NCBI GenBank assembly: GCA_002898255.1
Contig: BEIE01000002.1
Coordinates: 434,001-498,000 of the forward strand
Direction: 5' to 3'
DNA from: a bacterium HR28
GTDB lineage: Bacteria; Chloroflexota; Chloroflexia; Thermomicrobiales; Thermomicrobiaceae
Length of the DNA stretch: 64,000 nt
The number at the start of each line of letters is the position of its first letter. Positions within the stretch are counted from its first letter, which is position 1. This document shows, in pieces, positions 1 to 64,000 of this stretch. The notes under the pieces were generated by a model, which had not been told where the DNA came from, searched no databases, and saw nothing but the letters and a program-made list of their open reading frames with translations. A program made the translations under genes and the position numbers.

Positions 1-275
1 TCCACCGGCACTCTTCCGGCTCACACGACTCCAGATCGCGGAACACAAGCGCATTCCTTGACGAGCCATGGTTGCAGTCAAGGAACTCGCAGTGACCGAC
101 TCACGGAGCGACATCGGCAGGTTCTACCGATCGAGTCGCCCGACTGCCCTTCCACCGGCGTGCGAACCGGCTCCCACCAGCGAGCCAATTTGGGGAGCAC
201 GAGGGGAGACAACGCCCGCTCGGAGAGACGTGACTCGGTGTTGAACACTTCGCAGGAGCTAGGGACGGACGCTCC
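1..275. other. No gene recognised at the window edge
   Basis: The reading frames here lack a ribosome binding site and resemble no family. I see no RNA gene. Confidence 0.5.
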
Positions 276-920
276 TCAAGAACTGGACGGCTGGAGACCA
301 AGTTCCGCGAGCGCGCGCGAGACTGAGTCCTCGGTGACCGGTCCGACCCAAGCCTTGCGAATCACCCCGTCGGCGTCGATCAGATACGTCTGAGGAATTC
401 CATAAACGCGCCAGTCTCGGCTGACTGTTCCATCACGATCGAGCGCAATCGGGAAGGAGATTCCGAACTCCTGGACGAACTGCCGCACTGTGTCCGGATC
501 CTCAAGCTGGTTAATGCCGACAACCACGAGCCCGGCCTGCTCGTAGCTCTGAGCGACCCGCTCCAGCGCCGGCATCTCCGCCCGACAGGGAGCGCACCAA
601 GAAGCCCAGAAGTTGACGAGAACGGGACGACCGCGGAGCGCGCTCAGGTCAATCTCTCCACCGTCGAGGAGCGGGAGGCGAAAGTTGGGAGCAGGAGTCC
701 CAACAGTCAGCGCTTGTGCCGCGAGGAAGTCACCGGCCGAAGGGGCGGGACGCGGCGTCTCACCGCGGCGCATCATCCAGACTGCAAGCCAGACGGCACT
801 GACGAGGACCACAAGGAGCGCGATGTTCAGCCCAAGGAGAAGCCAAAGTGGGCGCTCTCGTCGCTGAACCGGGAGCATGTCCGGCAACGGACCGGATTGG
901 TTTTGAAGCTGTTCAGCCAC
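276..920 (-). CDS. Membrane-anchored TlpA/ResA-like thiol-disulfide oxidoreductase
   Basis: About 214 residues. An N-terminal hydrophobic anchor (GLNIALLVVLVSAVWLAVW) is followed by a thioredoxin-fold domain with the active site WCAPC inside NFWASWCAPCRAEMPAL. A cis-Pro region, GIPQTYLID, lies near the C-terminus. The family reduces or exchanges disulfides on the outer face of the membrane, often in cytochrome c maturation, but no cytochrome genes are adjacent, so the substrate is unknown. I chose the GTG at 920 because an AGGGAG element lies about 10 bases upstream. An in-frame ATG at 878 is the alternative. Longer starts add sequence without family resemblance. It appears monocistronic. Confidence 0.88.
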   Translation of the reverse strand: MAEQLQNQSGPLPDMLPVQRRERPLWLLLGLNIALLVVLVSAVWLAVWMMRRGETPRPAPSAGDFLAAQALTVGTPAPNFRLPLLDGGEIDLSALRGRPVLVNFWASWCAPCRAEMPALERVAQSYEQAGLVVVGINQLEDPDTVRQFVQEFGISFPIALDRDGTVSRDWRVYGIPQTYLIDADGVIRKAWVGPVTEDSVSRALAELGLQPSSS

Positions 921-1397
921 CCTGCGGCTCCCTCGCACAAGCCACTCTACCCGTAGGGAGTGTACTCCCAGACACTCGTGAAGATGAACCTCGCGCATGG
1001 TGACAGGCATGCTCAGAGCACAGTACAGCCCGTGGAATCCGACGTACTGCAACACGTCAGCGGACACCGTTCGCAAGCGACGGGGTTGAGCTGACAGCTG
1101 GCGTCGACAGGTGGCGGGGAAGAAACACGCACCTAGCCGGGGACACAGTGCTGCGGGGCCTCATCGCGCTGAAGCCGCCTTGCTTCTGTCGTGAAGTCAG
1201 AGGGCAGAAACGCTTCGAACCTCTTGAGCCCCGATCAACCAGGGCTGCGCCAGCACGGATGCGGGCAGGGAGATGGGGCAGCCGATCCACGGCGGGGAGT
1301 GACACATCCACGTTCGGGAACAGTGAGGCTAGCTGTATGTCCCGCGACACCGTTGCTGCTCATTGAGCAGCGAATGGAGCCGGCGCAGCTGTGACGC
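921..1397. other. Intergenic, about 480 bp, no gene seen
   Basis: It lies upstream of the TlpA-like gene and downstream of the flavin reductase, both on the minus strand. Short open frames on both strands lack ribosome binding sites. It presumably holds the promoter of the TlpA-like gene, which I could not pinpoint. Confidence 0.4.
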
Positions 1398-1880
1398 TCA
1401 CCAGGCCAGTTCCCGGTATTGCCGATCGAAGTAAATCAAGGGGTCATCGGCAGGACCAAGGTCCAGAGCCACGACTTCACCGACGAAGATCGAATGGTCG
1501 CCGCCATCGTAGCGGGCCCAGGGGCGGCACTCGATCCAGGCAAGGCAGCCATCGATGCGGGGAATCCCGAGGAGGCCGAGATGATGCGGGATGCGTGAGA
1601 AGCGTGGGTCAGCCAGTGGCGCGCGCCCGGCGAACTGCTCGGCGAGGAACTCCTGCTCCCGCGCCAACAAGTTCACGACCCATCCGGTCGCTTCCTCAAG
1701 AAGACGATGGCTCTGCTGCTCACGTCCGATGCAAACAAGGACGAGCGGTGGCTCCAGCGAGAGCGGGCAGAAAGCGGTGACTGTCACGCCGTGATAGCCC
1801 GATGGGTGGGCGGTCGTGACAACCGTCACTCCGGCCGCATGACGAGCCATCACGTCACGAAAGCGTTCTGGATCGACCAT
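1398..1880 (-). CDS. Flavin reductase-like FMN-binding protein
   Basis: 160 residues, the usual length of the flavin reductase-like split-barrel family (HpaC-type). The opening FRDVMARHAAGVTVVTT and the following GVTVTAFCPLSLEPPLVLVCI are characteristic of this fold, which binds FMN or FAD. Relatives reduce free flavin with NAD(P)H for a partner monooxygenase, but no such partner is next to it. The ATG at 1880 is preceded by AGGGGGG at good spacing. Extending the frame upstream adds unlikely sequence. Confidence 0.9.
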   Translation of the reverse strand: MVDPERFRDVMARHAAGVTVVTTAHPSGYHGVTVTAFCPLSLEPPLVLVCIGREQQSHRLLEEATGWVVNLLAREQEFLAEQFAGRAPLADPRFSRIPHHLGLLGIPRIDGCLAWIECRPWARYDGGDHSIFVGEVVALDLGPADDPLIYFDRQYRELAW

Positions 1881-3445
1881 AGGATATCCCCCCTGAGCGA
1901 CTCTCTTCCGAGCAGGCGCGACAGCCTGGACGTGACCACAGACACGGGCAACGAGGTTCGACGCCGGCATCCCCTGCGGTCAGCCAGGCAGCGAAGGATC
2001 GACGGGCAGGGTACGCGAACTGTCAGCCCCTCGCTGGCGCACCTGCACGATCGTTTTGGAGCGCAGGCCGCGCCGCATGCAGGCTTGGGCAGAAAGTATT
2101 CCCACATCGGGTTCATCGACCAGCTCTGGGAACCCAAAAGGTCTTTGCACAGCAGCTCTGCGTTCCGCGACACCGCGGCTCCGCACCGGATCCGTTGGTG
2201 AACCATGCGGCGACACACCATCATGCTCGTGCCTAGCCGCTGCCCCCTGCCCTGTCAGAGCACTCTGCATGGTACGCGTCTCGAGGTAGAGGATGGATGG
2301 CATACCTACAGAACTCGAGTACAAGGGGTCGTACCCTTTCGTCATGCAGACGCACGTGAGCACACCCACATCTCCTCGCCGGACACATCCGGCGGCAACA
2401 TGGTAGGGAAAGCAGCAACGATCGGGACGCAGGGACTGAGGCACATGCGCTCCACGATGCACCTTTGAGGACACAGGGAAGTGAGAGTCGCGTGCAGCAC
2501 ATAGCACTGTTCCGTGAGTCGCACCTCTCGTGTCATACCGGCTGAGCCGCATCGCCCGACCTGAAACGGTGACCAGAGCAGGGGAGAGATGGTGCAACAG
2601 TCAATACTCTCTCGCCTGCACCTTTCTCCTCCCAGCAGTCCAGGGTACCCCTTGTGCGCGCTCGTGTTCTGGAACCAAGGTCAGCAAGGGATGATCCTTC
2701 TAGCCACTCGCACCAAGGAGCACACATGGTGACCCGCTTGCACGCAGCAGGCCGGACATTCCTGAGGTTCGGGCTGTGCGGGTGACACCGAACAGGAGGC
2801 TGGCCCTCCTCCTTCCGGACGTGCTGCAGGGTCTCGAGGCGGGGAGGAGACTAGTTGATCCTCACACAAATCAAGCAGTATCGACGCGCCGGCACGTGGT
2901 TCCGGGATTCAGGGAAACAGGCCTTTCGCCGAGAAGGAAGGGCAAGTGCACACTCGCTGAATTGAAGTCTCTCTGTCACAAGACGCCTCGGGCCATCTCG
3001 TGAACCAGGTGAAGGAACGGGTACGATCTGGTCACGACGCGCCCTGGCGGCGAACTCGGGAGCAACGCGGGGTCCAGCGCCGAGATCGGCTCTCTCCTGC
3101 TAGGCTGATCAGGCGAGGGCGGCGACTCCACTGGCAGAGGGATACCCGGCGAGCTCGGTCGTCACGCCTGAGCTCTGTCACGTGTAGATCAGTGGCACGG
3201 CTCGAGGATGAGCATCATTCGGGGAAGAAATGCCTGCATTGCTCTCTGACCAGACGCGCCATGCCTGCTCGTCGCGACCACGGGCGAAGGAGACAGAGAA
3301 GGTATCCGAGCACTCCTGACAGCGGGTGGCGGCCGGCAGCCCAAGGGGGCTGGCGCGAATGGTCGCAATCCCTGTGAATGGTTGAGGTGGGCGTTCATGG
3401 CAGTACTCCGCGCAATGAGAAGCACGGCACAAGAGGAGGGCACCT
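1881..3445. other. Large gene-poor stretch, about 1.6 kb
   Basis: No reading frame here combines a ribosome binding site, plausible composition and family resemblance. I looked for tRNA T-loop signatures and for core motifs of RNase P RNA, tmRNA and SRP RNA and saw none. It may be decayed coding sequence or an unrecognised RNA locus. Confidence 0.4.
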
Positions 3446-4327
3446 ATGGCCAGTATCGAGTACCCGGGTGGTGCTTTCGTCTATGTCGACGGGCGACGGT
3501 GGTTCGTCCGCGAAAGTGGGGAGGGCGAACCGGTTGTTCTTTTGCATGGGATCCCAACCTCCAGCTTCCTGTGGCGCAAGGTGCTGCCGATTCTTGGTCG
3601 GGAACGGCGAGTCATCGCACCTGACCTGCTCGGCTTTGGGCGGTCTGACAAACCCGCACGCGGTGCGAGCACCGTGACCGAGCTCGCTGAACAGCTTGCC
3701 CGGCTGCTCGAACGACTCCAGGTCGAGCGGTGCGCGCTTGTCGGGCACGACGCTGGAGCGCTTGTCGCGGTAGCCCTGCTGGAACGCTGGCCAGAGCGGG
3801 TCACGCACCTCGTTGTGACCAATACCAGTTTCCGTCCGGAACGCTGGCGTGGAGCGGGGTTCTCGCCGCTTTCTCTCCTCCGTGTCCCGCTGCTCGGCGA
3901 TGTGGCGATCGCCTTGGCACGACCCTGGATGTTGCGGCTGGCGATGCGCCCGTTCCTGGCCGATCCGAGCGTGCTCGACCGCGAGACGCTTCGCGGCTAC
4001 TGGGAGCCATTCGAACTTGGCTTTCGTCGCACGCTCGTCCGGCTGGCACGGCAACCGCTCTTCAGTGCGGCTGACCTCGAGCGCTGGCGAGTAGCGCTCA
4101 CTGAACGCTGCGGGGAAGGCAGGATTCCGCTCCTCGTTGCCTGGGGAGCACGCGACCCGCAGTTCCGTCTCGACGAAGCAGAGGAATATGCCAGGACAAT
4201 CGCCGGAGCCCGCTTTCTGGCGTTCATCCATGCGAGCCACTTTCTCCCGGAGGAACGGCCCCGCGCACTTGGGCGCGCGATCGCGGTCTTTCTCGAGCGG
4301 CCGGCGGCGGTTCCGGTGCTGAGTTAA
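3446..4327 (+). CDS. Alpha/beta hydrolase (haloalkane dehalogenase/epoxide hydrolase-like)
   Basis: 293 residues with the complete alpha/beta-hydrolase layout: oxyanion-hole motif VVLLHGIPTSSFLW, then DLLGFGRSDKP, then nucleophile elbow VGHDAGALVA, where the nucleophile is Asp rather than Ser. A late acidic position lies in WGARDPQFRLDEAEEY, and the catalytic His in FIHASHFLPEERP. An Asp nucleophile is typical of haloalkane dehalogenases and epoxide hydrolases, so C-halogen or epoxide hydrolysis is more likely than ester hydrolysis. The ATG follows AGAGGAGG. Its stop overlaps by 4 bases that of the convergent EAL-HDOD gene. Confidence 0.92.
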   Translation: MASIEYPGGAFVYVDGRRWFVRESGEGEPVVLLHGIPTSSFLWRKVLPILGRERRVIAPDLLGFGRSDKPARGASTVTELAEQLARLLERLQVERCALVGHDAGALVAVALLERWPERVTHLVVTNTSFRPERWRGAGFSPLSLLRVPLLGDVAIALARPWMLRLAMRPFLADPSVLDRETLRGYWEPFELGFRRTLVRLARQPLFSAADLERWRVALTERCGEGRIPLLVAWGARDPQFRLDEAEEYARTIAGARFLAFIHASHFLPEERPRALGRAIAVFLERPAAVPVLS

Positions 4328-5568
4328 GGCGCGAGATCAAGCCCGACGAGGGCCTGAGCCGCGAAGGCGAGCGCATCGATAAAGGCCTCGGTTAGGAGCA
4401 TTGGAGTGATGGGGAGATCTGCGAGTGGTGACCAATGCCCGACCTCGTACGAGAGGACAGCGGCGAGCACACGGCCGAGCGGGCCACGGTGGTAGAGCAG
4501 TGCCTCTGTGACCTCGCACGTCAACGGAAGCTCAGCGAGCGCATCGGCCAGAGGTACATCGAGTGCAGCGTCCAGTACCGAGAGAAGTCCGGTGAGGAAA
4601 GCTGTCTCGCGCGACGAGACGCCGAGAGCACCGGCAACAAGCTCGCACATGCGAGCGCGGACGAGTGCAGTACGGACGAGTTCAACTGGCTTCCGTTCGA
4701 TCCCTGCCAGCACAAGCACGGCCACCCAGGCCGCAACGCTCCGCAGACCGAGGACAAGCAGCGCTTGCCGAAGCGACTCCACGCGGGTACGACGGGCGAA
4801 CCAGACCGCGTTGACCAGTTTGAGCAGCTTGTAGGTCAGCTGGACGTCCTGTGCGAGGAGACGCTCGACTTCCTCGAACTCGATAGCTGGATCGCTGAGG
4901 CGAGCAAGGAGGAACAAGGCAGCGCTCGAGACTGGCTGCCGACGCCCACGCACAAGGATCGGACGGAAGAGAAAATCACCCTGGAAGAGATCCACACCTA
5001 GATCGCGCGATCGCACAAACTCCCGGTAGTCCTGGACATCGGACACGAGAACGCGTAGACCACCAGAGCGATAGGATGCGACATCTGCCAGCCGCTCTGT
5101 CAGCCAGCGCTCGAGTGCGCCGCGCCGGTCGAGCTGGGCCCTGGCATGGCGGAGCGAAAGGCGAATGATATCTGCGTCCTCGAAGGGTAGGGGAGTGAAG
5201 AGGGCATGTTCCTCGAGATCAAGGAGCAGTCGGCAGCCACGAGCGAGAAGACGACGAATCACTTCTCGGAGTTCCGGCTCGCGAAGGTCGTCCGGTCCAG
5301 TGGCCAGGACGAGTCGGTCAGCTGGGAGGAGAGGCAGAAGATCCGGCAACAACGAGACGATGACTGGGGGCGGGAGGGAGACGATGGCGAGGCGTACCCC
5401 GACGAGCGCGTCGAGCCCGATCTCAAGGACCGTATCGAGGAAGCGCTGGGCATTCGATGATGCACCTGACTGGAGAGTCGATGCTGGTTGACCGTAATGA
5501 AGTTCGTAAGCGACGGTGTCAAGATGACGATCGAAGACAGGCTGACGGGTAATGAGTACCTCATGCAC
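4324..5568 (-). CDS. EAL-HDOD signalling protein, copy 2
   Basis: 414 residues. The N-terminal half is an EAL-like domain (ITRQPVFDRHLDTVAYELHYG), in which the diagnostic EAL reads YEL. The C-terminal half is an HDOD domain (LAQDVQLTYKLLKLVNAVWF, then SLRQALLVLGLRSVAAWVAVLVLA). Proteins of this YuxH-type architecture usually lack phosphodiesterase activity and act as signalling scaffolds. The GTG at 5568 is preceded by GAGGT, only 7 bases after the stop of the paralogous upstream gene, so the two are co-transcribed. The two proteins are clearly a tandem duplication with diverged sequence. Confidence 0.92.
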   Translation of the reverse strand: MHEVLITRQPVFDRHLDTVAYELHYGQPASTLQSGASSNAQRFLDTVLEIGLDALVGVRLAIVSLPPPVIVSLLPDLLPLLPADRLVLATGPDDLREPELREVIRRLLARGCRLLLDLEEHALFTPLPFEDADIIRLSLRHARAQLDRRGALERWLTERLADVASYRSGGLRVLVSDVQDYREFVRSRDLGVDLFQGDFLFRPILVRGRRQPVSSAALFLLARLSDPAIEFEEVERLLAQDVQLTYKLLKLVNAVWFARRTRVESLRQALLVLGLRSVAAWVAVLVLAGIERKPVELVRTALVRARMCELVAGALGVSSRETAFLTGLLSVLDAALDVPLADALAELPLTCEVTEALLYHRGPLGRVLAAVLSYEVGHWSPLADLPITPMLLTEAFIDALAFAAQALVGLDLAP

Positions 5569-5575
5569 GGCGACC

Positions 5576-6850
5576 TCAGGCGGCCATGGCGAGATCGATC
5601 TCGCGGGCAAGCGCGATGGCATCGAGGTAGGCAGACGTGAGGAGAGAGGGCCGCAAACCGAGCACTGCCAAGCGCTCCCAGTCGCCGCGCTCATAGGCGA
5701 GGACAGCATCGAGGACTGCACCAAGTTCTCCTTGGTGATGAAGCAACGCTGCGCGTAGTTCGTCAGCGAGCGGGAGCGCCGCGAGCAGCTCCTCCATTGG
5801 TTGGTCGAGCAAGGCGTCGAGCACCGAGAGAAGACCGGTCAGAAAAGCGGCCTCACGGCTGGCCCGTCCGCGGGCAGCGGCGACGAGCTCTGCCATCCGC
5901 GCACGGATCACTGCAGTCGTGAGCAGCTCGTGCGGTTTGTCTGGGATATCGGCCATGAGAAGCAAGGTCACCCAGGCCGAGACGAGTCGGGTACCGAGGA
6001 GCAGCAAGGCTTGACGAACTGACTCGATCCGACGCCGACCGTACCAGACGGAGTTGACAAGCCGGAGGAGCCGATAGGTGAGACCAACGTCCAAAGAGAT
6101 GAGTGCTTCCAGTTCGGAGAACTCCACCTCAGGATCTTGCAAACGAGCGAGCAGGAGCAGGAGAGCGCGGTTGGAGGGGGCACGTGTCCACCGGGCTGGG
6201 CGTGGGACAGAGAGGAAGGGACCGGAAAAGAAGGTGACGCGACACTCGCGGCAGCGGTCGTACAGCTCGTAGGTATCAATGTCGGTTGCCAAGAGTTGAG
6301 CCCGGCCAGCCCGAAGTACGTTGGCGAGATCGGCAAGCCCTTCGGGGCTAATCTCCTGACAACTGACTGCGACAAGGTCAACGGTGCGAGCGAACGGCAA
6401 GAACTCAGGCTGTCCCTGGAAACCGGCTAGACCGACGCGGAAGCCGGCCTCACGGAGGGCATCGAGTGCCTTGGCAAGCAATTCATGGTCCGGAACAGGA
6501 TCGAGAGTAACCAGCGCAACGAGACGATCGGGCGGGGCGAGTGAGGCAAGGAAATCACGAGCCGTGAGTGCTGTCGTAGGCGCCAGACGAACTACGGCAA
6601 GTGACTCACCAACGAGGGTGGGGAGACCGATTTCGGCGAGCGCCTCAAGCAAGAGGCGCGCTTCATCACTGGGGACAGGCGGCAAAACGGGCGAGCCTGG
6701 AAGAGTAAGGCGACCTGTCTGTGGTCGTCCTGGCGACGACACCACAGGCTCTGCGAAGCCGAAGCGTCCGGCTACAATCTCGTAGCCCCAGACCTCAAGG
6801 CGCCGCGTGAAGATGGGCTGGCGACGCACGAAGAGGTCACGCATGAACAC
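5576..6850 (-). CDS. EAL-HDOD signalling protein, copy 1
   Basis: About 424 residues, paralogous along its whole length to the gene that follows it. An EAL-like domain begins FVRRQPIFTRRLEVWGYEI, so the EAL signature is replaced by YEI and catalysis is unlikely. It is followed by an HDOD domain (SLDVGLTYRLLRLVNSVWYG, IESVRQALLLLGTRLVSAW). A GTG at 6850 has GGAG six bases upstream. The ATG two codons later (6844) is possible but has worse spacing. It is first gene of a two-gene operon. Confidence 0.92.
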   Translation of the reverse strand: MFMRDLFVRRQPIFTRRLEVWGYEIVAGRFGFAEPVVSSPGRPQTGRLTLPGSPVLPPVPSDEARLLLEALAEIGLPTLVGESLAVVRLAPTTALTARDFLASLAPPDRLVALVTLDPVPDHELLAKALDALREAGFRVGLAGFQGQPEFLPFARTVDLVAVSCQEISPEGLADLANVLRAGRAQLLATDIDTYELYDRCRECRVTFFSGPFLSVPRPARWTRAPSNRALLLLLARLQDPEVEFSELEALISLDVGLTYRLLRLVNSVWYGRRRIESVRQALLLLGTRLVSAWVTLLLMADIPDKPHELLTTAVIRARMAELVAAARGRASREAAFLTGLLSVLDALLDQPMEELLAALPLADELRAALLHHQGELGAVLDAVLAYERGDWERLAVLGLRPSLLTSAYLDAIALAREIDLAMAA

Positions 6851-7299
6851 CCACGACTCCTTTCTCTGGAGAAGGATCGGCATGCCCCGCAGCCATCAGC
6901 TGGGAGCGATGTCCAGAATTCTTTGGGACTTCTTGGCCAGGCCAGAGAGGTATGCTCTCGCAGTGCTGAGCACGGGTAGGGGGACCAGCATTTCCTCGAG
7001 CCTTCACGCGGGAGAGCGACTTCCTTGTGGTTTTCACATGATGGAGTGCAGTGTCGACCCAAGCAAGGCGTGCGGATGGCGTTTGCCGCGCACCGACAGG
7101 AAGAGTTCCCGGAGGATCACGATTGGTTGCGCCCCTTCCCTCGGCGTCTCTAACAGGGGCAGCTGACGTGCGGAGGGCTGCCTCAGCCGGAGCGGTAGGG
7201 GTGGCAGCGTGTGGTGGATGGAAAACTGCACCAGCCAGGCAGCCAGTTCCACACTGCAGAGGCTCACCTCGCCGAGTCGCTCGGATGCAAGGAAATCAC
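6851..7299. other. Intergenic, about 450 bp, no gene seen
   Basis: It lies upstream of the EAL-HDOD operon and should contain its promoter. I could not identify a convincing -35/-10 pair. Overlapping open frames lack ribosome binding sites. Confidence 0.4.
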
Positions 7300-7599
7300 T
7301 TACTCTGTACGCTGCTCTCCATGCCCTAGGTGCTCCATAAGCGGAAAGACAGCGCCCAGCACCAGCAGACCACCGTACTCCACGATGAGTGGCCACCAGA
7401 AACCCTGCACGAAGGCCGCATAGAAGGGAGCAACGAAAAAGGCAAGGGGAGCCATGACAAGTGCGAGGATTACGCCGGGCCAACCGAACGCAACCCAAAC
7501 CGCGACGAGGTCGAGGATCGTTGATGCACCGACCCAGGCCAGAACCAAAGAGCCGAACAGCATTCCTAGGGCACCCTTCAGCGCCTTCAGTGCCACCAT
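7300..7599 (-). CDS. Small membrane protein of unknown function
   Basis: 99 residues, nearly all hydrophobic, with about three membrane segments (LFGSLVLAWVGASTILDLVA, WPGVILALVMAPLAFFVAPF, WWPLIVEYGGLLVLGAVF). The ATG at 7599 sits behind AAAGGAGAAG, a strong ribosome binding site. The charged tail is HLGHGEQRTE. I do not recognise the family, and it stands alone. Confidence 0.75.
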   Translation of the reverse strand: MVALKALKGALGMLFGSLVLAWVGASTILDLVAVWVAFGWPGVILALVMAPLAFFVAPFYAAFVQGFWWPLIVEYGGLLVLGAVFPLMEHLGHGEQRTE

Positions 7600-8254
7600 C
7601 TTCTCCTTTCCGTTTAGAAGCAAGCGGCATCTCCCTCACGAAAGTACGTTGGTAGCCTGTTGCCCGCGTGTGCTGGCGGCGCGCGACTGTGTGGTACGAC
7701 TCCACATGACCCCTGCACGGCGTTTCCTTGCGACCGCCACCGTTGCATCGGAACGTGGCCTCCCTTCCGGCGACCAATTGCTCCCTTGCTCGCTGGCACC
7801 GAACAGGCCTCCCCTTGGGCGAAGCGCTCCGGCTCGTGGTGTCTTGGTGCCTAGGATCGACACAGCGCGGGAACACTGGTGTACCCGTCCGGTGCCCACG
7901 CGGCACCATCAGCGTCACATGGAGCAGTCGGCTGACAGCTCACTGACTCCGATTAGACGATAGGGGAGCAGGGTGCAATCGGCGTCTGGGCAGGCCAGGT
8001 TGTGCTGAGACGAGCCCGGCTACGGCTCGATACCTCGGCGCAGATGGTGCGGTCGGTTGTGCCGACCAGAACAGTCCTGGCGGGAGAGAGGCGTCTTACT
8101 GCCCCTCCCTAGAGCGGTGAAGGTGCGGTTGTTCGTGGTCGGCAAACCACTCTCTTCTGACCCGGGTGACAAGGCAGGCCGTGGAGAGGGCGGGCAGCCG
8201 CTGCAAAAGCACAGGCAAGAGATGCGTGAAGCGGCGGGCGGGCCGCGTCACCGG
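7600..8254. other. Intergenic, about 650 bp, no gene seen
   Basis: It is flanked by minus-strand genes. No open frame here has a ribosome binding site or family resemblance. Confidence 0.4.
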
Positions 8255-9112
8255 TCAGGTACGGAGCCAGTGGTAAACGACCTCGCGTAGCGGGGTCGTG
8301 GGGCGTCCGATCAACTGGCTGAGCTGGTGGCTATCGTCGAAGAGCGCATCCTGCGCGATCCCTGCCTCGAGCGAGGCAAGCACCTCAGCAATTGGGCGAG
8401 GTGTTCCCCGCTCGACGAGATACGCAACATACATATCAGGTGACAGATCACGGTAAATGACTGGCCGTCCACTGACCTCGGCGATAAGACGTGCGAGGTC
8501 ATCCATCGTCCAGGCCTCATCTCCGGCAAGTTCGTAGATCCGGCCAGCGTGACCTTCGCCGGTCAGGACGACTGCTGCCGCCGCAGCATAGTCGGCCCGC
8601 GTGGCCGAGGCGATCCGTGCGTGGCCAGCCGCACCGACGAGCTCGCCGGTGGTCGCAGCCGCCCGGGCACGCTCTTCATAATTCTCGGTATACCAGCTGT
8701 TGCGGAGGATGACCCATTGGAGGGCGCTTGTGCGCAACATTTCCTCGGTAGCGAGGTGTTCTTCCGCGAGTGCGCGGAGGGGCGAGCGATCGGCGTGCAA
8801 GAGACTCGTGTAGACCAGAACGCGGACACCGGCACGCTGGGCAGCCTCGATGACGTTACGGTGTTGCACAATGCGGCGGCCGACCTCAGAACCGGAGATG
8901 AGGAGGAGTCGCTCGATTCCGGCGAGGGCAGAGTCGAGTGTTGCTGGATCATCGTAGTCGGCGTGGCGGACGGTGATACCGCGCACGGCCAGGTCCCGCG
9001 CTTTCTCCAGGTTGCGGGCGAGCGCGGTGATCCGACCTGCGGGGACACGCTCCAGGAGCTCGGCGATGACCAGCCGTCCGAGTCGACCTGTCGCACCGGT
9101 CACTCCGATCAT
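8255..9112 (-). CDS. NAD(P)-binding SDR/NmrA-like quinone reductase (QorB type)
   Basis: 285 residues, atypical extended SDR. The protein opens directly with the Rossmann nucleotide-binding loop MIGVTGATGRLGRLVI. Typical family segments follow: LLLISGSEVGRRIVQHRNVIEAAQRAGV, VYTSLLHAD and an ILRNSWYTENY segment. This arrangement matches QorB/NmrA-like NAD(P)H:quinone oxidoreductases, but the substrate is inferred only from the family. The ATG at 9112 follows GAAAGGATCGAC. A TATACT box lies about 44 bases upstream. Confidence 0.88.
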   Translation of the reverse strand: MIGVTGATGRLGRLVIAELLERVPAGRITALARNLEKARDLAVRGITVRHADYDDPATLDSALAGIERLLLISGSEVGRRIVQHRNVIEAAQRAGVRVLVYTSLLHADRSPLRALAEEHLATEEMLRTSALQWVILRNSWYTENYEERARAAATTGELVGAAGHARIASATRADYAAAAAVVLTGEGHAGRIYELAGDEAWTMDDLARLIAEVSGRPVIYRDLSPDMYVAYLVERGTPRPIAEVLASLEAGIAQDALFDDSHQLSQLIGRPTTPLREVVYHWLRT

Positions 9113-9155
9113 GCTGTCGATCCTTTCGCTCGCTCGAACGCGCTCTTTCTTGCTC

Positions 9156-9161
9156 AGTATA
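9156..9161 (-). promoter_or_regulatory. Candidate -10 box for the QorB-like gene
   Basis: TATACT on the minus strand, about 44 bases before the start codon. No good -35 hexamer lies 17 bases upstream, so this is a weak call. Confidence 0.3.
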
Positions 9162-9247
9162 GCTCGAAAGTATCACGTCGCGTTTCGCGGTAGGAAGTCG
9201 CTCATCCCCGTCGCCTTGGCGCGACAAGCGACGTCTTGAGTGGTCCC

Positions 9248-10807
9248 TCACCCCACCTCGCAGCCGATGCCATCGCCATCTGGGTCAAAGCGGTGTGGGT
9301 CAGGCGGAAGCACGGGGAAGCGACGGTACGGGATATCAGAGCAGTCGAGGTCAGGCGGGGGTGGTGGGAGACAGACCGTCGGATAACTTGGATCGCAGGT
9401 GGGCGACGGGCTCGGCTCGGGCGTGGGAGTCGGATTGGGGGTAGGCGGAGGCAGTGGCTCCTGCCCTCCCCCGACCGGGGAACTCGGGCAAACACCCCAG
9501 AGCCCGACTCGCTCTTCGCGAGCGACACGCTCGGCCTCGCGGAAGCGCCAGGCGTACTTCACATCGGGCGGATAGGTAGTGACCCCAGCGTATCCTTCAC
9601 GGACGAGGAGTTCGTTGAAGAGGTAGGGACCGATCCAGACATACCGCAAAAGCCGGCCGTAGCGATCTGTTTCTGAGACGTCGCGTTCGAGGGCAACCTG
9701 CTTGCGGTTGAGCCACGCAGCGGTGAACTGCGAGGCAGCGATGCCAAAGCATTCCACTTCGCCATAGACCTCGGGCGTATCCACGCCGATGAGCCGGACT
9801 CGGGCGGTCCGTCCGTCGGCGAACTCGACATCGATCGTGTCGCCGTCGACAACGTTCGTCACCGTAGCGAGTTCGTAGACACCAGCCTGCTGCGGGGTCC
9901 GGCCGAGCTGCTCGTAGCGCCAGCGGTAGTAGTGCTGACCAATGTTGCCGGCCTCAACCTGCCAACCCGGCGGATTTTCTGGGGTATAGGTAAGGCAGCG
10001 ACGTTCGAAGCACTGAACGAGCACATCGCGAGGCGTGCCAGCGACCCGGACACGAACCCAGTAGGGTTCGGTAATGGGGAAGCCGGTGGCATAGAACGGG
10101 TTAGGGAAGAGCGCGTCAACCTGGAAGCGCCAGGCCGTGTAGACCGTTCCCCGAGCGTTCATGAAGTCCCAGAACACCGAGGCAACACTGTGGTTCGTCT
10201 CCGGGACGAGCACAGCGGCGGTCACTGCGTAGCGGGCGAGGCCGGGGTCGTCCCGGACGATTCCGGCGTTGTCCAATGTCTGAGTGACCACGGAACCCAC
10301 CGGAAGTGGTGCGGCGGCGAGGAGGTGCGCGAAGTTGGCATAGGTCGGAGCGTTGGGATCATCAGGATCGCCAGCGACGTTGACCTGAGCAGGAGGTACA
10401 GGCTGGAACGTCGTGTCGCCGAGTTGGAGTTGACCAGTGATGAGCTCCTTAGCGAGGAGACCATTGGTGACGTACCAGGGGGAGGAGCGATCGGCGAGAG
10501 GGTTGGTGATCTCCATCCGAGACTTATCGAAGTACTGGACGAGACGGGAGCCACCGGGTGCCTCGGCGTAGGGTTCACGGAGTGGCGTGGTGAACGGTTC
10601 AGGGCCCCACATCCAAGTGCGGCTGACGCGACCCTGGGCGACGGGAAGGTCGCTCCGGGCCCAGGTATCGAGGAAGGCATCGTGCCCGGTGGGAGCAGCA
10701 CGGGCGGGTAGGATAGGAATGCCAGAGAAAAGAAGGGCAGTGAGCAGAAGAAACAAGCTCACGCCAGATCGCCAGACATGTCGAAAGGCACCTACCGCAC
10801 GCAGCAT
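9248..10807 (-). CDS. Secreted staphylococcal-nuclease-like protein with accessory module and Excalibur domain
   Basis: 519 residues. Residues 1-37 are a signal peptide ending near LPARAAP. Residues about 44-298 form an accessory module of unknown function, also present in the subtilase at 38781-40859. Residues about 310-440 are a thermonuclease domain with the metal-binding VVDGDTIDV, RLIGVDTPE (candidate catalytic Arg338 and Glu346) and DRYGRLLRYV. A proline-rich linker follows, then a C-terminal Excalibur-type calcium-binding motif, DPDGDGIGCE. It is predicted to cleave extracellular nucleic acid. The ATG at 10807 is chosen because GGAGG lies five bases upstream and the signal peptide then starts correctly. 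The longer frame is unlikely. Confidence 0.92.
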   Translation of the reverse strand: MLRAVGAFRHVWRSGVSLFLLLTALLFSGIPILPARAAPTGHDAFLDTWARSDLPVAQGRVSRTWMWGPEPFTTPLREPYAEAPGGSRLVQYFDKSRMEITNPLADRSSPWYVTNGLLAKELITGQLQLGDTTFQPVPPAQVNVAGDPDDPNAPTYANFAHLLAAAPLPVGSVVTQTLDNAGIVRDDPGLARYAVTAAVLVPETNHSVASVFWDFMNARGTVYTAWRFQVDALFPNPFYATGFPITEPYWVRVRVAGTPRDVLVQCFERRCLTYTPENPPGWQVEAGNIGQHYYRWRYEQLGRTPQQAGVYELATVTNVVDGDTIDVEFADGRTARVRLIGVDTPEVYGEVECFGIAASQFTAAWLNRKQVALERDVSETDRYGRLLRYVWIGPYLFNELLVREGYAGVTTYPPDVKYAWRFREAERVAREERVGLWGVCPSSPVGGGQEPLPPPTPNPTPTPEPSPSPTCDPSYPTVCLPPPPPDLDCSDIPYRRFPVLPPDPHRFDPDGDGIGCEVG

Positions 10808-10810
10808 CGA

Positions 10811-10824
10811 TCCTCCAAGGAGGA
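10811..10824 (-). promoter_or_regulatory. Hairpin that pairs the Shine-Dalgarno of the nuclease gene
   Basis: On the minus strand the segment reads TCCTCCTTGGAGGA, so the GGAGG ribosome binding site can pair with CCTCC immediately upstream (five base pairs, CTTG loop). This could lower translation at reduced temperature, but the stem is short and the effect is inferred. Confidence 0.35.
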
Positions 10825-11392
10825 GAGCCATCGCCACGCGAACGGGATAGCAGCCCCGACAGGCTATTGGACTATTCAACCTCTTTACCCTACTAAAGTT
10901 TACCAGGGCAGAGGAGGACGGGCAAGTCATCAACAGTGAGATGAGTGAGCATGATTTCAGCACAGGCATTGCGCGCGAGCAGCCCACATGTTGACAAGGT
11001 AGGCCATCCTATGCGGGATGACCCCTCAGGCCAGTGACAGCGATGTGCGGATAGTGCGACCGGTTCAGCACCCCTAAGGTTCATTGTGCTGAGCGAAGCA
11101 GTTTCCCAAGGCAACTGCGAGATGACGGATTCTCAACGGCTAACCCGCTGTTAGCCATTGCATACCGGTCTGGGAAACGGTGTTGGGAGCTCGCAGCTGT
11201 GGGGAGCTAGTGGGCGCGATACCTGAGAACACTGTCGTGGTCGCCACCAGAGTAGCGTAGCTGAAGGGATCGTCAGGAAACCCGTTCCGACAGTACAGGG
11301 ACACCCGGAAAGAGTCGCGCCCCAACAATTCGGGTGCTCGCTGGCACCAGACGGTGGGGAGCGACTGCAAGGTGACTGTTAGGTTGCTCCTC

Positions 11393-11422
11393 TAGGATAG
11401 GAATCGGTGAGAGCGCTCTCAC
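11393..11422 (+). promoter_or_regulatory. Candidate promoter -10 and palindromic operator of the peptide locus
   Basis: A TAGGAT box at 11393-11398 is followed after 8 bases by the perfect 16-bp palindrome GTGAGAGCGCTCTCAC (11407-11422). The palindrome would overlap the transcription start, 38 bp before the first peptide's start codon. Position and symmetry suggest a dimeric repressor site. No clear -35 box was found. Confidence 0.4.
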
Positions 11423-11460
11423 AGGCCGGTTCGATGCAACGCACCAAGGGAGGTGCAGGG

Positions 11461-11694
11461 ATGTACTCGCAGAACTGGATCGAGTTGGAGGTCGTGACGG
11501 AGTTGCCGGAGCGGTTGGAGACCGTGCTGCTCTTCGCCGCTATCCAACAGAGCAACACTGCCGCGCAAGGTGGTGTCATGACCCACAACAACGAGGACAC
11601 GGGCATCAATGGCGGCGGTAACGGCAGCGGCATCAACCAGCAGAACTTCGCCAAGGTTCTGCAACAAGTGTGGTACCGACGCGTCCGCAACTAG
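11461..11694 (+). CDS. Small peptide 1, candidate precursor with LPER leader
   Basis: 77 residues. The ATG follows GGGAGGTG, a strong ribosome binding site. The first about 27 residues (WIELEVVTELPERLETVLLF) align without gaps to the next peptide through the pattern W-x3-E-x-V-x2-LPER-x2-T-x2-LF. The middle is rich in Asn and Gly (HNNEDTGINGGGNGSG) and is not shared. The end contains QQNFAKVLQQ, matching QLNIANVIQI in peptide 2. A conserved leader with a variable middle is the usual layout of ribosomally made, processed peptides. The downstream M50 protease supports this, but no modification enzyme is present. Confidence 0.72.
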   Translation: MYSQNWIELEVVTELPERLETVLLFAAIQQSNTAAQGGVMTHNNEDTGINGGGNGSGINQQNFAKVLQQVWYRRVRN

Positions 11695-11731
11695 CTAAAA
11701 CGAGTGAACCCATCGCCTCTGGGGGTGTCTT

Positions 11732-11762
11732 GGCTGGCTTCCGGCCGAGCCGGAAGCCAGCC
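11732..11762 (+). terminator. Strong hairpin between the two peptide genes
   Basis: A perfect 14-bp inverted repeat, GGCTGGCTTCCGGC and its complement, with the three-base loop CGA. No T-tract follows, so it may be a partial terminator or a 3' stabiliser. It would let peptide 1 be made in excess over peptide 2 and the protease. Confidence 0.6.
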
Positions 11763-11805
11763 CTTACCAAATGGGTGGACGATATAGCGATGAGAGGAGG
11801 CTCCG

Positions 11806-12021
11806 ATGGAACGCACATGGCTTACAGAAGAACGCGTGAGTGTCCTACCAGAGCGGATGGTCACCGGGCCGCTGTTCACCGTTGGTCTGCAATTTCAACA
11901 AGGTAACTGGGCGAACGCTGGCGGGAACACCTGCTTTGCTGGTTGCCCGACTATCATCATCCAACTCAACATTGCGAACGTTATCCAGATCGCGATGGCC
12001 CGAAGTGGTCGCGGTCGGTAA
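11806..12021 (+). CDS. Small peptide 2, candidate precursor with LPER leader
   Basis: 71 residues, paralogous to peptide 1 at both ends. The leader is WLTEERVSVLPERMVTGPLF. The middle GNWANAGGNTCFAGCP contains two Cys three residues apart. The C-terminal QLNIANVIQI motif is followed by a basic tail, ARSGRGR. The ATG lies behind GAGAGGAGG. The stop is 50 bp before the M50 protease start, so both are probably on one transcript. The Cys pair could form a disulfide or thioether, but no enzyme for this is visible nearby. Confidence 0.72.
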   Translation: MERTWLTEERVSVLPERMVTGPLFTVGLQFQQGNWANAGGNTCFAGCPTIIIQLNIANVIQIAMARSGRGR

Positions 12022-12071
12022 GGAGGCCAGGCCGGCACCTCCATTCACTCCTAATGTGAGAAGGTGAGGCG

Positions 12072-13439
12072 ATGATGGCGACCGAGGTGCTCCGGGCACT
12101 GCGAGAGAAATACGCACGCGAGCAGGCAAGGGAGAAGCCTTGGATCGAGTATCCGGCACGGATACCGCATATCGAACTTCTCGGCCGGATGCCGGACTCG
12201 GCGTTTGATCAGGAACAATGGTTGGTGGCGGTGCGTGGTCAGCACTTCGCGCTCACGCCGATCCTCTATCGCATTCTCGAGGAGGCGGATGGACGAACAT
12301 CGGCCGCGGAGATTGCGGAACGTGTCTCGCACCTGGTGGGGCGCGAACTCAGTGCTGCAGATGTTCGATGGTTGATCGAACACCGCTTGATACCAGCCGG
12401 ATTAATTCAGGCGGGGAGAGCAGAAACGCGGCAGGCTGAGGCAGCTGAAGAACGGTCGAGACCGCTGCTAAAGATCCGTGCACGAGTCCCCCTCTTGCAA
12501 CCGCAATGGATTGCTCCTCTCACTGGGATATTGCAGTACCTGTTTTGGAGACCGGTCGCCATCGTTGCCCTTGCCCTTATCGGATTCATGCATCTCTGGA
12601 TTTATACTGCTGGCACATCAGCACTTGGCGAGGCGACACGGCTCCTCTTCATTGAGCCGCGTTGGATCTTACTGGTCTTCGCAATGGAGATCGGTGCCTC
12701 GTTGTTCCACGAGTTCGGGCATGCCGCCGCGATGCGGCGATCGCGTTGCCCACACGGCCCAATCGGTTTTGGAATTTATCTTATCTGGCCTGTGTTCTTT
12801 ACCGATGTGACGCCGATCTACCGACTACGGCGGAGCGAGCGACTCCGCGTGGATCTCGGGGGCATGTATTTCCACCAGATCGCGGCGCTCGCGTTCATGG
12901 CTCTGTATGCTGCAAGTGGCTGGCCGCTCTGGCTCCTTGGCGTGATCATCGCTGATGTGCAGTGTCTTCGTCAGCTGAACCCATTCTTCCGCTTCGATGG
13001 ATACTACGTCTTGGCTGATCTCTTGGGGATTCCTGATCCCTTGAGCCACATTCGGCCGTACCTGCAGAGCTTGTTTCGGCGCGGGTCATACACCGGTCTA
13101 CGTCTGCGACGAACGACGCACCTCCTTTTTGCCGGGTATCTGGGCCTCGTGGCTATCTACTTCATCCTTCCGTATGCGTTTGGGATCCAATTCGGGAAGG
13201 AAGTGATTCAGACAATCTGGTTGACTGGGGTCGGACTTCAACATGCCTTGGTCGCGGCTTGGGAAATTCGCGACGCACTACTACTGGCAGCGGTAGCCGT
13301 CCAAGCATTCTTCTGGCTGCTCTCAGTACTGGGGCTCGCCCTCTTCTGCTGGACGGCTTTCTCATTGACCGGGCTCCTGCTGCGCAGACTGTTCGCTTTC
13401 GGGCGTCCCTGGCACAGAGTCGCTGGACGGCACCGATAG
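12072..13439 (+). CDS. PqqD-like domain fused to a membrane M50 metalloprotease
   Basis: 455 residues. Residues about 48-112 (WLVAVRGQHFALTPILYRIL through VRWLIEHRLIPAGLI) look like a PqqD-type winged helix, the fold that recognises leader peptides in RiPP pathways. The rest is polytopic membrane protein with the zinc site HEFGH at residues 213-217 and the third-ligand region NPFFRFDGYY (Asp309), as in site-2 protease/M50 'peptide zinc metalloproteases'. It likely cleaves or exports a membrane-bound peptide, and the two peptides upstream are the obvious substrates. AAGGTGAG precedes the start. It is last gene of the locus. Confidence 0.88.
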   Translation: MMATEVLRALREKYAREQAREKPWIEYPARIPHIELLGRMPDSAFDQEQWLVAVRGQHFALTPILYRILEEADGRTSAAEIAERVSHLVGRELSAADVRWLIEHRLIPAGLIQAGRAETRQAEAAEERSRPLLKIRARVPLLQPQWIAPLTGILQYLFWRPVAIVALALIGFMHLWIYTAGTSALGEATRLLFIEPRWILLVFAMEIGASLFHEFGHAAAMRRSRCPHGPIGFGIYLIWPVFFTDVTPIYRLRRSERLRVDLGGMYFHQIAALAFMALYAASGWPLWLLGVIIADVQCLRQLNPFFRFDGYYVLADLLGIPDPLSHIRPYLQSLFRRGSYTGLRLRRTTHLLFAGYLGLVAIYFILPYAFGIQFGKEVIQTIWLTGVGLQHALVAAWEIRDALLLAAVAVQAFFWLLSVLGLALFCWTAFSLTGLLLRRLFAFGRPWHRVAGRHR

Positions 13440-13742
13440 GTCGACGGTGAGATGGGTGAACCACTCACGTCCCGGAGGGCAACACCTGTAGAGCTCTACG
13501 GGCTGACAGCCTCCGCGTTGCCTTGTGTCCTAGATGCTTGACCGATCTTGCAATCGCGAGAGAACCTTCTTGGAGACGTCAACCCGCGCGCCCTTGCCAC
13601 ATCGGCGCTTCTCGGAAACAACAGGGCGCTGCCGGAACGCTGGCACGCGTGAGACCCGATGAGCTTCTTTGCGAGCCTGTCACCTAGTGTGTGCCAGCAA
13701 CTATGGGACGCCTTCCAGCTCGGCGCCCCAATGGACAAGCAT
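13440..13742. other. Convergent intergenic region, about 300 bp
   Basis: No gene. A perfect 12-bp palindrome, GTAGAGCTCTAC (13488-13499), may contribute to termination downstream of the M50 gene. Confidence 0.4.
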
Positions 13743-14510
13743 TTATGCGTGTCCACGAAGGGATGAAAACGAGGCAACGGTATCGGCGGCTCGACGCTGC
13801 TCGGTCGGCGTAACGACGGCGCGAGGAGGACGAAACACGTATCCGACCCCACGAATAGTGCAGAGAAATTGCGGATGATCAGCATCGGCCTCGAGTTTTA
13901 GGCGCAGACGACGAATTACGACCTCGAGCCGATTGCCTCCACTTCCGTAATCGTAGCCCCATACTCGCTCAATCAGACGGTCACGCGGGATAACGATACC
14001 CGCGTTGCGGAGGAGACACTCGAGAACGCGCGTCTCCGTGGGAGAAAGGGAGACTGTGCGCTGGTCAGGAAGTGTCAGGGTGCAGGCAAGGACATCAAGG
14101 ACAAAGGGGCCTACACGGACAACAACACCCGGGTACTCTGAGTACGCACGGCGCGCCAGTGCTTCGACTCGTGCCAAGAGTTCGGCTGGCTCTCCTGGCC
14201 AGGAGAAGACATCATCGGCACCCTTCTGAAAGCAGGCGAGACGAAACTCAAAACTCGCATCGCGGGTGAGGATTAAGATACCGCCGCTGTATCCGCCGCT
14301 ACGGAGCTGCTCACACAAGGCCAACCCGTCGTTCCCACTCCCCTCGGGGAAACCCTTAGCGCCCAGGAGAACCACACGTACATCGCTCTCAGCCAGACGC
14401 AGGAGTGCACTCGCAGAGGTAACGCGCAGTACGCGGTGACCGCGCCGCACGAGGAGCACCTGGAGTATGTCGTCGAGAACATCATCCTTAAGGTAGAGTC
14501 CAATATCCAT
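13743..14510 (-). CDS. OmpR-family response regulator with degenerate receiver
   Basis: 255 residues. Receiver domain about 1-120, winged-helix DNA-binding domain about 131-227 (LSPTETRVLECLLRNAG, VIRRLRLKLEADA, TIRGVGYVF). The acidic pocket keeps Asp9-Asp10. The phosphoacceptor position at the end of strand 3 is Gly50 (VVLLGAKG), and the conserved Lys is replaced by Trp104 (FSWPGEP). Phosphorylation-independent control is therefore likely. No histidine kinase is adjacent. The ATG at 14510 follows GAGGGGG. It probably shares a regulatory region with the upstream glycosyltransferase gene. Confidence 0.9.
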   Translation of the reverse strand: MDIGLYLKDDVLDDILQVLLVRRGHRVLRVTSASALLRLAESDVRVVLLGAKGFPEGSGNDGLALCEQLRSGGYSGGILILTRDASFEFRLACFQKGADDVFSWPGEPAELLARVEALARRAYSEYPGVVVRVGPFVLDVLACTLTLPDQRTVSLSPTETRVLECLLRNAGIVIPRDRLIERVWGYDYGSGGNRLEVVIRRLRLKLEADADHPQFLCTIRGVGYVFRPPRAVVTPTEQRRAADTVASFSSLRGHA

Positions 14511-14603
14511 GACTAATTTCCCCCTCGCTGGGCCTGCTCCCTGTGACGACGATCCAACGTGCGAGCGTCGCATCCCATCGCGACAGGGGGTGTCTTCAAA
14601 CCT

Positions 14604-14660
14604 ATCCTAACGATCGGTCACCCCCTACACAAGTACGAGTGTACCGTTCGTACTAGTACT
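14604..14660 (-). promoter_or_regulatory. Promoter and GTAC-rich operator of the degenerate response regulator
   Basis: On the minus strand TTGTGT (14627-14632), a 17-bp spacer and TAGGAT (14604-14609) form a plausible promoter. Overlapping and upstream lies an inverted repeat AGTACGA/TCGTACT (14632-14654), within four GTAC tetrads spaced 8, 9 and 6 bp apart. An autoregulatory operator is the simplest reading. Confidence 0.45.
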
Positions 14661-14782
14661 TTTAGGCTATCTTATCACCGCGGAGTACTACGCTGTGAAA
14701 GACTTATGTACTGCGCACCCTGAATCTCGGGAACGCGCGTTGCCCCTTACGGAGGCACATCCAACAGCTTGGCAAGTCGTCG

Positions 14783-16666
14783 TCAAGGACGTGCTTGGGC
14801 AGTCGGCAGGGGAAGACGTGCCAGAGTACCAGCACGCTGCTGGGCCACGAGGTCAACGAAAAGGAGCTCCAAGAGCACGCGCACCTTATCTTGACCATCA
14901 TGATAAAACTGTATGCCGACCCGGGACGAACCGTTTCGATCTGCTCGGGCATAGATGAGCCGCCCCCACAAAGAGAGGCGGGCGTTGAGCAACTCAAGAT
15001 GCACATCCGTGCTGACCGGCTCAAGTACTTGCGGAAACAAGACACCAGCACCATCCCGCGACAGGTCACTCACAAGGCATGGGAAGATTCCTGCGCCGGG
15101 GATCTCCAGACGAGCTGGCAGAGCGACCGGAAACCGGTAGGATACACGACGATAGCGACGTCGAAGCACCCGCGCGAGCGTCATTCCGAGCGCCATGCCA
15201 TTCAGCGCAGACCAGAATGTCCCAATCGCCAGAAGGCTCGAGGAGTGAGCAGCCAGTGGTGAAGGAAGTCCGAGGAGGCTGACGAGACCCAGGAGACTGG
15301 AGAATGTCATGGTAACTCCGAGAACTATGAGCCGGAGCAGCGCGCGACGCTCTGTCCACACATCATTGGCAAAAGACTTGGGAGTGACGCGGAAACGCAG
15401 GCGAACGGGGAAGATAACGACCAACGCTGCACGGATATAGATCAACATTTTCAGTATGTTGTAGTGCTCGACCCAAACGATCCGAAACCACCCGCGACCG
15501 AGCAACCACGCTGCCAGATAACACCCGAAGAAATACGCAAGCCAATGCAGAATAAAGACTAATCCATTGGACCGTATTGGCATCCAGCCAAACCAGATCA
15601 TTCCGAGGGGCACAACGAGAAACACTAGCTTTTGGAACCCGTCGAAGTAAGTGAGCATCGAACCAAGGTAATTGAGGCGCTGTGCAATGGTGAGACCAGG
15701 GACAATGAGCGGGTTCTCGCGACTACGCAGGATGCGCAGCGCCCCCTGTGCCCAGCGCAGGCGTTGGAGCATAAACGCGCGATAGGTCTGCGGCGCAATA
15801 CCATAGGCGACTACCTGATCGTGATAGACCGTCCGCCACCCCTGCGCATGTAAACGAAGAGACGTAAGGATGTCCTCAGTGATGCTGTGCGCCACGCCGC
15901 CGACAGATTCAAGGGCCACACGCCGCACGACAGACGGGCTACCGCACCAGAACGCCGCATTCCAGCGGTTCTTGCCGGGTTGGATGACTCGGAAGAACAG
16001 TGACTGTTCATGCCACGGGAGGGAACCATTCCCGGTCGCCACATGCTGAAGCGAATCGAAGTTGTAGAACTCCTGCGGGCATTGCACGAGTGCTACACGA
16101 TCATCGATGAAGTATCCGAGCGTCTGGTGCAGGAAGTCAGGTTGCGGAATCATGTCAGCATCAAGAAATGCAATGAACTCACCATCAGTACGGGGAAGTG
16201 CGGCGTTGATGTTGCCGGCTTTCCCGTGCCGGTTATCAGGGCGTGTAAGATAGCGGCAACCCAACCGGGAAGCAAGAGCCTCCACTTCCGGTCGGCGACC
16301 ATCATCAAGTACATAGGTGGTATGGGGATACCGGATGCGCTGGCAGCCGGTGAGCGTCGCCTCGAGGACCTCGAGGGGCTCATCATAGGTCGTCACATAG
16401 ACATCCACCTTTAGGCCCTCACGCAACTCGAAACGCGGTCGAACACGGATATTCCAGGTCATGAAGGCGAAGAAGAGAAGGTTGAGAACTCCCCAAGCCT
16501 CGGCTGCGAGTAGCAGCAACGACACTATCAGGGCATCCGGGTTCAATGTTGCAACGATCCGCCAACCGATGTAATAGAGCAAGTACAACACAATGATAAG
16601 AATGGCAGATCGCCACACTAACTCTTTCCATTTACGCTCTCTTGTAGTCTGTTCTTGCTCGATCAT
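14783..16666 (-). CDS. Cellulose-synthase-like GT2 glycosyltransferase with PilZ domain
   Basis: 627 residues. Two N-terminal membrane segments are followed by a processive GT2 catalytic domain with all key motifs: DDG at 121-123, DAD at 169-171, TED at 263-265 and QRLRW at 301-305. Further membrane segments follow. A C-terminal PilZ domain has RRRYRRVSYR and DLSRDGAG, the c-di-GMP-binding signature. It should polymerise a beta-linked polysaccharide across the membrane under c-di-GMP control. No BcsB/C partners are nearby, so it is a single-subunit form. The ATG at 16666 has GGGAG eight bases upstream. A GTG at 16699 has none. Confidence 0.92.
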   Translation of the reverse strand: MIEQEQTTRERKWKELVWRSAILIIVLYLLYYIGWRIVATLNPDALIVSLLLLAAEAWGVLNLLFFAFMTWNIRVRPRFELREGLKVDVYVTTYDEPLEVLEATLTGCQRIRYPHTTYVLDDGRRPEVEALASRLGCRYLTRPDNRHGKAGNINAALPRTDGEFIAFLDADMIPQPDFLHQTLGYFIDDRVALVQCPQEFYNFDSLQHVATGNGSLPWHEQSLFFRVIQPGKNRWNAAFWCGSPSVVRRVALESVGGVAHSITEDILTSLRLHAQGWRTVYHDQVVAYGIAPQTYRAFMLQRLRWAQGALRILRSRENPLIVPGLTIAQRLNYLGSMLTYFDGFQKLVFLVVPLGMIWFGWMPIRSNGLVFILHWLAYFFGCYLAAWLLGRGWFRIVWVEHYNILKMLIYIRAALVVIFPVRLRFRVTPKSFANDVWTERRALLRLIVLGVTMTFSSLLGLVSLLGLPSPLAAHSSSLLAIGTFWSALNGMALGMTLARVLRRRYRRVSYRFPVALPARLEIPGAGIFPCLVSDLSRDGAGVLFPQVLEPVSTDVHLELLNARLSLWGRLIYARADRNGSSRVGIQFYHDGQDKVRVLLELLFVDLVAQQRAGTLARLPLPTAQARP

Positions 16667-17105
16667 GCGCTTACTCCCATCCAGCCGTTCGCCGATCACT
16701 GGTCAAAAGGAGGTCACTGCCAGCACCATAGCTCCTGTAGCTGACAGCGACCTGACAGTCCGGCCGAGGACAAAACCGTTGAGCGAGGAAATCATCGACA
16801 GGAACGACTTCGCGGCTGTGTCATCCTGACGGTCCCGTCGCCTTGCTGACGATCTCAACAGGGCGAGGCGCCCTCAGGAAGCACCGGCCGGTTCACAAAG
16901 GGATATCCACCACCATGGAAACAAGCCGTTTGCAGCATCTTTCCTCATTACCTGCAGAAATTCGTGTTGCTGCTGTGGCAAGGAGATGCTCAAATGCTGC
17001 CAAGCTGACATGGAGCTGGGTGAGGCTGGTCATACGATCTGGCCTCTTCAGCCAGCGCCGAGCCAGAGATCTGGCAAGTTGGGGAGCGAGCGAGAGGATA
17101 CGATA
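16667..17105. other. Divergent intergenic region, about 440 bp
   Basis: It lies between the glycosyltransferase (minus) and the MFS transporter (plus) and should hold promoters for both. I see no gene and no confident promoter. Confidence 0.4.
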
Positions 17106-18608
17106 TTGGTACCACGCTCGACACAAGTGGCGATTGTGGCCGGTGTGCTGGCGGCGACCTTTCTCGCGGCGCTTGATGCGACCGTGGTGGGCACCGCGTT
17201 ACCGACAATTGTTGGAGAACTTGGCGGCCTGCCACTGTACCCCTGGGTCTTTTCCGCCTACCTCTTGACCTCAACGACAACCATCCCGCTCTATGGGCGA
17301 CTCGCTGACTTGTACGGGCGCAAGCGCGTACTTCTGACCGCTCTGGTGGTATTCCTCCTTGGCTCAGCCCTCTGTGGCATGGCACGGTCGATGCCACAGC
17401 TCGTTCTCTTTCGGGCCATGCAGGGGCTCGGAGCCGGTGGGATCATTCCGGTGACGCTGACGATCCTGGGTGATCTCTTCCCGATCGAGCAGCGAGCACG
17501 CCTGCAGGGGTTGACCAGCGCGGTGTGGGGCACTTCGGCGGTCGCTGGACCTGCGGTCGGGGGAATCCTGACCGACATGCTGAGTTGGCGCTGGGTCTTT
17601 TATGTGAACCTTCCGTTTGGCCTCGTCGCGCTGGGGCTTCTTGGCCTGGCATTCCGGGAACAGATTCGTCGGCAATCGCACCAGATTGACTACGCCGGAG
17701 CTCTGACCCTGACAGCTGGGCTGACGCTGGTCATGCTTGGGCTGCTCAACGTGGGCAATGGACGTGGCTGGCATCGCGAGTTAGCCATCGGAAGTTGTGT
17801 CATAGGCTCTGTGCTCCTTGCAGGCTTCTGGTGGTATGAGCGGCGAGCAGCCGAACCAATTGTCCCGCCGAACCTGGTGCGGCAACGACTTATGAGTGTC
17901 GTCCTGCTGGGAAGCGTTCTGATAGGGGCTGGGATGTTTGGGACGCTGTCATACCTTCCTCTGTTCGTGCAAGGCGTCCTCGGTGGGACAGCGATGAGCG
18001 CAGGTGCCGTGATGATGCCGTTTGCAGTCGCCTGGTCGGTTGCCTCAACGATTTCGGGACGAGTGATTCTGCTCTTTGGCTTCCGGAGCTCGGTGTTGAC
18101 GGGGATGGTTGCGATGACGATAGCGGGGCTCCTGTTACAGGTCGTCCCACGCGTACACAACCTGGCTACAGCGATGACCGCGGCGGGACTGTTTGGGGTC
18201 GGCATGGGGTTCAGCGCGACGGCGTTCATTATTGCGGTGCAGAACAGTGTGGGCTGGGGAGAGCGGGGAATTGCGACGGCACTGGTTGGCTTTGCGCGGT
18301 CGATCGGTGGAGCCATTGGCGTCGCTGCCCTGGGGGCGGTGCTGAGTACAGCACTTGCCGCACAGCATGGCTCGGTGGGGGAAGGACTGGCGGACGTGCT
18401 CCTCAGGCCAGAGGCTCGAGCTGCCTTAAGCAGTGGGATGTTGGCCGAGCTGCAGAGCATGCTGGGGGATGCACTAGGGTTCGTTTATCTTGTTATCTTC
18501 GCTTTGGTCCTTGTGGCGGTGGTGTTGGTCGTCTGGGGCTTCCCCCGAGGGGAGCTCGGGATTAGAGAACATGAGGGGAGGATGCTGCGGAAAAAGGTGG
18601 ACCGGTAG
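17106..18608 (+). CDS. MFS drug-efflux transporter, DHA2 (14-TM) family
   Basis: About 500 residues with the DHA2 layout. LDATVVGTALPTIVGELGG matches family motif D1. GRLADLYGRKRVLL is the MFS loop 2-3 motif A. AVWGTSAVAGPAVGGILTD matches motif C of drug:H+ antiporters. The C-terminal half continues with hydrophobic segments to about 14 in total. A TTG start at 17106 follows GAGAGGA at ideal spacing and gives a normal N-terminus, MVPRSTQVAIVAGVLAATFL. Upstream in-frame sequence is not membrane-like. No regulator gene is adjacent. Confidence 0.9.
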   Translation: MVPRSTQVAIVAGVLAATFLAALDATVVGTALPTIVGELGGLPLYPWVFSAYLLTSTTTIPLYGRLADLYGRKRVLLTALVVFLLGSALCGMARSMPQLVLFRAMQGLGAGGIIPVTLTILGDLFPIEQRARLQGLTSAVWGTSAVAGPAVGGILTDMLSWRWVFYVNLPFGLVALGLLGLAFREQIRRQSHQIDYAGALTLTAGLTLVMLGLLNVGNGRGWHRELAIGSCVIGSVLLAGFWWYERRAAEPIVPPNLVRQRLMSVVLLGSVLIGAGMFGTLSYLPLFVQGVLGGTAMSAGAVMMPFAVAWSVASTISGRVILLFGFRSSVLTGMVAMTIAGLLLQVVPRVHNLATAMTAAGLFGVGMGFSATAFIIAVQNSVGWGERGIATALVGFARSIGGAIGVAALGAVLSTALAAQHGSVGEGLADVLLRPEARAALSSGMLAELQSMLGDALGFVYLVIFALVLVAVVLVVWGFPRGELGIREHEGRMLRKKVDR

Positions 18609-19036
18609 CAGGAGCACAACTGACGGTGCGCGGAGAAGCTGGATGGGAAAACTGGTGTCAGCCTCGCACGCCGCTTTCGACGGAGAGCGTCGGCCATCTC
18701 CAGCGAGGGAAGCGTCGTCTGCCTGAGGCTGCAGTACGCTCGCCATCTGCAGGAGCATCCATTGCTGGGGGCGTTTCCTGCAGGTGCGAAACGACAGAGG
18801 GGTAAGTGAAACCTGCCGAGTTTCGCTTGTGCATTTCTCGTGTCCACCGGTTGTCAGCCGAGGCTGACCGACGATGGGGCCGCAGAGGGGGAACAGGGTA
18901 GCGTGTGGATGCTGCTCATTGCGGCACCCTTCCTCTGGAAAATCATGGTGCATGCTGTTGTGCTCGCTCCTTTGGAGCGTCTTGGCAGTTCAGTGGCCTC
19001 AGGCTGACTCAGGCGAGAGATTGGTGCACGCACGAC
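18609..19036. other. Convergent intergenic region, about 430 bp, no gene seen
   Basis: It lies between the MFS gene and the end of the transketolase gene. No feature recognised. Confidence 0.4.
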
Positions 19037-21076
19037 TCAGTGTGACGCCTCCCCCTTTACGGCCGAGGCAACGGTGCCCGGTGACGCTGTCTGTGACGCC
19101 AAGAGCTCACGAGCGAGCGCAATGACGTGCTTGACCGTGAAACCGAACTGTTCAGCCAAGACAGCAGCCGGCGCGGAGGCACCGAAGCGGTCGATGCCGT
19201 GCCCCTGGCCGTGCGGTCCGAGGTAGCGTTCCCAGCCCATGATTCGAGCGGCCTCGACGACGAGGCGTCGTGGGACCTCTGGTGGCAAGACGGAAGACCG
19301 ATAATCTTCTGGCTGGCACTCGAAGAGTTCCCAGCTGGGCATGCTGATAACCCGAGCAGCGATCCCCTCTTTGGCGAGCTCCTCCGCTGCCTGCACGATA
19401 AGGGCGACTTCGGAGCCACTGGCGATGAGGAGAAGGTCGGGCGGCCAGCGTGGTGCCTCCCGCACCACGTAGGCACCGCGTGCCAGCCCCTCGGCCACGC
19501 CGGCAGTGACGGTCGGTACCTTCTGACGGGTGAGCACAAGAGCGACTGGCCCCTCCTGCCAGTTGAGCGCAACGCGCCATGCTTCCACGGTTTCGGCGGC
19601 GTCGGCTGGCCGGATGACGGTGAGGTTGGGGATCGCGCGTAGGGAAGCAAGGTGCTCTATGGGCTGGTGCGTTGGGCCATCCTCGCCAAGGAAGATGCTA
19701 TCGTGGGTAAAGACGTAGATGACAGGAAGACGCATCAGAGCGGCAAGGCGCAAGGCCGGGCGCAGGTAGTCACTGAAGACGAGAAACGTTCCGCCATAGG
19801 CAATAAGACCACCGTGGAGTGTGAGCCCATTGAGCATTGCCCCCATGGCATGCTCGCGCACGCCGAAGTGGATGTTCCGGCCGGTGTATCGCCCTTTGGC
19901 AATTGGTGGATAGCCTTCGAGATAGGTACGGTTCGACTCGCTGAGATCGGCTGAGCCACCAATGAGGAAGGGGATCCGCGGGGCCAATGCGTTGAGCACC
20001 AGTCCTGATGCCTCGCGGGTCGCGAGCTGTTGTCCGTTTGTGAACGTGGGGAGCGCAGCGTCCCATCCAGGCGGAAGAGTACGGGTGAAGGCGGCATCCC
20101 ACTCGGCTGCAAGCTCGGGATAGGCGGAGCGCCAAGCGACGAACTGGGCGTTCCATTCGTCCTCGAACTGCTGCCACTTCGGGCGAAGGCTGGCGAAGTA
20201 GTCGAAGACCTCTTGGGGGACGAAGAACGGGGGCTCTTCTGGCCAGCCGAGTGCCTGCTTGGTGCGACGGACCTCGTCGGGGCCGAGCGGAGCGCCGTGT
20301 GCCGCCGCGGTGTCCTGCTTGCCGGGGCTGCCGTAGGCGATATGGGTGTGGCAGATGATGAGGGTGGGACGCTCAAGCTCAGCTCGTGCCTCCTGGAGTG
20401 CCTGATCGACGGCAGTGCGATCGTGGCCATCGACCTCCAGCACGTGCCATCCACAGGCGGTGAAGCGGAGCCGGACGTCTTCGGTGAAAGTGAGGTCGGT
20501 TGGGCCATCAATCGAGATGTCATTGTCGTCATAGAGGTAGATGAGGCGACCAAGACCGAGGTGACCGGCGAGGGAAGCGGCCTCATAGCTCACCCCCTCC
20601 ATGAGGTCACCATCGCTAACGATGGCATAGGTGTAATGGTCGATGATTGGGTACCCAGGGCGGTTGAAGTGCTCAGCGAGCCAGCGTTCAGCCAACGCCA
20701 TCCCAACCCCGGCGGCAAAGCCTTGGCCGAGTGGGCCGGTTGTGATCTCGACGCCGGGGGTGTGGCCGTATTCGGGATGGCCAGGCGTCCGACTACCCCA
20801 CTGCCGGAAGTTCAAGAGATCTTCGAGCGTGAGTGCGCCGCTCAAGTAGAGGAGGGCATAGAGGAGCATCGAGCCGTGGCCAGCGGACAGGATGAAGCGA
20901 TCGCGGTTGGGCCAGGCTGGATTCGCCGGATTGTGCCGCAGGTGCTTTGTCCACAGGACAAAGGCAGCATCGGCCATCCCCAGAGGCATGCCAGGGTGGC
21001 CGGAACGAGCTCGTTCCACGGCATCCATCGCAAGGACACGAATCGCATCCACACAGCGCTGCTCACGCTCGGACAT
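19037..21076 (-). CDS. tkt: Transketolase
   Basis: 679 residues, full length. The thiamine diphosphate-binding motif begins at [20 protein letters not shown] and ends with the conserved [10 protein letters not shown]. The N-terminal [18 protein letters not shown] is typical, as are [11 protein letters not shown] and [20 protein letters not shown] in the pyrimidine domain. It transfers two-carbon ketol units in the non-oxidative pentose phosphate pathway. The ATG at 21076 lies behind ACGGAGGTG. No other pentose phosphate genes are adjacent. Confidence 0.97.
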
Positions 21077-21310
21077 CGAACACCTCCGTGGTACTGTGTG
21101 GGGGCACGCTTCTGGTCCGCCCGCCGGCGAGAGGGTACTGCATCGAGTTGACCGTGCCTAGCCGGTACAGCAGCACTGACGTGGCGAGTCTCACCTCCAC
21201 GCGCTGGCATACGGAGCGCCTCTGGTCCGACAGCGCTCAAACGAGTGGATAGGAACTGGGGTGATCGAAGCATGCGGCTGCAGAGAGCTCGTCTGCAGTA
21301 GGCACGGCCC

Positions 21311-21952
21311 TCACAGGTTCTCAGCACTGGAGGAAGAAGCACTCTGGACACAACGGGCGGAGTCGCTCTCCATTCCCGGTGGTCGCCAGTAGGTTCGCCA
21401 ACCCTGGTTGCGAAGTCGGGCGCCGCGCGGGACTCCGGCCACAACCAACGCAGCGGCCAGGAGATCACCACCGGAGCCAAGCGCGTTGAAGACACCGAAG
21501 GTCAGCAAGAAGTCCTCCCATGGTGGGACAAGCTGTGTGAGGATCAGTGTCACGAGGCTGATGGCACTGAGCGGAAGGAGTGCGACGAGGAGCCAGCGGG
21601 CTCGCCCGAGCTCACCATTGTAGTGCACATAGACCAGTGCCGCACGGGGCCAGACGCCGACGACGAGCTGCGGCGAACCGAGCGATCCCGGTACCGCGAC
21701 CGCATGAAGGAGTTCGTGTACCGGGACGAACAAGAGGAGCGCGACGACGGCTCCCTGGCCGAAAGAGAGAACGAACTCACCAGTCGGATGGAGGAGCAGC
21801 GCCAGCACGAGGTAGCCGACCGCAGCGAGGGCGCCGAGCGGTAGAGCGAGGACGATGACAGCAGCGATATGGCGCGGTTCGCGGAGTGCTCGCCAGGGCG
21901 GCTGAGGATCAAAGGACGGGTCAGGGGGCGGCGGACCGAAAAGGATACGCAT
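21311..21952 (-). CDS. DUF3267-like membrane protein with HExxH (putative zincin)
   Basis: 213 residues with about four membrane segments. The motif HELLH within VPVHELLHAVAVPG matches the zinc site of DUF3267/YfjP-like putative membrane metalloproteases, followed by conserved-looking ALVYVHYNGELGRARWLLVALLPL. The substrate is unknown and proteolysis has not been shown for most of the family. The ATG follows GAGGGAA. A TTGACC/GGTCAA inverted repeat lies upstream at 22022-22038 and could be an operator. Confidence 0.78.
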   Translation of the reverse strand: MRILFGPPPPDPSFDPQPPWRALREPRHIAAVIVLALPLGALAAVGYLVLALLLHPTGEFVLSFGQGAVVALLLFVPVHELLHAVAVPGSLGSPQLVVGVWPRAALVYVHYNGELGRARWLLVALLPLSAISLVTLILTQLVPPWEDFLLTFGVFNALGSGGDLLAAALVVAGVPRGARLRNQGWRTYWRPPGMESDSARCVQSASSSSAENL

Positions 21953-22738
21953 AGAGTTCCCTCACTCGGTGGCCAGGACTGATCGACTCACCTCCAGGCG
22001 GTGAGCGTATCACTCATTGCTTTGACCAGCGAGGTCAACGGTGTGGCAAGAGCGGGTCGCTTGCGGGGTGGCTCACTCGGGCAGTCGCCTGCTGGTGGCG
22101 GGTGGGAGGTGATGGGGCGGAGCCTGCCAGCACCAGGGACGCTTCATGTCATCCTGTGCTGTCCACTGCGCTGGCCGTACGCGGCCAAGGCCGAGTCGTC
22201 GCAGAGGTATCGAAGACCAGCGCGGCGGGCATCCTGTGGTACTGCAGTGAGACCCAGACCGGGAAGCTGCCGCGAGACCGAGTACTTGGCACCCAAACTC
22301 TGGACAGTAGAGCCTAGTGCAGGGCTGGGAACTCGAGGCGACGGGCCTGCTCCGTGTAGCGAGCGCTTGTCATCGCTCTCATTGCGGCGGCTCCTGAGTC
22401 TCCTTCCGGCGCCCCAAGAGTCGACGGTCGGCGAGTGGAGGGCGGCAACGTTATCTATCCGAGGCTGGAGGGAGTAGAACCAAAGGCATTGGGCGGATGT
22501 TGGGGGTGTCGAAAGGTGAAGCGCGAGGAGAAATCTGTGGGGGAGGGCGGGAAGACAGTGACTGGTGAAGGCAGCAATATGGAGCGGACCATGCTGCACA
22601 GCGTGGCCGAGCAGCTCGACCGTATCAGTGGCGGCAGATGAGACTGAAGAAGCCCAAGGAACCTGCTGACAACGCGCAAGGGCTGTGGCAGTTCCTCCGT
22701 TGCTCGGCGCAGCGCCACTTGGCCCGTACCGGCCGGTG
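21953..22738. other. Intergenic, about 790 bp, no gene seen
   Basis: It lies between the DUF3267-like gene and the first solitary CRISPR repeat. It contains the inverted repeat TTGACC-N5-GGTCAA (22022-22038). Open frames lack ribosome binding sites. No further repeat copies are present. Confidence 0.45.
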
Positions 22739-22767
22739 CGGTACACCCCCACGTGCGTGGGGACAAC
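22739..22767 (-). repeat. Solitary I-E-type CRISPR repeat, downstream copy
   Basis: 29 bp, identical to 23786-23814. Read on the minus strand it starts GTTGTCCCC, has a perfect CCCCAC/GTGGGG stem around GCAC and ends GTGTACCG, the form of type I-E repeats and close to the Thermus I-E repeat. It begins 5 bases after the stop codon of the second cassette gene. There is no second repeat within spacer distance, so it is not an array. Confidence 0.75.
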
Positions 22768-22772
22768 GTTCC

Positions 22773-23216
22773 TCACGTTCCTCGGGAGTCAGGTTCACGG
22801 CGCTCTCCTTTCTCCAGGATTTCCAGAACCCGTTCCACGCCGGTGGGGTCTTGCCCCTGCTTTATCGCTTCTTGGCGCTTGCAGACCTCGACCAGCTGAT
22901 GCACTCCGAGGTAGAGGAGGATGTTGAGGGCAATGTTGAAGGCTTCCTGCTCGTCGGTGATCTGGATGGATTCTCCCTCGGAGAGCCAGAGATCCACATA
23001 GTCTGCGGAGAGAGAGATCCCCTCACCCTCGCCCACGGCGAGACCAAGGAACAGGGTGATGGTGGGCATCCGTGCATCGGTGCGGCGGAAGGCGAGGACA
23101 CACTGGTAGCGAGTGCGATAGGGATCCCTGAGGGTTTTGACGTGAGTGACCGCGATTTCCGGTTCTATGGTACGGAAGAGCTGGGCGACGGTAGGGTTCT
23201 TGTGGGTAATTTCCAT
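22773..23216 (-). CDS. Unknown protein B of the repeat-bracketed cassette
   Basis: 147 residues, predicted mixed alpha/beta. It includes strand-rich sequence (YQCVLAFRRTDARMPTITLF), then an acidic segment SADYVDLWLSEGESIQITDE, and a helical C-terminus (LNILLYLGVHQLVEVCKRQE). I recognise no family or motif. The ATG at 23216 is preceded by GAGGTGGAG. It starts 17 bases after the stop of the upstream gene, so the two form an operon. Its stop codon is followed almost immediately by a CRISPR-type repeat. Confidence 0.75.
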   Translation of the reverse strand: MEITHKNPTVAQLFRTIEPEIAVTHVKTLRDPYRTRYQCVLAFRRTDARMPTITLFLGLAVGEGEGISLSADYVDLWLSEGESIQITDEQEAFNIALNILLYLGVHQLVEVCKRQEAIKQGQDPTGVERVLEILEKGERREPDSRGT

Positions 23217-23233
23217 GCTCCACCTCACGAGAA

Positions 23234-23746
23234 TCAGGGCGGGCCGGCCCCGGCAGTATAGCAGAACTTAGGCATCCAGGGGAGATATACGCTTGCCTCC
23301 ATTTCCGCGAGTGCATCCTGGAGTGTTGCTGAGGTGAGGGGAGCAATCTCGATAGAGCCATCCTGGATGCCCAGGAGTTCCAGGAGGACGCGGAGCTGAG
23401 CGAGCTGGGCATCGAGGGTACGACCTGCCCAGAGACCAAAGGCGGCAAAAGCGAGGTCGACCTCGGTGCGATGGTCTTGCTGGAATCTCTCCCGGAGCTG
23501 GGCCAGCAGGGATTGGTTGAGTGTGACGCTGCGGAAGAGGTTGATGAAGAGATCGTCGAGGAGGTGGAGTGCCTCCTCGTCGCTTGAGAACAGGTGGGCG
23601 AGGTGGTGCTGGTGCTGCTGGCGGAGCAGGAGGAAAAGGGAGCGGACCTGAGCCCACCAGGGATCGAAGGGGACGCGCCCTAGGAGGACATCGGCAACAG
23701 CGTTTTCGATGGAGCTGAAGCGGCGCAGGAGATCCCGGGCTGCCAT
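23234..23746 (-). CDS. Unknown helical protein A of the repeat-bracketed cassette
   Basis: 170 residues, predicted almost entirely helical and Leu/Gln/His-rich (FLLLRQQHQHHLAHLFSS). An RFQQDH segment fits the loose R-x4-H pattern of HEPN RNases, but this is weak and could be chance. I recognise no family. The ATG at 23746 follows AAAGGAG. The gene is first in the operon, and a CRISPR-type repeat lies 40 bp upstream of its start, within the leader. Confidence 0.75.
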   Translation of the reverse strand: MAARDLLRRFSSIENAVADVLLGRVPFDPWWAQVRSLFLLLRQQHQHHLAHLFSSDEEALHLLDDLFINLFRSVTLNQSLLAQLRERFQQDHRTEVDLAFAAFGLWAGRTLDAQLAQLRVLLELLGIQDGSIEIAPLTSATLQDALAEMEASVYLPWMPKFCYTAGAGPP

Positions 23747-23785
23747 GGCGCGCTCCTTTCATTTGGAGGCGGGGAGGTGGCAGGC

Positions 23786-23814
23786 CGGTACACCCCCACG
23801 TGCGTGGGGACAAC
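23786..23814 (-). repeat. Solitary I-E-type CRISPR repeat, upstream copy in the cassette leader
   Basis: 29 bp, identical to 22739-22767 and in the same orientation, with 1018 bp between the two copies. Flanking sequences are unrelated. It lies downstream of the candidate promoter and upstream of gene A, so it would be transcribed as part of the cassette mRNA. Confidence 0.75.
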
Positions 23815-23853
23815 ACTGGGTCCTGATGCGAAAAAACGGCCTTCACGCTCCCG

Positions 23854-23882
23854 ATAGTACCACATCGGCTTCACGATGGGAA
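23854..23882 (-). promoter_or_regulatory. Candidate promoter of the repeat-bracketed cassette
   Basis: On the minus strand TTCCCA (23877-23882), 17 bp, TACTAT (23854-23859). Each hexamer matches consensus at four of six positions. Transcription would start near 23846 and include the repeat. Confidence 0.35.
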
Positions 23883-24611
23883 GACCGTCTCGATCGGCTG
23901 CTCACTACCGACGCGTTGTATCCCCTTCGCCGGGTCTCGACCCACTCTAGAGACCTCCCGACTCGAGCCACGCTGGGGGACGCCCGCTCTGGCCGTCTCT
24001 CTCCCGCCAGATCACGGACAGAAGGAACAACCTCGCCAAGAGACACCGGCCGCGGTGATGGTCTCGATCCTCCGGCTACGAAGTGACCGAAGTCCCGGGT
24101 CACTGCCCCTGTACGCTCTACTGATGGCACCCGTCCAGCCGGCTGTGTACTACGAGCTCTCGTCTCACCGACGGTGCCCGCGCCGCCAAGCCCAGGGGCA
24201 GAAGGCTAGCGAAAAAACACCCGTGAAGACGCGATCGCTCTGCAGGTCTCCCTGTGACACTCGGACGATCTCAAGCGCTGTGTCTCAGTGGGAGGACCGT
24301 GCACACCAACCGCCCCACACTACAACCAGATCACAAGATCTCTGTACCGCGAGCAACCTCTTTCTCCATGTGCCGCCTGACTGACCACTGAACACCATCG
24401 ACCGAAACGGTGCCGAACCGACTGCAGCGCCCTTCTGCGGTGCCCTCCACCGACGGGTACTGCGACCCGCTCTCGTCACTGCAGCTGAAGGCGGGCGCAC
24501 TGTAGCTGGGCTATGACGGTCTCTGCTTCGGACGCTGTGCAATCTGCGGGAGACGACCCCGCAGTGGCGTCCGCAGCAGGTCCCACGAGGAGAGGTCGGC
24601 ACCAGCGCCGT
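23883..24611. other. Intergenic, about 730 bp, no gene seen
   Basis: It lies between the cassette promoter and the end of the dehydratase gene. No supported open frame, repeat or RNA gene. Confidence 0.4.
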
Positions 24612-25931
24612 TTAGGCACTGCGCCGGGCCAGGAGCTCCTGCCAGACAGGACCGTCGGGGTAGCGGTACTGTTCGAGCGACTCCCGCTTCATCTCGATCG
24701 AGTATCCCGGCCGTTCCGGCGGCAGATAGCGCGCGTGCCGTACCCGCACAGGATCGACGAAGTGCTCGTGGAGATGATCGACGTGCTCGATCATCCGGTG
24801 CTCCATGGTGCCGCTCACGGCAATGAAGTCGAACATCGAGAGGTGTTGCACGTACTCGCACAAGCCGACACCACCGGCATGGGGACAGACCGGGACACCA
24901 AACTTGGCTGCGAGCAGGAGTACCGCGAGCACCTCGTTGACGCCACCCAGCCGACAAGCGTCGATCTGGCAGAAGCGGATGGCACCCGAGGCGAGGAGTT
25001 GCTTGAAGATCACTCGGTTGGCACAATGCTCGCCCGTGGCGACACCGATTGGCGCGAGTGCTTCAGCGATCGCTTTGTGGCCAAGGACATCGTCGGGATG
25101 GGTGGGCTCCTCGATCCACCAGGGATCGAACTCCGCGAGCTCGCGCATCCAGGCGATCGCCTCGGGGACATCCCAGCGTTGGTTGGCATCCATCATGAGC
25201 TTGCGCTCCGGGCCAATGACGTCGCGCAAGAGACGAGCGCGAGCACGGTCGTGCGCAAGATCCTGGCCCACCTTCATCTTGATGGCGGTGAAGCCCTGCT
25301 CGATAGCTTGGCGTGCCAGCGCGGCGACCTGCTCGTCACTGTAGCCGAGCCAACCAGCTGAAGTGGTGTAGCAGGGATAACCGGAACGGAACAGCTCCTG
25401 CTCGCGCTCGGCGCGCAATGGTGCCTGGCGACGCAGAAGCTCGAGCGCCTCGTCCGGGGTGAGTGCGTCGGTGATGTGGCGGAAGGGGATGAGGCGGACC
25501 AGTTCTTCAGGTGAGAGGTCAGCCAGCAGCTTCCAGACCGGTTTCCCAACGGCGCGTGCCCAGAGATCCCACAAGGCATTGATGATGGCGGCCGTTGCGA
25601 GGTGCAGAACACCCTTCTCCGGGCCAACCCAGCGCAGTTGCCCATCCGCCGTGAGCCGATACCAGTAACGGCCAAAGTCAGCGACGATGTCCTCCAAGCG
25701 TTGACCAACGACGAACGGCTCGAGCGAGTGGACAGCGGCGACACAGAGCTCGTTCCCGCGACCGATGGTGAAGGTGAGACCGTGGCCTTCCAGGCCCGGA
25801 GAATCGGTATGCAGGATGACGTACGCCGCCGAGTAGTCGGGGTCGGGATGCATGGCATCGGAGCCGGCCAGGGTAAGGGAAGTCGGGAAACGGACGTCGT
25901 AGACCTCGATACGCGTGATCGTCGTTGGCAC
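24612..25931 (-). CDS. Enolase-superfamily sugar-acid dehydratase (L-fuconate dehydratase type)
   Basis: 439 residues, the length of fuconate dehydratases. The N-terminal [20 protein letters not shown] capping domain matches this subgroup. The barrel carries the Lys pair region AIKMKVG, the metal ligands [15 protein letters not shown] and GEH, and the late [14 protein letters not shown]. It should remove water from a six-carbon aldonic acid to give a 2-keto-3-deoxy acid. Specificity for L-fuconate is inferred from similarity. The GTG at 25931 follows AAAGGAGATG. It is separated by 289 bp from the GH20 gene upstream. Confidence 0.9.
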
Positions 25932-26065
25932 GGAACATCTCCTTTCGACCCGGCACCTCGTTCTGTGGTGACTGAGTCGGGCTTGGCATGCACGGTGATG
26001 AGAGTGCCCGACGGGGTCATCATCGCAGAAGCCGTGCGGCTTTGGAAGAGCCAGACAGGAGCCTG

Positions 26066-26127
26066 GTGCCGGGCGGCATCTCACCGCCGGGCACATTTTC
26101 ACCCAGGCGAAGATATGCTCGCCTGGG
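26066..26127 (+). terminator. Two tandem hairpins with T-runs on the plus strand
   Basis: Hairpin 1 pairs 26066-26076 with 26084-26094 (11 bp, one mismatch) and is followed by ATTTTC. Hairpin 2 pairs CCCAGGCGA (26102-26110) with TCGCCTGGG (26119-26127) and is followed by CTCTTTTCC. Both T-runs are on the plus strand, although both flanking genes are on the minus strand. Confidence 0.45.
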
Positions 26128-26220
26128 GACTCTTTTCCTCGCTTCTTGTCTAAGAGGAACGCCGGAGGGACTCCTTGCCATCAGCATCCGTTTGATCTGT
26201 AAGAGTGAGGATCTGCCCCG

Positions 26221-28341
26221 CTAGACCGTCGAAAGACCGCCAAGGAGACCGGCATGTTCAAGGTAGTGACGGATGTCCGGTGGCAGCTCCTCAACACCCA
26301 CCAAGCGCGCGAGTTCCAGGATGTCGGCCAACCCTTCTTCCCACAGCGCTCGGTAGCCACCGGTGGCGTAGCTGTTGAGTTCAGCGTCGATCGGCTCGCC
26401 AGTGGCGTACCGCCCGCGTTGGGCGCGGAGCCAATTGAGCGCATCCTGGTAGCGTTGATCCAGCGCGGCGAAACGGTTGAGCGTCTGGTCCATTCCACCG
26501 CGGCGAGCGTGGCGGAGCCAGCAGGCGGCGAACTCATCCCGGAGTGCAGCGAGGCGGGCACGGTGCGTGCCCAGACGGGCGATGGCACGATCCAACGCGG
26601 TGAGCCCGTCGGCACGAGCGGCAGGATCAGCCGGATGAGGCAGCTGACGCAGGAGCGCACGGAGCTCCTGGCTGGCCTGGAGCTTTTCGGCCGCGAAGGC
26701 GACCAAACGGGCAGCAAAGGTATAGTCGAGGCGATACAGCGGATCGGGAAGCGTGCTCCAGGAGGCCAGTGCGGTGAGTGCCGCCTCGCGCAGCTGAGCA
26801 AGTGCCGCCGGATCGACGACCTCGATCAGGCGACCGGCCAGTGGCTCGTCGAAGAGGGCGAGCGCGCTGTTGCTGCGATTGGGCTGGCCAAGTGTCGGCG
26901 CGGTGACTGCACTACCGAGTGTCTGAAGAGCCCGCACACTGGGATCACCGGCTGGACGACCAAAGAGCTGGATGGCGAAAGCAGCGTCGATGGTGTCCTG
27001 CGCGACATCTGGCCCCGACCAGGAGATCGCAGCGCCGACTGCATAGGGATAAAGGGAGAGGGAAAGCGGCTGATAATGGCCGTAGTCGCCCCAGTCGGTG
27101 AGGAGCATGCCGGAAGCGCCAGCGGTCAGTCCGTCACGGACAAAAGTGCGGATGTTTGCGAGAGCGTTGGCGATGCGGGGGAAGAGCGTGTTCCAGCTGG
27201 AGGTACCGGGACAGACCCAGAAACGGCGGCCCAAAGACCCAAGGAGTGTGGCGGTGGGGTAGTGTTCTTGGGCCTCGTAGTGCCAATCGAGGAGGAGGAT
27301 ATCATCGGGGAGCTCGCTAACCAGTTCTGGATAGTGTAAGAGGATGTCGGCCCAGATCATGATGTGGCGGCCATAGCGTGCCGCGAGCTCACGGAGGCGC
27401 AGGATGTGTCGGAGATAGAGGCGTCCCTTGCCTAGTTCCTGTGCCAGTGGTTTCGATTGCCCAGTGCCGAGGTCCCACGTTTCGTCACAGTCGACATTGA
27501 GCCAAGAGGACGTGAAGTTGGGCAGGAAGTCGGCGTAGAGCTCGTCGAGGAGCTGATAGGTTTCCTCCCGGGCCGGGGTGAGGCTCCAGCGCCAGCCCAC
27601 CTCGTCGAGATGGGCGTATTGCGGCAGAGAGAGCAAGCGTCGCTGGTGGCCGAACGACTGCAGGTTCGGGACGAGTTCGATGTGCCGCTCGCGGCAGTAG
27701 CGATCGAGCGCGAGGACGTCGTCCGGCGTGAGAGGGTCGCTGCCGGCACTGATCTCCGGATGACGCGAGAACAAAAAGGTGTGCTCGATATAGAGCTGAA
27801 AATGGTTGTACTTCAGGCTGGCAAGGAGATCGACGAGCCGGAAGAGGCTCTCCCGGGTGGGGACTTTGCCACGGGAGACATCCAGCATGACGCCACGGTT
27901 TGGTAATACTGGCCAGTCGCGGATAGTCAGGAGGGGGAGTCTTCGGCCAAAGGCGCGGAAGAGTTGGCGGAGCGTTTGTACCCCATAGAAGAGCCCAGCT
28001 TCACGCGGAGCAGTGAGGGTGACACGTTGCGTGTCGATATGCAAGACATAACCCTCGGGGCCGAGTTCATCGAAGTTTGCTCCTACATCAGGGGAGGCTG
28101 TCCCAAGGGAAAGCACGATGCGATTCGCACCATCATGCGGGGCGAGCGTGACACGGATCGGAAGCGGTAGTCCGGTGGCCTCCTGAACGGTTGCCTGGAG
28201 CTGCCGGGCAGGAGACTGGAGGCGGTCGACGACACTCGCTGGTAGCACGAGCTCACTGTCCCAATCGAGTATCCAAGCGCTGTCGGCTGGGCCGAACTCC
28301 AACTGGCGCGGGGGCGGTAGCAAAGGGAACCGAACAGTCAT
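26221..28341 (-). CDS. GH20 beta-N-acetylhexosaminidase
   Basis: 706 residues. An N-terminal GH20b-like domain (EGYVLHIDTQRVTLTAPREAGLFYGVQTLRQL) leads into the GH20 barrel, which starts NRGVMLDVSRGKVPT. It contains the substrate-assisted catalytic pair Asp286-Glu287 in LNVDCDETWDLG. A long helical C-terminal region (about 480-706) is also present. There is no signal peptide, so the enzyme is probably cytoplasmic and acts on imported N-acetylglucosaminides. NagA and a SIS-domain deaminase are upstream on the same strand, 137 bp away. AGAGGGAGG precedes the ATG. Confidence 0.9.
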   Translation of the reverse strand: MTVRFPLLPPPRQLEFGPADSAWILDWDSELVLPASVVDRLQSPARQLQATVQEATGLPLPIRVTLAPHDGANRIVLSLGTASPDVGANFDELGPEGYVLHIDTQRVTLTAPREAGLFYGVQTLRQLFRAFGRRLPLLTIRDWPVLPNRGVMLDVSRGKVPTRESLFRLVDLLASLKYNHFQLYIEHTFLFSRHPEISAGSDPLTPDDVLALDRYCRERHIELVPNLQSFGHQRRLLSLPQYAHLDEVGWRWSLTPAREETYQLLDELYADFLPNFTSSWLNVDCDETWDLGTGQSKPLAQELGKGRLYLRHILRLRELAARYGRHIMIWADILLHYPELVSELPDDILLLDWHYEAQEHYPTATLLGSLGRRFWVCPGTSSWNTLFPRIANALANIRTFVRDGLTAGASGMLLTDWGDYGHYQPLSLSLYPYAVGAAISWSGPDVAQDTIDAAFAIQLFGRPAGDPSVRALQTLGSAVTAPTLGQPNRSNSALALFDEPLAGRLIEVVDPAALAQLREAALTALASWSTLPDPLYRLDYTFAARLVAFAAEKLQASQELRALLRQLPHPADPAARADGLTALDRAIARLGTHRARLAALRDEFAACWLRHARRGGMDQTLNRFAALDQRYQDALNWLRAQRGRYATGEPIDAELNSYATGGYRALWEEGLADILELARLVGVEELPPDIRHYLEHAGLLGGLSTV

Positions 28342-28478
28342 TTGCGCCCTCCCTCTGAGTTCGGAAACTCACACCGTGAGCTACCAGCATGAACGTATCT
28401 GTCTGCAGTTTGTGCATACACTGATCGACGATCCCCTAGGTAGTGCTCCGGTTAGCTCGAGCAACACTCGAGGTCTCG

Positions 28479-29699
28479 TCACAATGCAGCCCCCTCTCCG
28501 GATAAAGCCGCGTGCACATGGTCACCTACTCGAGCAAGCCAGTCGGTGCTGGCGAAGGCGAGATGTCCGCGACAGAAGGTAGCCTGGACGCGGAGTTCGC
28601 GGTCGAGCAGGACGAGGTCAGCATCGTACCCCGGGGCAAGGCGTCCCTTGCGCTGGTCGACACCGATAGCGCGTGCCGGAGTCGTCGTGAGCATCAGGGC
28701 GGCATCCTCAAGCGGCACGCCGACGGACTCCACAAGGACGCGCAGCGCCTGATCCATTGTGAGCACACTACCCGCGATGGTGCCGTCGGCGAGGCGAGCG
28801 ACATCCGAGTCGACACGGGCGAGACAGCCAGCAAAGCTGAAGGTCGTTCCTGGAGGGAGGCCAGCCCCAGGTTGGGCATCGGTGATAACTACTGTCCGCC
28901 CAGAGCCGAGCGCACGAACGAGGACGCGCATCACGGCTGGCAAGACATGGTGACCATCGGCGATGAGTTCGCCGAAGGCGCTTTCCTCTTCGACGAGTGC
29001 GCCAAGCGGTCCAGGGGCACGGTGCAAGAGAGGCGGCATGGCATTGAAGCAGTGTGTCAGGAGGCGCGCACCATGAGCGAAGGCTATCTGTGTTTGCTCG
29101 TAAGTAGCCTCGGTATGGCCGATGGCCACGAGTACGCCAGCAGCGATGAAGCGGTCGAGGATGTCGAGGGCACCAGGGAGTTCGGGCGCGAGCGTAACGA
29201 CCCGAAGTTGGCCGCGCCCTGCGGCGAGCAGACGTTCGGCAAGCGAAAGATCGGGAGGGCGAAGCCAAGAGGCGTGGTGTGCACCGCGGCGGGCCGGATT
29301 CAGAAACGGCCCCTCGAGGTAGATGCCAAGTGGCTCAGCACCGGAGCCATCCGGGTGGGTGATTGCCAGTGCAGCGGCCGTAAGTTGGGGCTCGGGGAGA
29401 TCTTCCGGCACACCAACGACGTTGACGAGGAACGCGGTTGTGCCGGTACGGGTGACCCAGCGGGCATAGGCGAGAATCTCCTCGGGCTCAGTAGTGTGAA
29501 GCGCGAAGCCGCCTCCACCATGGGTATGGAGATCAAGAAAGCCGGGGAGAATTAGGAGATCAGTGGCATCGACAACGAGGCCACACAACGGCACGTCCGA
29601 GCCGACGGCGACGATACGCCCGTCTGCAAGCACGACCCGTTCACCGGTTCGCCGTATCCCGCCGTCAACCAGCTCGCCTCCAACGAGCGTGAGGTGCAT
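28479..29699 (-). CDS. nagA: N-acetylglucosamine-6-phosphate deacetylase
   Basis: 406 residues. It has the amidohydrolase barrel with DLHTHGGGGFALHTT, the metal ligand Glu in YLEGPFLNP, VAIGHTEATYEQ, LTHCFNAMPPLLHR, the substrate His in ADGHHV and the catalytic Asp in VITDAQPGAG. It removes acetate from GlcNAc-6-phosphate, giving glucosamine-6-phosphate. The ATG lies behind GGGGGAG, 8 bases after the stop of the SIS gene, so the two are co-translated. Confidence 0.95.
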   Translation of the reverse strand: MHLTLVGGELVDGGIRRTGERVVLADGRIVAVGSDVPLCGLVVDATDLLILPGFLDLHTHGGGGFALHTTEPEEILAYARWVTRTGTTAFLVNVVGVPEDLPEPQLTAAALAITHPDGSGAEPLGIYLEGPFLNPARRGAHHASWLRPPDLSLAERLLAAGRGQLRVVTLAPELPGALDILDRFIAAGVLVAIGHTEATYEQTQIAFAHGARLLTHCFNAMPPLLHRAPGPLGALVEEESAFGELIADGHHVLPAVMRVLVRALGSGRTVVITDAQPGAGLPPGTTFSFAGCLARVDSDVARLADGTIAGSVLTMDQALRVLVESVGVPLEDAALMLTTTPARAIGVDQRKGRLAPGYDADLVLLDRELRVQATFCRGHLAFASTDWLARVGDHVHAALSGEGAAL

Positions 29700-29707
29700 G
29701 GCTCCCC

Positions 29708-30745
29708 CTAGAGTGTCCGGGTGACTTTTTGGAGACCTCGCGGGTGATCGGGATCAAGCCCGCGGGCGCGGGCGAGTGCCAGTGCGAGGAGCTGGCCCGG
29801 CACGACTGCGACAAGGGGAGAGAGCCATTCTGGTACACCGGAAGGAAGGGGAAGCGCGACATCAGCGGCAGCTAAGAGCATTTCGCTATCGCTGACAATG
29901 GCGAGGGTTGCCCGTCGCGCGCGGAGCTCCTCGACGAGTGCCGTGACGTCGGCGAAGACAGCGCCAGAGGGTGCCACGATGACAACTGGAAAGTCGGGCT
30001 CGATGAGAGCGATCGGCCCGTGGCGGAAGTCAGCCGAGGAGTAGGGTTCCGCGAGGAGCTGACAAACCTCTTTGAGCTTGAGTGCAATCTCAAAGGCAGT
30101 CGCGTAGTTGAAGCCACGGCCGATGACGGCGAGGTGCCGGGCCGACGCGAGGAGCGGCACCGAAGCAGGGAGCTCGCGGTTCAGCACCAGGGTCTGCGCG
30201 ACAGCGTGAGGCAGTCGTGCGAGGTCGTCCCAAAAGGTGGGGTCGTCCCTGAGTGCGGCGCTGAGCATAGCGAGGACGAAGAGCTGGGCGGTGTAGGTCT
30301 TGGTGGCGGCAATTGCCCGCTCTTGTCCGGCGAGGAGTGGGACAACAAGCTCGGCAGCACGGGCAAGCGGTGAGGCGAGATCATTCGTGAGAGCGAGCGT
30401 GAGCGCACCTTGGCGTCGTCCCTCGGCAATAACGGCGACAATATCCGGTGAATGACCACTCTGGCTGATGCCGACGACCAGGCTACCGGCGAGAGCTGGC
30501 GGGCGTTGGTAAAAGGTGAAGAGAGAGGGGGTAGCAAGCGCAACAGTGAGTTGGTTGTGTGCACCAAGGAGGTATTGGGCATAGCGGGCGGCATTGTCGG
30601 AACTCCCGCGCGCGGCGATGACGACAAAGCGCGGGGCGGTAGCACGGATGCGTGCCGCAGCATCTTGGACAAGAGGACGGCCTTCAGCGAGCAACCGTGC
30701 GAGGACTTCGGGTTGCTCGTGGACTTCCTGCTCTACTAACGACAT
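29708..30745 (-). CDS. SIS-domain sugar isomerase/glucosamine-6-phosphate deaminase-like
   Basis: 345 residues, two SIS domains resembling the isomerase half of GlmS without the glutaminase domain. Visible motifs are VIAARGSSDNAARYAQYLLG, VGISQSGHSPD and the KTYTAQL strand. Such stand-alone proteins (NagB-II/AgaS group) convert glucosamine-6-phosphate to fructose-6-phosphate plus ammonia. Directly preceding nagA, this is the most likely role. The ATG at 30745 has GGAG eight bases upstream and a TATGAT box about 40 bases upstream. Confidence 0.88.
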   Translation of the reverse strand: MSLVEQEVHEQPEVLARLLAEGRPLVQDAAARIRATAPRFVVIAARGSSDNAARYAQYLLGAHNQLTVALATPSLFTFYQRPPALAGSLVVGISQSGHSPDIVAVIAEGRRQGALTLALTNDLASPLARAAELVVPLLAGQERAIAATKTYTAQLFVLAMLSAALRDDPTFWDDLARLPHAVAQTLVLNRELPASVPLLASARHLAVIGRGFNYATAFEIALKLKEVCQLLAEPYSSADFRHGPIALIEPDFPVVIVAPSGAVFADVTALVEELRARRATLAIVSDSEMLLAAADVALPLPSGVPEWLSPLVAVVPGQLLALALARARGLDPDHPRGLQKVTRTL

Positions 30746-30783
30746 GGTGCTGCTCCGGGTTGGCACGATCGGTAGTCGAATTG

Positions 30784-30789
30784 ATCATA
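30784..30789 (-). promoter_or_regulatory. Candidate -10 box of the GlcNAc operon
   Basis: TATGAT on the minus strand, matching consensus at five of six positions, about 40 bases before the first start codon. No convincing -35 was seen. Confidence 0.3.
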
Positions 30790-31235
30790 CGACCACAGCG
30801 TGAACCTCCCCACCCTCCTGAAAGAAGTGTCTCTCAACCGGCTGGTAGGCACTGGTCAGGAGATGGAAGCGTTCACTGCAGCCCACTTGGAGCAAGGTGT
30901 GGATGTGTTCCAGGGCACCGCTGTGGCCGCCGATGGGGGTTCCGCAAAGATTCGTCGCGGCCTCGTCAGTCAGGGGATCAGCGGCGGACTCACAGCGGCC
31001 ATCGTTGTACAAAAACATCAGGCAGGCGCCGTCGATGCGCACACTGCGTCCTTCAACGAATGAGGCGTTCCCGAGGAGGAGAAGGGATCCGTCCAGTGAC
31101 CTCAAGCCTGCCACATGCAGCGCGTCAGTTGAGGCACACAAAAGTGACTGCAAGACACTAAGAAGGGAACAGCCCCACAACGATTTAGAGATCGTCAAAG
31201 GAATGATCAACCCAGCATCTGCACGTGCTACCTGC
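30790..31235. other. Intergenic, about 450 bp, no gene seen
   Basis: It lies between the GlcNAc operon and the end of the DUF1028 gene. A long plus-strand open frame crossing it is mostly antisense to the DUF1028 gene and unsupported. Confidence 0.4.
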
Positions 31236-32117
31236 TCAGCTCCGACGGCGCCGGGCGAGATCACGCAGATACTCGAGCACGCTGCGGTCGATCCAGTCGG
31301 CCCCAGGCGGGATGCGCTCCTCAAAGTTCTCATTGCCGATCAGTGTGGCATAGGCCTGGCGCGTCGCTTCATCCCATACGCCGTGGGCTGGTCCCTGGTA
31401 ATAGCCGAGTGTTCGCATGAGCTCCTGGAGTTCTTGGAGCAGCGCTCCTTCCAGGGGCAAGCGATCCTCAGGGCTTGGTTTTTCAAAGTAGAGCCGCCAG
31501 ATATCGTAGAGGCGTTGGAGTTCGCCGACCGGGTTCACGTGATCATCAACACGGAGGTCAATCATGCGATCCGTGTAACCGCCATATCCGCCATGCTCCT
31601 TGACAACGAGGAGCGCAGCCGATTGCCGGCCTCGTCGGTCTCCCCCAGCACGGTCACCAGCAGCCAACGCGGCAAGCAGGCGGACGGCGAGTGGGCCAGG
31701 CGTCGCCTCGAACGTCTCTGCCATGGCATTGACGACCTCAGGACCGACGAGGATGTTCCCTTGCACGGCATAGCCGGAACCGGTACGTCCACCGGCCCAG
31801 GCATGGCAACCGCTGCCGGTGAAGGTGGCAGCACCGCCGCGTGCATCCACGATGCCGACTTGGCGAAGCTCTCGGTCGGGATCATCAGCGAGCAGCTGCT
31901 CCAGCGTCTCCTGCGCGGAATACCCAGCCGCCAGGAGCTCGAGGCCGCGGGGACCATAGGAGACGTTGGCATAAGACTGCGTGGCCACAGCTCCCGCTCC
32001 GGCACGCGCCCAGGGGACAACGGCGCCAACGGCGAGAAATTTGGATGCCACAGCGATCCCGAGCTCGTCCGTCGCAGGATCGACGGCGACGATGGAGAAG
32101 GTCGAGGGATACACCAT
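31236..32117 (-). CDS. DUF1028 protein with C-terminal peptidoglycan-binding-like domain
   Basis: 293 residues. Residues about 1-215 are a DUF1028 domain: STFSIVAVDPATDELGIAVASKF, QSYANVSYGPRGLELL, GSGYAVQGNILVG. This Ntn-hydrolase-like fold has an unknown substrate. Residues about 225-290 (LLQELQELMRTLGYYQGPAHGVWDEATRQAY) resemble a PG-binding domain, a fusion known in part of the family. The ATG at 32117 lies behind AAGGAAGGTGG. No signal peptide. The gene stands alone. Confidence 0.88.
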   Translation of the reverse strand: MVYPSTFSIVAVDPATDELGIAVASKFLAVGAVVPWARAGAGAVATQSYANVSYGPRGLELLAAGYSAQETLEQLLADDPDRELRQVGIVDARGGAATFTGSGCHAWAGGRTGSGYAVQGNILVGPEVVNAMAETFEATPGPLAVRLLAALAAGDRAGGDRRGRQSAALLVVKEHGGYGGYTDRMIDLRVDDHVNPVGELQRLYDIWRLYFEKPSPEDRLPLEGALLQELQELMRTLGYYQGPAHGVWDEATRQAYATLIGNENFEERIPPGADWIDRSVLEYLRDLARRRRS

Positions 32118-32368
32118 ACTTCCACCTTCCTTGTGCGCACGAGAATCGCTGCAAGGCCGATGAACCAGACGGCCGTCTGTTCGGCCGTCACGCACCTCTC
32201 TCCTCGACACCTCGATGCTGGCCTGTGCGGACAAGTGATTCTCTCATCTTTTGCTCTCGCTGGGACCAACTTGGGCAACTGCTTCACCAGACGACCAGAG
32301 CATGGCGGTTGGCTCCGGATCGCGGTCGAGGCTGCCGCGCTGCAGGAACTCAGGCCAGCATGAGCCGT

Positions 32369-32998
32369 CTACCACCATGGCTGTCGCAGCTGCAAAGTCA
32401 GTCCATCCTCCTGCTTCCACTGCAGCCAACCAAGACCGACAAGTATTGCCAGGCACGCGGCGAGTTCCCGGCGTGAGCCCTCGAAGTCGGACTGGGAAGC
32501 AGTGGTCTTTGGTTTCTCTGCTGGCGCAGGCACTGGCCCGACGACTGCCAGTGCGTCGGCAAGCCACCTCTCGGCGAGTCGGAAGCATGACCACTCGGAG
32601 CGCTCGGCGAACCGCTGCCCCAGCCAGTGAGCAGCGGGATGCTTTGGGAGCTGCTCGGCGAGAAGTTCTGGTCGCTGGATGAGGGCCAGGCTCTGATCCG
32701 TCATGCGGAACTTACGCCAGCCCTTGGGGCGAACGCTTGACGACCCACCGCGATCTTCAAAGTCACCGGTATAGGGACAACGATCGGTGAGAGGGCAGCT
32801 GTGCTCGCGACAGCGCGGGATTCGCTGTGTGAGTGGGTGTAAGAGCTTGAGACGACCTAGCAGGAGCAGGACACCAGGCGCGAGTGCGCCGGGATACTCG
32901 AGTTCGGCCTGGTGGAGACAGAGGATGGCATTCTCGCCAAACGCAGCGAGCTGCTCAGCGAGTGCTGTAGGGGTGAGACAGCGAGCATCGAGTATCAC
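32369..32998 (-). CDS. Small Cys-rich protein, last gene of the Dna2-like operon
   Basis: 209 residues. Its start overlaps the helicase stop (GTGA at 32995-32998) with GGGAG seven bases upstream, a clear case of translational coupling. A Cys/His cluster at residues 63-74 (CREHSCPLTDRC) could bind a metal. The start MILDARCLTPTALAEQLAAF looks like a small alpha/beta unit. I do not recognise the family. Coupling to the nuclease-helicase suggests it acts in the same complex or process. Confidence 0.75.
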   Translation of the reverse strand: MILDARCLTPTALAEQLAAFGENAILCLHQAELEYPGALAPGVLLLLGRLKLLHPLTQRIPRCREHSCPLTDRCPYTGDFEDRGGSSSVRPKGWRKFRMTDQSLALIQRPELLAEQLPKHPAAHWLGQRFAERSEWSCFRLAERWLADALAVVGPVPAPAEKPKTTASQSDFEGSRRELAACLAILVGLGWLQWKQEDGLTLQLRQPWW

Positions 32999-35900
32999 GA
33001 GCCTGCTCCCGGGACGAAGAGTTGGCGAGTGGGGATAACGCGTGCCTCGCCGCGTCGAGCGAGCTCGTCGATCCGCGCGAAGACGCGGCGGAACCGCTCG
33101 CGGGCTTCCGCCTCTTCGACAGTGTGCTCTGGCGCAGTAAAGGTACGCCGATCGCCGATCAGGACAAGGAGCGAACGGGCCCGGCTCAACGCGACGTTGA
33201 GGCGTCGCCACTCGGCGTGGAGCGAGCCGATCACTCCCTCGCGATTGCTGTTGACCAGGCTGACGACGATCACCTCGCGCTCGCCCCCCTGGAAGCGGTC
33301 AACCGTATCGACGCGGAGGGCAGCGAGGGACGGATGCGCCCGGGTAAGGCGCTGGCGGAGAAGCGTGTTTTGGCGTCGGTAGGGCGAGATGACGCCGATC
33401 TGCTCGACCACCTTCTGGTGGAGGCGCTCGGGAAGGCCACGCAGGAACTCGGAGAGCAGCTGGGCAACCAACTCGGCTTCCCGCTCGTTGGTGCGCCCCT
33501 CATCGTCGGCCTGGAAGAGAGCACCCGAGTCGCGAGCGAGCGGATCGTCACTGGTATCGAGGTAGAGCACTGGCGGGCTCTGGCCGAGGAGCCCAGCAGG
33601 AGGAGCAGCCCCTAGCTCAGCGAGCCAGTGGGCAAGACGCCGCTCAGCGACGCGCTCGTTCGCTGGGCGAAGGGTGTCCTCATAGAAGACATGGCTGACC
33701 AGCTCACAGATGGGCCTGTTCATCCGGTACTGCTCGGTGAGGCGGACACAGGCCGACGGGTAGCGCCGATGCAGGCGCTCGAAGGCCGAGGTGCGCAGAC
33801 TGTCTCCCGGCCGGATACCGAGGCGCTCGAGATCTGGCCACGGCTCTGGCGCGGTCATTGTCGTGACGACCGGCGGCAACTGGTTCTCATCGCCGACGAG
33901 GACGAGGCGGCCGCGGTACCCAAAGGGTAGACGCCGGAGCGCCTGTAAGAAGGCAGGTTCGGTGGCCTGTCCCGCCTCATCAACGATGACAGTCTCGAAG
34001 GTCAGGCCGCGGAGCTCGGGGGCATCAGCTGAGCCAAGGGTAGCGACAAACACGGCCGCGTGCTCGCGGATGACCTGGGCACGCCGACTCGTGGCCAAGA
34101 GCATCGCGATTGCTTCGTCGTCTGAGTCCGGCGGCTGACGACGACGCTCCGGTGGGAGTCCGGAGCGCGTCGGGAGGGTCTGCGCAGTGACGGCGTCTTC
34201 CATGTCCTCACGTTCGTTGCCGACGCGGACGAGGAAGGGAAGAACCTCTGGCGCCTTCTCGACAATCTTGAGCACCACTTCATTGGCCGCGCGGTGGGTA
34301 TTCGTGAGCACCAGCACGGGTCGACGTTCGGGTAAACGCGCCGGATCGAAGAGAGCCCGTGCGACGAGGAAACGAACCATCGCAGCGATTAGGGCAGTCT
34401 TCCCCGTGCCAGGAGGGCCTTGGACGAGGAGGAGATCACCTGGGGCGAGCGCTGCGACGGCCGCGAGAGCATCACGCTGTGACGCATTGAGCCCCGAGGT
34501 CGCCCACACGGGGAGTGGTGTGTCAGTCTGGATGGATGCTGGCTCGCGCAAGCCAAGGATCGTCTGGGCCAGCGGGGGGAGCTCTGACCAGCGCAACATG
34601 CGCCCGCGCACGGGGGTGGCTGCCATCGCCGAGACGAGGAAGTCGGCCAGCCCTTCAAGCTGCCAGGCACGCATATCGAAACCGGTGAGCTGATCGATGC
34701 GATAGGTTGGTTCCTGGCCGGGCGGGGCGAGCGGCACGCGGTCGTCCAGTTCGACGACAAGGTCATACTCCTGGAGATCGACCACGCGGCCCTGAACTGA
34801 GAAAAGCTCACCGGGACGCGGGATACGCCCAAGGAGACCGTCCGGCCACTGTGGAGTCACGAGGACAAGATCATCCTCGCGAATGCGGGTGTCGAGTCGG
34901 CGCTCGGGGCGGACAAAGGTGGCAAAGCGCCCATCCTGGCGCTGGAGACGAAGGTCAGCCAGCGTCACGCCTTCCCGTTCGAGGGCGTCGGGTGGCGTGT
35001 GGACGAGGTGGAAGAGGAGCTCCCGCTCGGCACGCTCTTCTGCCTTGAGCTGACGATGGAACCAGACCCAGTAGGAGAAGAGGGGAGGCGGAGCGTAGCG
35101 GAAGAGCCCCTCAAGCGTGCGCCCCTCGCGGTCGCGACTGCTCGGGCAGACCTGGCGCTGCCGGGCCACACAGGAGCGGCACGGTGGACGGTCGTTGAGC
35201 AGGTCGAACTGCCCAGAGACGTCCGGGAGACGCCAGTGGCGCGTCGCGTTGTCGAGGCGGTAGCGGTCGTACCCAGTGAAGAGCCCGCTGGTCACGCAAT
35301 AGTAGACGTTGCGCGCCTGGACGATGAGGTCAATGACGCGTTCGTCCGGCTTTGAGAGGTCGAGACGGAGCCGACGGACGATTGGGTGCTCGCGGAGTGG
35401 CTTGGTCACGATACTCTGCCCGTCGACCAACTCGACAACGGCGTCGACATCGGTAAAACCGAGACTCTGTAGGAGTTCCCGGTAGGCAAGCGCCTGGAGG
35501 CCGCCAGGGAAGCTCTCGCCGGTGACCGGATCCTGCTCTCTGATGGACGACTGTGTTTTGACTTCGGCGATACAGAGCGGACCAGCACTGGCATCACGCG
35601 GCACTTCGATCCGGTCGGCCCGTCCAGAAAGACCACGGGTCGCGGAGTAGAAGAGACGTTCGAGATAAAGTTCGACCGCTCCGCTCGCGACATCCCCTTC
35701 GGCGATCTGGGCGAGGATGGAACCAGCAGCGGTGAAAGACTCCACGAGGTCCTTTGGCGCGCCACCATCCTGGCTCACGCTGGTCGCGAGGAGCGCCTGC
35801 AATGTCCGTGTCCACTCGCTCCAAACACCAGCCCGGTAGGCCTGAGCAGCCCGGTCGAGATCTTGGGTCGCCGCGTATTCCACCAGCGCGCGACGGTACC

Positions 35901-36435
35901 CGGTGTGGACAGCTCGGCCACGCACCTCGCCGAGGCGCGGCGGCTGCTCACGCGAGTCGCGCGCCAGTCCAAGGAAGCGCTCGAAGAGGACTTTCAACGG
36001 GCAGTTGTAGAGATCTTCCACGAAGCGTCCCGTCACGGTGTACTCGGGAGCAACGATGAACTTGAGCAGGACCACCTGCTCGCGCCCGCTCGAGGTCTGG
36101 GCGCAAACAGCCTTCAGGACCTGGAGGCGGAGCGGATCGTGCTCTTTCCGACGCAAGCGGGCATCGAGCACGTGCCACAGCACCGGGAAATAGTGCGAGA
36201 AGGGATTGGGGGTCGTGCACCCTGGATACCACTCGTCGGCATAGACGGCACAAGGGCCGAGGTCTTCGCCGTCTTCGGTCTTCGCCCGCAGAACGATCTT
36301 GCGAGGCTGTGGCTCGCTGATCGGCTCGACGAGAATCGGCACATCGAGCCATTGCGGCTGGCCGATGGAAGCGCGGAGCTGCTGCCAGGCGCGGGACGCT
36401 CGAGCGGAGACGGTGGAAGCAGTCGTCTGGGCCAT
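32995..36435 (-). CDS. Dna2-like nuclease-helicase (Cas4-type nuclease plus SF1B helicase)
   Basis: 1146 residues. Residues about 130-435 form a PD-(D/E)XK nuclease of the Cas4/Dna2 type: Cys145, His177, Asp274 (SGRADRIEV), Glu291-x-Lys293 (IAEVKTQ), QALAY, and Cys419-x2-Cys422-x7-Cys430. The four Cys fit a 4Fe-4S cluster. The C-terminal part is an SF1B helicase of the Dna2/Upf1 group with Walker A GPPGTGKT at 673-680, Walker B DEAGQ at 819-823, LTEQYRMNRPI, and VDRFQGGEREV near the end. It should unwind and cut branched or resected DNA. It overlaps both neighbours. Confidence 0.92.
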   Translation of the reverse strand: MAQTTASTVSARASRAWQQLRASIGQPQWLDVPILVEPISEPQPRKIVLRAKTEDGEDLGPCAVYADEWYPGCTTPNPFSHYFPVLWHVLDARLRRKEHDPLRLQVLKAVCAQTSSGREQVVLLKFIVAPEYTVTGRFVEDLYNCPLKVLFERFLGLARDSREQPPRLGEVRGRAVHTGYRRALVEYAATQDLDRAAQAYRAGVWSEWTRTLQALLATSVSQDGGAPKDLVESFTAAGSILAQIAEGDVASGAVELYLERLFYSATRGLSGRADRIEVPRDASAGPLCIAEVKTQSSIREQDPVTGESFPGGLQALAYRELLQSLGFTDVDAVVELVDGQSIVTKPLREHPIVRRLRLDLSKPDERVIDLIVQARNVYYCVTSGLFTGYDRYRLDNATRHWRLPDVSGQFDLLNDRPPCRSCVARQRQVCPSSRDREGRTLEGLFRYAPPPLFSYWVWFHRQLKAEERAERELLFHLVHTPPDALEREGVTLADLRLQRQDGRFATFVRPERRLDTRIREDDLVLVTPQWPDGLLGRIPRPGELFSVQGRVVDLQEYDLVVELDDRVPLAPPGQEPTYRIDQLTGFDMRAWQLEGLADFLVSAMAATPVRGRMLRWSELPPLAQTILGLREPASIQTDTPLPVWATSGLNASQRDALAAVAALAPGDLLLVQGPPGTGKTALIAAMVRFLVARALFDPARLPERRPVLVLTNTHRAANEVVLKIVEKAPEVLPFLVRVGNEREDMEDAVTAQTLPTRSGLPPERRRQPPDSDDEAIAMLLATSRRAQVIREHAAVFVATLGSADAPELRGLTFETVIVDEAGQATEPAFLQALRRLPFGYRGRLVLVGDENQLPPVVTTMTAPEPWPDLERLGIRPGDSLRTSAFERLHRRYPSACVRLTEQYRMNRPICELVSHVFYEDTLRPANERVAERRLAHWLAELGAAPPAGLLGQSPPVLYLDTSDDPLARDSGALFQADDEGRTNEREAELVAQLLSEFLRGLPERLHQKVVEQIGVISPYRRQNTLLRQRLTRAHPSLAALRVDTVDRFQGGEREVIVVSLVNSNREGVIGSLHAEWRRLNVALSRARSLLVLIGDRRTFTAPEHTVEEAEARERFRRVFARIDELARRGEARVIPTRQLFVPGAGS

Positions 36436-37466
36436 CAGACGTCTCCTCGAGTGGTTGACGACGCTTCAGGGACCCACAGCGCGAGCGCGAAGCGTTGCGT
36501 CGCCGCGAGCGCATCTTCGCCCCACTGTGCGGTGAGGACGGCGACGAGGGCCCGGAAGAGGTCGCGCGCCGATGCCGTAGCCGCGAGTTGGCGGAGCTCG
36601 CTTTGGGCAGTCTCGTCGGCTGGTGGTGCAGCAGGGGGTCCCCAGGCGAACCGATGTTCGCCTGGGGTGATAAGGAGCTGGAAGACGGCTTCCGCCTGCC
36701 GGAGCAGCGTGGCGAGCCCGTTCGGGTCGTCGCCGGTCGTGGCAAGGCCCGCCCGGCGCGCAAGCCGCAGCAACCAGGCCAACGTGGTCTCGTGCCCCTC
36801 ACCACGCAGCAGCGCAACGCGTGCTCGGAAGAGTGCCCAGACGCACCAAGACCGGTCGTCCGTCGCGGCCTCACGCCAGGCAGCCGCAAGACGCCGCACC
36901 TCGCCGTGGTAGAAGGCCCGCTCCTCATGCGGGAGCTGATCGAGTGTTGGGAGAAGCTCCGCGACCAGACGCTCAGCCGGAAGCGACTTCTCCTTTGACT
37001 CGCCGGGAACGAGCCGGAGGAGGTCACTGACAAGACGGTGAAGTGCCCAGCCGAGCGCGATGCGCTGTTGGTGCTTCGGAAACCGTGTGACACGGAGGGC
37101 GCGAGCCAACGCGGACTCGGCAGCGCGGAGATCCCACGTGGCCAGAGCTCGGTAGGCAGTGGCCAGTTCCTCGGCAGCGACGTCTTCGGCTACGGAGACG
37201 AGCGTGCCGTTCAAGTCGAGAAGCGCACCGAGGCGTTCTGCGGCGAGTGCCGCGACGATCGCTTCCTCGATCAACGTGGCGCGCGAGACACGGCGTTTCG
37301 TAGCGCTAGGAACCTCAACGACGGGATCCTCGCCGACAAAACGACGCTGCCGAAGTTTCTCGACTAGGCTGCTGACGCGCTCGAGGAGCTCCCACGTCGC
37401 TGTGGGGTCGAGGGCACGTTCCGATTGGATTGCTGGCGGCTCCTCCGGGACGGGCCGGACAGCCAT
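36435..37466 (-). CDS. Unknown helical protein, first gene of the Dna2-like operon
   Basis: 343 residues, predicted mainly helical, Ala/Leu/Arg-rich, without membrane segments. The central part (ERAFYHGEVRRLAAAWREAA, WALFRARVALLRGEG) suggests helical repeats. I do not recognise a family. Its stop overlaps the helicase start (TGATG), so the proteins are translationally coupled. The ATG follows GAAGGA at good spacing. It may be an accessory or specificity subunit of the nuclease-helicase. Confidence 0.78.
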   Translation of the reverse strand: MAVRPVPEEPPAIQSERALDPTATWELLERVSSLVEKLRQRRFVGEDPVVEVPSATKRRVSRATLIEEAIVAALAAERLGALLDLNGTLVSVAEDVAAEELATAYRALATWDLRAAESALARALRVTRFPKHQQRIALGWALHRLVSDLLRLVPGESKEKSLPAERLVAELLPTLDQLPHEERAFYHGEVRRLAAAWREAATDDRSWCVWALFRARVALLRGEGHETTLAWLLRLARRAGLATTGDDPNGLATLLRQAEAVFQLLITPGEHRFAWGPPAAPPADETAQSELRQLAATASARDLFRALVAVLTAQWGEDALAATQRFALALWVPEASSTTRGDV

Positions 37467-38000
37467 GCGGCAAATCCTTCACCGGTAGAGCATCCGAACC
37501 TCGGTGAGGGATCGTAGCCGAGAGCGCAGGATGGTGTCCAGGGGTCATGAGGCAGGGTGAGCGGCGCACACCCCTGTTTCCCTACCACTATGCTGAGACT
37601 CGGGCACTAGTTATCGCGCTGAGCAATTGCGGTGGAGCGTGATTCGTGAGGTCCCTGTCGGAGACAGCCACGAAACTCTGGGAGTCGCACCACCCATGGT
37701 GCTGAGATGTCACCAACACGATCTCGCGCAACGCACGAGAAGGCAAGGCACCACAAGACACGAGCACCGATACGCTACAGCGTGCCTATGGTGAAGGCAC
37801 GCTGTCCCGTTCGTGGGTGAAGGGGCTGAGCATGTCTCCAGCGGTACAGCGACCAGTACAGCGGCGGTATACTCGAGCCCCAAGAGGCTGCTGCCGAGGT
37901 GAGCGGGGTCAGGCGGCACAGCCGCCCGGTGGCGGCTGGCGATGGATGGGGAGTGATGGGCACGGGAGATGCCCGTGTCGCGGGCACGAGGGGGTATCGC
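37467..38000. other. Divergent intergenic region, about 530 bp
   Basis: It lies between the Dna2-like operon (minus) and upp (plus) and should hold both promoters. I see no gene. Confidence 0.4.
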
Positions 38001-38705
38001 ATGGCAGAACAGCTCGTTCATCCAACGCCGATGCGCGGCGTGCCACAACCAAGGCGTGAGGACGTCCTTGGGCATCCACGCCTCTGCGTCCTCGAGCATC
38101 CACTGGTGACGGCGCTCCTGACGGTCGCGCGCGACGAGCACACTCCACCGGCCGAGTTCGAGCGTGTGCTGCACGAGCTGACACGCTTCCTGCTCTACGA
38201 GGCGCTGCGCGAGGAACCGCTGGAAACGTTCCGTGTTCCCTCGCCGACTGGCGAGGAAGCGGATGGTGGTGCGATCCGCGCCGGACTAGCAGTACTCGCG
38301 ATCCTGCGCGCTGGGCTCGGCATGTTGGCCCCACTCCGCCAGCTGATTCCCGCCGCACCGATCTACCTCGTGGGCGCCCGGCGTGACGAGGCGACGCTCC
38401 GCTCGACGATTTACTACAAAAAGCTACCCGGACGATTTGATGTGCTGCGTCACGTCGTCATTGTCGACCCGATGCTGGCGACCGGTGGTTCAGCGGTAGC
38501 GACGGTTGAGCTGCTGCGACAGACGTTTAGCGGGCCGATCTCATTCCTCGGGATCATCGGGGCGCCATACGGTGTCCAACACCTTCTCGATGCCGATCCG
38601 GATGTCCGGATCTACCTGGCCGCGCTCGACGAAAGGTTGGACGACCGCGGCTTCATCGTACCTGGACTCGGTGATGCTGGCGACCGACTCTTCGGCACGC
38701 ATTGA
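38001..38705 (+). CDS. upp: Uracil phosphoribosyltransferase
   Basis: 234 residues, with a short N-terminal extension relative to the usual about 210. AGLAVLAILRAGLGMLAPL is the family core. The PRPP-binding loop is VIVDPMLATGGSA at residues 154-166. SFLGIIGAPYGVQHLL and ALDERLDDRGFIVPGLGDAGDRLFGT complete the C-terminal uracil-binding part. It converts uracil and PRPP to UMP. The ATG at 38001 follows GAGGGGG. It is followed by the subtilase 75 bp downstream, probably a separate unit. Confidence 0.95.
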   Translation: MAEQLVHPTPMRGVPQPRREDVLGHPRLCVLEHPLVTALLTVARDEHTPPAEFERVLHELTRFLLYEALREEPLETFRVPSPTGEEADGGAIRAGLAVLAILRAGLGMLAPLRQLIPAAPIYLVGARRDEATLRSTIYYKKLPGRFDVLRHVVIVDPMLATGGSAVATVELLRQTFSGPISFLGIIGAPYGVQHLLDADPDVRIYLAALDERLDDRGFIVPGLGDAGDRLFGTH

Positions 38706-38780
38706 GCGGTAACACGACCAGGCGATGCTGGTCACTCAGGGAATCAAGGTGGCGTCGAAACCGGACGGAGTTCCAGGCCG

Positions 38781-40859
38781 GTGAGACGATCGCGTAGAGA
38801 CAAACGCACCCCCCAACGGCAGGCGGCAAATTCTCTTCTCTGCTTCCTCATTTGTGCGCTTGCCCTGGCACTGGGATGGCCGCAGCCAGTGGCTCCGATC
38901 GCACGCGCGCAATCTGCCGACGCGGTGAGCGCGCTCGAGTGGTCGGTCGCAGTGGATCCGGCAAGCTGCCGCACTGGGGCGAAGCGCGGCATTCCATCTT
39001 GTCTGCTGCAGGTGCCTGCACAGATGGAGCCAATCGACCCGGTCGGGGAATGGTGGCGAGTCTCCTTCGGCACGCGCCGGGAGGCAGCCGATTGGGTTGC
39101 CCGGTTGCTTGCTTGGCCGGGGGTGGAATTCGTCGAGCCGGCAGTGCGGATGAACTACCAGTGGATCCCGGGAGATCCGCTCGTCCCGCAACAAAGCTGG
39201 CTTCAGGCCACCGGATTTCCCACCGCCTGGGAGGAGACGATCGGGCGGAGCGATGTGGTGGTGGCGGTCATCGATTCGGGCATTGCGGTCGAGCACCCTG
39301 ATCTGGCGGAGAAGCTTCTGCCGGGATACGACTACCTCCACCGCGATCCGGTACCGGAAGACGAGGTCGGACACGGAACCGCCGTTGCGGGGATCATCGC
39401 GGCAGCAGTGAATGGAGTAGGGATCTCGGGAGGAGCTCCAGGTGTGCGGATCCTCCCGCTCAAGGTGGGCGATCAGGTCGGAGCGAGCTCACTGGCGATT
39501 GCAGAAGCGATTTATGGAGCAATCGAGCGTGGCGTACAGGTGATCAACTTAAGCTTGGGTGCCGATACGCCGAGCGCGACGCTCGAGCGGGCGATCGAGC
39601 AGGCCTACGACCAGGGGATCATTGTCGTCGCCGCGGCAGGAAATACGCCAGACGCGGTGACCTTCCCGGCCAGCTACCCAGAAGTGATCGCGGTCGGTGG
39701 CGCGACGGCAGACGGGAAGCGGCTGGCGAGCTTTACATCGCGGCTGACGCGGGTCGATCTCGTCGCGCCGGCCGAGGAAATACTGACGACAAACTGGGAT
39801 GGGCAGGAGCCGGGTTGGGAGTTCCGTACTGGCACGTCGTTCGCAGCGCCGATGGTGAGCGCGGCCGCTGCGCTCGTGCGCTCGGTGGCACCGGACAGCA
39901 GTGTCGAGTGGGTGCGACAGGCGCTGCGGGAGACAGCCCGCCCGCTTGATCCGCCTGGTCAACCGGGAGCGGGAAGCGGGCTACTCGCGGCGGACGGAGC
40001 AGTCGAGCGTGCCGTGCTGCGCCGCTTCGCGCAGGCCTGGCAGCGCGCTGATCTTCCGGTCGCAGCAGGGGCAGCGACGCGCTCCTGGCTGTGGGGGCCG
40101 AGCGCCTTCGCGGTGACACGCGAGCCGTACCAGGAGACACGGGCCGGCACGCGCGCTGTGGCCTACTTTGACAAGGCGCGGTTGGAGCTCACCGATCCTG
40201 ACCGACCACCAGACGATCCGTGGGCCGTGACCTCGGGCCTCCTGGCGAAGGAACTCCTCACCGGACTCCAACAGGTGGGCGACGCCGCGTTCATTCGCCG
40301 GCAACCGGCAGCGGTGCCAGTTGCCGGCGATCCCGATGACCAGACGGCACCGACCTACGCCACGCTCGGCCTTGTACTCGACGCTGCCCCGCTTGGGGAG
40401 GGAGAACCGATCGTCTGGACCATCGACCGGACCGGGCGGATTGAGCAGCAAGCCCGGCTAGCGCAGTACGGCGTGTTGGCCGGGCCGCTGGTGGAAGAGA
40501 CGGGACATCGGGTGGCCTCGGTCTTCTGGGACTTTCTCCAGCAGCGCGGCGTGGTCTATGCGGGCGGTATGTTTCGCACAGACTCGCTGTTCTGGCCGCC
40601 GTTTGCAGTGACCGGCTTCCCGATCACCGAGGCGTATTGGACGCGGGCCAAAGTAGCGGGGATTGAGCGCGACGTGCTGGTGCAGTGCTTCGAACGGCGC
40701 TGTCTGACCTATACGCCAGATAACCCACCAGGTTGGCAGGTAGAGCTTGGCAACGTGGGCCAACATTACTACCGCTGGCGGTACGGAGCGCTACCAAGTG
40801 GTCCGGTACCGAATGACCCGACGACGATGGCGCCGGTGGACGGTAGCGGGCGTGGCTGA
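38781..40859 (+). CDS. Secreted subtilisin-like protease with the shared accessory module
   Basis: 692 residues. Signal peptide about 1-43 (CFLICALALALGW to ARAQ). Residues about 50-125 form a short inhibitor-like prodomain. The S8 catalytic domain has Asp165 (VIDSGIAVEHPD), His198 (VGHGTAVAGI), Asn288 (AAAGN) and Ser353 (GTSFAAPM). Residues about 413-676 are the same accessory module that precedes the nuclease domain in the gene at 9248-10807, ending with nearly identical LVQCFERRCLTYTP and QHYYRWRY segments. Its role could be surface attachment or substrate binding. No other partner is visible. Confidence 0.93.
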   Translation: MRRSRRDKRTPQRQAANSLLCFLICALALALGWPQPVAPIARAQSADAVSALEWSVAVDPASCRTGAKRGIPSCLLQVPAQMEPIDPVGEWWRVSFGTRREAADWVARLLAWPGVEFVEPAVRMNYQWIPGDPLVPQQSWLQATGFPTAWEETIGRSDVVVAVIDSGIAVEHPDLAEKLLPGYDYLHRDPVPEDEVGHGTAVAGIIAAAVNGVGISGGAPGVRILPLKVGDQVGASSLAIAEAIYGAIERGVQVINLSLGADTPSATLERAIEQAYDQGIIVVAAAGNTPDAVTFPASYPEVIAVGGATADGKRLASFTSRLTRVDLVAPAEEILTTNWDGQEPGWEFRTGTSFAAPMVSAAAALVRSVAPDSSVEWVRQALRETARPLDPPGQPGAGSGLLAADGAVERAVLRRFAQAWQRADLPVAAGAATRSWLWGPSAFAVTREPYQETRAGTRAVAYFDKARLELTDPDRPPDDPWAVTSGLLAKELLTGLQQVGDAAFIRRQPAAVPVAGDPDDQTAPTYATLGLVLDAAPLGEGEPIVWTIDRTGRIEQQARLAQYGVLAGPLVEETGHRVASVFWDFLQQRGVVYAGGMFRTDSLFWPPFAVTGFPITEAYWTRAKVAGIERDVLVQCFERRCLTYTPDNPPGWQVELGNVGQHYYRWRYGALPSGPVPNDPTTMAPVDGSGRG

Positions 40860-40928
40860 GGCAGCGTAGACTGGGCCCCGGTACAGCACCGGTGGGTCGT
40901 CACCGGTGTCGGAGGAGCACGGGGCACG

Positions 40929-42209
40929 GTGCCGAGACTTCTTAGGACATCACCGAGTGTCAGAACCGGGCAGAGCACCCGGAGCTGGCAGCGGACGCTC
41001 GCCGCACTCTGGCTTGCGCAGACCCTCACGATTGTCGGGTTCAGCCTGCGAACCCCGTTCTTACCGTTCTTCGTCGCCGAACTCGGCGCACGGAGCCTGG
41101 AGGCACAGGCTCTCTGGGCGGGGGCAATCAACGCGGGGGGCGCGGCTGTCATGGCCATCACCGCACCACTCTGGGGTGCGTTGGCTGACCGCTACGGGCG
41201 GAAGTTGATGGTGCTTCGAGCGATGCTGGCCGGCTCGCTGACGATCGGCCTCATGGCGGCAGCGACGAGCCCCTGGCAGCTCTTCGCACTGCGCTTGATC
41301 GAGGGCGGCTTCACCGGAACAGTCACAGCATCTACGACCCTTGCTGCCGCGACTGTGCCGCGCGAGCGACTGGGCTTTGGGCTCGGACTGATGCAGATGG
41401 CGGTCTTTTCTGGCTCGGCGGTCGGCCCGTTGCTGGGCGGGGTGCTGGCTGATCAGATCGGCTACCGGGCGACGTTCCTCCTCGCGGGGAGCCTGCTCTT
41501 CATTTCAGCTCTCCTCGTCTTTTTCCTGGTCGAGGAGCAGTTCGAGCCGCCGGTGCGACCGGTGACACGCCGGGAGTCCTTGGGAGACACCTGGCGGCTC
41601 TTGCTCGCACCAGCATTGCTTGGCATCGTTGTCAGTCTCTTCGCGCTGCGGGCCGCGAGTATGGCGTTGCAGCCAATCGTGCCGCTGCTGATCGAGCAGT
41701 TGGCGAGAAACGCGCGAGGGGTCAACTCGCTGGCAGGGCTCGCCATGGGCGTGAGCGGCATCACGAGTGCTGTGGCCTCGGTTGTGCTTGGCCGGGCAAG
41801 CGACCGGGTGGGGCAGCGGCCACTGCTCGTGGCAAGCGGTGCGCTGGCTGTCGCGAGCTTTCTGCCACTCGCTGTGGTGAACTCGGTGTGGCAGGTCATC
41901 GCCCTTCAGGCGCTGTTCGGAGTTGCATCCGGTGGGATGCTGCCGACAGCCAACGCTCTCATCGCACGGTTAACACCGGAGGAGCGTCGCGGGACGATCT
42001 ACGGCTTTACGACGACCGCTTCCTCACTCGGCGCGTTCGTCGGGCCACTCACGGGGACAGCACTGGCAGCCGCACTGGGTCTTCACGCGCCCTTCCTGGT
42101 CATCGGGTTCGCCTTGGGACTCACTGTGGCTTGGGCATGGCGCGCGCTGCCGAGCGACACGCGTGTCACGCACGAGCAGCGGGTGGCTGCCGAACCCGGG
42201 CAGGATTAA
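40929..42209 (+). CDS. MFS transporter, DHA1-like (12-TM)
   Basis: 426 residues with about 12 membrane segments. The motif A region is GALADRYGRKLMVLRAM, and the family's GSAVGPLLGGVLAD (motif C) follows. The second half has PTANALIARLTPEERRGTIYG. Relatives export multidrugs or sugars, and the substrate here is unknown. The GTG start at 40929 has GGAGGAG about 12 bases upstream. It is convergent with the FAD oxidase gene. Confidence 0.9.
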   Translation: MPRLLRTSPSVRTGQSTRSWQRTLAALWLAQTLTIVGFSLRTPFLPFFVAELGARSLEAQALWAGAINAGGAAVMAITAPLWGALADRYGRKLMVLRAMLAGSLTIGLMAAATSPWQLFALRLIEGGFTGTVTASTTLAAATVPRERLGFGLGLMQMAVFSGSAVGPLLGGVLADQIGYRATFLLAGSLLFISALLVFFLVEEQFEPPVRPVTRRESLGDTWRLLLAPALLGIVVSLFALRAASMALQPIVPLLIEQLARNARGVNSLAGLAMGVSGITSAVASVVLGRASDRVGQRPLLVASGALAVASFLPLAVVNSVWQVIALQALFGVASGGMLPTANALIARLTPEERRGTIYGFTTTASSLGAFVGPLTGTALAAALGLHAPFLVIGFALGLTVAWAWRALPSDTRVTHEQRVAAEPGQD

Positions 42210-42366
42210 TTCCCGAGAGGAGCGGACGTCGGCTGCGAGACAGCGGTTCCCGCGCGCTCCAGCGACACGCCCGCCAGCAGAGGATGCATTTCCTGTTATC
42301 CTGGAGCAGCCCGGCTTCCCTGACCACCTACACCGAACGAGCACAGGCACGGTGAGCGATCAACGG

Positions 42367-43491
42367 TCACGGAAGGAAACGAATGGGAGCAAAGGGCTCA
42401 AGCGGCAGCGCGGGCGACTTTCCCTCCAAGAGGTCAGCCAGGACTTCGGCGGTGACCACACTGAGGAGGACGCCGTTGCGAGCATGACCAGTTGCGATCC
42501 AGACGTTTTGGTAGTGGGGCAGCTGGCCCAGGATCGGTAGTCCATCGGCCGACCAGGGGCGGAGCCCAGCGAGCGCCTCCAAGAAGACAGCGCGGTTGAG
42601 CGCCGGCACCGTCTCCTGCGCGAATGTGGTGAGCTGCCGCACACCTTCGAGCGTCGGGCGCCGGTCGTAGACAGCAAGTTCCTCGGTTGAGCCGACGGCA
42701 ACGGTACCGTCGGCCTTCACCGCGAGGTAGAGCTCGCCGCGGTAGAGAGTGTGGCGCACACGCGCATCCCAGGCGTGCAGACGGACAAGTTGGCCACGTA
42801 GTGGCCCGACGGGGAGCGGCACACCAAGCTGAGCCGCGAGCTGGCCGCTCCAGGCACCAGCGGCGATGATCACCTGATCAGCAGTGATACGGCCGGTACG
42901 GGTCTGCACGGCAGTGAGGCGATCACCGGAACGCTCGAAGCCGACGACTTCGACGCCTTCGTCGATGCGCGCACCTCCCAGCGCGGCTGCACGTGCGAAC
43001 GCTTCCACGAGGCGCGGGCTGAGCACCTGGTGTTCGAAGGGAAGGAGGAGCGCGCCCCGAAACAGGGGGGAGACCGCTGGCTCGAGCTGGCGAAGCTCGT
43101 GTTGATCGAGCCAGCAGCAGGCAGCATCGCGGGTACGCAAGACGGGAAGGGCTGCGCGGAGTGCCTCCTCTTCGTCAAGAGTGAGCGCAAGCAGCAAGGC
43201 ACCGGTATGACGGAATTCCACGTCGATCCCGGTACGCTCACGCAGGTCAGCGACGACGGCCGGGAAGCGGGCAAGACTTGCTGCACCCAACTCGCTCAGC
43301 GGATCGCTTGTCGCACCGCTCCCGGGTATACCCAGCAGGCCGGCATAGGCGATGCTGGCCTGGCCACCGACCGTCGCACGTTCGAGGACGCGGACGCCAC
43401 GCCAGCCGCGACGCACGAGTTCCGCGGCAAGAGCACAGCCGATGATCCCACCGCCGATAATGGCGACCGAAGCCCGCTCCGAGACATCCAT
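42367..43491 (-). CDS. FAD-dependent amino-acid oxidase (DAO/glycine oxidase type)
   Basis: 374 residues. It opens with the FAD Rossmann motif VAIIGGGIIGCALAAELVRRG. The DAO fold continues with the HTGALLLAL, VIIAAGAWSGQLAAQLGVPLPVGPLRGQLVRL and final GLRPWSADGLPILGQLP, TGHARNGVLLSVVTAEVLADLL segments. Family members oxidise glycine, sarcosine or D-amino acids. A ThiO role is possible, but no thiamine genes lie here. The ATG at 43491 follows GGAAGGAG. Upstream in-frame sequence is not conserved-looking. Confidence 0.9.
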   Translation of the reverse strand: MDVSERASVAIIGGGIIGCALAAELVRRGWRGVRVLERATVGGQASIAYAGLLGIPGSGATSDPLSELGAASLARFPAVVADLRERTGIDVEFRHTGALLLALTLDEEEALRAALPVLRTRDAACCWLDQHELRQLEPAVSPLFRGALLLPFEHQVLSPRLVEAFARAAALGGARIDEGVEVVGFERSGDRLTAVQTRTGRITADQVIIAAGAWSGQLAAQLGVPLPVGPLRGQLVRLHAWDARVRHTLYRGELYLAVKADGTVAVGSTEELAVYDRRPTLEGVRQLTTFAQETVPALNRAVFLEALAGLRPWSADGLPILGQLPHYQNVWIATGHARNGVLLSVVTAEVLADLLEGKSPALPLEPFAPIRFLP

Positions 43492-44111
43492 ACACGCGCT
43501 CCTTCCGGTGCGATTCTCGCGGAATGTCTCCACGCTCGCAAGCGCATGACTTGGCACGTTGATCCGACTCTCATTCCCAAAGGGCAAGCCACCAAGCAGA
43601 CGCTGCCGGAGCGCAACTCTGGAACGCAGGGCCTTGCAACTCCGTCTGCCCAATGCGAACCACGGTAACGACTACTCCTGCTGGCGCGGACAAGCGTCGC
43701 GCCGGAACTAGCTGGAGGCATGCCTCCATAACCGACCGACAATGAGTGGTCCGCCGCGGAGTGGCACGACAGAGCATGCCGCGCAGCCATTTCGACGAAC
43801 GTGTGGTGGCCGATCCACTGAGCTTCTCGGTATCGCCTGGTCGACAAGGCGGAGCGTGACCACTGCCCGGTCCGACCTGCGTTGGAACCAATAGGGGCAG
43901 GATGTATGGTGCTTCGGTACAGCCCCGGTAGACTGCGTGCGCCGAGCCACCTGGTGTCGTCTGCAGGAAACGACCGAATAGCGCGGCTGGACCGTGGTCG
44001 TATGGTAGCCGGAATGGTAAGAGCTGACCTGCCGCTCGGTTTCCGGTGCGCGGTAGTTGCTTTTCGCGTTCGGCAACAACCTGGTAGGATTTTCCCGAGA
44101 GGGAGTGCACG
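43492..44111. other. Divergent intergenic region, about 620 bp
   Basis: It lies between the FAD oxidase (minus) and Sir2 (plus). A TAGGAT box at 44085-44090, 21 bases before the Sir2 start, is a possible -10 element. No gene seen. Confidence 0.4.
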
Positions 44112-44924
44112 ATGGACAGCCGGATGTTGACGCCCGAACAACGGCGGCTGGTTGAAGCGATCGCCGACGCGCTCTACCAGCGCGGGCCAGGCATGGCATT
44201 CACTGGTGCAGGGATCTCGACCGAATCGGGGATCCCGGACTACCGGGGCCCAAACGGGTTGTGGTCACGACAGAATCCGACGCACTTTCGTGACTTTCTC
44301 ACTGATCCGGCTGTACGGCTCCGCTATTGGGAGCGACGGCGTGCTCGTTACCCCGTTCTTGCCGCCGCCGAGCCGAATGAGGGGCACCGTGCACTCGCTC
44401 GCTTGCAGGCAGCCGGCTATCTGGACGTGATTGTGACGCAGAATATTGACGGCTTGCACCAGAAGGCGGGAAGCCCACCGGAGCGGGTGATCGAGCTCCA
44501 TGGAACGGCGCACATGATCCGCTGTCTTTCCTGTGAGGCGCGTTGGCCTGCTGACGTGTTTGATCCAGGCCCGCCAGGAACGGTTCCTCATTGCCCGGTG
44601 TGCGGCGGCCTCGTCAAGGAGGCGACTGTTGCCTTTGGCGAGCCGGTACCGCGCGAGCTCCTGGAGCGAGCGCTCGCACTGGCCGAAGCGACACCAGTGA
44701 TGCTTGTCGTTGGGACATCGCTCGCAGTGGTACCGGCGGCGCACGTGCCGCGTCGGGCTGCTCGGTCCGGAGCATTCGTCGCCATTGTCAACGACGAGCC
44801 GACACCGCTCGACCGCGAGGCACACGTCGTCGTGCGGGGACGAGCTGGGACAGCACTCGCTTATTTGGCGGATCTCCTCACGGGAGACCGCCTGGAAGCA
44901 GATCAACGACTCACCGTTCGCTAG
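44112..44924 (+). CDS. cobB: Sir2-family NAD-dependent protein deacylase
   Basis: 270 residues. It has the NAD-binding GAGISTESGIPDYRGPNGLW, TQNIDGLHQKAG, the catalytic His in IELHGT, and a four-Cys zinc module (CLSCEARW and CPVCGG). VAFGEPVP and VVGTSLAVVPAAHVP complete the Rossmann part. It removes acyl groups from protein lysines with NAD. The ATG follows GAGAGGGAG. Its 3' end overlaps by 14 bases the 3' end of the convergent beta-helix gene. Confidence 0.95.
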   Translation: MDSRMLTPEQRRLVEAIADALYQRGPGMAFTGAGISTESGIPDYRGPNGLWSRQNPTHFRDFLTDPAVRLRYWERRRARYPVLAAAEPNEGHRALARLQAAGYLDVIVTQNIDGLHQKAGSPPERVIELHGTAHMIRCLSCEARWPADVFDPGPPGTVPHCPVCGGLVKEATVAFGEPVPRELLERALALAEATPVMLVVGTSLAVVPAAHVPRRAARSGAFVAIVNDEPTPLDREAHVVVRGRAGTALAYLADLLTGDRLEADQRLTVR

Positions 44925-46119
44925 AGGAAACATCCAGCAGCATATTCTCTGCTGAAGCGCCGTCGATGCGCCACGGTTGACGCTCAGCGCGGTAGCGATT
45001 CCCCTCGAGACGTGTTCCCGTAGTGTGCAGCAGGTAGACAGCACACTGCCCGTTGCTGACGAAATGGTTGTCACGGAGTTCGTGACTGGTTGAGACGCAA
45101 CGGTCGGGGAAATCGCGGTTGGCCGGATTGAGGGTGAAGGCGACGCCGTAACGACCGTTCCGGGCAATAAGGTTGTTCCGGAGGAGACCACGTGCGCCAT
45201 GCTCCCAATGGACACCGTCGAAGCGATTGTCGGTAATGAGGTTCTCCTCTAGGACAGTGTCGGTGGAAAAACCGAGCCAGAAGCCGAAGTTGCTAAAGCA
45301 CGCTCGATTACGACGGAAGACGTTACCACGGGAGAAGGTGGCTTCAAACGCATTGTTGGGTGAGTAGGAACCGTCGTTCCCGACGATCAGGTTGTCATTG
45401 GACGGTGGGCTGAACTGGTTACCGAGGAAGAAGCCGTCACCCGACCAGCGCAGGTCATTGCCGGCGACGAGATTGCGGTGGGAACCGCAGGTGAGCAGGA
45501 TGCCAGCGGCATCGCAGCCGGTGCCACCGCAGCGATTGACGTGATGCGCACGGTTGCGCTCGAGGCGGCAGTCGGAGGAACCGTGGAGACGGATCCCCCA
45601 GGCAGTGTTGTATGAGAGGTCACAGTCGGTGATGACGAGTCCTCGGCAGGCGATCGCATCGACCCCGACATCTTGTTGCTGGGCGTGGGTGCGGGCGACG
45701 CGGCTGGTGTTGACGCGGACGAATCGGATGCCCCCGCCTGCAGTTGCCTCGACCCGATTGATGTCGAGGAACGTGCCCTCGCTCCCACCGTTACTGGAGA
45801 AATCGCAGTTCTCGATGAGAAGTTCCTCGCAATCGATCGCCTCAAGGGCCCAGGCGTAGCCGCGGATCGTGAGGTTTCGCAGGACAACACGGCGACGGCC
45901 GCACAGGGCGATGCCGATACCACCACGTCCGCCTCCATCGAGGACCGCACCCTGACCATCCAGAACGAGTTCGTCAGCAGTGATACGGAGAGCACCGTCA
46001 CCAGGATCAGGAAGGGAGTAGAGCCCCGGCGCGAGCTCGAGCGAGCTGGTCACAATGAGACCAGCGCGCGGCTCGCGCCAGCGACCAAGGAGCCGCTGCA
46101 CAATCGACCAGCGCCTCAC
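44911..46119 (-). CDS. Right-handed parallel beta-helix (PbH1/NosD-like) protein
   Basis: 402 residues built of repeated beta-helix rungs (for example LVITDCDLSYNTAWGIRLHG, NLVAGNDLRWSGDGFFLGNQ, VLEENLITDNRFDGVHWEHG). Such folds occur in polysaccharide lyases and in NosD/CASH proteins. No lyase signature is evident and there is no signal peptide. The GTG start overlaps the stop of the upstream zinc-ribbon gene (GTGA), so translation is coupled. The function is unknown, but carbohydrate binding or turnover is the usual role. Confidence 0.85.
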   Translation of the reverse strand: MRRWSIVQRLLGRWREPRAGLIVTSSLELAPGLYSLPDPGDGALRITADELVLDGQGAVLDGGGRGGIGIALCGRRRVVLRNLTIRGYAWALEAIDCEELLIENCDFSSNGGSEGTFLDINRVEATAGGGIRFVRVNTSRVARTHAQQQDVGVDAIACRGLVITDCDLSYNTAWGIRLHGSSDCRLERNRAHHVNRCGGTGCDAAGILLTCGSHRNLVAGNDLRWSGDGFFLGNQFSPPSNDNLIVGNDGSYSPNNAFEATFSRGNVFRRNRACFSNFGFWLGFSTDTVLEENLITDNRFDGVHWEHGARGLLRNNLIARNGRYGVAFTLNPANRDFPDRCVSTSHELRDNHFVSNGQCAVYLLHTTGTRLEGNRYRAERQPWRIDGASAENMLLDVSSSER

Positions 46120-46385
46120 GACCAGACACCGTCGGCATAGACGGCGGCGATTGCCCCGCAGGCTGCGCAGCGCGCCTCAACCGTACGGCCGGTGCGGCGC
46201 AGGCGGACGGTCCGGGTGTCTGAGTGTCTTAGACCGCAGTGTGGGCAGACGACCGGTTCCCAGGCCTGACGGGCGTCTTCAAGCGAGACAGGACGCCGCC
46301 CGGCCGGATTGCGTCGGCGAGCCTGCTGATGCACAGCGTCCCAGGCTTCGCGATCGAAGTCGAGCGCACGAGGATCCCAGCGCAT
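46116..46385 (-). CDS. Small zinc-ribbon protein
   Basis: 89 residues. A helical N-terminus (PRALDFDREAWDAVHQQARRR) precedes a ribbon with CPHC at 47-50 and CAAC at 73-76, separated by basic, strand-forming sequence. It may bind nucleic acid or a protein. The ATG at 46385 follows GGAGAAG. It is the first gene of a two-gene operon with the beta-helix protein. Confidence 0.75.
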   Translation of the reverse strand: MRWDPRALDFDREAWDAVHQQARRRNPAGRRPVSLEDARQAWEPVVCPHCGLRHSDTRTVRLRRTGRTVEARCAACGAIAAVYADGVWS

Positions 46386-47250
46386 GGAACTTCTCCGAAG
46401 CGACAAGGCGCTACCGTGAAGGACACCATAGTGAGACACCTTTGTGTGTCGCTTTCTTACCACATCGCTCAGGCGCACGCAAGATGGCAGAGAACTCCCA
46501 ACAAGCACGCGGGAACCGCACTGGCCGACTCGTTTCCGTGAGGGCCAACCGAAGGGCTATCAAGTGAACAAGCGGGGGCTCTCCTAAACGTCATCGCCCG
46601 GTATTGGCCACGAGCTCCGCCAAGGCATCTCTTCCCACCGGATACCCTGCGCCCGAGTGGGAGAGATCGGCAGACAGGCACGCTGTGCAGGGTCAGGTCG
46701 CATCTCTCGTACCCGACAGGGGGTTGCAGTGATCCAGGTGCAGCGCCAAAGCTGGGCTGGTCAACCATGATCCCGTCACTAATGCTCTCGACCGCGCTGG
46801 AGTAGGAAGCGGCCATGACGCTGATGGATCAGACCCCTCGTCTGGGGTGGTAGGAGGAAGACATCGGTAGGTGTGGCGACTGCACCGCAGGGAGTGCTGG
46901 ACAATCATCTTTCGGGTCGCGTTGCTGTGATCGAGTGGAAACGGGACATTCGGGCCAACCGTTTCGAACATCACGAGGGGGATCAGGAGCGCGACAATTG
47001 TCCCCCGAGTGCAGAGGCAGGATGATCGTGCACGAGACCGCCTGTACTCCCTTGACATGAGCATTGCCAATGCATATACTGCCGAAGGTTGGGCGTGTCG
47101 GCCCTGCGGGGTCGCGCGCCCGAGTCGGTCCGATGTGGAGGGTACAGCGAGTGGAACGCAGTCAGCCTCCAGAACGCAGTACCGGCTCCCGCGGGCCGTC
47201 CGGGTCGGAGCAGCTCGTCGTGTAAGCCCCCGCGCGCACGGCACCTCCGC
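46386..47250. other. Intergenic, about 860 bp, no gene seen
   Basis: It lies upstream of the zinc-ribbon gene (minus) and upstream of the small 66-residue gene (plus). I found no supported frame. Confidence 0.4.
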
Positions 47251-47300
47251 GCCCCCGGTCGGTCCGGGGGCAGCCGGTCAGGAGATGCACCAGACCTGAC
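47251..47300 (+). promoter_or_regulatory. Structured leader of the 66-residue gene
   Basis: Stem 1 pairs GCCCCCGG (47251-47258) with CCGGGGGC (47264-47271). Stem 2 pairs GTCAGG (47277-47282) with CCTGAC (47295-47300), ending just before the ribosome binding site. Both are perfect. This could be an RNA control element, but no known riboswitch class was recognised. Confidence 0.4.
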
Positions 47301-47317
47301 GGAAAGGGGGTGAGCCG

Positions 47318-47518
47318 ATGCGCACCGTGATTCGCTACACCATCCTCAACCAGGATGGGCAGCCGGTTATCCGCGCTGTTCGCGTCGTCTACCCGGCGAC
47401 GGCACGCGTTGCACCGCTGCCCCAGACGGTGCCGGCGGAGCAGCGCGCGGCGACCGAGGAACTCCGCCAGACCGAGCGCATCCGCGCTCGTGAGCGCCGC
47501 GAGCCGAGCGGCGAGTAA
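47318..47518 (+). CDS. Small basic protein of unknown function
   Basis: 66 residues. GGGGGTGAG precedes the ATG at good spacing. The N-terminal half looks like a beta-hairpin (VIRYTILNQDGQPVIRAVRVVY). The C-terminal half is charged and helical (EELRQTERIRARERRE). A structured leader precedes it and a GC-rich hairpin follows, so it seems to be a complete single-gene unit. I do not recognise it. Confidence 0.6.
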   Translation: MRTVIRYTILNQDGQPVIRAVRVVYPATARVAPLPQTVPAEQRAATEELRQTERIRARERREPSGE

Positions 47519-47545
47519 GCACACGCTGAACGATCGACGCAGCGT

Positions 47546-47579
47546 CGACCCCCGCGGGAGAGCGACCCGGCGGGGGTCG
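47546..47579 (+). terminator. GC-rich hairpin after the 66-residue gene
   Basis: GACCCCCGCGGG pairs with CCCGGCGGGGGTC across a short loop, with a single-base bulge. No strong T-run follows. Confidence 0.5.
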
Positions 47580-48178
47580 TCCATTTGTGTGGAGACTCAC
47601 CCGTGCAACGCTCCACTGTACCCTCGCCCCGGTTCCCTCCCACTGTGCTCCTCAGCTTTGGGCTTGCATCCACCGACCATCCACGTGGGGCACAACGGAA
47701 CACCCCATGAGAGGACGCTTCGTTGCTGACTACTGTGAGGGCACCCTGCATCGTGTGCAAACTGTACGGTGCTCTCTGGCACCTCTTCGCGCTCGTGCCA
47801 GAGAGCCCACCGCCATATCGAGACAGGTAATCCATCGGAAGAGGGCTTCGGGATCTCCGCACCCGTGCGCCATCAGACGTTTGACAGATCTGGACCACCA
47901 CGAGCAGCAACCGATCCACGTTCCCAATCCTTGTGGATCGGACAGGCACGGGACCCATATCCTGCACTACCTTCTGTTACCCTTTCGCCCAGAGGATAGG
48001 CCTGGCTCACGCTTGTACTGTGCGGGCGTCTTCAACCTGCCCCACAAAAGATGTCCAGACCCATCCTCACCGGTCTCACGGAGCCGGAAACACCCTCGCC
48101 GTGTGTCACTCGGCTGGTGAGGGCCGAGCAAGGCACAAGCGGCAACAACCGGACGGCGAGCTGAACCTGACCTTGGCA
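47580..48178. other. Intergenic, about 600 bp, no gene seen
   Basis: It lies between the 66-residue gene and the end of the F420-dependent enzyme gene. Nothing recognised. Confidence 0.4.
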
Positions 48179-49231
48179 TCATTCCCCGGCATCTCCGGCA
48201 GGACCAACCGCCACCCGTGGCGCATGAGCCAACGGTGCATCGGCCGGCCAGCGGAGGTGCGGGATCACATGTCGACCGTAAGCGCGGATGAACTCCTCCT
48301 GATTCCGACCGACATTGTGGACGTAGATCTCGGTAAAACCGAGGTCAATGAGATGCTGCAAGTACTCGCCGTGGCGGTCAAGGTCGGCTGAGATAAGCAC
48401 CCGGCCTTGGAAGTGCTCGGGACGCACCAAGCGGGCCATCGCCTGGAAGTCCTCAGGATTGCGGATATCGCCCTTGGGGAAGGCCATGCCGCCGTTCGGC
48501 CACTCACGCAGTGCATTCTCGAGCGCCTGCTCGTCGTTCTGGGCCCAGGAGACGTGAACCTGGATAAGGCGTGGCATCCGCTCCGGATCCTTGCCGGCCT
48601 CGCGTGCCCCGCGGGCAAAGCGGTCGAGCAGCATGCGCAGCTTCTCATCGCTTGCGCCGGGAGTAAGGATGCCGTCGCAGAGCTCGCCGGTCTTCTTGGC
48701 CATGTACGGGCCGGCCGTGCCGACGATAATGGGGGGCGGAACCTCCGGCATGGTATAGAGCTTCGCACTTTCAACCTTAAAGTATGTCCCTTCGTGTCGG
48801 ATCACCTTGCCGGTGAAGAGCTTCTGGATGACCTCGATTGCCTCGATAAGCATGCGGATCCGTTCGGCCGGCTCCGGCCAGTAGCGGCCGACGATATGCT
48901 CATTGAGCGCCTCGCCCGCGCCGAGGCCAAGCCAGAACCGGCCAGGAAACATCGCTTCGAGTGTCGCAGCAGCCTGCGCCACGATGGCCGGATGGTAGCG
49001 GAAACCGATCGGCGGCGTGACACCAGTGCCAAAGCGCAGTCGTGTCGTCACGCCGAGTGCGCCGAGCCAGGCCCAGACGAACGCGCTCTGCCCTTGCTCC
49101 GGAGTCCAGGGATGGAAGTGATCCGCCGCAAGGACGCTGTCAAAGCCCTCTTGCTCCGCAAGTTGGCACCAGCGCAGGAGATCATTCGGGTGGAATTGCT
49201 CGAAGCTCGCGGAATAGCCGAGCCGGCTCAT
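48179..49231 (-). CDS. F420-dependent LLM-class oxidoreductase (glucose-6-phosphate dehydrogenase-like)
   Basis: 350 residues. It resembles the LLM-class F420 family that includes Fgd: GYSASFEQFHPNDLLRWCQLAEQEGFDSVLAADHFHPWTP, TGVTPPIGFRYHPAIVAQAAATL, GRFWLGLGAGEALNEHIVG. The His-Phe-His region near residue 40 and the Glu in GAGEALNEH fit the F420 and substrate site. It would oxidise a sugar phosphate or alcohol with F420. The precise substrate is not resolvable by eye. The ATG at 49231 follows ATAGGTGG. It is divergent from the PLP enzyme gene. Confidence 0.9.
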   Translation of the reverse strand: MSRLGYSASFEQFHPNDLLRWCQLAEQEGFDSVLAADHFHPWTPEQGQSAFVWAWLGALGVTTRLRFGTGVTPPIGFRYHPAIVAQAAATLEAMFPGRFWLGLGAGEALNEHIVGRYWPEPAERIRMLIEAIEVIQKLFTGKVIRHEGTYFKVESAKLYTMPEVPPPIIVGTAGPYMAKKTGELCDGILTPGASDEKLRMLLDRFARGAREAGKDPERMPRLIQVHVSWAQNDEQALENALREWPNGGMAFPKGDIRNPEDFQAMARLVRPEHFQGRVLISADLDRHGEYLQHLIDLGFTEIYVHNVGRNQEEFIRAYGRHVIPHLRWPADAPLAHAPRVAVGPAGDAGE

Positions 49232-49373
49232 CTCGCCACCTATCCTTTCCTCGCCCGTCCCGTCGGCTGCTCCTTCTCTCGCCTCAGTATGCTCGCATTG
49301 AGCCAGAGGATCGAGTGTGAAGAAGGAGTTCCAGCATGCGTGAGAAGCAACCCGAGGAGACAGCCGCTACCAT

Positions 49374-50534
49374 GTGTGCGCAAGCGGGACTACTCCCAAC
49401 GCCAAGCGCGACATGCCGCTCGCCCCACCAATCTGGCAGACGAGCGCCTTCTCCTATCCTGACCTGGAAACGATGGAAGCACTCACGGCAGGAGAGGTGC
49501 CGGGATACATCTATGCCCGCTACGGACTCCCTAACCACCTCCAGCTCGAGCGGGTGCTCGCAGCACTGGAAGGAGCCGAAGCGGCGGTCGTCACTGCAAG
49601 TGGCATGAGTGCGATCGCGGCAACGCTCTTTGCACTTGCTGGTCCCGGACAACGCGTAGTCGCCGATTCGCACGTCTACCGAGGGACACGTCTCCTGCTC
49701 GAGCAAGATCTTGCCCGCTTCGGTGTCCGGGTCGATTTCGTTGACTGCGGCGATCGCGCAGCTGTCGAGCGGACGCTGCGCGAACCGGCCCGGCTGTTGT
49801 GGGTCGACACGTTGACGAATCCGACGCTCCGGGTACGCAACCTTGCGTGGCTGAGCGCCCTTGCTCGTGCTGCGGGAGCACTCTTTGTGGTGGACAACAC
49901 CTTCGCCACGCCGATCCACTGCCGGCCACTGGCATGGGGCGCAACACTCGTCGTGCACTCTACGACCAAGATGCTAGGCGGACACCACGATGCGAGTGGG
50001 GGTGTGGTCGCTGGTCCGGCCGAGCTTATCGAGGCGATCCGGCGGCAAGTGGTGCGCTTTGGAGGTCGTGGTGGAGCTTTTGATGCCTGGCTGATCCAAC
50101 GCGGGCTGGTGACACTCCCATTGCGCGTGGCCCGCAGCAGCGCCTCGGCGCTCGCACTGGCACAACGGCTGGCAGCGCACCCGACAGTACAACGGGTCTC
50201 CTATCCGGGACTCCCGGGCCATCCAGAGCACCAACTCGCCGAGCGGCTCTTCACTGGCGGCTACGGGGCGGTCGTCGCATTCGAGCTTGCTGGAGGGGAA
50301 CCGGCTGTGCGCCGTTTCCTGCGTGCCTTGCGGCTTGTCCGGTTCGCGGAGACGCTTGGCGGGGCAATCACGACAGTCGTCCATCCCGCCACGACGTCGC
50401 ACCGTGCGCTCGCGCCAACGGAACGAACTGCGCTCGGGATCAGCGATGGGCTCCTACGTCTCTCGGTCGGGTTGGAGGATCCAGAAGAACTCTGGGTCGA
50501 TCTCGAAGGGGCACTCGTGGCGAGCAACCGCTGA
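49374..50534 (+). CDS. Cys/Met-metabolism PLP-dependent enzyme (cystathionine gamma-synthase/lyase family)
   Basis: 386 residues of the family fold. YARYGLPNHLQLERVLAALEGAEAAVVTASGMSAIAA is the N-terminal core. VVDNTFATP carries the pyridoxal-ring Asp. VHSTTKMLGGH contains the Schiff-base Lys, and LSVGLEDPEELWVDLEGAL ends the protein. It acts in transsulfuration or methionine cleavage, and the reaction direction cannot be fixed from sequence. The start is uncertain: the GTG at 49374 has a distant GAGGAG, and the ATG at 49413 has none. Confidence 0.88.
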   Translation: MCASGTTPNAKRDMPLAPPIWQTSAFSYPDLETMEALTAGEVPGYIYARYGLPNHLQLERVLAALEGAEAAVVTASGMSAIAATLFALAGPGQRVVADSHVYRGTRLLLEQDLARFGVRVDFVDCGDRAAVERTLREPARLLWVDTLTNPTLRVRNLAWLSALARAAGALFVVDNTFATPIHCRPLAWGATLVVHSTTKMLGGHHDASGGVVAGPAELIEAIRRQVVRFGGRGGAFDAWLIQRGLVTLPLRVARSSASALALAQRLAAHPTVQRVSYPGLPGHPEHQLAERLFTGGYGAVVAFELAGGEPAVRRFLRALRLVRFAETLGGAITTVVHPATTSHRALAPTERTALGISDGLLRLSVGLEDPEELWVDLEGALVASNR

Positions 50535-50538
50535 GTGC

Positions 50539-51948
50539 TCAGCTGTGGTCCACAAGTATTCGCTCGAGCTCTTGCCAATCGGCGAGCGCAGCCTGGCGAT
50601 CATCCGCGCTCTCCTGCTCGCCATACCGACTCCACAAATAGCGCGTCGTGAGATCCGTCAGCGGCGCTGCGACCGTCGGATGCGCGGCCACCACGCGCTG
50701 GGCGAGCTCGCTCGGCGTCTCACTTGGATGGCGAGAAAGACCGCGACGGGCAAAGAGCGCCAGCGCAGCGCGGTAGGCACTGCGGACATCGGTTGGACGG
50801 GGGAATCCACGCGGCACGACTCCTGGACGGAGGGGCAGGTGCAACCGCGGCAGCAGATCACGAAGCTCGCCCAGCGCGACACGCTCACGGAGTTCGGTGG
50901 CAGACGGCTCCTCACGGAGGGTACGGTAGCGCCGGAACGCACGTGCAATGGAGACGACGAGGACAACCAGGAGCGCGATACCAACGAGGCCAGCGAGTAG
51001 GTCGAGCACCCACGGTGGGATAGCAAGGCCCCGTATCACCTCCTGCGGGCGGGTGAGTTCGGGGAGTGTCGGCAGGCTGGGAGGCGGGCCAGGTTCGCGG
51101 CTGCCAGCAATGGCGCGCACCGCCCAGACAAAGAAGCGGAGCGCCGTCCAGACGATGACAGCCAGGGCCACGGTGAATGTCACGATCACCGCCACGAGGA
51201 GTGTCAGGAACCACTCCACTGGCCCAGCGATGCGCGGCCAGAGTGTTGGGCCAGCGAAGAGACTGAGCAACGCGCCAACGCCGAGTGCTCCTGCTGCGAC
51301 GACGAGCGAGCGAAGCACCCATGGTCCAGGCGCAACCGCACCGGGATAGGCTAGGCGTACCGCCTCAGCCTGTATGAGTGCTGCGGTCATCAGCCGAAGG
51401 AGCACGAGGAGCGGGGCTCCCCAGGAGAGGTTGTCCCAGACAGCTTGTGCAGCGGGCCCACCGCTGGCCAGTGCAGCAAGTGTGATCCCCAAGACGAGAC
51501 CCGCGTCGCGCACGACGGCCCAACGTAGGTACTCACCCTGGAACGGACGCGGCTCGCCAGCGAGGGCCAGAGTTCGCCACCAGACGAGTGCGCTTAGGAC
51601 GAGCAAACCGACTATGCTCGCTTCAAGGCGGAGAAGCGAGGGGAGGAAGTCGAGGATCGCCTGTGGCTCTCCCGCACGGGCTACCCACCAGGCAAGTGTC
51701 CAGGCGAGCCAGCCGAGCACGGCAAGGGCACGCGCCCACGCGGGATCCTGGGTGGCAGCCAGAACGAAACGCGCGAACGCAAAGGCGGCAAGCCAGGTCA
51801 GAGTAAAGGCCAGCCAACCCGGCGCGTGGGAGGGATCACTCCCGAACAGCGTAGCGAGCCAGACAACCCACGCAGCGAGCGGAACCGTCTCGGCTGCTCC
51901 AGCGCTCACGGCGAGGGAGAGCGTAAGCCAATCAGGCCGCCGAGGCAC
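50539..51948 (-). CDS. Membrane protein with C-terminal DUF4129 domain
   Basis: 469 residues. About eight to nine N-terminal membrane segments, then after a last hydrophobic segment (LLAGLVGIALLVVLVVSIA) a soluble DUF4129-like domain with RSAYRAALALFARRGLSRHPSETPSELAQRV and LTDLTTRYLWSRYGEQE. DUF4129 proteins commonly accompany MoxR/DUF58/transglutaminase sets, as here. The GTG at 51948 has GGAGG six bases upstream and overlaps the DUF58 gene by 17 bases. It is the last gene of the operon and is convergent with the PLP enzyme. Confidence 0.85.
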   Translation of the reverse strand: MPRRPDWLTLSLAVSAGAAETVPLAAWVVWLATLFGSDPSHAPGWLAFTLTWLAAFAFARFVLAATQDPAWARALAVLGWLAWTLAWWVARAGEPQAILDFLPSLLRLEASIVGLLVLSALVWWRTLALAGEPRPFQGEYLRWAVVRDAGLVLGITLAALASGGPAAQAVWDNLSWGAPLLVLLRLMTAALIQAEAVRLAYPGAVAPGPWVLRSLVVAAGALGVGALLSLFAGPTLWPRIAGPVEWFLTLLVAVIVTFTVALAVIVWTALRFFVWAVRAIAGSREPGPPPSLPTLPELTRPQEVIRGLAIPPWVLDLLAGLVGIALLVVLVVSIARAFRRYRTLREEPSATELRERVALGELRDLLPRLHLPLRPGVVPRGFPRPTDVRSAYRAALALFARRGLSRHPSETPSELAQRVVAAHPTVAAPLTDLTTRYLWSRYGEQESADDRQAALADWQELERILVDHS

Positions 51949-53176
51949 GGCTTGCCTCCAGCTCGTAAACCGCCAGACCGCGGCGCGAGGGGAGACCGGC
52001 TTCACAGTCGACCGCGACGAGCGTGACACCGTAGCCCTGGCGCCAGAGGGAGAGGAGTGTCTGACGCAACGCGTCAGTGACTAGCGCGGTCACAACAACG
52101 ACTGTCACACCCCCGACAAGCGAGCGGCTCTCGGTACCGAGCAATGTCTCGATACGATGACCAGTATGAGGGACGAGCATGGCCAATGCCTCGAGGATGC
52201 GCTGGAGCTGGCGTGGATGCCGACTCGGCAGGATGCGAATAAAGCGCTCGCCGCCGACCAGCGGTGCGTTGACCCACAGGCCAACCTGATACCCCTGCTC
52301 CATCCCCCAGGCCGCCAGTGAGGCGGTCAACGAGATGGCCCACTCGAGTTCGCCTGGGCGGATTCCTTCCCAGAAGTGCTCAAAGGTGTTGACGTCTAGG
52401 AAGAGAGCGAGCGCTGGCGTGGCCGTACGTTCAAGCAGGCGGGTCTGCAGCTCGCCGAGCCGAGCACTGGCCCGCCAGTGAATCTGACGCGGGGAGTCGC
52501 CAGGTTGGTAGGGGCGGACGCCCTGGATCCGTAGCGGATCTTCCAGGAGCGGGCGAAGCGGCGTCGCATCGCCGAGCGGGCGTTCAGCAGGAAGCCCGAA
52601 CGACTCGACAGGCCGGAGTTCCGGGTAGACGACGAGTTCTCCACCAGGTGCAACCTCTAACCGAGCACGGGCCAGACCGAACGGATCCCCAGTCGTCAGG
52701 CGTGCCGGACCGAGCCGGTAGTACCCCCGGCGTGTGGGCCGAGCCTGGTAGCGCCGATGCACACGCTCGGCCGCGCCAGCGGTGAGGAGCGTGCGCAGCA
52801 CTTTGCGCTGGGGTTTGGGCGAGGGGCCGAGCACGACCCCTGAGAGTTCGAGGGCAGCGGGGAGCTCCTCGACCACTTCGACCCACGGAAGCGGAAGCGG
52901 CTTGGCGTTCTCGAGGGCGAGTTCAAGGGTAACCGTCTCTCCGGGAAACGCATGCGTTGGCTCGACCGTCCGCCAATAGCGGACTCGCGTGAAGCCGAGA
53001 CGCAAGTAGGTGAGGCTTAGGGCAAGGACGACTGCGACAGCGAAGGCGACAAGCGCAAGGACAGGTCGACCGAGGGCCACTGCCGCTAATCCGAGCAGCA
53101 GCGCAGTAATGAGTCCGCTCGGTAACACTTCCTCACGCTCGAGCGGGACGACGGTCGGTGCCTCGTCCATCGTCAC
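51932..53176 (-). CDS. DUF58 protein
   Basis: 414 residues. Two N-terminal membrane segments, a beta-sandwich region (PGETVTLELALENAKPLPLPWVEVVEELP), then the DUF58 core: DPFGLARA, IQGVRPYQPGDSPRQIHWRASARLGELQTRLLE and a von Willebrand A-like region, LALFLDVNTFE. DUF58 proteins act with MoxR ATPases, apparently in assembly or folding of envelope or metal-binding proteins. It starts with ATGA overlapping the MoxR stop by 4 bases. Confidence 0.92.
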   Translation of the reverse strand: MTMDEAPTVVPLEREEVLPSGLITALLLGLAAVALGRPVLALVAFAVAVVLALSLTYLRLGFTRVRYWRTVEPTHAFPGETVTLELALENAKPLPLPWVEVVEELPAALELSGVVLGPSPKPQRKVLRTLLTAGAAERVHRRYQARPTRRGYYRLGPARLTTGDPFGLARARLEVAPGGELVVYPELRPVESFGLPAERPLGDATPLRPLLEDPLRIQGVRPYQPGDSPRQIHWRASARLGELQTRLLERTATPALALFLDVNTFEHFWEGIRPGELEWAISLTASLAAWGMEQGYQVGLWVNAPLVGGERFIRILPSRHPRQLQRILEALAMLVPHTGHRIETLLGTESRSLVGGVTVVVVTALVTDALRQTLLSLWRQGYGVTLVAVDCEAGLPSRRGLAVYELEASRASAA

Positions 53177-54177
53177 GCTCCTTCAACCAGCTCTTCCACA
53201 GGTACCGGTACCTCGTCGAGCACGGCCCGAACGAGCGCCTCGGCGGTCAGACCGTGGAGTTCGGCGCGAGGGGTGAGGCGCAAGCGATGAGCGAGCACTG
53301 GGACAGCCACCCTCCGCACATCATCTGGGATCACAAAGGGTCGGCCAGCCAGAAGCGCCGCTGCTTGAGCCGCACGAGCTAGCGCGAGCGTGGCGCGGGG
53401 GCTAGCACCAAGCTGGACTTCCTCGTGCTCGCGCGTCCGCCGGACGAGCGTCACCAGATAGTCGAGCGTTGCCTGACCAAGGAAGACGCGTTTTGTCTCG
53501 GCGATTGCTGCCGCGAGCTCCTCCGGGCTTGTGACCGGCTCAAGCTCCACGAGCGGATCTCCTCCGAGAAAGCGGCGGACCATGGCAACCTCGTCCTCGG
53601 CCGTCGGGTACCCGATGCTCAGCCGCATCGCAAAACGGTCGAGCTGCGCCTCAGGGAGCGGGAAGGTCCCCTCGAGTTCGATCGGATTCTGCGTCGCCAG
53701 GACAAGGAACGGCTCGGGCAGGCGATATGTCTCCCGCTCAACCGTGACCTGCCGCTCCTCCATCGCTTCGAGTAGGGCCGACTGCGTCCGGGGCGTGCCA
53801 CGGTTCACCTCGTCAGCCAGGATGACATTGGCGAAAACTGGCCCAGGATGAAAAACGAAGGCGCCGCGTCCCGGCTCGTAGACAAGCGAGCCGGTAACAT
53901 CGGCCGGAAGCAAATCGGGCGTGAACTGGATGCGACGAAAGGTCCCACCGAACGCCTGGCAGAAGGAGCGGGCGAGCTTCGTCTTGCCAATGCCAGGCAC
54001 GTCTTCCACCAAGACGTGCCCTCCGGAAAGGACGGCGATGAGGACGAGTTCAATGACCTCACGCTTGCCGACTATCACGCGTTCCACTGCATCGCGGAGG
54101 TGGAGGAGGAGCTTCTGCAGCGCCTGGACACGGTCTGTTGGCAATGGGTGGAATGGTTGGAAACCTGGGCTGCTCAC
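53173..54177 (-). CDS. MoxR-family AAA+ ATPase
   Basis: 334 residues. Walker A PGIGKT at residues 61-66, Walker B VILADEVNR near 118-125, sensor ATQNPIELEGTFPLPEAQLDRF, and a C-terminal lid. MoxR proteins use ATP to assist maturation of partner proteins, typically with the DUF58/VWA proteins encoded next to them, as here. It overlaps the HEAT-repeat gene by 4 bases upstream and the DUF58 gene by 4 bases downstream. Confidence 0.95.
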   Translation of the reverse strand: MSSPGFQPFHPLPTDRVQALQKLLLHLRDAVERVIVGKREVIELVLIAVLSGGHVLVEDVPGIGKTKLARSFCQAFGGTFRRIQFTPDLLPADVTGSLVYEPGRGAFVFHPGPVFANVILADEVNRGTPRTQSALLEAMEERQVTVERETYRLPEPFLVLATQNPIELEGTFPLPEAQLDRFAMRLSIGYPTAEDEVAMVRRFLGGDPLVELEPVTSPEELAAAIAETKRVFLGQATLDYLVTLVRRTREHEEVQLGASPRATLALARAAQAAALLAGRPFVIPDDVRRVAVPVLAHRLRLTPRAELHGLTAEALVRAVLDEVPVPVEELVEGA

Positions 54178-54596
54178 CGTTCACCCCTCTCTTGCAAGAG
54201 CCGGCGCGCCTCCTCACGGACACCGGCAGACGGATCCGCCTCAGCGACCTCCCGGAGCACCAGACGTGCACGGTCGAGGTCGAGCTCGGCCAGGGCACGG
54301 AGCGCTGCACGTCGGACACGGACCGCGCCGGAGTGAACAGCCTCAACCAGAGCTGGGAAGGCAGCCGGGTCGCCGATGTGACCGAGAGCGAGGACGGCCG
54401 CGACATGGACGTCGACCTCGTTCGGTCGCTCGTGCAGTACGGCGATTAAAGCAGGCACAGCACGGCGCGTCCGGCGCTGACCGAGCACCCAGGCACAGGT
54501 CTCGGCGATGTCCGGCCGCGGGTGACGCAGGCCCTCGATCAATGCCATGTCGTACGCTTCATCCTCCCGCTGTACCATCAGGACATCCTCGCTCAT
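54174..54596 (-). CDS. HEAT-repeat protein
   Basis: 140 residues of helical HEAT/PBS-lyase-like repeats (HPRPDIAETCAWVLGQRRTRRAVPALIAVLHE, VHVAAVLALGHIGDPAAFPALVEAV, VRVRRAALRALAEL). These serve as protein-binding scaffolds. The ATG at 54596 starts 1 base after the stop of the preceding gene. An alternative ATG at 54626 has CAGGAG just upstream. The 3' end overlaps the MoxR start. Confidence 0.82.
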   Translation of the reverse strand: MSEDVLMVQREDEAYDMALIEGLRHPRPDIAETCAWVLGQRRTRRAVPALIAVLHERPNEVDVHVAAVLALGHIGDPAAFPALVEAVHSGAVRVRRAALRALAELDLDRARLVLREVAEADPSAGVREEARRLLQERGER

Positions 54597-54597
54597 C

Positions 54598-55584
54598 CTA
54601 CACCCGGGAAGGTCGTCCGCGCTCATGGACTCCTGCACTGGGTACCGTACCGACCAGCCGAGCGATTGCGCGTAACCAGCTGGAGCGCTGACCTTGCGTC
54701 AGTTCCCCACGGAAACGGTAGTCGGCTGCGGCGATGAACGCGGCGAGATCGTCAAGGAGTTCGGCGAGCGCAGCGCGAAAGCGTAAGAAATCCTCTCCTC
54801 CGGCATGTCCCAAGCACGGTTCGAGAGCCGCCCCTTCTGCATATGGTTCACGCTGGTGCAGAAACCAGTCCCAGGAGCGGTCACGCTGCGGCGGGGCGGC
54901 CAGGCAATGGGGACAACACTCCGGGAGTGTGGCCGGCTGGGGAAGGTACCAGGGACGGCGGCCAGCATCGTGAGCGAGCCGCTCCAGGTGCGACCAGCGT
55001 GGCCGTGTGTGCGCGACTCGTGTCTCCCATGCGGCCCAAGGAAGGGCTGGAGCGAGATGGGCGAGCGCCGTCGCGTGTGGCCGACAGAGGACGCCCACCT
55101 GCTCGAGGAGAAGCCCCGGGTCGTGACGAGCGAGCTCAGCGGTAGTCCAGAGGAGGGTCTCTTCAGCGGCAGCGAGCCACTTGCAGATCGGGCACGGTTC
55201 CTCCGGCACGAGCCAGCGTTCGAGCGACTGCGGGGTGTGACTGCTTCGGTACGCATCGCGCAAGACGCGCTCCAGGAGGATAGCAACCCCGAGGTGACTA
55301 TGCACCGCCGCACCAGCGGGGACGAGTGCCCACGTATGCTCCCAACAGAAGCCGCGGGCAGCGGCGAGGCGCTCAGCCGTCATTGGATCGTTGACCTGCT
55401 CCCAGAGGAGAGACTCTAGGCTGCGCCGCTCCTTCTGGGCAAGGAGGTAGCAGAGCGGACAGCCGGGAACTGCGAAGGCTTCCTGGATTGTTGCAGCAAG
55501 GTAGCGGTCGAGCGCAGCTTGTTGGTTGCGGGGTAAAAGCTCACGGAACCAGGCGAGAAAGGGCCGGTTTGTTGGGTGAGTCAT
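54598..55584 (-). CDS. Triple CPxC...CxxH protein (DUF6062-like)
   Basis: 328 residues. Three repeats of a CPxC-x(29-34)-CxxH unit: CPLC 42-45 with CWEH 80-83, CPIC 131-134 with CRPH 167-170, and CPHC 224-227 with CLGH 257-260. Each would make one four-ligand zinc site. The GFCWEHTW segment recalls DUF6062, whose function is unknown. It leads the operon with HEAT, MoxR, DUF58 and DUF4129 genes. ATG codons at 55587 and 55584 both lie behind GGAGG, and the second has better spacing. Confidence 0.82.
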   Translation of the reverse strand: MTHPTNRPFLAWFRELLPRNQQAALDRYLAATIQEAFAVPGCPLCYLLAQKERRSLESLLWEQVNDPMTAERLAAARGFCWEHTWALVPAGAAVHSHLGVAILLERVLRDAYRSSHTPQSLERWLVPEEPCPICKWLAAAEETLLWTTAELARHDPGLLLEQVGVLCRPHATALAHLAPALPWAAWETRVAHTRPRWSHLERLAHDAGRRPWYLPQPATLPECCPHCLAAPPQRDRSWDWFLHQREPYAEGAALEPCLGHAGGEDFLRFRAALAELLDDLAAFIAAADYRFRGELTQGQRSSWLRAIARLVGTVPSAGVHERGRPSRV

Positions 55585-55605
55585 CATGCACCTCCAGATG
55601 CGAAA

Positions 55606-55642
55606 AGCCTCTGCCGGCCAGAAGACTGGTCGGACAGAGGCT
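55606..55642 (-). promoter_or_regulatory. Attenuator-like hairpin in the leader of the MoxR operon
   Basis: On the minus strand an 8+8 bp stem (AGCCTCTG/CAGAGGCT outside, CCGACCAG/CTGGCCGG inside with one bulge and one G-U pair) with loop TCTT is followed directly by TTTTCGC. This is the form of an intrinsic terminator, placed between the candidate promoter and the first start codon. Confidence 0.5.
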
Positions 55643-55708
55643 ATCAGCCGCAATCCGGCGGTTTGGCGGTATGACACCGCCCGGCGAGCCTCATCGCCGT
55701 GACACTAC

Positions 55709-55717
55709 AGTATAGCA
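55709..55717 (-). promoter_or_regulatory. Extended -10 promoter of the MoxR operon
   Basis: TGCTATACT on the minus strand, an extended -10 element. The -35 is weak. Transcription would start about 115 bases before the first gene and pass through the hairpin at 55606-55642. Confidence 0.4.
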
Positions 55718-55998
55718 GACCTACCGAGACGATACCGCGCAGCTCCGCACACGCGCCGAGTCTTTCTATTCCCGGTCCCCCGCAATGCGAGAGAAGAACC
55801 AAGGAAGGCGGTGTGTTGATTCGATTGGATGTTGAACAGTTCCCTCGGAAACCCTTCAGGCGAGTAGAGACATGCTACCGGGCAGACTGCCGCTGGACGA
55901 TGGAGACGTACCCGGCTTAGCGCAGGCAGTAGGACGGAGACCGGTTCTGAGTCTCGGCGACCAAGAGAGGTGGGCAAATAATACGCCGACTATGCAAA

Positions 55999-56030
55999 CC
56001 CGTGTGGCACTATCGATAGTGCCACACGGG
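55999..56030. terminator. Perfect 32-bp palindrome after the NTF2-like operon
   Basis: Each arm is 16 bases (CCCGTGTGGCACTATC and its complement). It lies 28 bases beyond the stop of the last NTF2-like gene and is followed on the minus strand by TTTGC. Termination is the simplest role, but a protein-binding site is possible. Confidence 0.55.
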
Positions 56031-56058
56031 CGTATGACCAACTCCTTTGTGTCGCTCA

Positions 56059-56466
56059 CTACCCGTCACGGAGCGCAGCTGCTTCGGCTGCGCTGTCTTT
56101 GTAGATTTGAAAGCGTGCAACCTGGCCTGAGCGGAAACGCCAGACCATCGTCCAATCGCTTTCGTACGGCTTCCCTGTTTTCTTGGCACGGAAGCGGTAG
56201 TGTCCGAGAGCAATCACCGTGTCACCGTGGGTGTAGAACTCACGCGGCTCGAACGACTCCACCTCGACGGCTTCGGCAAACCGCGCAAAGAACTGGCCGA
56301 CACTGTCCCGACCACGGTAGATCCCTTTGAACGGAGCAGTGCCACCGGGCGGCTCACGCCATTCCACATCCTCGGCGAGCATGTTCAGGATCGACGTGAT
56401 GTCACCACGGCCAAACGCTGAGTAGAGGTCCTGCACCATCTTGGTATTGCTCTGCGTTGCCATCAT
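56059..56466 (-). CDS. NTF2-fold SnoaL-like protein, copy 3
   Basis: 135 residues with the SnoaL-like pattern: VQDLYSAFGRGDITSILNMLAEDVEWREP, then YRGRDSVGQFFARFAE and WTMVWRFRSGQVARFQIYKDSA. The fold forms a small cavity used by cyclases, isomerases or ligand-binding proteins. The true ligand is unknown. GAGAGGAAAG precedes the two ATG codons. It is similar to the next upstream gene, suggesting tandem duplication. Confidence 0.88.
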   Translation of the reverse strand: MMATQSNTKMVQDLYSAFGRGDITSILNMLAEDVEWREPPGGTAPFKGIYRGRDSVGQFFARFAEAVEVESFEPREFYTHGDTVIALGHYRFRAKKTGKPYESDWTMVWRFRSGQVARFQIYKDSAAEAAALRDG

Positions 56467-56589
56467 GCTTTCCTCTCTTTCGCTCTCGATGCCCTAGGTA
56501 CCCAAGCGCAGGCACGACGGCGAGCCCCTGAGGAGACCGAGAGCATCTTTTTGGCCCGACTACTGAGTGATTTTGGCACCCGCTTCGTA

Positions 56590-57003
56590 TCACGCTTGAT
56601 ATGCCATCGCGTGTTGGTATGTATCTGCACAGTGCCGAAATCGGGTGACCAGCCCTGCCTCATCGAAGTGCCAGATATGCACCTCGTCGGTCTCGACGAT
56701 GCGCTTCCCGGTTTCTTTCACCGTGGCATCGACATCAACGAGAGCGACAACCAGGCCGGAACCTTCCAGCAAGGCCTTGAGGGCGAACCGGTGCAACTCT
56801 ATCGCGCCAACGCCGTCCAAGAAGAACTTGGCAGCTCCAGCGCGGCCACGCTGAGCCTGCAACCAGGGAACAGGGTTCGGAGTAGTACGGTAGGCATAAT
56901 CCCAGTCCACATCCTCGGCTAGCTTGTCCAGAATTGCTGAGACATCGCCTCGACCAAATGCAGCATAGATCCCTTGCACAGTCTGGAGATTCCTGCTCGC
57001 CAT
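56590..57003 (-). CDS. NTF2-fold SnoaL-like protein, copy 2
   Basis: 137 residues. VQGIYAAFGRGDVSAILDKLAEDVDWDY aligns closely with the start of copy 3, and IWHFDEAGLVTRFRHCADTYQHAMAY ends it in the same way. It probably has the same general role with a different pocket. It is part of a minus-strand series with 74-123 bp gaps, likely one operon. GGAGGG lies upstream of the ATG. Confidence 0.88.
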   Translation of the reverse strand: MASRNLQTVQGIYAAFGRGDVSAILDKLAEDVDWDYAYRTTPNPVPWLQAQRGRAGAAKFFLDGVGAIELHRFALKALLEGSGLVVALVDVDATVKETGKRIVETDEVHIWHFDEAGLVTRFRHCADTYQHAMAYQA

Positions 57004-57077
57004 GATTCCCCCAACACCCTCCGCAGCCTATTCACCGCAGAGGATTTGTCTCATTTCTACATTGAGCCACCACGTCA

Positions 57078-57488
57078 TCACTGTTGCATCATTGCTCTCA
57101 GTTCCTCAGAGGGAATACCGAGCGATGCATGCGACTGTACCAACTTCCACTCCCGGCCTTCCCGGTGGAAGACACCACTCCAGCGTGGTAGGACGTGCTC
57201 CCCATTTGGAAAGGTGATCGTTACGAGTGACAGACCCCAGCCGACATCGCCTGCCTGATACGCTTCGATATGCCGCGGTGTGACCTGGATAGCTCCTCCA
57301 AGCGACAGCACCTGTTCTCTTAAGAACGCGAAAGCGGCCTCACCGCTCAGCACATCGTCAGGGTCAAAGTCGACAAGGCGAGTCGCGGCTTGGTGAGAGA
57401 CATACCGATCGACCCATGAAGGGTCACCGTTGTTCACCGCGGTAAACCAACCAGCGATGATTGTTTCTAACTCAGGTGATCGTTGCAT
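57078..57488 (-). CDS. NTF2-fold SnoaL/DUF4440-like protein, copy 1
   Basis: 136 residues, the most divergent of the three: IIAGWFTAVNNGDPSWVDRYVS, then VGWGLSLVTITFPNGEHVLPRWSGVFHREGREWKLVQSHASLGIP, a typical SnoaL_3/DUF4440 C-terminal strand pair. No catalytic set can be assigned. The ATG follows CAGGAGTAG. It is 18 bases from the secreted-protein gene upstream. Confidence 0.85.
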   Translation of the reverse strand: MQRSPELETIIAGWFTAVNNGDPSWVDRYVSHQAATRLVDFDPDDVLSGEAAFAFLREQVLSLGGAIQVTPRHIEAYQAGDVGWGLSLVTITFPNGEHVLPRWSGVFHREGREWKLVQSHASLGIPSEELRAMMQQ

Positions 57489-57506
57489 TTGGCTACTCCT
57501 GTCTCG

Positions 57507-57977
57507 TCAGTGGCAACGGCCAAATTCGAACGTCGTCGTTGCGCCCGTGGCGCTCACGCTGACATGAGCAACACTGTTGAACCGGATCGGGGAGCCGTCA
57601 GCATATTGCCCGGTGACACGGAACGTGACGGTGCCGTTGGAGCTCGCCTGGTTGCTATTCTCTCCAAACCAGAAGGTGTAGCGGCCTACTGCGACTTGCT
57701 GATTGGGATCGTTCGGCTCGAATGTGAAGGTACCAGTCTCCGTACCGGTCACGTGAAACGTCCCGTTGGGCAACGTCGTGATATGGAAGACACTGTTGTA
57801 GGTGACGGTGACCAATCCAGGCGCACCAGTACAGGGGTTGAACTCCGGGAAAGTCCCGGTTGCGTCCTTAACGACGATTGTCTGCGTCTGGGCCGGGGCA
57901 GCTCCCGCATTGGCAATCGCTCCCAGGAGCAAGGCTGAGAGCGCAACGACAAGCATAAGAAACCGGTATTTCATCAT
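57507..57977 (-). CDS. Secreted beta-rich protein of unknown function
   Basis: 156 residues. A clean signal peptide (MMKYRFLMLVVALSALLLG through ANAGAAPAQ) leads a beta-sandwich-like domain of alternating Thr/Val strands (GTFHVTGTETGTFTFEPND, GTVTFRVTGQYADGSPIRFN). Two Cys (one in NPCTG, one in GRCH at the end) could form a disulfide. GGGAGG lies six bases before the ATG. It is the first gene of the NTF2-like series and divergent from the BTAD regulator. Confidence 0.82.
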   Translation of the reverse strand: MMKYRFLMLVVALSALLLGAIANAGAAPAQTQTIVVKDATGTFPEFNPCTGAPGLVTVTYNSVFHITTLPNGTFHVTGTETGTFTFEPNDPNQQVAVGRYTFWFGENSNQASSNGTVTFRVTGQYADGSPIRFNSVAHVSVSATGATTTFEFGRCH

Positions 57978-58097
57978 GGGGTACCTCCCAACATTTTTCC
58001 GATCGATCCGTTCGGCTGCTTGATCTGTGGGGGTACTCTCCTTTCCGTACCCGGCGGTCGACTACTGCAGCCGTAGGCCGCCATACCGCCGTATCGC

Positions 58098-58126
58098 TTG
58101 CCTCTTGGCGGGACGCATGCTATGGT
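58098..58126 (+). promoter_or_regulatory. Promoter of the BTAD regulator
   Basis: TTGCCT (58098-58103), 17-bp spacer, TATGGT (58121-58126) with an extended TGC directly before it. Confidence 0.5.
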
Positions 58127-58192
58127 GCTCGCATCCCAGTTCCAGGCTACGCATGCAGCGTCAAAACATCGTGAAAAAAGGAAGTGCTGGGC

Positions 58193-60553
58193 ATGGGACA
58201 GCTGAGTATCGCATTGCTTGGGCCGCCGCGGATTTTGCACGCCAGCCAACTCGTGCCATTCCCAACACGGAAAAGTGAGGCATTGCTGATCTTCCTTGCC
58301 GCGGAGGGTGGCCTACATTCACGGGATCGATTGACAGCGCTTTTGTGGCCGGAAAGCGACGAGGAGCATGGGCGCGGTAGCCTGCGCAGCGCGCTCACTT
58401 CCATCCGCGAGTGCCTTGAGAAGAGGCAGGACTCACACAATGCTCCGCACTTGTGTAGCGAGCAGGCACACGTCGGCCTTGTGGTGGATCCGGATCTCGA
58501 GCTGGATCTTCATGTGCTGCGTGAGGCAGCCGAGCTCGCACGGGAAGCCAACAAGGTCTTGTCCAACGAGACGATCACGCGGCTCCAGGATGCTCTCAAT
58601 CGTTATCGGGGAGACTTCTTGCAAGGCTTCCTCGTTAACGCCGCGCCGGATTTCGACGAGTGGATCAGTCAGCAGCGCGAGTCGTGGCACCGGCAGGTCG
58701 GATGGATCTGTAACCGCTTGTCGCGCGTGTACTTCACTGGAGGGGATTTGCCACAGGCCATTGAGACAGCGACACGCTGGGTCAGACTCGACCCTTGGAG
58801 CGAGGCTGCGCACTACCACCTGATTCAGGCACAGGCAGCAGCTGGCGATCGAACCGCTGCTCTACGCAGCTACCAGGCATGCCGAGCGATTCTGACCGCT
58901 GAACTAGGAATCGAGCCGAGCCCAGAGATCGAAGATCTGGCCAAGCACGTTCGCCGACGAGTGATAGCGCGCAAAGTGGCGGCCGAAACACCAGATTCGG
59001 AACCGGAACTTGCCTTCCCGCTGGTTGGTCGGTCCAGCGAGCACACACGGCTGGTGGCTGCCTATGAGGCAGCTTGTCAAGGGAAACCCCAACTGGTGAG
59101 CGTCGAAGGAGAACCGGGGATCGGGAAGACCCGGCTGGTACAGGCTTTTCTCCACTGGGTCTCGACCCAAGGAGCCGACGTTCTGCAAGGAAAAGCATTT
59201 GAGAGCAGTCAACGCTTCCCATACCAGCCTCTCATGGAGGCATTCCGCCCGGCCCTCACTCGATGGCTCAAACAGAGCTCCCTACCACTCACGCCAGTCT
59301 GGTTGGCCGAACTCAGTCGCTGGTTTCCCGAACTCAGTGACTACTACCGTGATCTGCCGGTTACCACTCGCAAGACTGGGATCGAGGCACGCTTCCGTCT
59401 CTTTGACGCCATCGCGCACCTCAGCGAACAGCTCGCCGCGAATGCCTCCGGTGGTGCGCTGGTTTTCTTTGTCGACGACGCTCAGTGGATGGACACGGCT
59501 TCTTTCGATCTCCTCTCTTACCTGCGCCGGCGGTGGTCGGTCAGCCATACGCCGATTCTTCTGCTGGTTGCCCTACGCCCTGACGAGCTCGCGGCACGCG
59601 AGGCGTGGTCAGATCCGAACGAGCTGCTGGCGCAGTCGGCAGGAGAGATGCCGGTCATCCGGTTGTCCCTCGGTTCGCTCTCGCTCCAAGACACCGGCAT
59701 GTTACTGGCCTCCCTCTTCCAAGTTGAACCTGATCGGATCTTCTCTGGTCCGGCGCGTGCAGTCTGCGAGCAGTTGTTCAGAGATACCGGAGGACAGCCC
59801 TTCTTTCTGGTTGAGACACTCCGAGCCTTCTACCAAGAACAGGGCACTGCGTCAAAGAAGAGTGTCCGGGGAGAAGCGAACAACGACCTGGAGAAGAACG
59901 TCCAGGAATTCCTCGCTTGGCGGAGAAAACAGGGAATTGTCGACGTGATTCGGGAGGCGATCCGCGCGCGCCTTGGGCGCCTCAGCGCGACGACACGGAA
60001 AGCCTGCTTTACTGCGGCTGTACTCGGTGACGGATTCGAACTCACCCAGCTTTGCTCAGTAGCTGGACTCGACCCGCTCGCTGGCCTTCAGGCACTCGAT
60101 GAGCTGTGCGAGCGAGGGCTGATCCGGGACATGCAGCAACCGGAGGCCAGTACGGTTCGTTTCGCCTTTACACACCAGTGGATCCGAGAAGTCGCGTACG
60201 CGCACGCTGGTGAGGCGCGTCGGCAAGTGCTCCATCGACGTGCGCTCGAGGAGTTGGCGGCCGCTGGGGCACCCATCACTCGACTGGCTACGCACGCGCT
60301 GCGGGCCGGTCTCGCCGCACCGACATTCAACCTCGGGCGAGCGATAGGCGGTGCAAAGCCCCGTCGCTTGGCGATGAATAGCGAACTCGGATACGACTCG
60401 CACGCGCAACAGCGAAAGGAGAACCGCTTCGATTTGGGCGATTGGATGCGCAAAGCCCTTCCGGCAGACGGAGATCGTCCCGCACAGGCAGCTCGATGGA
60501 TGAGCTGGTCACAGTGCGCTTTTCAATACTGGAGTGCGACGGAGCGATGTTGA
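58193..60553 (+). CDS. BTAD/AAA-type transcriptional regulator, C-terminally truncated
   Basis: 786 residues from the ATG at 58193. Residues about 1-90 are an OmpR-like winged helix (LLGPPRILHASQLVPFPTRKSEALL), about 100-255 a BTAD domain (YRGDFLQGFLV, ELGIEPSPEIE), and then an AAA/STAND ATPase with P-loop GEPGIGKT near 306-313 and FFVDDAQWMD. Relatives usually continue with several hundred residues of TPR repeats. Here sequence loses family character after about residue 720 (LAAPTFNLGRAIGGAKPRR) and then stops. It is divergent from the NTF2-like operon, its likely target. Confidence 0.85.
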   Translation: MGQLSIALLGPPRILHASQLVPFPTRKSEALLIFLAAEGGLHSRDRLTALLWPESDEEHGRGSLRSALTSIRECLEKRQDSHNAPHLCSEQAHVGLVVDPDLELDLHVLREAAELAREANKVLSNETITRLQDALNRYRGDFLQGFLVNAAPDFDEWISQQRESWHRQVGWICNRLSRVYFTGGDLPQAIETATRWVRLDPWSEAAHYHLIQAQAAAGDRTAALRSYQACRAILTAELGIEPSPEIEDLAKHVRRRVIARKVAAETPDSEPELAFPLVGRSSEHTRLVAAYEAACQGKPQLVSVEGEPGIGKTRLVQAFLHWVSTQGADVLQGKAFESSQRFPYQPLMEAFRPALTRWLKQSSLPLTPVWLAELSRWFPELSDYYRDLPVTTRKTGIEARFRLFDAIAHLSEQLAANASGGALVFFVDDAQWMDTASFDLLSYLRRRWSVSHTPILLLVALRPDELAAREAWSDPNELLAQSAGEMPVIRLSLGSLSLQDTGMLLASLFQVEPDRIFSGPARAVCEQLFRDTGGQPFFLVETLRAFYQEQGTASKKSVRGEANNDLEKNVQEFLAWRRKQGIVDVIREAIRARLGRLSATTRKACFTAAVLGDGFELTQLCSVAGLDPLAGLQALDELCERGLIRDMQQPEASTVRFAFTHQWIREVAYAHAGEARRQVLHRRALEELAAAGAPITRLATHALRAGLAAPTFNLGRAIGGAKPRRLAMNSELGYDSHAQQRKENRFDLGDWMRKALPADGDRPAQAARWMSWSQCAFQYWSATERC

Positions 60554-60955
60554 CTCTGGCCCGGAGTCAAGCGCCTGCCCTGGGCGAGCAGCTGACACAC
60601 GCAAAGAATCGCTGCGACATCTCACGACCTCAGGTCGCTGTCGAGTGGAGCCACGGTACTGTGAGACAGCGAACTTGAACGTGCGACAATCCGAGGTGAT
60701 GTCGCCAGTGACTCGTGGGATTCTTGGAACCTACGTAGGACAGGTACGAGGCAAGCTCTTGCACTTGTGGTGTGGTGGCACGGTATGAGACGAGGAATCC
60801 GCGGAACCCCGTAACCAGCGTGACGGGTGTGGGCAGCTCCCGGGCAAACAAAACGAGTTTCCCTCCCCGATAGGTGAGATGGAAGAGGGTATGGGGAGGG
60901 GAATGGCCATGCATTTGCCTCTGTGGTTCGGCAGGGTAGCGCTGCAGAGAGTGTC
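60554..60955. other. Intergenic, about 400 bp, possible remnant
   Basis: It lies downstream of the truncated regulator. I could not find recognisable TPR sequence in any frame, so a remnant is possible but unsupported. Confidence 0.35.
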
Positions 60956-61822
60956 CTACTGCCCCTCCTCGAGGAGGTGGGTCAGACCGAGGAATCGCGC
61001 CGCGTTGTCGCGGAGGATCTTTGGGCGCACCGTGTCCTTGATTGGGAGCTCGGCGAACTCGCGGAGCCAGCGGTGCGGCGAGAGCATCGGGAAGTCAGAG
61101 CCGAAGAAGACCTTGTCCTGGACAAGGGAGTTCGCGTAGCGGATCACACTCTCTGGGATGTACTTGGGAGCCCAGCCCGAGAGATCCATATAGACGTTCG
61201 GTTTGTGGCGCAGGATGGCCAGTTGCTCCTCGTGCCACGGCCAGGCGGGATGCGCCATAATGATGCGAAGCTCCGGGAAACGCGCCGCGATGTCGTCGAT
61301 GTAGGGAATTGGGCGTCCGTATTCCAGGCGGATACCAGCGCCGCCTGGCTGTCCAGCGCCGGCCATTGTCGTCCCGCTATGGAAGAGGACGGCGAGACCG
61401 AGCCGAGCACACGTTTCCCATAGAGGAAAGAACCGGGGGTCATTTGGTGCAAAGTCCTGAACGGCGGGATGGAACTTGAGGCCTTTGAGGCCAAGAGCAG
61501 CGCACTTTTCTGCTTCGAGGATCGCCTTCTTGCCTTTCCAAGGATCGACCGAACCGAAACCGATATAGACATCCGGGTGCTTCTCGACCCACTGTGCGAT
61601 TTCTTCGTTCGAGGCCGCGAGGCCGGTACGTGTTTCGTCGTCAATGTCGAAAATGACCGCCATTGCATTCAGCTCACGGTACATGTCCGCCATGGCGTCC
61701 GGATGATCACTGAACCCCTCGGGATTGGCGGGGACGTAGCGGTCACGCTCCCACACCTTGGCATGTTCACCAGTCCGTACGTGAACGTGGATATCGATGA
61801 TTTCCACACGTCGCGTCGTCAC
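60956..61822 (-). CDS. Amidohydrolase-2 family metal-dependent hydrolase
   Basis: 288 residues, TIM-barrel. DIHVHV is the N-terminal metal site. KGLKFHPAVQ, VLFHSGTTM, IMAHPAWPW and the terminal GSDFPMLSPHRWLREF follow, as in decarboxylases and hydrolases related to ACMSD and 2-pyrone-4,6-dicarboxylate hydrolase. The substrate is unknown. A GTG start at 61822 has GAGGAGG nine bases upstream. Confidence 0.9.
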   Translation of the reverse strand: MTTRRVEIIDIHVHVRTGEHAKVWERDRYVPANPEGFSDHPDAMADMYRELNAMAVIFDIDDETRTGLAASNEEIAQWVEKHPDVYIGFGSVDPWKGKKAILEAEKCAALGLKGLKFHPAVQDFAPNDPRFFPLWETCARLGLAVLFHSGTTMAGAGQPGGAGIRLEYGRPIPYIDDIAARFPELRIIMAHPAWPWHEEQLAILRHKPNVYMDLSGWAPKYIPESVIRYANSLVQDKVFFGSDFPMLSPHRWLREFAELPIKDTVRPKILRDNAARFLGLTHLLEEGQ

Positions 61823-62640
61823 CTTCCTGACCCTCCTCGTTCAATTCGGACTTGCCTGACTATCTCATCGGCCGGAGTATCACTGCCACACAATTGGAGC
61901 GATCGTCACAACATCGGCTCCGCTGGGACTCGCCAACGAGAGGCTATCGACCGTGGTCCTCCAGCGCCGGTCCAACAGCACAGGGCCAGTAATAGAGAAC
62001 CAACCCTGGCCTGACGCGCCGCAGCAAGGAGACGAGGATGAAGCGTGGCAGGATTCCAGTGAGATCGGTGCGACGATCGAGACAGCGGGAACCAGTTCTC
62101 GCCTGGCCAGCCTCGAACGGCCCGGTGTCTGGCATAAAACCTACGAGGCAGACGAGTACAGCATCGCTCCAACGGGGAGAGGGCTGGACGACGGCACCTC
62201 GCCCGGCTCGGCCGTCGGTCACAAGAGCGACCGAACAAGTTGCATGCGGTACGACCCACGAGACCCAGCCTCAGCCTTTCGACAGGAACCGCTCTCTCCG
62301 CGAGAGCATGCCCGTGTCGCCCCTGGTCACTTTAGCACGAAGCTAAGAACCACACAAGCAAACCGTGGAGAAGGGAGGTGGCCGATGACGGACACGCTGC
62401 TTTCTTGCAACGTGCATGTCGTGCATGCGCTGGCCCCTTTGAGCCGGGCTACTCCGGTCATGGGTGGAAGCATTGAAGTGTGTTACCAAGACGTCATTGC
62501 ACGGCCCGGAACTCGACATCGTGCTGTTGCTCCAGGGTGGCAAGGGGATAGGGAAAAGCGCGCCGGCCGGACGGTTCGCTGCTCTTAAGACCAAACCTCA
62601 GCCGACAGGGAAAGGTAGCGAATTCCAGAGCCCCTGTTCG
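61823..62640. other. Intergenic, about 820 bp, no gene seen
   Basis: It lies between the amidohydrolase (minus) and the acyl-CoA synthetase (plus). No supported frames or RNA genes. Confidence 0.4.
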
Positions 62641-62689
62641 CCGTTCGCGAACGGAAAGGGTTGACGGCGCTGTGGCACACCGCTATTTT
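62641..62689 (+). promoter_or_regulatory. Promoter with adjacent palindrome for the acyl-CoA synthetase
   Basis: TTGACG (62661-62666), 17-bp spacer, TATTTT (62684-62689), the best sigma-70-like promoter in the window. The perfect palindrome CCGTTCGCGAACGG (62641-62654) lies 6 bp before the -35 and may be an activator or repressor site. Confidence 0.6.
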
Positions 62690-62817
62690 ATGCGTGAATA
62701 AAATGCGATCGTCCGGCCATCGGCAGCAGTGATTTCCCGCGGCGAAGAGAGGTCCGGCGCATCGTGGGAAGACATCCGAGAGCTGCGTGAGTACACCAAG
62801 CGGGAGGGACAGGTCTC

Positions 62818-64000
62818 ATGAACTTGGACACGCTCACCATCCGACACGTCCTCCTCCGAACCAAATGCTATTTCCCGCGCTCCGAAATCGTGGAACGAGT
62901 CGGTGAGGGACGCGTCTGCCGCTACCGGTATGCTCAACTCGCCGAGGAATCGCTGCGTCTGGCGAATGCGCTCAAAAGCCTTGGCGTTCAGGAAGGCGAC
63001 CGGGTAGCGACGCTCCTCTGGAACACCTGGCCACATCTCGTGGCCTACCTCGCGATACCGAACATCGGTGCGGTGATCCACACGCTCAACCTGCGCCTGC
63101 ATCCGAACGATCTCGCCTACATCACAGAGCATGCCGAAGACCGTGTACTGATTGTTGAAGAGTCGTTACTCCCGTTGTACGAGGGCTTTCGTGATCGGGC
63201 ACCCTTCGAGCATGTGATCGTTGTTGGTGACGCATCTAAGGTGCCCGGCGCACTGTCCTACCAGGAACTTATCCAACAGCACGAGCCGGATGAGCAGTGC
63301 TTGGCCGAGGTGCACTGGAACACGCCCGCTTTCCTCTTGTACACGTCAGGGACGACGGGACGACCGAAAGGCGTGCTCTACGTGCACGCGCAACTGGCAC
63401 TTGCGGCGCTTGCCTTAACCTCGACAATCACGTACTACGTGAGCAAGGACGACTCGATCCTGCTTTCGGTGCCGATGTTCCACGTGGCGAGCTGGGCGCT
63501 CCCCTACGCGGGGCTGATCGTCGGGGCCAAGATGGTGTTGCCGGGTCCGCACCCACAACCAGCTGACCTCTTGAATCTCCTCTCTGATGAGCAGGGAACA
63601 TTCGTCGCAGGGGTGCCGACCGTCTGGCATGATGCGGCAAATCTTGTGGAGCGGTATCCTGGGCGCTGGACGTTCTCGCCGCGACTTCGCCTGATCCTGG
63701 GTGGAAGCGCGGCGCCGGAGGCACTGGTCCGACGCTGGGAGTCGTTCGGCGTGACAGTCATCCATGGCTGGGGAATGAGCGAGGTGCTGCTCGGCCTGCA
63801 GGCCCATGTGAAGCTGAGCGACTTCCCACCGGAGCGGCACTATGAACTCCTCCTCAAGCAGGGGATGCCAGCGCCCTTCGTTGAGGCGAAGATCCTCACC
63901 TTCGACGGGAAGGAAGCGCCCTGGGACGGACAGACGATGGGCGAGCTCCTTGTACGCGGCGCCTGGATTGCGGATTCCTACTATCGTGGCGAAAGCCCCG
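62818..64000 (+). CDS. AMP-dependent fatty acyl-CoA synthetase, 3' end cut by the window
   Basis: The first 394 codons are present and the frame remains open at the end. An ATG follows GGGAGGGACAGG. The ANL-superfamily P-loop is LLYTSGTTGRPKGV. SVPMFHVASWALPYAG and GWGMSE follow in order, as in medium/long-chain acyl-CoA synthetases (AlkK-like). It activates a carboxylic acid as acyl-AMP and then acyl-CoA. The C-terminal lid domain lies beyond the window. Confidence 0.93.
   Translation, partial: MNLDTLTIRHVLLRTKCYFPRSEIVERVGEGRVCRYRYAQLAEESLRLANALKSLGVQEGDRVATLLWNTWPHLVAYLAIPNIGAVIHTLNLRLHPNDLAYITEHAEDRVLIVEESLLPLYEGFRDRAPFEHVIVVGDASKVPGALSYQELIQQHEPDEQCLAEVHWNTPAFLLYTSGTTGRPKGVLYVHAQLALAALALTSTITYYVSKDDSILLSVPMFHVASWALPYAGLIVGAKMVLPGPHPQPADLLNLLSDEQGTFVAGVPTVWHDAANLVERYPGRWTFSPRLRLILGGSAAPEALVRRWESFGVTVIHGWGMSEVLLGLQAHVKLSDFPPERHYELLLKQGMPAPFVEAKILTFDGKEAPWDGQTMGELLVRGAWIADSYYRGESP

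Follow-up and report, generated by a model that had tools for sequence, protein, structure and literature searches.

The locus considered here lies in a window of 64,000 nucleotides (the whole stretch of DNA that was analysed) on contig C2 of the 3.1 Mb genome of bacterium HR28 (G000). It consists of two short open reading frames, pepA and pepB, followed on the same strand by the gene for a predicted membrane protease of the M50, or site-2 (S2P), type with a PqqD-like leader-recognition domain (RRE) at its N-terminus. The features are summarized in Table 1. The likely start codons of the two small frames are the ATGs at 11461 and 11806, and purine-rich, Shine-Dalgarno-like stretches, GGGAGGTG and GAGAGGAGG, occur one per frame. 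An earlier note on this DNA had begun the first frame at 11393; the existence of that frame stands, but the ATG at 11461 is the likelier start.

Table 1. Features of the peptide–protease locus and its surroundings (window coordinates)
Feature	Position	Strand	Description
pepA	11461..11694	+	77-aa precursor; leader NWIELEVVTELPERLETVLLF; Asn/Gly-rich middle; C-terminal QQNFAKVLQQ and basic tail
Hairpin	11732..11762	+	GC-rich, 14-bp, perfect; pepA-pepB intergenic; no T-run; region z -3.13
pepB	11806..12021	+	71-aa precursor; leader TWLTEERVSVLPERMVTGPLF; core with GGNTCFAGC and QLNIANVIQ; basic C-terminus
RRE-fused M50/site-2 protease	12072..13439	+	455 aa; from motifs and family-model matches
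PqqD-like RRE domain	12144..12437	+	Protease residues 25-122; from profile, PDB and AF2/Foldseek comparisons
HEFGH zinc/catalytic motif	12708..12722	+	HExGH in 23/23 homologues; H213, E214, G216, H217 invariant
RFDGY second S2P motif	12990..13004	+	R307, D309, G310, Y311 invariant in 24 sequences
Orphan OmpR-type response regulator	13743..14573	-	Convergent with the protease gene; same place in G009, 49% identical

The two small proteins have in common an ungapped leader pattern, W-x3-E-x-V-x2-LPER-x2-T-x2-LF, with 10 of 20 positions identical, and a C-terminal motif, Q-x-N-[FI]-A-x-V-[LI]-Q; neither the score of the leader match nor the 9-mer match at the C-terminus was reached in any of 500 shuffles. 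Outside these two regions the proteins are unlike one another. The earlier note had described just this arrangement, of a gap-free leader, a common C-terminal motif and differing middles, and each part of that description is correct. It had also failed to recognize the precursor family, and the libraries name no such family either: no model in Pfam, NCBIfam or PHROGs names pepA or pepB. The proteins end in Asn and Arg, respectively, and neither has a clear transmembrane helix as judged from 19-residue hydropathy, for which the maxima are 0.9 (pepA) and 1.5 (pepB). By eye, both contain a short Q-x-N-x-A...Q likeness to the curlin repeat; no curlin Pfam match was found for either at E<=1.

There is good reason to regard pepA and pepB as genes. 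In another genome of the same genus (G002), the order pepA-pepB-RRE is kept; the pepA orthologue, which retains LPER, is 70% identical and the pepB orthologue 75% identical. The single pairwise comparison of these short frames between G000 and G002 gives pN/pS values of 0.41 for pepA and 0.22 for pepB; on these alignments, synonymous change is in excess in both. A genome from another genus of the same family (G009) keeps the order pepA-pepB-protease, with LPAR and LPDR replacing LPER; its pepB orthologue is the one with LPDR, in the context NRCFAGCPTIVVQLNIA. It could be argued, from the shortness of the frames and from their being named by no library model, that they are untranslated or lie close to the protease gene by coincidence. 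We consider this very improbable, as it is contradicted by the synonymous excess, by the order kept in two genera and by the phylum-wide reciprocal co-occurrence described below.

The locus is patchy within the genus, since three further genomes (G001, G003 and G005) have neither a relative of the protease nor a clear pepB match. In G002 a deletion has taken the catalytic half of the protease together with the response regulator, and has left pepA, pepB and the RRE intact; that assembly is fragmented (170 contigs), and the loss may be real decay or an assembly artefact. A putative protease of the S2P clan (DUF3267; 21380-21979, minus strand) is encoded 8 kb from the locus and is syntenic in G002. 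It was considered as a stand-in protease in that genome and rejected, as it occupies the syntenic position in G000 and also occurs in G003, where there is no clear pepB match.

Several comparisons address the N-terminal domain of the protease. Its profile-profile score against PqqD is 25.2; none of 100 column shuffles exceeded 21.1, and other segments of the protease gave 5-9.5. A search of PDB sequences with the domain profile gives PqqD (3g2b) as the best match, at E 0.0075. The best of five AF2 models of the domain has a pLDDT of 81.5 and a pTM of 0.75 (the other four have pLDDT 55-63), with the topology beta-beta-beta-alpha-alpha-alpha. When this model is used in Foldseek, the list is led by PqqD (5sxy), the TruD RRE and TbiB1, at E 0.014-0.09, and continues with further RRE-bearing enzymes mixed with some winged-helix methyltransferases; VIA-align likewise returns RREs and other winged helices, at Z 6-8.5, which is a middling range. 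On profile and model evidence, then, the N-terminus has the PqqD-type RRE fold, a winged helix-turn-helix in which a three-stranded sheet is followed by three helices, as the earlier note had proposed when it read the gene as a fusion of a leader-recognition fold to a membrane M50 protease.

The HEFGH motif reported as intact in that reading is indeed present, as is RFDGY, and both are invariant in 24 sequences at the positions given in Table 1; the HExGH...RxDGY combination is intact in all 23 listed homologues. By analogy, the Asp of RFDGY would be a zinc ligand. The NCBIfam models for the daptide protease (NF041824) and for LiaK/YydH (NF058609) are matched by 24 of 24 clade members. The scores of the window protease are 82 bits against a cut-off of 300 for the former and 27.2 bits against 225 for the latter, and it scores 14.4 bits with Pfam PF02163, for which the cut-off is 27.2. 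An AF2 model of the whole 455-residue protein, built with three sequences, is poor (pLDDT 43), and the assignment of the S2P fold therefore rests on the motifs and family models.

The distribution of the peptides and the protease across genomes indicates that the two belong together. A search of 400 Chloroflexota genomes with a relative of the window protease gave matches in 29, of which 19 were strong. Loci were read for 23 clade members, namely 21 chromosomal ones from Chloroflexota with usable flanks and two on Streptomyces plasmids. A small frame with LPxR (LPDK in G143) lies beside the protease gene in all 23. In 21 it is on the same strand within 700 bp upstream, as against 12 of 676 control windows (1.8%) and 0 of 23 when the opposite strand is read as a control. 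Reciprocally, a profile made from 13 LPxR peptides found 18 positive genomes among the 400, 16 of which are among the 19 with a strong protease match (Fisher 1e-23). The earlier note had held that its proposal would fail if such peptides did not accompany M50 genes in other genomes; they do so in both Chloroflexota and Streptomyces.

The precursors of typical relatives follow the pattern ELExQ...ELPDREQMSLINANVAAPINAAVAANVLSDGSVAYANAEQTN.I.Q and number from one to five per locus. In the protease tree, the window protease and its G009 counterpart stand apart on a deep branch (100/98), and this branch has a precursor type of its own, in which LPxR lacks the following E. Paired cysteines occur in the peptides of many relatives, and a CxxGC-type pair (CFAGC) is conserved in pepB. 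One locus (L157 7272-7877, from G290) has LPNRE precursors with an N-terminal CPDCG zinc-ribbon-like extension. At another (L158 6290-7728), LPxRE peptides adjoin a response regulator but no protease gene; some LPxR peptides thus stand apart from any protease gene, and they may act in trans or have another role. Of the M50 homologues with weaker matches (E above 1e-35; L039-L048), only L040/L071 have such a leader alongside; there, LPERLNN precursors of thiocillin-like character (22.6 bits, cut-off 25) lie beside a different M50; at L071 (7418-9956; G202, same class) the sequence LPERLNNAA occurs in precursors that fall just under the thiocillin model cut-off.

No close relative of the window was found among plasmid records, and no relative in viral contigs; PADLOC gave no match that would point to a defence role. 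Searches of open-access papers with leader and core strings returned nothing relevant, and no earlier description of the system was found in open papers.

The neighbourhood bears on what the locus might do. The frames directly beside it show no modification enzyme or ABC transporter, in agreement with the original reading, and a Pfam scan of 88 neighbour frames across the loci revealed no recurrent one among the 25 most frequent of 115 families. This matters for the possibility of true RiPPs, in which the modification would be done by enzymes from elsewhere in the genome or by an extracytoplasmic partner domain of the protease, with the RRE serving those enzymes as well. Modifying enzymes are the usual clients of RREs, paired cysteines are found in pepB and in many relatives, and four relatives have DUF3105, a domain without known function, fused to the C-terminus of the protease. 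Nevertheless, the lack of a recurrent modifying-enzyme family in the scan and the absence of DUF3105 from the window protease lead us to regard this explanation as unlikely.

The C-terminus of the protease varies in other ways. Several relatives have Ser/Pro-rich tails, and from the fused tails and domains this end of the protein is probably extracytoplasmic. The G009 protease has a C-terminal domain that is also the N-terminal domain of an SNase/Excalibur secreted-type protein encoded next to the locus in the window (9248-10987, minus strand; see also 40026-40763, plus strand); Pfam has no name for it. With 9-15 matches per genome in this family, the domain was rejected as a specific functional link.

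The commonest family among the 88 frames is that of response regulators (5/88), ECF sigma factor genes adjoin two other loci, and the OmpR-type regulator convergent with the window protease gene is a possible regulator of the locus. Such neighbours, with response regulator or ECF sigma/anti-sigma genes at several loci, could also be taken to mean that the protease is a site-2 protease of the signalling kind, acting on some other substrate, and that the small proteins are RRE-bound regulators or adaptors and not precursors; the retention of the peptides in G002, where the catalytic half of the protease is lost, fits this too. We think it improbable, more so than the existence of modifying enzymes elsewhere, since paralogous peptides with a common leader, divergent cores and one to five copies per locus are precursor-like, since separate M50 proteases are encoded in the genome, and since the nearest protease models are those of peptide-maturation proteases.

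Two EAL/HDOD-like genes and a cellulose-synthase/PilZ-like gene (4324-5724, 5576-6883 and 14783-16699, all on the minus strand) were recognized by eye in the flanks, and a c-di-GMP setting for the locus is possible from that reading. The hairpin between pepA and pepB has strong counterparts in the equivalent intergenic regions of two other genomes (z -1.5 in G002 and -3.6 in G009); the arm sequences differ among the three genomes, and Rfam gave no match. It is possible that the hairpin is an attenuator or an mRNA-stability element; that it governs how much pepA is made relative to the downstream genes is a guess.

Three known systems resemble the locus in part. The daptides (Microbacterium mpa cluster) also have an N-terminal RRE fused to an S2P (MpaP), which removes the leader, as is predicted here, and each locus likewise encodes several short precursors that combine a conserved leader motif with an aliphatic core. 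They differ in that no oxidative decarboxylase, aminotransferase or methyltransferase was recognized among the frames next to the window locus, and in having the leader ELExMEAP and a C-terminal Thr where the window peptides have LPER and C-terminal Asn or Arg; on leader, C-terminus and protease score, daptide membership is rejected. In epipeptides (EpeX/YydF with EpeP/YydH, and LiaK), an M50 intramembrane protease is likewise linked to a short precursor, but no radical SAM epimerase was seen beside the window locus, an RRE is part of the window protease, and the score of that protease lies below the cut-off of the protease equivalog. TMcins, in which the S2P-clan protease TmcP (DUF3267) removes the leader of TmcA at the membrane, as is also predicted here, differ in protease type, that of the window being M50-type with an RRE; membership is rejected on this ground, on the lack of a clear transmembrane helix in pepA and pepB and on the DUF3267 gene, which is 8 kb distant and occurs as well in a genome that lacks a clear pepB match.

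Our preferred reading, to which we assign a probability of about 0.7, is that the LPxR leader is bound by the RRE and cleaved near LPxR by the S2P core, and that the core peptide is released outside the cell with neither an ABC transporter nor an enzyme dedicated to modification taking part. The loss of the catalytic half in G002 and the peptides that stand apart from a protease gene count against this reading. On this view the locus gives rise to two ribosomal peptides, from precursors whose N-terminal leaders end in LPxR. The fold and the genomic linkage suggest that the cytoplasmic RRE of the membrane protein would bind this leader, whereupon the fused protease would cut soon after the LPxR region, removing the leader, and the core would exit on the outer face. 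The protease itself may be the release route, because no gene for a transporter or a modifying enzyme was seen alongside. In several relatives the extracytoplasmic tail or domain may retain or process the core once it has been released. The logic of recognition, cleavage and release put forward in the earlier note is supported in this way by the predicted RRE fold, the S2P motifs and the linkage. These steps are reasonable in the light of published analogues: daptide leaders are removed by the RRE-S2P MpaP (PMC10036551), and the cut comes after the leader motif even though the residues at P1/P1' vary (PMC12670281); EpeP, an M50 protease, is thought both to cleave and to export EpeX (PMC10885120); and TmcP cleaves TmcA within the membrane (PMC13252029).

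Beyond cleavage, and perhaps a disulfide in pepB, the product probably carries no modification, and its role is most likely that of a secreted or surface-bound peptide pair; the three candidates of the earlier note, an antimicrobial, a signal and a surface peptide, all stand. Because peptides and protease are associated in many genomes of Chloroflexota and on two Streptomyces plasmids, the locus looks like a minimal, as yet undescribed route to the production and release of ribosomal peptides. A broader proposal, to which we would give rather less than even odds, is that a single protein serves all the steps after translation, the RRE reading LPxR, the S2P cutting and releasing, and the extracytoplasmic tail or domain receiving the product, in a widespread class of ribosomal peptides of Chloroflexota and Actinomycetota; the two products from the window would act as a pair at the cell surface.

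To our knowledge, few peptide products are known from Chloroflexota, and the ELPxRE pattern would open a precursor family in this phylum that can be searched for. If the preferred reading is true, a leader and an RRE-protease, with neither modifying enzyme nor ABC transporter, would be a minimal unit for peptide production, and DUF3105 would gain a possible setting. Such loci would then test whether an intramembrane protease alone can recognize, cut and export a peptide, a question that has been raised for EpeP.

Follow-up and report, generated by a model that had tools for sequence, protein, structure and literature searches.

Introduction

Loss of cas genes that leaves an array behind is common. 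Orphan and degenerate arrays of this kind are known, for example the I-F remnants of E. coli cited in PMC8616872. Solitary repeat units on phages are also established, often beside anti-CRISPR genes and even in the same transcript, and integration into arrays through such units has been proposed (PMC10651486, PMC8616872). Our search of the literature for gene-sized or kilobase spacers, or for gene capture in arrays, gave nothing direct, and a search aimed at remnant arrays found none. As far as these searches show, no description exists of a leftover array in which an intact phage-related operon occupies the position of a spacer.

In this study, we analysed such a locus in a 64-kb stretch of DNA, the window, which corresponds to C2:434001-498000 of the genome of a Thermomicrobium from a hot spring (3.12 Mb, 8 contigs, 99.6% complete). 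The locus was compared with those of four congeners: Thermomicrobium sp. CFH 73360 (G023), Thermomicrobium sp. SKW109 (G026), Bacterium HR27 (G022), and G025.

Results

Two type I-E repeats enclose a two-gene operon

The window contains two identical copies of the 29-bp sequence CGGTACACCCCCACGTGCGTGGGGACAAC, separated by a gap of 1018 bp (Table 1). On the minus strand the repeat reads GTTGTCCCCACGCACGTGGGGGTGTACCG, which has the type I-E form and folds into a 7-bp stem with a 4-nt loop. No chance copies were expected from shuffled sequences, even when 3 mismatches were allowed. Genome-wide, the repeat was found only twice, both times at this locus; a third near-copy at C1:396309, with 7/29 mismatches, was judged to be due to chance. 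The repeat is palindromic and is common to an array linked to I-E cas genes, whereas the spacers of 32-33 bp expected of type I-E are replaced by a single 1018-bp interval. The two repeats were confirmed as genuine type I-E CRISPR repeats. An earlier sequence-only reading of this DNA had described two identical repeats of type I-E form 1018 bp apart, and on this point the sequence and the congener array agree.

The same reading had noted that exactly one two-gene operon is enclosed, in the sense of the array, and that a repeat begins 5 bases past the last stop. Both observations held. Gene 1 and gene 2 lie on the minus strand like the repeats and occupy 94% of the interval. The stop codon of gene 2 is 5 bp from the left repeat. 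A stretch of 39 bp separates the right repeat from the start of gene 1, whose ATG is preceded by AAAGGAG. The GC content by codon position was coding-like in both genes.

The structure model of gene 1 was all-helical (pLDDT 72.7). A PDB fold search with this model gave no match at E <= 0.001, the best hits being generic helical bundles. The model of gene 2 (pLDDT 49) was too poor for fold comparison. Pfam, PHROGs, and PADLOC gave nothing above cut-off for either gene, and so no match that would mark one of them as an anti-CRISPR protein. No relatives of either gene were found in IMG/VR, the INPHARED phages, and the plasmid collections, and none of gene 1 in the GTDB contigs beyond the two prophages described below. 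Neither gene matched a transposase family above cut-off, and no inverted-repeat pair was seen to bound the insert. Without a transposase match or terminal inverted repeats, the idea that the pair is an insertion sequence was rejected. An Rfam search near the locus returned solely a sub-threshold match to a eukaryotic family, which was taken as chance.

Table 1. Features of the locus and its neighbourhood (positions are those of the window)
Feature	Position	Strand	Basis
Type I-E CRISPR repeat, leader-proximal	23786..23814	-	Identical to the repeat of the HR27 (G022) array; conserved leader flanks
Type I-E CRISPR repeat, leader-distal (last), identical to the first	22739..22767	-	No further repeat beyond
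CRISPR leader, putatively the region with the promoter for the array and hence for the gene pair	23815..23876	-	Alignable to congener leaders
Segment of 39 bp from first repeat to gene 1, with Shine-Dalgarno AAAGGAG	23747..23785	-	Sequence
Gene 1, 170 aa, all-helical by prediction; homologous to proteins from prophage early regions	23234..23746	-	Homology, HMM, structure model
Gene 2, 147 aa from ATG; weak similarity to the next prophage gene	22773..23216	-	Weak profile/BLASTP match, gene order
Enolase-superfamily gene, next to the I-E locus on its leader side; neighbour conserved in the genus	24612..26102	-	83-88% DNA identity to L038, L039, L040, L042
Membrane protein, M50-like by inspection, conserved neighbour on the opposite side	21311..21952	-	Same neighbours in L038, L041
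Transketolase, next after the membrane protein gene	19037-21076		Neighbours conserved in L038, L041

The array is a remnant without its cas operon

In the four congeners, the same enolase gene adjoins either this repeat or the complete I-E cas operon (L038, L039, L040, and L042). In HR27 the repeat forms a 16-repeat array beside this gene, with spacers mostly of 32-33 bp. CFH 73360 and G025 have 2-repeat remnants beside it (1-2 mismatches), and CFH 73360 has two further decayed repeats. In SKW109, the order on one contig is enolase-cas3-cse1-cse2-cas7-cas5-cas6e-cas1-cas2, and a single repeat is located at the edge of another contig, which carries the opposite neighbour of our locus. The repeats of the congeners thus belong to an ordinary array and occur without the gene pair. 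This synteny indicates that the locus is a remnant array without cas genes and that the I-E cas operon was lost in this species. Synteny shows the two repeats to be the first and the last of a degenerate type I-E array whose cas operon has been deleted. The alternatives offered earlier were that an array had broken or that the pair had inserted into one, and this is what the comparison bears out.

We then looked for I-E cas genes in the window genome. Cas6e (PF08798) and Cse1 (PF09481) were absent, and control genomes matched as expected. The sole Cas1 match belonged to a type I-B-like locus, about 11 kb from a 192-repeat array. An active type I-E system is thus not present, since Cas6e, Cse1, and an I-E Cas1 are all missing. 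It had been suggested that a Cas6e of this cell could cut out or regulate the message; with no such enzyme found in the genome, this mechanism cannot run here. The sequence-only reading had itself named two findings that would tell against it. One was a genome with no array or Cas6e using this repeat, and this is what we found, with two copies only. The other was repeats that are common intergenic elements, and these repeats are not.

It is therefore extremely improbable that the locus is a functional operon in which the repeats are present so that Cas6e can cut the mRNA. The repeats are intact and lie in the sense strand, as this explanation would have it, but the only Cas1 is that of the I-B system, Cas6e is lacking, and in the congeners these repeats belong to an ordinary array that lacks the pair.

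The leader is conserved in four species

A 62-nt leader is alignable across four species, as expected of a type I-E array, and the trailer side is not. The leader of the window locus shares 70% identity over 60 nt with that of CFH 73360 and 53-55% with those of G025 and HR27. The sequence beyond the left repeat is unrelated to the congener trailers (23-30% identity). The right flank can be aligned to leaders and the left flank has no counterpart, which places the leader-proximal repeat on the right and the last repeat on the left. In a promoter scan, the candidate promoter noted earlier was not a consensus sigma-70 site, and the support for transcription comes from the conservation of the leader. 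Both genes follow the leader immediately and in array sense, and would therefore be transcribed from its promoter.

Gene 1 is related to prophage early genes

Two homologues of gene 1 were found, one in the same genome (C4:7400) and one in G025 (C1:70830), and none elsewhere in the 158 genomes of the class. Identity to these two proteins was 25-26%. An HMM built from them ranked gene 1 first among the 621 ORFs of the window, with an E value of 6e-13. In both genomes the homologues are surrounded by an integrase, small genes, an amidase-type endolysin, and tail-like genes. A phage integrase flanks them on one side and an amidase-type endolysin, accompanied by tail-like genes, on the other, which places them in prophages. 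The profile of the gene that follows in the prophages also ranked gene 2 first of 621, but the match was weak (E 0.12), as was BLASTP of gene 2 against that gene (E 0.07). The order of gene 1 and gene 2 is the order of their counterparts in both prophages. These comparisons show gene 1 to be a member of a Thermomicrobium prophage early gene family. For gene 2, the gene order together with the weak and non-significant match (E 0.12) suggests that it may be phage-related. Since the gene 1 family was otherwise found here solely in prophage early regions, the 1018-bp segment is probably phage-derived.

The early modules of the two prophages (L043:6651-9859 and L044:8823-12700) contain several small orphan genes. 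They also encode two proteins with HNHPP/HSHPP motifs and a JAB/MPN-like look, which matched no Pfam model. A broken copy of a prophage early gene, with the HSHPP motif and two stops, was observed in SKW109 (L041:1080-1499, G026:C101), about 1 kb past the last I-E repeat.

Spacer 107 of the I-B array in the window genome (L011) matched the prophage integrase of its own genome with 6/35 mismatches (L043:3935) and that of G025 with 8/35 (L044:6139); the best shuffled control had 11 mismatches. These matches indicate that the phage family is a real CRISPR target. Two I-E spacers of HR27 matched the prophage locus of G025 at 8/32, and for each of them all 100 shuffles gave poorer matches; no clear PAM was seen. 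Against the gene pair itself, the I-B spacers gave nothing beyond the shuffled controls.

A phage that carried a solitary repeat beside the pair could have recombined with the host array, with later deletions leaving only the pair. The reports on phage repeat units and their proposed integration (PMC10651486, PMC8616872) favour this route, which would yield two identical repeats at once and account for a pair right beside a repeat. However, the two related prophages contain no repeat-like sequence (best 10-11/29 mismatches), the exact repeat was found in no IMG/VR viral contig, and a second, large internal deletion would be needed. We regard this route as doubtful. This estimate and those for the two other routes below concern the route of entry, and they stand within or beside the explanation preferred in the Discussion.

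We also asked how often a blind cut would give such a tidy fit. When 1018-bp pieces were drawn at random from the early regions of the two prophages, 2.2% of positions gave two whole sense genes over at least 90% of the piece, or 1.1% with random orientation. Blind capture alone therefore explains the fit poorly, and selection or a more specific route is needed. Taken alone, the tidy fit of the genes is no argument for the giant-spacer route discussed below.

Gene-sized intervals are rare in other arrays

Gene-sized intervals were sought in about 100 arrays near cas1 in the class, comprising about 5,460 intervals with a little overlap between stretches. Almost all intervals were of normal length. 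Gene-length inserts were mostly IS elements, assigned by reading their translations, with five clear cases (L091, L098, L101, L126, and L172). Two long gaps held cas1 or cas2 (L102 and L085), and most of the remaining long intervals could be put down to repeat decay, duplication of units, or the end of the trailer. Two other intervals were noticed. In G025, a 626-bp interval between decayed repeats at the trailer of the I-B array (L064:18075-18700, C1) contains an ORF followed by a strong terminator-like hairpin. In G066, four tandem 185-bp intervals with the same translation lie in a CRISPR array and are bounded by a variant repeat end (L155:16383-17233, C1).

Two loose parallels to the gene pair were found. 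One is a 277-bp interval near the trailer of the I-B array in the window genome (L011:17486-17762, G000:C1:327486-327762). It contains a complete 80-aa ORF in array sense, 30 nt past one repeat and 4 nt before the next, and this ORF has no relatives in the family, phage, or plasmid collections. Open frames of about 80 aa are not rare in GC-rich DNA. The other parallel is a 1448-bp inovirus fragment in G072 (C11, L086:11214-12661), with two perfect repeats around it, in the second interval from the leader. Its Rep shares 31-34% identity with the Reps of two sequenced phages and lacks about 40 N-terminal codons; small genes follow it in an inovirus-like order. The assembly is a draft and the contig ends 81 bp from this interval, so misassembly is possible.

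These parallels bear on whether the segment is a giant spacer, that is, whether Cas1-Cas2 or Cas1-led integration placed a kilobase of phage DNA next to the leader, with duplication of the first repeat. The insert directly abuts perfect, identical repeats beside the leader, in the position of the newest spacer. The G072 fragment is cut mid-gene and is flush between its repeats, and the I-B interval holds a complete ORF, though at the trailer end. Known Cas1-Cas2 complexes measure spacers of about 30-40 bp, and this measure, like the normal length of almost all other intervals in the scan, speaks against the route. So do the contig end beside the G072 case and the whole genes in the right orientation, which are unlikely from blind capture. 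No I-E Cas1-Cas2 is left in the window genome. Entry as a giant spacer is accordingly improbable.

A third route is plain insertion by illegitimate recombination into a spacer of a decaying array, the bracketing being an accident of what remained. The array is dead and decaying in several congeners, and the predominance of IS elements among gene-length inserts indicates that arrays tolerate insertions. The decayed early gene relative beyond the last SKW109 repeat looks as if the region collects such DNA, and the 39 and 5 bp beside the genes could hide spacer remnants. However, the pair is no IS element or transposon and lacks terminal repeats, gene 2 is only 5 bp away from its repeat, and the decay seen in the rest of the locus has left both repeats without mutations. 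We regard plain insertion as a quite possible route, stopping just short of calling it probable.

Discussion

Our preferred explanation, which we consider fairly probable, is that phage-derived DNA was captured in a dead array and is transcribed from its leader. The state of the locus is well supported, unlike the route of entry and the protein functions. The cas operon of a type I-E locus has been deleted, and the degenerate array retains its first and last repeats. A 1018-bp segment with two intact, co-directional genes lies in the place of a spacer of about 32 bp, and would have entered by DNA capture or by recombination at the repeats or inside a spacer. The pair would then be transcribed from the CRISPR leader promoter, so that the dead array may now provide a small operon of probable phage origin with its promoter and 5' end. 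With no Cas6e in the cell, the hairpins that the repeats form in the message would at present be passive. The proteins may have been kept because a phage early pair made constitutively is of use to the host, perhaps as a defence against related phages.

Expression of the genes from the leader, if it occurs, would mean that captured phage genes are now expressed from what was once an immune locus. Should the adaptation machinery have carried out the capture, the strict rule of spacer length has gene-sized exceptions, and the search for arrays and their annotation would change. Array finders commonly cap spacer length, so gene-sized intervals are skipped. With this locus, it becomes testable whether working genes can be captured by CRISPR arrays. 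A broader proposal is that Chloroflexota arrays take up gene-sized phage DNA as sense-oriented giant spacers and express it from the leader, acting as a platform for gene capture as well as a memory. We consider this quite improbable; if true, the window genome would contain two cassettes, namely the gene pair of the I-E remnant and the I-B interval with its 80-aa ORF.

The locus shares features with several described systems. As in integron gene cassettes, whole promoterless genes lie within tight palindromic repeat bounds and are read, here putatively, from an outside leader promoter. Unlike in integrons, the bounds are CRISPR repeats, there is no tyrosine integrase and no attC, and no sign of repeated cassette turnover was seen. 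IS insertions likewise place kilobase DNA between repeats, but the present insert has no transposase and consists of phage-like small genes in array sense. As with the phage solitary repeat units and Racr (PMC10651486), a repeat lies upstream of, and on the same strand as, small phage-related genes. Those are solitary repeats on a mobile element with a matching host system, whereas here there are two repeats, they lie at the site of a host array whose leader is conserved, and the chromosome lacks the matching cas genes. Like orphan and degenerate arrays, the array stands isolated at its ancestral place, with its repeats kept and its cas operon gone; unlike them, it holds in its interval two whole genes instead of a spacer.
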